A stretch of DNA of 13,219 nucleotides from contig JAGVHM010000092.1 of the NCBI GenBank assembly GCA_020056545.1, forward strand, positions 1 to 13,219, read 5' to 3'. The notes beneath the pieces are model-generated. The model did not search any database. It was not told where the DNA came from and saw only the letters and a list, made by a program, of their open reading frames with translations. The DNA is from a bacterium. Lineage in GTDB: Bacteria; Desulfobacterota; Deferrimicrobia; Deferrimicrobiales; Deferrimicrobiaceae. Positions 1-13,219 of the stretch are shown one piece after another. The first letter of the stretch is position 1. Every line of letters begins with the position of its first letter. Both the position numbers and the translations under genes were made by a program.

Positions 1-1
1 C

Positions 2-955
2 AACAACGCGGCCGCGGTGCTCCTGTGCCTGGCGGGGCTGGCAAGGGGCAGGGACGTCCTCGTCAGCCGGGGGGAGCTGGTGGAGATCGGCGGCTCGTTC
101 CGCATCCCCGACATCATGGCCGAGAGCGGCGCGACCCTCGTCGAGGTGGGCACTACCAACAGGACCCGCCTCCAGGATTACGAAAGAGCCGTGACTTCCA
201 AGACGGCGCTGCTCCTCAAGGTCCACAGGTCCAACTTCAGCGTGTCCGGGTTCACGGAAGAGGTTTCCGCCGCCATGCTCGGTTCCCTTGGCGACCGCCT
301 GGGGATCCCGGTGATGGAAGACCTCGGCTCGGGGGCCTTCTTCGATTTTTCCTCTGCCGGCATACCGGGGACCCCCACCGTCCGGCAGGCGCTCGCGAAC
401 GGACCCGGCATCGTCACCGTAAGCGGGGACAAGCTCCTTGGCGGCCCCCAGGCGGGGATCATAGCCGGGCGAAAGGCCCTGGTGGAACCGCTGAAGAAAC
501 ACCCCCTTTCCAGGGCGCTGCGCATCGACAAGTTGTGCCTGGCCGCGCTCGCCGCTACGCTTGCGCTGTACGCCGACGAGAGGAGGGCCGCCTCCCGCGT
601 CCCGGTATTGGCGATGATGTTCGAAGAAGAGAAATCCGTCCGCGCCCGGGCCCGGAAACTCATCAGGCGTGTCCGGGCGGCCGGAGGCGCCGGTCTTCTC
701 ATGTCCGTGGAGAAGGCGGATTCTTCTCCCGGCGGCGGGGCGATGCCGGATGTCCTGCTCCCCACGGCATGCGTGGCCGTGACCTGCCGGGAAGGACGCG
801 TCGAGGACCTGGAGGAACGGCTGAGGCGGGGCACCCCACCTGTGGTCGCGCGCATAGGGAAGGGAAAACTGCTCCTCGACATGCGCACCGTGCGCGACGC
901 CGAGGTCGCCGAGCTTGCCGCCGCGCTTGTTTCCGCTGCCGCGGTTCCGGGCTAA
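2..955 (+). CDS. selA: L-seryl-tRNA(Sec) selenium transferase, 5'-truncated by window edge
   Basis: SelA is the PLP enzyme that converts Ser-tRNA(Sec) to Sec-tRNA(Sec) with selenophosphate, the last step of bacterial selenocysteine synthesis. The frame is open from base 2, so 317 residues plus TAA are present; the full protein is usually about 460-470 residues, so roughly 150 N-terminal residues lie outside. Visible family motifs are NNAAAV at the edge, SRGELVEIGGSFRIPDIM, EVGTTNRTRLQDYE, LLKVHRSNF and SGDKLLGGPQAG. The Lys codon at 431-433 in the last motif is the expected PLP Schiff-base lysine. Nothing is broken in the visible part. The intergenic element starts 17 bases after the stop. 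No selB, selC or selD is in the window. Its presence implies the organism makes selenoproteins. The identification is firm. Confidence 0.96.
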   Translation, partial: NNAAAVLLCLAGLARGRDVLVSRGELVEIGGSFRIPDIMAESGATLVEVGTTNRTRLQDYERAVTSKTALLLKVHRSNFSVSGFTEEVSAAMLGSLGDRLGIPVMEDLGSGAFFDFSSAGIPGTPTVRQALANGPGIVTVSGDKLLGGPQAGIIAGRKALVEPLKKHPLSRALRIDKLCLAALAATLALYADERRAASRVPVLAMMFEEEKSVRARARKLIRRVRAAGGAGLLMSVEKADSSPGGGAMPDVLLPTACVAVTCREGRVEDLEERLRRGTPPVVARIGKGKLLLDMRTVRDAEVAELAAALVSAAAVPG

Positions 956-972
956 TCACTACATAACGGAAA

Positions 973-1178
973 TACGGTAAACCGGACGCAGGGCGCAGCG
1001 GGGGAGTTCGAATTCTTGGCGGGAATAATCAGATTCGAACTCCGAGCCCGCCGCCGACCGAACAGGGAGGAAAAGGGCGACCTTGCGGAGCCCGACAGGC
1101 GGGCGAGGCGGCCGCAGGGGCCGATGGCGTGATCGCCGAGGCTCAGGCGGTCCACGGAGCGGCGTATTGAGCGCTAAG
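973..1178 (+). repeat. Copy 1 of a conserved ~200-nt intergenic element, candidate structured RNA
   Basis: This stretch recurs at 12741-12998 in the same orientation. By hand alignment positions 973-1166 match 12741-12935 with 14 mismatches and one single-base gap (about 92%), and the terminal GAGCGCTAAG (1169-1178) is also shared. Predicted helices: 1003-1014 with 1032-1043 (12 bp); 1046-1052 with 1098-1104 (7 bp); a hairpin 1073-1084 with a GCGA (GNRA) loop; 1119-1122 with 1140-1143, continued past a GAU/GA internal loop by 1126-1129 with 1134-1137; and a closing helix 984-987 with 1150-1153. It fills most of the selA-HNH gap and shows no coding signal. I do not recognise a described RNA family. 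The repeat is seen directly; the RNA role is inference. Confidence 0.93.
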
Positions 1179-1179
1179 T

Positions 1180-1204
1180 TCCCTGTTGAAGGGAGGCACC
1201 TCCC
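1180..1204 (+). promoter_or_regulatory. Two mutually exclusive short hairpins before the HNH gene
   Basis: TCCC at 1180-1183 can pair with GGGA at 1191-1194. The same GGGAG (1191-1195) can instead pair with CTCCC at 1200-1204 around a GCAC loop. Both occlude the only Shine-Dalgarno-like GGGAGG in this leader, which in any case lies 24 bases before the start codon. The stems are short and no role is demonstrated. Confidence 0.3.
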
Positions 1205-1215
1205 CAGTGTATAAA
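1186..1215 (+). promoter_or_regulatory. Candidate sigma70-type promoter abutting the HNH start codon
   Basis: TTGAAG at 1186-1191 resembles the -35 consensus and TATAAA at 1210-1215 the -10 consensus, with an 18-base spacer. Initiation 6-7 bases beyond the -10 box would fall at the ATG at 1221, giving a leaderless or nearly leaderless transcript. The absence of a usable ribosome binding site just upstream of 1221 agrees with this. This is a pattern-based prediction only. Confidence 0.4.
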
Positions 1216-1220
1216 AAGAC

Positions 1221-1817
1221 ATGCTGAATTCCGGCGTGCTGGTCCTGAACCGGGCGTATTTTCCAGTACACGTCACGAACGTCCGCCGGGCGTTCTGCCT
1301 CCTGTATTCGGGCCTTGCCCGGGCGATAAACTCGCAGTACGAGATGTTCGATTTCCATTCCTGGAGCGAGCTTTCCGTCCACACCCATGACGAGGCGGTG
1401 GGCCTCGTCGGGAGAGTGATCCGGGTCCCGAGGGTCGTCGTGCTCATCGCCTACGACCGCGTCCCGAAGCGCACCGTCCGTTTCAGCAGGCACAACATCT
1501 TCGTCCGGGACCGCAATACGTGCCAGTATTGCGGCAAGACGCACCCCCGCAGCGAGTTGAACCTGGACCACGTCGTCCCGAGATCCCGCGGTGGAAAGAC
1601 GGCGTGGGAGAACATCGTCTGCAGCTGCCTGCCGTGCAACAAGAAGAAGGGGGGGATGCTGCCCGATGAGGCGGGTCTGCGAATGATCGCGCGTCCGGGC
1701 AGGCCGCGCTGGACGCCTGAATACGCTTTTTCCCTCCGGGGTCCCGTCCACCGGGAGTGGCTGCCATTCCTCAACATCGTGGACTTCACCTACTGGAACC
1801 TCGAACTCGAAAGGTGA
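1221..1817 (+). CDS. HNH endonuclease-family protein
   Basis: This 198-residue protein has an HNH/zinc-finger core in its middle: C101-x-x-C104, then LDHVVPRSRGG with D116 and H117, then C136-x-x-C139-N140. The cysteine pairs should hold a structural zinc and the DH pair is the usual metal/catalytic site. The N-terminus (VLNRAYFPVHV, RRAFCLLYSGLARAIN) and the WNLELE-type C-terminus match a stand-alone HNH family common in deltaproteobacteria and other phyla, whose biological role I do not know. There is no RuvC domain, so it is not IscB or Cas9. The ATG at 1221 fits the family N-terminus but lacks a nearby Shine-Dalgarno; a promoter-like sequence abuts it. The stop overlaps the likely aroE start (GTGA). 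Family assignment is firm; nuclease activity and target are inferred. Confidence 0.9.
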   Translation: MLNSGVLVLNRAYFPVHVTNVRRAFCLLYSGLARAINSQYEMFDFHSWSELSVHTHDEAVGLVGRVIRVPRVVVLIAYDRVPKRTVRFSRHNIFVRDRNTCQYCGKTHPRSELNLDHVVPRSRGGKTAWENIVCSCLPCNKKKGGMLPDEAGLRMIARPGRPRWTPEYAFSLRGPVHREWLPFLNIVDFTYWNLELER

Positions 1818-2692
1818 CCCGCTTAGAACAGGTCGTCGCGCGGGGAGGGCCGGAGTCCCTCCTGTTCATCGTCGGACATCCCCTGTCCCACTCCTTGAGC
1901 CCCGCGATGCACAACGCCGTTATCGCCCGCCTCGGCCTCCGGCTACGGTACATCGGCGTGGATCTTCCCGTGGGGCATCTCCCGGATTTCTTCCGGGTCG
2001 TCCGTGAAGGCAACTTCCTCGGCGGAAACGTCACGATTCCCCACAAGGAAGAGGCGGCCTCTCTCGCCGACGAAAGGTCCGAGGCGGTCGATGCATGCGG
2101 GGCGGCGAATGTCATACGCGTCAGGGGGAGGCGGCTTCGCGCTGAGAACACCGACGGGCAAGGCTTTCTGGACGCGGTGTCTGAGGCGGGATGGGGTAGG
2201 CGTTTCCGCAAGGTGGTCATTCTCGGGGCGGGCGGTTCAGCCCGCGGGATCGCCTACGAACTGTGCCGCCGCGGCGCAAGGGAAATCTCCATTCTCAACC
2301 GGAGCATTTCGCGAGCCGAGGGGATCGCGTCGGTTCTATCTCCCGGGTTTCCCGGGACGAACATATCTGCGGGTAAGCTTGAAACACACGTGATGGTTGA
2401 AGAATTTAGTGGCGCCGACCTTATCGTCCAGTGCACGTCCCTGGGGCTGCGAGGGGAATGGGAAAATTTCCCTGTGGAAAGGGTAGAGAAAACCACCCGT
2501 TTTGCCGATATAGTTTACCGTCAAGGCGGCACAGAGCTCGTTCGCCGCCTGAAAAAACGGGGGATTTCCGCGATCGACGGCTTCGGGATGCTGGCGCACC
2601 AGGCGGCCAGGAGTTTTTACATTTGGACCGGCAAGAGAGTCCCCGGTGGGGAATTTCTTTCCGCCGCGCGAAAAACAGTTGCAGCCGGATGA
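1814..2692 (+). CDS. aroE: Shikimate dehydrogenase (NADP+)
   Basis: AroE reduces 3-dehydroshikimate to shikimate with NADPH in the cytosolic aromatic amino acid pathway. From GTG 1814 the protein is 292 residues, a little above the usual ~270-290. Diagnostic sites are HSLSPAMHN (S27/S29, shikimate binding), NVTIPHKE with catalytic K78, ENTDGQGF with D114, a Rossmann loop GAGGSARGI, and NRS near residue 170, the usual NADP-specificity position. The C-terminal DGFGMLAHQAARSF is also typical. I chose GTG 1814 because it overlaps the HNH stop (GTGA) and gives the expected N-terminus; a GTG at 1757 is possible but would place 57 bases inside the HNH gene. Translational coupling to the HNH gene is likely. 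A sharp drop in GC follows the stop. Confidence 0.95.
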   Translation: MTRLEQVVARGGPESLLFIVGHPLSHSLSPAMHNAVIARLGLRLRYIGVDLPVGHLPDFFRVVREGNFLGGNVTIPHKEEAASLADERSEAVDACGAANVIRVRGRRLRAENTDGQGFLDAVSEAGWGRRFRKVVILGAGGSARGIAYELCRRGAREISILNRSISRAEGIASVLSPGFPGTNISAGKLETHVMVEEFSGADLIVQCTSLGLRGEWENFPVERVEKTTRFADIVYRQGGTELVRRLKKRGISAIDGFGMLAHQAARSFYIWTGKRVPGGEFLSAARKTVAAG

Positions 2693-2746
2693 ACGATATT
2701 ATGCTTAAATATAGTGTAATTTATATTTCTATTTGGTGACTTTTCT
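2693..2746 (+). promoter_or_regulatory. AT-rich island, probable pil operon promoter region
   Basis: These 54 bases are strikingly AT-rich inside a GC-rich chromosome. -10-like hexamers are TATTAT (2697-2702), TTAAAT preceded by TG-C as an extended -10 (2702-2710), and TATAGT (2710-2715). TTGCAG at 2679-2684, inside the end of aroE, is the nearest -35-like hexamer, but its spacing to these is not ideal. No sigma54 GG/GC signature is evident. It is the natural place for the pilBTC-pilS promoter, but the exact boxes are uncertain. Confidence 0.4.
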
Positions 2747-4444
2747 ATGTCCGTGATGGCCGCCAAGATCGGGGAAATGCTTCTTCGGGGGAACATCATC
2801 ACCCCGGATCAGCTCAGGAACGCCCTCGAGACCCAGAAGAAGACGAAGGAACGGATCGGCGCGGTCCTTGTCAAGTCCGGTTTCATCAAGGAAGAGGAAC
2901 TGCTCTCGTTTCTGGGCCGCCAGTTCAACGTCCCGGTGGTCGACCTCTCGAAATACGAAATCAATGCCGAGGTGGTCCGCCTCCTCCCCGAGGACCTGGT
3001 GCAGAAGCACATGGCGCTTCCGATCAACCGGGTGGGGGCGAAGCTGATCGTTGCGGTGGCCGATCCATCGAACATGTCGATAATCGACGCCATCGGGTTC
3101 AAGACCGGATACGCGGTGGAGCTCGTGCTTGCGTCCGAAAAGGACATCACCTCCGCGATCAACAGGTTTTTCGACCAGTCGCTGGAGTTCAAGGACATCA
3201 TCTCCGAGCTGGACGAGGACCTGGAGGTCGTGCGGGAGGAAGACCTCGATACGATCGACCAGGAGAGCCGCGTCGACGACGCCCCCGTCGTCAAGCTCGC
3301 CAACTTCGTGCTCACCGACGCGATCAAAAGGCGGGCCTCTGACATACATATCGAGCCGTACGAGAAGGAGTTCCGCATCCGCTACCGGGTGGACGGGGTG
3401 CTTTTCGAGGTGATGCGCCCTCCCATCAAGCTGCGCAACGCCCTTGTCTCCAGATTGAAGATCATGTCGAGCCTCGATATCGCGGAGCGCAGGCTCCCCC
3501 AGGACGGCCGGATCAAGCTCAAGTTGGGTAAGGGGAGGGAGATGGATTACCGCGTCTCCGTGCTGCCGACCATTTTCGGAGAGAAGACCGTGCTGCGCCT
3601 CCTGGACAAGTCCAGCCTCCAGCTCGACATGACCAAACTGGGCTTCGAGGCGGAAGCGCTCAAGGAATTCATGGACTCCATCCATCGTCCTTACGGGATG
3701 ATACTCGTCACCGGCCCCACCGGCTCGGGGAAGACGACGACTCTCTACTCGGCGCTGGCGGACCTTAACAAGACCACCGACAATATCTCCACCGCGGAGG
3801 ACCCGGTGGAATACAACTTCGCCGGGATCAACCAGGTGCAGATCAAGGAGGAGATAGGGCTGACGTTCGCCGCCGCCCTCCGCTCCTTCCTTCGCCAGGA
3901 CCCCGACATCATCATGGTCGGCGAAATCCGCGACTACGAGACGGCGGAGATCGCCGTGAAAGCGGCCCTCACCGGGCACCTCATGCTTTCCACCCTGCAT
4001 ACGAACGATGCGCCCAGCACCGTTACCCGGCTGCTCAACATGGGGATAGAGCCGTTCCTGGTATCGTCGTCGCTGAACCTGATCCTCGCGCAGCGGCTTG
4101 CCAGGAGGATATGCGCGAAATGCAAGGAAGAGGCGAAGATATTACCGAAGGCGCTGCTTGAAGCGGGAATGAAGCCGGAACGGATCAAGCACGCCCAGCC
4201 TTGCAAGGGAAAGGGATGCGACGACTGCAACGGGACCGGGTTCAGGGGGCGCGTAGCCTTTTACGAGGTGATGCCTGTCAAGGAGGACCTAAAGGACCTT
4301 ATCCTGCGCGGGGGGTCGGCGATAGATGTAAAGCGGGAAGCGATCCGGCTCGGCATGAAGACACTGCGGCAGTCGGGGCTTTCCAAGGTCGAGGAGGGAG
4401 TCACCACTCTGGAGGAAGTGCTTCGGGTGACCGCCACCGATTAG
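2747..4444 (+). CDS. pilB: Type IV pilus extension ATPase PilB
   Basis: PilB is the cytoplasmic hexameric ATPase that powers pilin polymerisation. At 565 residues it has the family's usual length. The N-terminal ~150 residues form an MshEN-like region (IGEMLLRGNIITPDQLRNAL, then IGAVLVKSGFIKEEEL, then FNVPVVDLSKY), a fold that binds c-di-GMP in some homologues. The GspE-type ATPase follows: Walker A GPTGSGKT at 323-330, Walker B DPDIIMVGEIRD at 385-396, a His-box LSTLHTNDAPST, and a zinc site with CAKC at 456-459 and C491/C494. The PilB tetracysteine pattern distinguishes it from PilT. ATG 2747 is the first start after the AT-rich island; ATG 2756 is an alternative. It heads pilB-pilT-pilC-pilS. 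Confidence 0.96.
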   Translation: MSVMAAKIGEMLLRGNIITPDQLRNALETQKKTKERIGAVLVKSGFIKEEELLSFLGRQFNVPVVDLSKYEINAEVVRLLPEDLVQKHMALPINRVGAKLIVAVADPSNMSIIDAIGFKTGYAVELVLASEKDITSAINRFFDQSLEFKDIISELDEDLEVVREEDLDTIDQESRVDDAPVVKLANFVLTDAIKRRASDIHIEPYEKEFRIRYRVDGVLFEVMRPPIKLRNALVSRLKIMSSLDIAERRLPQDGRIKLKLGKGREMDYRVSVLPTIFGEKTVLRLLDKSSLQLDMTKLGFEAEALKEFMDSIHRPYGMILVTGPTGSGKTTTLYSALADLNKTTDNISTAEDPVEYNFAGINQVQIKEEIGLTFAAALRSFLRQDPDIIMVGEIRDYETAEIAVKAALTGHLMLSTLHTNDAPSTVTRLLNMGIEPFLVSSSLNLILAQRLARRICAKCKEEAKILPKALLEAGMKPERIKHAQPCKGKGCDDCNGTGFRGRVAFYEVMPVKEDLKDLILRGGSAIDVKREAIRLGMKTLRQSGLSKVEEGVTTLEEVLRVTATD

Positions 4445-4460
4445 GTGGCAGACAGGGGGT

Positions 4461-5570
4461 ATGACGGCCATGTTATCCATGCACGAGATGCTGAGCGTCA
4501 TGTACGAAAAGGGAGCTTCCGACCTGCACGTGACCACCGGGATCGCGCCGACCATACGCGTGGACGGAAGGCTGATGCCGCTGCCGGCGGAGCCCCTTGC
4601 CCCCCAGGATACAAAGCGGCTCTGCTACAGCATACTGACCGAGGCCCAGAAGCAGCGCTTCGAGGAGGAGAAGGAACTCGATCTTTCCTTCGGGGTGAAG
4701 GGGATGAGCCGCTTCCGCGCGAACATCTACCTGCAGCGGGGGGCCGTGGCCGGGGCGTTCCGGACGATCCCGTTCCGTGTCCGATCGTTCGAGGAGCTTG
4801 GGTTGCCCGTGGTGCTGAAGGACCTGTGCAAGAAGCCGAGGGGACTGGTTCTGGTGACAGGGCCGACCGGCTCGGGGAAGTCGACTACCCTCGCGGCGAT
4901 GATAGACAAGATCAACACGGAGCGGCATGAACACATCGTGACGATCGAGGACCCGATCGAGTACCTGCACCCCCACAAGAAGTGCCTGGTCAACCAGCGG
5001 GAAGTGAACGCGGACACCCTGACGTTCAAGAAGGCCCTCAAGCACATCCTCCGGCAGGACCCGGACGTCGTGCTCATCGGCGAGATGAGGGACCTGGAGA
5101 CTATCGAGGCGGCGCTGACCGTGGCCGAGACAGGGCACCTGGTCTTCGCCACCCTGCACACCAATTCGTGCGTGCAGACCATCAACCGCATCCTGGACGT
5201 CTTCCCTCCCTACCAGCAGCCCCAGGTCAGGGCGCAGCTGTCATTCGTCCTCGAGGGGGTCGTTTCCCAGATCCTGATTCCCAAGGGGTCCGGGACGGGC
5301 AGGGCGCTCTGCCTGGAGGTGATGATCCCCAACCCGGCGATCCGGAACCTGATCCGGGAGGAGAAGATCCACCAGATCTATTCCCAGATGCAGATGGGGC
5401 AGGCGAAGTTCGGGATGATAACCATGAACCAGTCGTTGCTCTCGTCTTATTTGCGAAGGGACATCACGCTCGATGACGCGGTGGGCAGGAGCTCCGATCC
5501 CGACGAGTTCCGCAATCTCCTGACGGCGGCGCAGAGCGCAGGCCCGCATGGAGCCGGGAGAAGGGTTTAG
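4461..5570 (+). CDS. pilT: Type IV pilus retraction ATPase PilT
   Basis: PilT drives pilus disassembly and twitching. It starts 16 bases after pilB. Key motifs are GASDLHVTTG with R-x-D-G-R in the N-terminal PAS-like domain, Walker A GPTGSGKST at residues 134-142, Walker B DPDVVLIGEMRD, the His box ATLHTNSCVQTINRI, and the PilT signature close to AIRNLIREEKIHQIYSQMQ near the C-terminus. This last motif and the lack of a zinc tetracysteine separate it from PilB. Start choice is uncertain: GGGGG at 4455-4459 is too near ATG 4461, while in-frame ATG 4470 has about 10 bases spacing and ATG 4479 also fits the family N-terminus. The 369-residue length is normal for PilT. Confidence 0.95.
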   Translation: MTAMLSMHEMLSVMYEKGASDLHVTTGIAPTIRVDGRLMPLPAEPLAPQDTKRLCYSILTEAQKQRFEEEKELDLSFGVKGMSRFRANIYLQRGAVAGAFRTIPFRVRSFEELGLPVVLKDLCKKPRGLVLVTGPTGSGKSTTLAAMIDKINTERHEHIVTIEDPIEYLHPHKKCLVNQREVNADTLTFKKALKHILRQDPDVVLIGEMRDLETIEAALTVAETGHLVFATLHTNSCVQTINRILDVFPPYQQPQVRAQLSFVLEGVVSQILIPKGSGTGRALCLEVMIPNPAIRNLIREEKIHQIYSQMQMGQAKFGMITMNQSLLSSYLRRDITLDDAVGRSSDPDEFRNLLTAAQSAGPHGAGRRV

Positions 5571-5597
5571 GAGCAGCCAGGGTCCACGGAGGATACG

Positions 5598-6809
5598 ATG
5601 GCGAAATTCGTCTGGGAAGGAAAGTCCAAGGCGGGGCGGACGCTCACCGGGGAGATCGAGGCGCCAAACGAGGCGTTTGTGCTGGCCCATCTTCGCAGGC
5701 AGCAGGTCGTTCCCGTGAAGGTCAAGCCCAAGGCTGCGGGATTTGCGATAAGCATGCCGTGGGTCCGGGGGAAGGTGACCCAGAGGGAACTCGCGATATT
5801 CACGCGCCAGTTCGCCACGATGATCGACGCGGGGCTTCCCCTGGTCCAGTGCCTGGACATCCTCGGCATGCAGCAGGAGAACAAGGCGTTCAAGAAGATC
5901 GTCATGAAGGTGAAGGAGGACGTGGAGAGCGGCTCTACATTCGCCGACGCCCTGTCCAAACATCCGAAGGTCTTCGACGAGCTTTTCGTGAACCTGGTAC
6001 AGGCGGGGGAAACCGGAGGGATACTCGACACCATCCTCTCGCGGCTTGCGGCTTACATAGAAAAGGCGTTGAGGCTTGCCAAGAAAATCAAGGGAGCGAT
6101 GGTGTACCCGTCCACCATCATAGCGGTGGCGCTCGTCGTCACGGTGGTTCTGCTGGTGTACGTGATCCCGATCTTCGGAAAGATGTTCGATGACTTCGGA
6201 CAGGCGCTTCCCGCCCCCACTCAGGCCGTCCTCGCAATGAGCGCCTTCACCCAGAAATATTTCATTGTGGGGTTGGTTCTCATCGCCTTGCTGGTCATAA
6301 CGGGCCGCTGGTATCGCGGCACCGAAAACGGACGCCGGAATACCGACATATTGCTCTTGAAACTGCCGATCGTCGGAGGGCTCCTTCAGAAAATAGCCGT
6401 TGCAAGATTCTCCCGCACGCTCGGAACGATGGTAAGCAGCGGCGTCCCGATCCTTGAGAGCATGGACATCGTCGCCAAGTCCGCGGGAAACCGTGTGATC
6501 GAGGAAGCCATTCTGAAGGCCCGGACGAGCATCAGCGAAGGGAAGACGATCGCGGAGCCCCTCAGCGAGAGCAAGGTGTTTCCATCCATGGTGACCCAGA
6601 TGGTTTCCGTCGGGGAGGCCACCGGGGCTCTTGACACGATGCTCAACAAGATCGCCGATTTCTACGACGAGGAAGTCGACATGGCCGTCGAGGCCCTGAC
6701 CTCCCTTCTGGAGCCGATCCTGATGATCTTCCTGGGCGTCATCATCGGCGGGCTCGTCGTCGCGATGTACCTGCCGATCTTCAAGCTGGCAGGCGTCGTC
6801 GGCGGGTAG
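5598..6809 (+). CDS. pilC: Type IV pilus inner-membrane platform protein PilC
   Basis: PilC is the GspF-family platform protein on which the pilus ATPases act. It is 403 residues with the usual two T2SF domains, roughly residues 65-195 and 270-395. The first begins near TQRELAIFTRQFATMIDAG and the second near LQKIAVARFSRTLGTMVSSG. Hydrophobic segments are at about 169-195 (IIAVALVVTVVLLVYVIP), 221-237 and 370-396 (ILMIFLGVIIGGLVVAMYL), matching the three-helix topology. The ATG at 5598 has a strong Shine-Dalgarno GGAGG at 5588-5592 with five bases spacing. It lies 27 bases after pilT in the same transcriptional direction, and the pilB-pilT-pilC order is standard. Confidence 0.96.
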   Translation: MAKFVWEGKSKAGRTLTGEIEAPNEAFVLAHLRRQQVVPVKVKPKAAGFAISMPWVRGKVTQRELAIFTRQFATMIDAGLPLVQCLDILGMQQENKAFKKIVMKVKEDVESGSTFADALSKHPKVFDELFVNLVQAGETGGILDTILSRLAAYIEKALRLAKKIKGAMVYPSTIIAVALVVTVVLLVYVIPIFGKMFDDFGQALPAPTQAVLAMSAFTQKYFIVGLVLIALLVITGRWYRGTENGRRNTDILLLKLPIVGGLLQKIAVARFSRTLGTMVSSGVPILESMDIVAKSAGNRVIEEAILKARTSISEGKTIAEPLSESKVFPSMVTQMVSVGEATGALDTMLNKIADFYDEEVDMAVEALTSLLEPILMIFLGVIIGGLVVAMYLPIFKLAGVVGG

Positions 6810-6834
6810 AGGTGTCGGCGGTCCCCGCGGAAGC

Positions 6835-8511
6835 ATGGTGAGAAATGCGGGCCTAGGGGGTCGGCGGGAAGAAGCCGCAGGAGGGCACAACCTCCTGCTG
6901 GTGCGGACCGGGATCACCTTCGCCCTCCTTGCTTCGGTGGTTTCGATCCATTTCCAGGAGCCGGAGCTCATCATCGCCGGCGGGTTCCGCTACCTATACG
7001 CCGCGGTGGTCCTGTCCTACGGCTGGCTACTGCTGCGCTTCGCCATGTGGGGCGCCGGCGACCTGTCCCTGCGGGTCTCCGTCGTCCAGGCTGCGGTGGA
7101 CGTGGCGTTCGTATCCCTGGTGGTCTTCGCCACGGGGCTTTACGACAGCGTCTTCTCCTTCATGTACATCGTCTTCATCCTCCTGGGGAGCTTCGAGCTG
7201 TTCATGAAAGGGGCGATGATCTGGGCCGTGCTCTCCGCCGCTTCCTACGTGACCATGCTTTATCTCCAGATGCAGGGTGTCCTTACGCCCCCCGGCGCCG
7301 AGAGCGTGCACCTTGCCTGGTCCCATTTCCTCCGCCCTTCCCTGACGAACTCGGTCGGGTTCCTCCTGACCGGGCTCCTGTCCGGTCTTCTGGGAGAGGA
7401 CATCCGCAAGTCCCGCCAGCGCATCCTGGCGCGCGAGGACGATTTCCTCAAGCTGGAATCCTTCCACAAGCACGTGGTCGACAACATCCCCTCCGGGATC
7501 CTGACGGCCGACACGCGCGGGCGGGTCAACCTGATGAACGACACGGCCTGCAACATCCTGGCCGTGCGGAGGGAGGAGGCGACCGGCAAGCTGGTCGAGG
7601 ATGTCCTCGCCGGGCTCGAGCTTTCGGATCCGCGCGGCGAATCGCGGCTCCCGCGTCCCGAGATCTCGTTCCGCCGGGCGGACGGCGTGGAGATCTTCCT
7701 TGGGTTTTCCTCCTCCCCCTTGAGGGATGCCGAAGGAGGTGTGATCGGGCGGGTGGTCATATTCCAGGATCTTACCCCCGTGAAGGAGATGGAAGCTCGC
7801 GTCCGGATATCCGACCGGCTGGCGGGAGTCGGGGAGCTCGCAGCGGGTCTTGCCCATGAAATAAGGAACCCCCTCGCCTCCATAGCGGGCTCCTCGCAGA
7901 TGCTGCGCGAGTCCCCCGAGCTTGGCGACGAATCCCGTATGCTCCTTGAGATAATCGAGCGGGAGAGCATGCGGCTAAACGGCCTTATATCGGATTTCCT
8001 CGCCTATACCGGCCCCTCCTTGCGCAACATCGGGGCGGTGAACCTGGCCGACCTGATAGGCGAAGTCGCGGAAGCGGTTCGTGCGGGGGAGGCGCGGGAG
8101 AAGGGCGTGCACATGGAGAACCTCGTTCTGCGCAACCTTGTCGTCGACGGCGATCCCGAGCAGCTGAAACAGGTGCTCTGGAATCTCGTGCGGAACGCCG
8201 TGCAGGCCACCCCCGCAGGCGGGCACGTCCGGATGGACCTTTTCCCGCAGGTCCGGCACGGGGAACGTTACGCGGTCATGACGGTGAGCGACACCGGCAG
8301 GGGGATCGATTCCGTAAACACGGCGAAGATCTTCAATCCTTTCTTCACGACGAAGGAGGGGGGGACAGGCCTGGGGCTCTCCATTTCGCAGAGGATAGTG
8401 CAGATTCACCGCGGGTTCATCGAGGTGCGCTCCCAGCCGGGACATGGAAGCATATTTTCCGTGTTTCTTCCCGAGAGAGGGATGAATGGCGATTCCGCCC
8501 CCGCATCATGA
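6835..8511 (+). CDS. pilS: Membrane sensor histidine kinase, PilS type
   Basis: This is a 558-residue two-component kinase. The first ~190 residues hold about six hydrophobic segments (for example TGITFALLASVVSIHF, AFVSLVVFATGLY, IVFILLGSFELF, VGFLLTGLLSGLLG). A PAS-like domain follows at ~215-320 (VVDNIPSGILTADTRGRVNL). The HisKA motif GLAHEIRNPLASIAG puts the phosphoacceptor at H341. The ATPase has an N-box NLVRNAVQA (N454), a G1 box SDTGRGID (D486) and GTGLGLSISQRIVQIH. The multi-helix sensor plus PAS plus HisKA plan, and location after pilC, match PilS, which works with a sigma54 activator PilR on pilA. Neither pilR nor pilA follows; trmFO starts inside its 3' end. The kinase is certain; the PilS label rests on context and architecture. 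Confidence 0.88.
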   Translation: MVRNAGLGGRREEAAGGHNLLLVRTGITFALLASVVSIHFQEPELIIAGGFRYLYAAVVLSYGWLLLRFAMWGAGDLSLRVSVVQAAVDVAFVSLVVFATGLYDSVFSFMYIVFILLGSFELFMKGAMIWAVLSAASYVTMLYLQMQGVLTPPGAESVHLAWSHFLRPSLTNSVGFLLTGLLSGLLGEDIRKSRQRILAREDDFLKLESFHKHVVDNIPSGILTADTRGRVNLMNDTACNILAVRREEATGKLVEDVLAGLELSDPRGESRLPRPEISFRRADGVEIFLGFSSSPLRDAEGGVIGRVVIFQDLTPVKEMEARVRISDRLAGVGELAAGLAHEIRNPLASIAGSSQMLRESPELGDESRMLLEIIERESMRLNGLISDFLAYTGPSLRNIGAVNLADLIGEVAEAVRAGEAREKGVHMENLVLRNLVVDGDPEQLKQVLWNLVRNAVQATPAGGHVRMDLFPQVRHGERYAVMTVSDTGRGIDSVNTAKIFNPFFTTKEGGTGLGLSISQRIVQIHRGFIEVRSQPGHGSIFSVFLPERGMNGDSAPAS

Positions 8512-9835
8512 TGGGAGGGTCACCGTCGTCGGGGCCGGCCTGGCGGGTTCGGAAGCGGCGCTGGTCCTTTCCGCCGCGGGGATTCCGGTGGAGCTGGTGG
8601 AGATGCGGCCGGATGTCTCCTCGCCGGCCCATCGGTCTGCGTGGTTCGCGGAGCTTGTGTGCAGCAATTCCCTCGGCTCCGAGGAGCTGTCGTCGGGGAA
8701 AGGGCTGCTCAAGGCGGAGCTGAGTGAGCTCGGTTCGAACCTGTTGTTCCTGTCCCGTCGCGCACGCGTGCCGGCCGGGAAAGCGCTGGCCGTGGACCGC
8801 GAAATCTTCGGGCGGGCCGTCACGGAAGCCGTCCGCTCCCGCGGGAACATCCGCGTGACGCAGGCGGAGGCGCGGTCGATCCCGGATTCGACGCCGGTGA
8901 TCCTTGCATGCGGCCCCCTTCCTTCGAAAGCGCTATCAGACTCGATCCGGTCTTTACTGGGCGACGAAGGATACTATTTCTACGACGCCATCTCGCCGAT
9001 AGTCGACGCTTCCACCGTCGATACGGAGGCGGCCTTCACGGCCGACCGGTACGGTGCGGGAGAAGGCGACTATCTGAATCTTCCGATGACGCGCGGGCAG
9101 TACGAGGCCTTTCTGTCCGCCTTGCTTTCCGCGCGCACGGTTCCCGCAAGGGAGTTCGAGGAGGAGAAGTACTTCGAATCGTGCATGCCTCTGGAGACGA
9201 TGGCGCGCCGGGGGCCGCAGACCCTCCTTTACGGCCCGATGCGGCCCGTGGGGCTAAAGGACCCGCGAACTGGCAAGAATCCGCACGCCGTGGTGCAATT
9301 GAGGAAGGAGAACGCGGCGGGGACGATGCTCAACCTCGTGGGTTTCCAGACGAAGCTTGCATACACTGAGCAGGAGCGGGTCTTTTCCCTTATACCCGGC
9401 CTCGCACGCGCGAAATACCTTCGGCACGGGTCGGTGCACCGGAACGGCTTTCTCGACGCCCCGCGCCACCTCCATCCGTGGCTTGAGTCGCGCGTCAGGA
9501 AAGGGCTGTTCTTCGCCGGGCAGATCACCGGAGTGGAGGGGTACGTCGAATCGATCGCCGCGGGATTCGTCGCGGCGGTTTCGGCCGTGGCGATGGCGGA
9601 AGGGCGGGCTCCCGAGGCATTTCCGGAAGCCTCGATGACCGGGGCCCTCCTGCGACACATCACGGTCCCCCGCAAGGCGGGGTTTCAGCCGATGAACGCC
9701 AACTTCGGCCTCCTCCCCGAACCGCCTCCCGGAAAGAAGCGGGAGAGGAAGGAGAAACAGGCCGCCGCCGCACTATCCGCGATCAGGGATTTCCGCAAAA
9801 GATTCTTCATTTTTAACCCCTTATGTGTTACATAA
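8486..9835 (+). CDS. trmFO: Methylenetetrahydrofolate-tRNA (uracil-5-)-methyltransferase TrmFO
   Basis: TrmFO uses methylenetetrahydrofolate and FAD to make m5U54 in the T-loop of tRNA. The 449-residue protein opens with an FAD Rossmann motif (VTVVGAGLAGSEAA, from residue 12) and the GidA-like EMRP motif. C59 in ELVCSNSL and C233 in ESCMPLETMARRG correspond to the two functional cysteines known in the Bacillus subtilis enzyme (C53 and C226). GQITGVEGYVESIAAG and PMNANFGLLP are also family signatures. ATG 8486 follows a good purine-rich site (GAGAGAGGG, 8472-8480) and overlaps pilS by 26 bases. The last codons lie in an AT-rich stretch and the stop is inside an inverted repeat. It is a little longer than the usual ~435-440 residues. 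Confidence 0.96.
   Translation: MAIPPPHHDGRVTVVGAGLAGSEAALVLSAAGIPVELVEMRPDVSSPAHRSAWFAELVCSNSLGSEELSSGKGLLKAELSELGSNLLFLSRRARVPAGKALAVDREIFGRAVTEAVRSRGNIRVTQAEARSIPDSTPVILACGPLPSKALSDSIRSLLGDEGYYFYDAISPIVDASTVDTEAAFTADRYGAGEGDYLNLPMTRGQYEAFLSALLSARTVPAREFEEEKYFESCMPLETMARRGPQTLLYGPMRPVGLKDPRTGKNPHAVVQLRKENAAGTMLNLVGFQTKLAYTEQERVFSLIPGLARAKYLRHGSVHRNGFLDAPRHLHPWLESRVRKGLFFAGQITGVEGYVESIAAGFVAAVSAVAMAEGRAPEAFPEASMTGALLRHITVPRKAGFQPMNANFGLLPEPPPGKKRERKEKQAAAALSAIRDFRKRFFIFNPLCVT
9821..9835. promoter_or_regulatory. AT-rich perfect inverted repeat at the trmFO stop
   Basis: TTATGT (9821-9826) and ACATAA (9830-9835) are a perfect 6-base inverted repeat around GTT, and the trmFO TAA is its right end. 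A pyrimidine run rich in T (ATCTTTTCCTTTTT) follows. The stem has only one G-C pair, so it would be a weak terminator; it could equally be a protein-binding palindrome. Confidence 0.4.
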
Positions 9836-9843
9836 ATCTTTTC

Positions 9844-9866
9844 CTTTTTCATGTTTCATGAAAGGG
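9844..9866. promoter_or_regulatory. Second AT-rich inverted repeat, before xerC
   Basis: TTTCATG (9847-9853) and CATGAAA (9857-9863) form a perfect 7-base inverted repeat with a TTT loop. As RNA it extends by two U-G pairs and one C-G pair to 9844/9866. Its right arm covers the AAGGG that would serve as ribosome binding site for the nearest xerC start candidates, so it could limit translation or bind a regulator. Confidence 0.4.
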
Positions 9867-9879
9867 ACGGTTGACGGGA

Positions 9880-10797
9880 ATGGGGTCCGCGATTCGACGG
9901 TTCTCGCAGTTCCTCCTTTCGGAGCGGAACGCTTCGGGCGAGACGGTGCGCGCGTATCTGCGCGAAGTGTCCGAGCTCCGCTCTTTCCTCGGCGCGTCGG
10001 AGGGAAAGGACCCGGAAAAGGGGAAGGGCGGCTGGAAATACGTCACCGCGGCGGACCTGCGGAAGTTCCTCGCGGCCAGGTTCCCGGGCCGGAAGTCCTC
10101 GACCATGGCCCGGAAGATTTCGGCGATAAGATCCTTCTTCGATTTTCTGTTGGGACAGGGGGAGATACGCGGAAACCCCGCCGCGTCGATAACGGCCCCG
10201 CGCTGCGAGATGCGGCTGCCGGAGTTTCTCCCGGTGGACGAGATGATGGACCTGCTGCGCTCCCTGCCCGCGGGGGGCGAGCGCGAGGCAAGGGATGCGG
10301 CGATGCTGGAGCTGCTTTACTCCTCCGGCCTGCGCGCGGGGGAGCTGGTTTCCCTCAAGCGGGAGGATGTCAACCTCGACGAGGGAACGGTTCGTGTTTT
10401 AGGGAAGGGACGGAAGGTCCGGGTAGTCCCGGTCGGCGAGAAGGCCGTCGGGGCTTTGAAGGGATACCTTGCGGCCCGTCGGCACAGGGAGGCGCCGGTG
10501 CGGGACGCCCTCTTCCGTAATATGCGGGGAGGGGCGATAACCGCGCGCAGCCTGGCGCGGATCCTGGAGGAGGCGTTGCGCAGGGCGAATGTCGGAAGGC
10601 GCCTGTCGCCGCACGGCCTGAGGCATTCGTTCGCCACCCATCTCCTCGAGTCCGGAGCGGATCTTCGGGCCATACAGGAGATGCTCGGGCACGCGTCGCT
10701 GTCCACCACGCAGCGATACGCGAGGGTAAACGTGGGTCACCTGATGCGCGCGTACGAATCGGCCCATCCGCTTTCACGCGCGTGGAGGAGAACGTGA
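9880..10797 (+). CDS. xerC: Tyrosine recombinase XerC
   Basis: XerC/XerD recombinases resolve chromosome dimers at dif with FtsK. From ATG 9880 the protein is 305 residues, typical of the family. The N-terminal SAM-like core-binding domain is at ~1-90 ([25 protein letters not shown]). The catalytic domain has the full residue set: R152 ([11 protein letters not shown]), K176 (GKGRKVR), H245-x-x-R248 (HGLRHSF), H271 (LGHASLS) and nucleophile Y280. Location between trmFO and hslV is the conserved position of xerC (codV in Bacillus). In-frame TTG 9871 is an alternative start nearer to AAGGG at 9862-9866. XerC versus XerD is decided by neighbourhood rather than sequence. The stop is five bases before the preferred hslV ATG. 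Confidence 0.93.
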
Positions 10798-10802
10798 GCG
10801 GC

Positions 10803-11336
10803 ATGCGGGGCACGACCATCGTGGCTGTTTCCCGGGGCGGGCGCGTCGCTATGGCGGGGGACGGCCAGGTGACGATGGGAAGCACCATCCTCAAGCAAAC
10901 GGCGCGGAAGATCCGCCGCCTGCACGAGGACCGGGTGTTGGCCGGATTCGCCGGGGCCACCGCGGACGCCATCACGCTGTTCGAGAAGTTCGAAGGGAAG
11001 CTGAAGGAGTTCCATGGGAACCTGCGCAGGGCGGCGGTGGAGCTTGCGAAGGAGTGGAGGACGGACCGGGTCCTCCGGCGGCTGGACGCCGTCATGGTCG
11101 TGACCGACGGACGGGACCTCATGCTGCTGTCCGGCAGCGGTGACGTCGTGGAGCCGGACGACGGCGCGATCGGAGTGGGATCCGGCGGACCGTTCGCCCT
11201 GGCCGCGGCGCGGGCGATGTTGCGGCACACGGAACTTCCGGCCATCGATATCGCGCGCGAGGCGCTCCGCATCGCATCGGGGATCTGCGTGTACACAAAC
11301 GATTACATGACGGCCGAGGAGGTCGAGGCGCCATGA
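10803..11336 (+). CDS. hslV: ATP-dependent protease peptidase subunit HslV
   Basis: HslV is the proteasome-like Thr peptidase that forms a two-tiered ring capped by HslU. The start gives MRGTTIVAV, where the first Thr of TTIV is the expected N-terminal nucleophile after propeptide removal. [31 protein letters not shown], the [12 protein letters not shown] segment and [16 protein letters not shown] sequence (actual [17 protein letters not shown]) are family signatures. At 177 residues it has normal length. ATG 10803 is preferred because it places the nucleophile at residue 4; GTG 10794 overlaps the xerC stop (GTGA) and is possible, as is GTG 10782. GGAGGAG at 10784-10790 is the likely ribosome site, though not ideally spaced for either. 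The stop overlaps hslU by ATGA. Confidence 0.95.
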
Positions 11337-12715
11337 CGGGTGCGGCAAGGGAGCAATGGGGCGCCAAACACCTGATCCCCAGGGAGATCGTGGCGGAGCT
11401 GTCGCGCCACATCGTCGGCCAGGAAAAGGCCAAGCGCGCCGTGGCGATCGCGCTTCGCAACCGGTGGCGCAGGATGCAGGTTCCCGAGGAGCTGCGGGAT
11501 GAGATAGCGCCGAAGAACATCGTAATGGTCGGGCCCACCGGCGTGGGGAAGACGGAGATCGCGAGGCGGCTGGCGCGTCTGGCCCAGGCGCCGTTCATCA
11601 AGGTCGAGGCGTCCAAGTTCACGGAAGTCGGATACGTCGGCCGCGACGTGGAATCCATTATCCGCGACCTTGTCGAGATAGCGGTTCACCTCGTGCGCAC
11701 GGAAGAAATGGGGAGGGTGGCGGGGAAGGCCCGCGCGAGCGCGGAGGAGCGTCTTCTTGATCTGTTGCTTCCCCCGGCCCCGCCCAGGGCTCAGGGAAGC
11801 CCTTCCGCGGAAGCGGAGACGAAGACGGAGGAGTCACGGGAGCGGCTGCGTGCGATGCTCCGTGAAGGGAAGCTGTCCGAGGGGACTGTGGAGGTGGAAG
11901 TGAGGGAAAGCGCCGTTCCCGCCATGGATCTCATCGGCATTTCCGGAGGAGGGGGGATGGAGGGGATCGAGGGGAACCTCCAGGAGATGCTGGGTAACCT
12001 CTTCCCGAAAAAGGTGCGGCGGAAGCGTATGCGGGTTCCGGAGGCGCTCTCGTTCCTGGAAATCGAGGAGGCCGCCCGCATGGTGGACATGGACCGGGTG
12101 AAGCAGATGGCCGTCGAGCGTACGGAGCAGGCGGGCATCGTCTTCATCGACGAGATCGACAAGATCGCGGGACGGGAGTCCGCAGTCGGCCCCGACGTTT
12201 CCCGGCAGGGGGTGCAGCGCGACCTGCTCCCGATAGTCGAGGGGTCCAACGTGAACACGAAATACGGAATTGTCCGGACCGACCACATCCTTTTCATCGC
12301 GGCCGGGGCATTCCACACGGTGAAGCCGTCGGACCTGATCCCGGAATTGCAGGGGCGGTTTCCGATCCGCGTGGAGCTCGATTCGCTGACGAAGGAGGAT
12401 TTCGTGCGGATACTCACCGAGCCGCACGGGGCGCTGACGCGACAGTACGCGGAGCTTCTGGGAACCGAAGGGGTGCGCCTTGTGTTTGCCCCCGATGCGG
12501 TGGAGCGGATCGCGGAGATGGCGTTCGAGGTGAACGAACGCACGGAGAACATAGGCGCGAGGCGCCTCTATACGATCGTGGAGAAGCTTCTCGAGGATCT
12601 GTTGTTCTCGGCGCCGGAGATAGGAAAGCAGGAGATCGTCATCCGGAAGCCGTACGTCGACGAGAAGCTCTCCGGCATAGTCAGGGACGTCGACCTGAGC
12701 AGGTATATTCTGTGA
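11333..12715 (+). CDS. hslU: ATP-dependent protease ATPase subunit HslU
   Basis: HslU is the AAA+ unfoldase partner of HslV. The 460-residue protein has [15 protein letters not shown] at the start, Walker A GPTGVGKT at 67-74, [19 protein letters not shown], an intermediate (I) domain at roughly 110-240, Walker B IVFIDEID at 269-276, [20 protein letters not shown] (sensor and arginine-finger region) and GARRL (sensor 2). The I domain contains a Pro/Ala/Glu-rich low-complexity stretch near 140-170. It ends in SRYIL, the conserved C-terminal tail that inserts between HslV subunits. The ATG overlaps the hslV stop by four bases, so the pair is translationally coupled. Nothing appears truncated. 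Confidence 0.97.
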
Positions 12716-12740
12716 CAAGCGAAATGCTCCGATTCAGGGG

Positions 12741-13219
<479 letters not shown>

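What the first reader, a model, noticed from the sequence alone, without database searches (positions are those of the whole stretch)
973..1178. Undescribed two-copy intergenic element, ~200 nt, between unrelated genes
Positions 973-1178 recur at 12741-12998, same strand, about 92% identical by hand count over ~194 aligned positions. Each copy fills a gap between genes with no shared function (selA/HNH and hslU/argB). I see no transposon ends, tRNA gene or ORF that explains it. Long GC-rich tracts are identical, notably 1052-1084, while changes cluster in one loop and in paired positions. This looks like a candidate new structured RNA or RNA-constrained dispersed repeat.
Basis: partly seen in the sequence, partly recalled or inferred. 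Interest (0 to 1): 0.85.

Follow-up and report, generated by a model that had tools for sequence, protein, structure and literature searches.

The report
Structured RNA element linked to tRNAs
The repeated 200-letter piece looks like a stray copy of a folded genetic element that elsewhere sits right behind tRNA genes in several bacterial phyla, between a reversed and a direct copy of that tRNA's tail, a design known so far from a repeat in E. coli.

Summary
The repeat is real: window 973-1166 and 12741-12935, 92.3% identical over 195 columns, no Rfam match at gathering. Its core (about 1044-1151) belongs to a structured element that elsewhere lies just downstream of tRNA and tmRNA genes, on their strand. 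A pattern of core letters alone gave 57 distinct matches in a collection of 84,980 species genomes; 40 lie within 200 nt 3' of a tRNA/tmRNA, none within 200 nt of one on the opposite strand. There the core stands between the reverse complement of the tRNA's T-arm and a copy of its T-loop-to-CCA end. The fold P1[P2[P3,P4]P5] is backed by compensatory changes and came out again in Spirochaetota. Hosts: Deltaproteobacteria-labelled MAGs, Omnitrophota, Spirochaetota. Similar cores occur at different tRNAs of one genome with arms fitting each tRNA, so the core seems to move and arms to be remade. The window copies ride in another short repeat, away from tRNAs. E. coli RtT has the same architecture, but the models do not match each other. 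Best reading: mobile, protein-less, RtT-like tRNA-tail RNA element. Transcription, function and mobilising enzyme are not shown.

The parts
973..1002 (+). left arm of the carrier (outer) repeat, CGGACGCAGGGCGCAGCGGG type
   Evidence: also found without the core in L009-L014, L019, L020
1003..1043 (+). T-arm palindrome: GGAGTTCGAAT (1003-1013), variable 19-nt loop, ATTCGAACTCC (1033-1043)
   Evidence: same T-arm letters as the tRNA-Arg copies L023 and L064
1044..1151 (+). structured core: P2 1046-1052/1098-1104; P3 1054-1059/1065-1070 with tandem G.A; P4 1075-1078/1090-1093; P5 1112-1114/1148-1150 with hairpin 1126-1129/1134-1137
   Evidence: R2 match 1019-1160, 96.9 bits; helices, letters checked
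1152..1173 (+). right arm of the carrier repeat (CCACGGAGCGGCGTAT...), standing where tRNA-linked copies have the tRNA tail
   Evidence: query 179-201
12741..12770 (+). second copy: left arm of the carrier repeat
12771..12811 (+). second copy: T-arm palindrome, other loop, one mismatch in the right arm (ATTTGAACTCC)
12812..12920 (+). second copy: structured core
   Evidence: R2 match 12802-12924, 96 bits
12921..12935 (+). second copy: right arm of the carrier repeat

Best explanation
The core is a small, protein-less mobile element of about 110 nt that works as a structured RNA and lives on the 3' side of tRNA and tmRNA genes. SHOWN: where it is tRNA-linked it lies on the tRNA's strand, between a reverse complement of that tRNA's T-arm and a direct copy of its T-loop-to-CCA end; these arms can pair as closing stem P1 around a conserved fold (P2 with P3 and P4, then P5); units also occur in tandem; similar cores occur behind different tRNAs of one genome. 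INFERRED: the core moves and the arms are copied from the new target at or after insertion; where it is transcribed, the copied tail gives the RNA a tRNA-like CCA end, as in the annotated E. coli rttR RNA; copies may also ride along when tRNA 3' halves are duplicated.
For: tRNA link with a core-only pattern: 40 of 57 distinct matches, none near an opposite-strand tRNA, background 1.7% in the same loci; with model R2, 110 of the 167 matches that have 240 nt upstream. Copied tail: in 24 of 34 records at least 22 of 24 nt match the own tRNA; the P1 right strand equals the host tRNA at 695 of 713 positions in 91 copies and the left strand pairs at 658 of those 695. Structure: 19 of 36 pairs with double changes in A1; 32 of 36 pairs and 533 double-change cells against a shuffle mean of 165 in A2; a fold of 22 Spirochaetota copies without a given structure returns the same helices, 25 of 31 pairs with double changes; the tandem G.A of P3 is replaced in 5 of 22 rows of A4; the two window copies differ by one compensatory P2 pair. 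Strand: G.T 43 against A.C 3 in A1, 79 against 17 in A2. Movement: nearest core in the same genome for 15 of 51 copies, shuffles mean 3.7, maximum 13; the same tRNA-Leu(caa) gene is followed by full, decayed or no element in different relatives. E. coli unit: reverse-complement tail, core, tail, in tandem; rttR ends at the copied CCA.
Against: No transcript was seen for any copy. In several loci a terminator-like hairpin, seen by eye, lies between tRNA and element, so read-through from the tRNA promoter may be rare there. Y1_Tnp and RVT_1 are not needed: three genomes with 7-11 matches lack both, so no mobilising enzyme is known. For 13 of 51 copies the nearest core is at the same tRNA of another genome (shuffle mean 2.7, maximum 11), so inheritance matters too, and some of the 15 same-genome pairs lie in one cluster. 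Folding as single-stranded DNA could explain the covariation as well. 65 of 177 distinct R2 matches have no tRNA called within 150 nt upstream. The RtT model matches none of 24 genomes, 16 of them of this family.
Confidence: 0.62

Rival explanations
1. Host-serving small RNA of tRNA operons (RtT-like regulator or processing product): kept by selection, not mobile; copies at several tRNAs arise by ordinary duplication.
For: Structure conserved across phyla; 13 of 51 nearest cores sit at the same tRNA of another genome. RtT is described as released from tRNA transcripts and tied to the stringent response (passages of PMC4986893 and PMC2965389).
Against: Patchy: 34 of 193 sampled genomes in the phylum of G059 and 15 of 198 in that of G062 (strict filters, so lower bounds); decayed or absent at the same tRNA in relatives; many different tRNA partners; displaced copies away from tRNAs.
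Confidence: 0.3
2. Single-stranded DNA hairpin recognised by a recombinase or transposase (integron attC-like or REP-like); the fold is selected as DNA.
For: The closing stem is an inverted repeat at a tRNA site; tandem G.A pairs are also stable in DNA (recalled); in composites the core is followed by TTCC or TCC (by eye).
Against: G.T far exceeds A.C on the tRNA strand, though G.T is also the milder DNA mismatch and the models allow G.U; Y1_Tnp is not required, although in Omnitrophota it is commoner with the element (19 of 20) than without (13 of 20). Integron integrase was not tested.
Confidence: 0.25
3. Remnants of integrative elements: the tRNA tail copies are attL/attR scars of tyrosine-integrase islands.
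For: The direct copy runs from T-loop to CCA as in many att sites (recalled); several loci have a tRNA 3' half starting near the anticodon before the element (by eye), one in a viral contig (L164); G009, G017, G021 and G022 share another kind of sequence after tRNA-Leu(caa).
Against: It explains neither the reverse-complement left arm nor the conserved fold, nor one core at many tRNA types. Ten ORFs tested in five such loci gave no tyrosine-integrase match; one (L140:2814-3539) is an rve/HTH transposase.
Confidence: 0.12
4. Plain local duplication in the window with no wider meaning.
For: Two copies lie on one contig.
Against: Copies in many genomes and several phyla.
Confidence: 0.01

Closest known systems
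RtT RNA (Rfam RF00391; rttR at the E. coli tyrV/tyrT locus)
   Same: Tandem units 3' of a tRNA; each has a reverse complement of the tRNA tail (GGGGAAGGAT), a core and a direct copy of the tRNA 3' end to CCA; annotated rttR ends at that CCA. It holds a CUCGAGC-N4-GCGAGAG hairpin like our P3 and, with helices that I imposed, takes the same helix order 2.2 kcal/mol above its own optimum.
   Different: No RtT match at E 1 in the 16 element-bearing loci given, while RtT matched 4 times in L233 in the same call; RF00391 matches 0 of 24 genomes, 16 of them of this family; our R2 does not match the E. coli locus at E 10.
REP/BIME palindromic repeats
   Same: Short, dispersed, protein-less structured repeats; the window copies resemble these.
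   Different: Not tied to tRNA ends; no multi-helix core (recalled).
Theta ribozymes (HDV-like, tRNA-associated, of phages; PMC10879173, search listing only)
   Same: Structured RNA associated with tRNA genes.
   Different: No Rfam ribozyme match in the window; no tRNA tail copy known there (recalled).
tRNA-site integrative elements with att duplications
   Same: Direct copy of T-loop to CCA (recalled).
   Different: Unit of about 140-210 nt without genes, with an inverted left copy and a conserved fold.

Membership tests
RtT (RF00391) | match to the Rfam covariance model | tested here: not met
   positive control: L233 matched 4 times and E. coli rang
RtT (RF00391) | units 3' of a tRNA, ending in a copy of the tRNA 3' end, also in tandem | tested here: met
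   not met in the window copies themselves
RtT (RF00391) | discrete RNA released from the tRNA transcript | not testable with these tools
   no transcript data
Integron attC | R'/R'' boxes and an integron integrase | not tested
   no integrase search was run
REP/RAYT-type repeat | Y1 transposase in the genome | tested here: inconclusive
   Y1_Tnp in 25 of 35 genomes with the element and 19 of 40 without
Retroelement | reverse transcriptase in the genome | tested here: not met
   RVT_1 in 10 of 35 with the element and 12 of 40 without, at E 1e-5; other RT families and trans supply not tested
tRNA gene | ARAGORN or Rfam tRNA match in the window | tested here: not met

The most novel reading that the evidence does not exclude
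A bacterial counterpart of tRNA-linked SINEs: a cross-phylum, protein-less RNA element that jumps between tRNA genes and rebuilds both closing arms from the 3' end of whichever tRNA it lands behind, so that its RNA ends like a tRNA. RtT of E. coli would be a divergent member.
Probability: 0.3. Interest if true: 0.92.

Novelty: new variant of a known kind. Interest (0 to 1): 0.78.

Why it matters
The E. coli tyrT repeats have been known for decades (recalled) with an unclear role. Their design, a core closed by an inverted and a direct copy of the neighbouring tRNA's tail, is found here in distant phyla, at many tRNAs and at tmRNA, with a fold backed by compensatory change. That makes the question of what RtT-like repeats do, and how they spread, testable by comparison, and it predicts CCA-ended small RNAs in organisms where I know of none annotated.

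Tried and rejected
Rejected: a two-copy local duplication or chance; a known Rfam family; reverse transcriptase or Y1 transposase as an obligate partner in the same genome. No support found for a phage or plasmid origin: no blastn match in either collection, two matches in viral contigs with one pattern and none with another. Tried without result: deciding whether the left arm follows the tail copy or the tRNA where they differ (18 of 713 positions, some through mis-registration); a tyrosine integrase beside truncated tRNA pieces; the G015 locus with four tRNA-Leu 3' pieces (one R2 match, partly masked); a prior description in print (eight searches; open-licence PMC only).

Limits. Loci were fetched for only part of the matches listed, and searches were given 82 and 78 sources, not every locus held. 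A2 and A3 are fitted to the models; A1 and A4 are plain MAFFT, but A4's rows were chosen by model R2. A1 holds 24 of the 34 records: six dropped by name (L028, L036, L052, L054, L067, L068), four for length. In one search the tail match of L052, of one L065 record and of L058 comes from a later unit or tRNA, and some other tRNAs score as high as the own one because Ser tRNAs share tails. The list of composites was made by hand. One search saw the element in one family only; searches find other phyla.

Full report
OBSERVATION. Window 973-1166 and 12741-12935 are 92.3% identical over 195 columns on the same strand. No tRNA gene is called in the window. Rfam gives nothing at gathering and only a chance-level match at E 7.7 in 940-1230. 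The plus strand of 973-1178 folds better than shuffles (z -2.65), the minus strand less so (z -1.45). Of the 12 differences in 973-1120, six are in the loop 1014-1032, and 1046 G to A with 1104 C to T is a compensatory change in P2.

MORE COPIES. The own genome (G000, 1.14 Mb, 61.7% complete) has 20 BLAST matches, of three kinds: full-length copies like the window's, core-only copies, and short copies in which query 1-32 and 179-201 lie next to each other. Of 40 genomes (own included) 17 match, all among the 24 genomes of one family, none of the 16 others. Model R1 finds 21 of 24 in the family and 0 of 35 outside it, with strict filters.

HOME. In relatives most fetched core-only copies lie behind a tRNA gene on the same strand. 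Left of the core stands the reverse complement of that tRNA's T-arm; right of it a copy of the same tRNA from T-loop to CCA. In 24 of 34 records at least 22 of 24 nt of the tail match the own tRNA, while other tRNAs give means of about 14-19 (three of the 24 matches come from a later unit or tRNA, and five of the 34 records have 17 or fewer, by decay, masking or contig end). In 91 tRNA-linked copies the right closing strand equals the host tRNA at 695 of 713 positions, and the left strand pairs at 658 of the 695. In L090 the inverted arm is a 21-nt exact reverse complement of the tRNA tail.

TEST OF THE tRNA LINK WITHOUT T-ARM LETTERS. Models R1 and R2 contain T-arm letters, so I used a pattern from core letters only. 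Over 84,980 species genomes it found 54 stretches with 57 distinct matches; 40 lie within 200 nt downstream of a tRNA or tmRNA on the same strand and none has one on the opposite strand within 200 nt, while such positions make up 1.7% of those loci. The 17 others include five window-type composites, matches near contig ends, tandem members, truncated tRNA pieces, a masked stretch and L145, which has no R1 match and looks like chance. With R2, 110 of 167 matches with 240 nt upstream have a same-strand tRNA/tmRNA within 150 nt; none of 177 has an opposite-strand one. Of the 177 distinct matches 112 have one; the other 65 are 16 window-type composites, 19 tandem followers and 30 others, several of which follow a truncated tRNA 3' piece by eye.

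SPREAD. R2 matches 34 of 193 sampled genomes in the phylum of G059, whose record is an Omnitrophota chromosome, and 15 of 198 in the phylum of G062, a Spirochaetaceae record. One Spirochaetota genome has the length published for Spirochaeta caldaria, so a cultured host probably exists. tmRNA genes carry it too. Arrays occur, for example five matches spaced 173-212 bp after tRNA-Glu in G004.

FOLD. A MAFFT alignment of 24 tRNA-linked copies gives 36 pairs, 19 with changes on both sides. In 74 matches (73 distinct) fitted to R1, 93.1% of cells pair, 32 of 36 pairs show double changes, and there are 533 such cells against 165 in shuffles and 52-99 when slid. Twenty-two Spirochaetota copies, aligned by MAFFT and folded without a given structure, return P1 to P5 with 25 of 31 pairs doubly changed; the rows had been chosen by R2. 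P3 carries two adjacent G.A pairs that 5 of these 22 rows replace, four of them by two standard Watson-Crick pairs and one by G.T with C.G. G.T exceeds A.C on the tRNA strand, 43 to 3 and 79 to 17, which favours that strand and RNA; the models allow G.U, so this is supportive only.

MOVEMENT. For 51 tRNA-linked copies of the family the most similar core is in the same genome for 15 (shuffles: mean 3.7, maximum 13); for 13 it is at the same tRNA of another genome (mean 2.7, maximum 11). Thus cores look both inherited and spread. In G006 the cores behind tRNA-Leu(cag) and tRNA-Glu(ttc) are 91% identical while their arms fit Leu and Glu. Some of the 15 are neighbours in one cluster (G007). For tRNA-Leu(caa), found in 16 of 24 family genomes (synteny not checked), I read up to 300 nt downstream in 15: full elements in G002, G008 (tail cut by the contig end) and G010; decayed ones in G004, G006, G007, G016 and G018; none seen in G005, G014 and G020; another kind of sequence in G009, G017, G021 and G022. 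G009, G014 and G017 end after 93-121 nt.

THE WINDOW COPIES. Sixteen composites in G000, G001 and G003 follow one plan, with variations and two cut by contig ends: a carrier repeat CGGACGCAGGGCGCAGCGGGG...GGAGCGGCGTATGG, split by GGAGTTCGAAT, a variable loop of about 19 nt, ATTCGAACTCC and the core. The carrier occurs without the core in L009-L014, L019 and L020. The T-arm letters are those of tRNA-Arg copies (L023, L064). The window copies lack the right strand of P1; their T-arm halves can pair with each other instead.

COMPARISON WITH RtT. The E. coli locus (L233) has three tandem units after tRNA-Tyr with the same order: reverse-complement tail, core, tail to CCA. Annotated rttR ends at the copied CCA. 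Two papers mention RtT as a product of tRNA operons with a possible role in the stringent response (passages of PMC4986893 and PMC2965389); the original 1991 paper is not held. The cores do not match by model in either direction. A shared helix order, imposed by me, costs RtT 2.2 kcal/mol. I therefore claim 'works like', not 'is a member of', RtT.

MECHANISM. Shown: location, arms, fold, tandem units, similar cores at different tRNAs. Inferred: RNA synthesis, CCA-end maturation, and copying of arms from the target. Possible routes are hairpin copying on the target or insertion into a palindrome; neither was tested. Y1 transposase is present in 6 of 15 (Spirochaetota) and 19 of 20 (Omnitrophota) genomes with the element and in 6 of 20 and 13 of 20 without. 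Reverse transcriptase (RVT_1) is present in 5 of 15 and 5 of 20 with, and 6 of 20 and 6 of 20 without. Neither is required: G437, G462 and G186, with 10, 7 and 11 matches, lack both.

PRINT. Eight paper searches listed no description of a cross-phylum family; they cover open-licence PMC only.

Noticed in passing
L009-L014, L019, L020 (G000) and window 973-1002/1152-1173: Carrier repeat of about 140 bp with imperfect inverted ends CGGACGCAGGGC...GCCCGGAGTCCG, several copies lying near contig ends; present without the core.
   Followed up: partly
L102, L044, L091, L034, L104, L105, L140, L176; L164 (viral contig): Elements preceded, by eye, by a tRNA 3' half (mostly tRNA-Leu) that starts near the anticodon, as if a tRNA-site island had duplicated tail, terminator and element together.
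   Followed up: partly
L048, L054, L066, L071, L072, L075: A second module (about GCCCCACTCCC...GCTCCCTGGGGTACCCCG...GGGGTAA) inserted in the right half of the core at one spot.
   Followed up: no
L082, L086, L140, L160: A terminator-like hairpin between tRNA-Leu and the element is the centre of a palindrome that runs on through CCA into the inverted arm, suggesting an inverted duplication around the terminator.
   Followed up: no
G015:C1:1776077-1781962 (L260): Four tRNA-Leu(caa) 3' pieces (57 nt each) within 6 kb, one followed by a core; parts of the stretch are masked.
   Followed up: partly
L080, L090, L216, L220, L223: Small SRP RNA genes lie in the same short loci as element-bearing tRNA-Ser genes.
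   Followed up: no
L110, L114, L141, L153, L157 (JAENIX); L140; L160: Records labelled Actinomycetota, Acidobacteria and Armatimonadetes carry cores of the Deltaproteobacteria-family type; mislabelled or mixed bins are possible.
   Followed up: no
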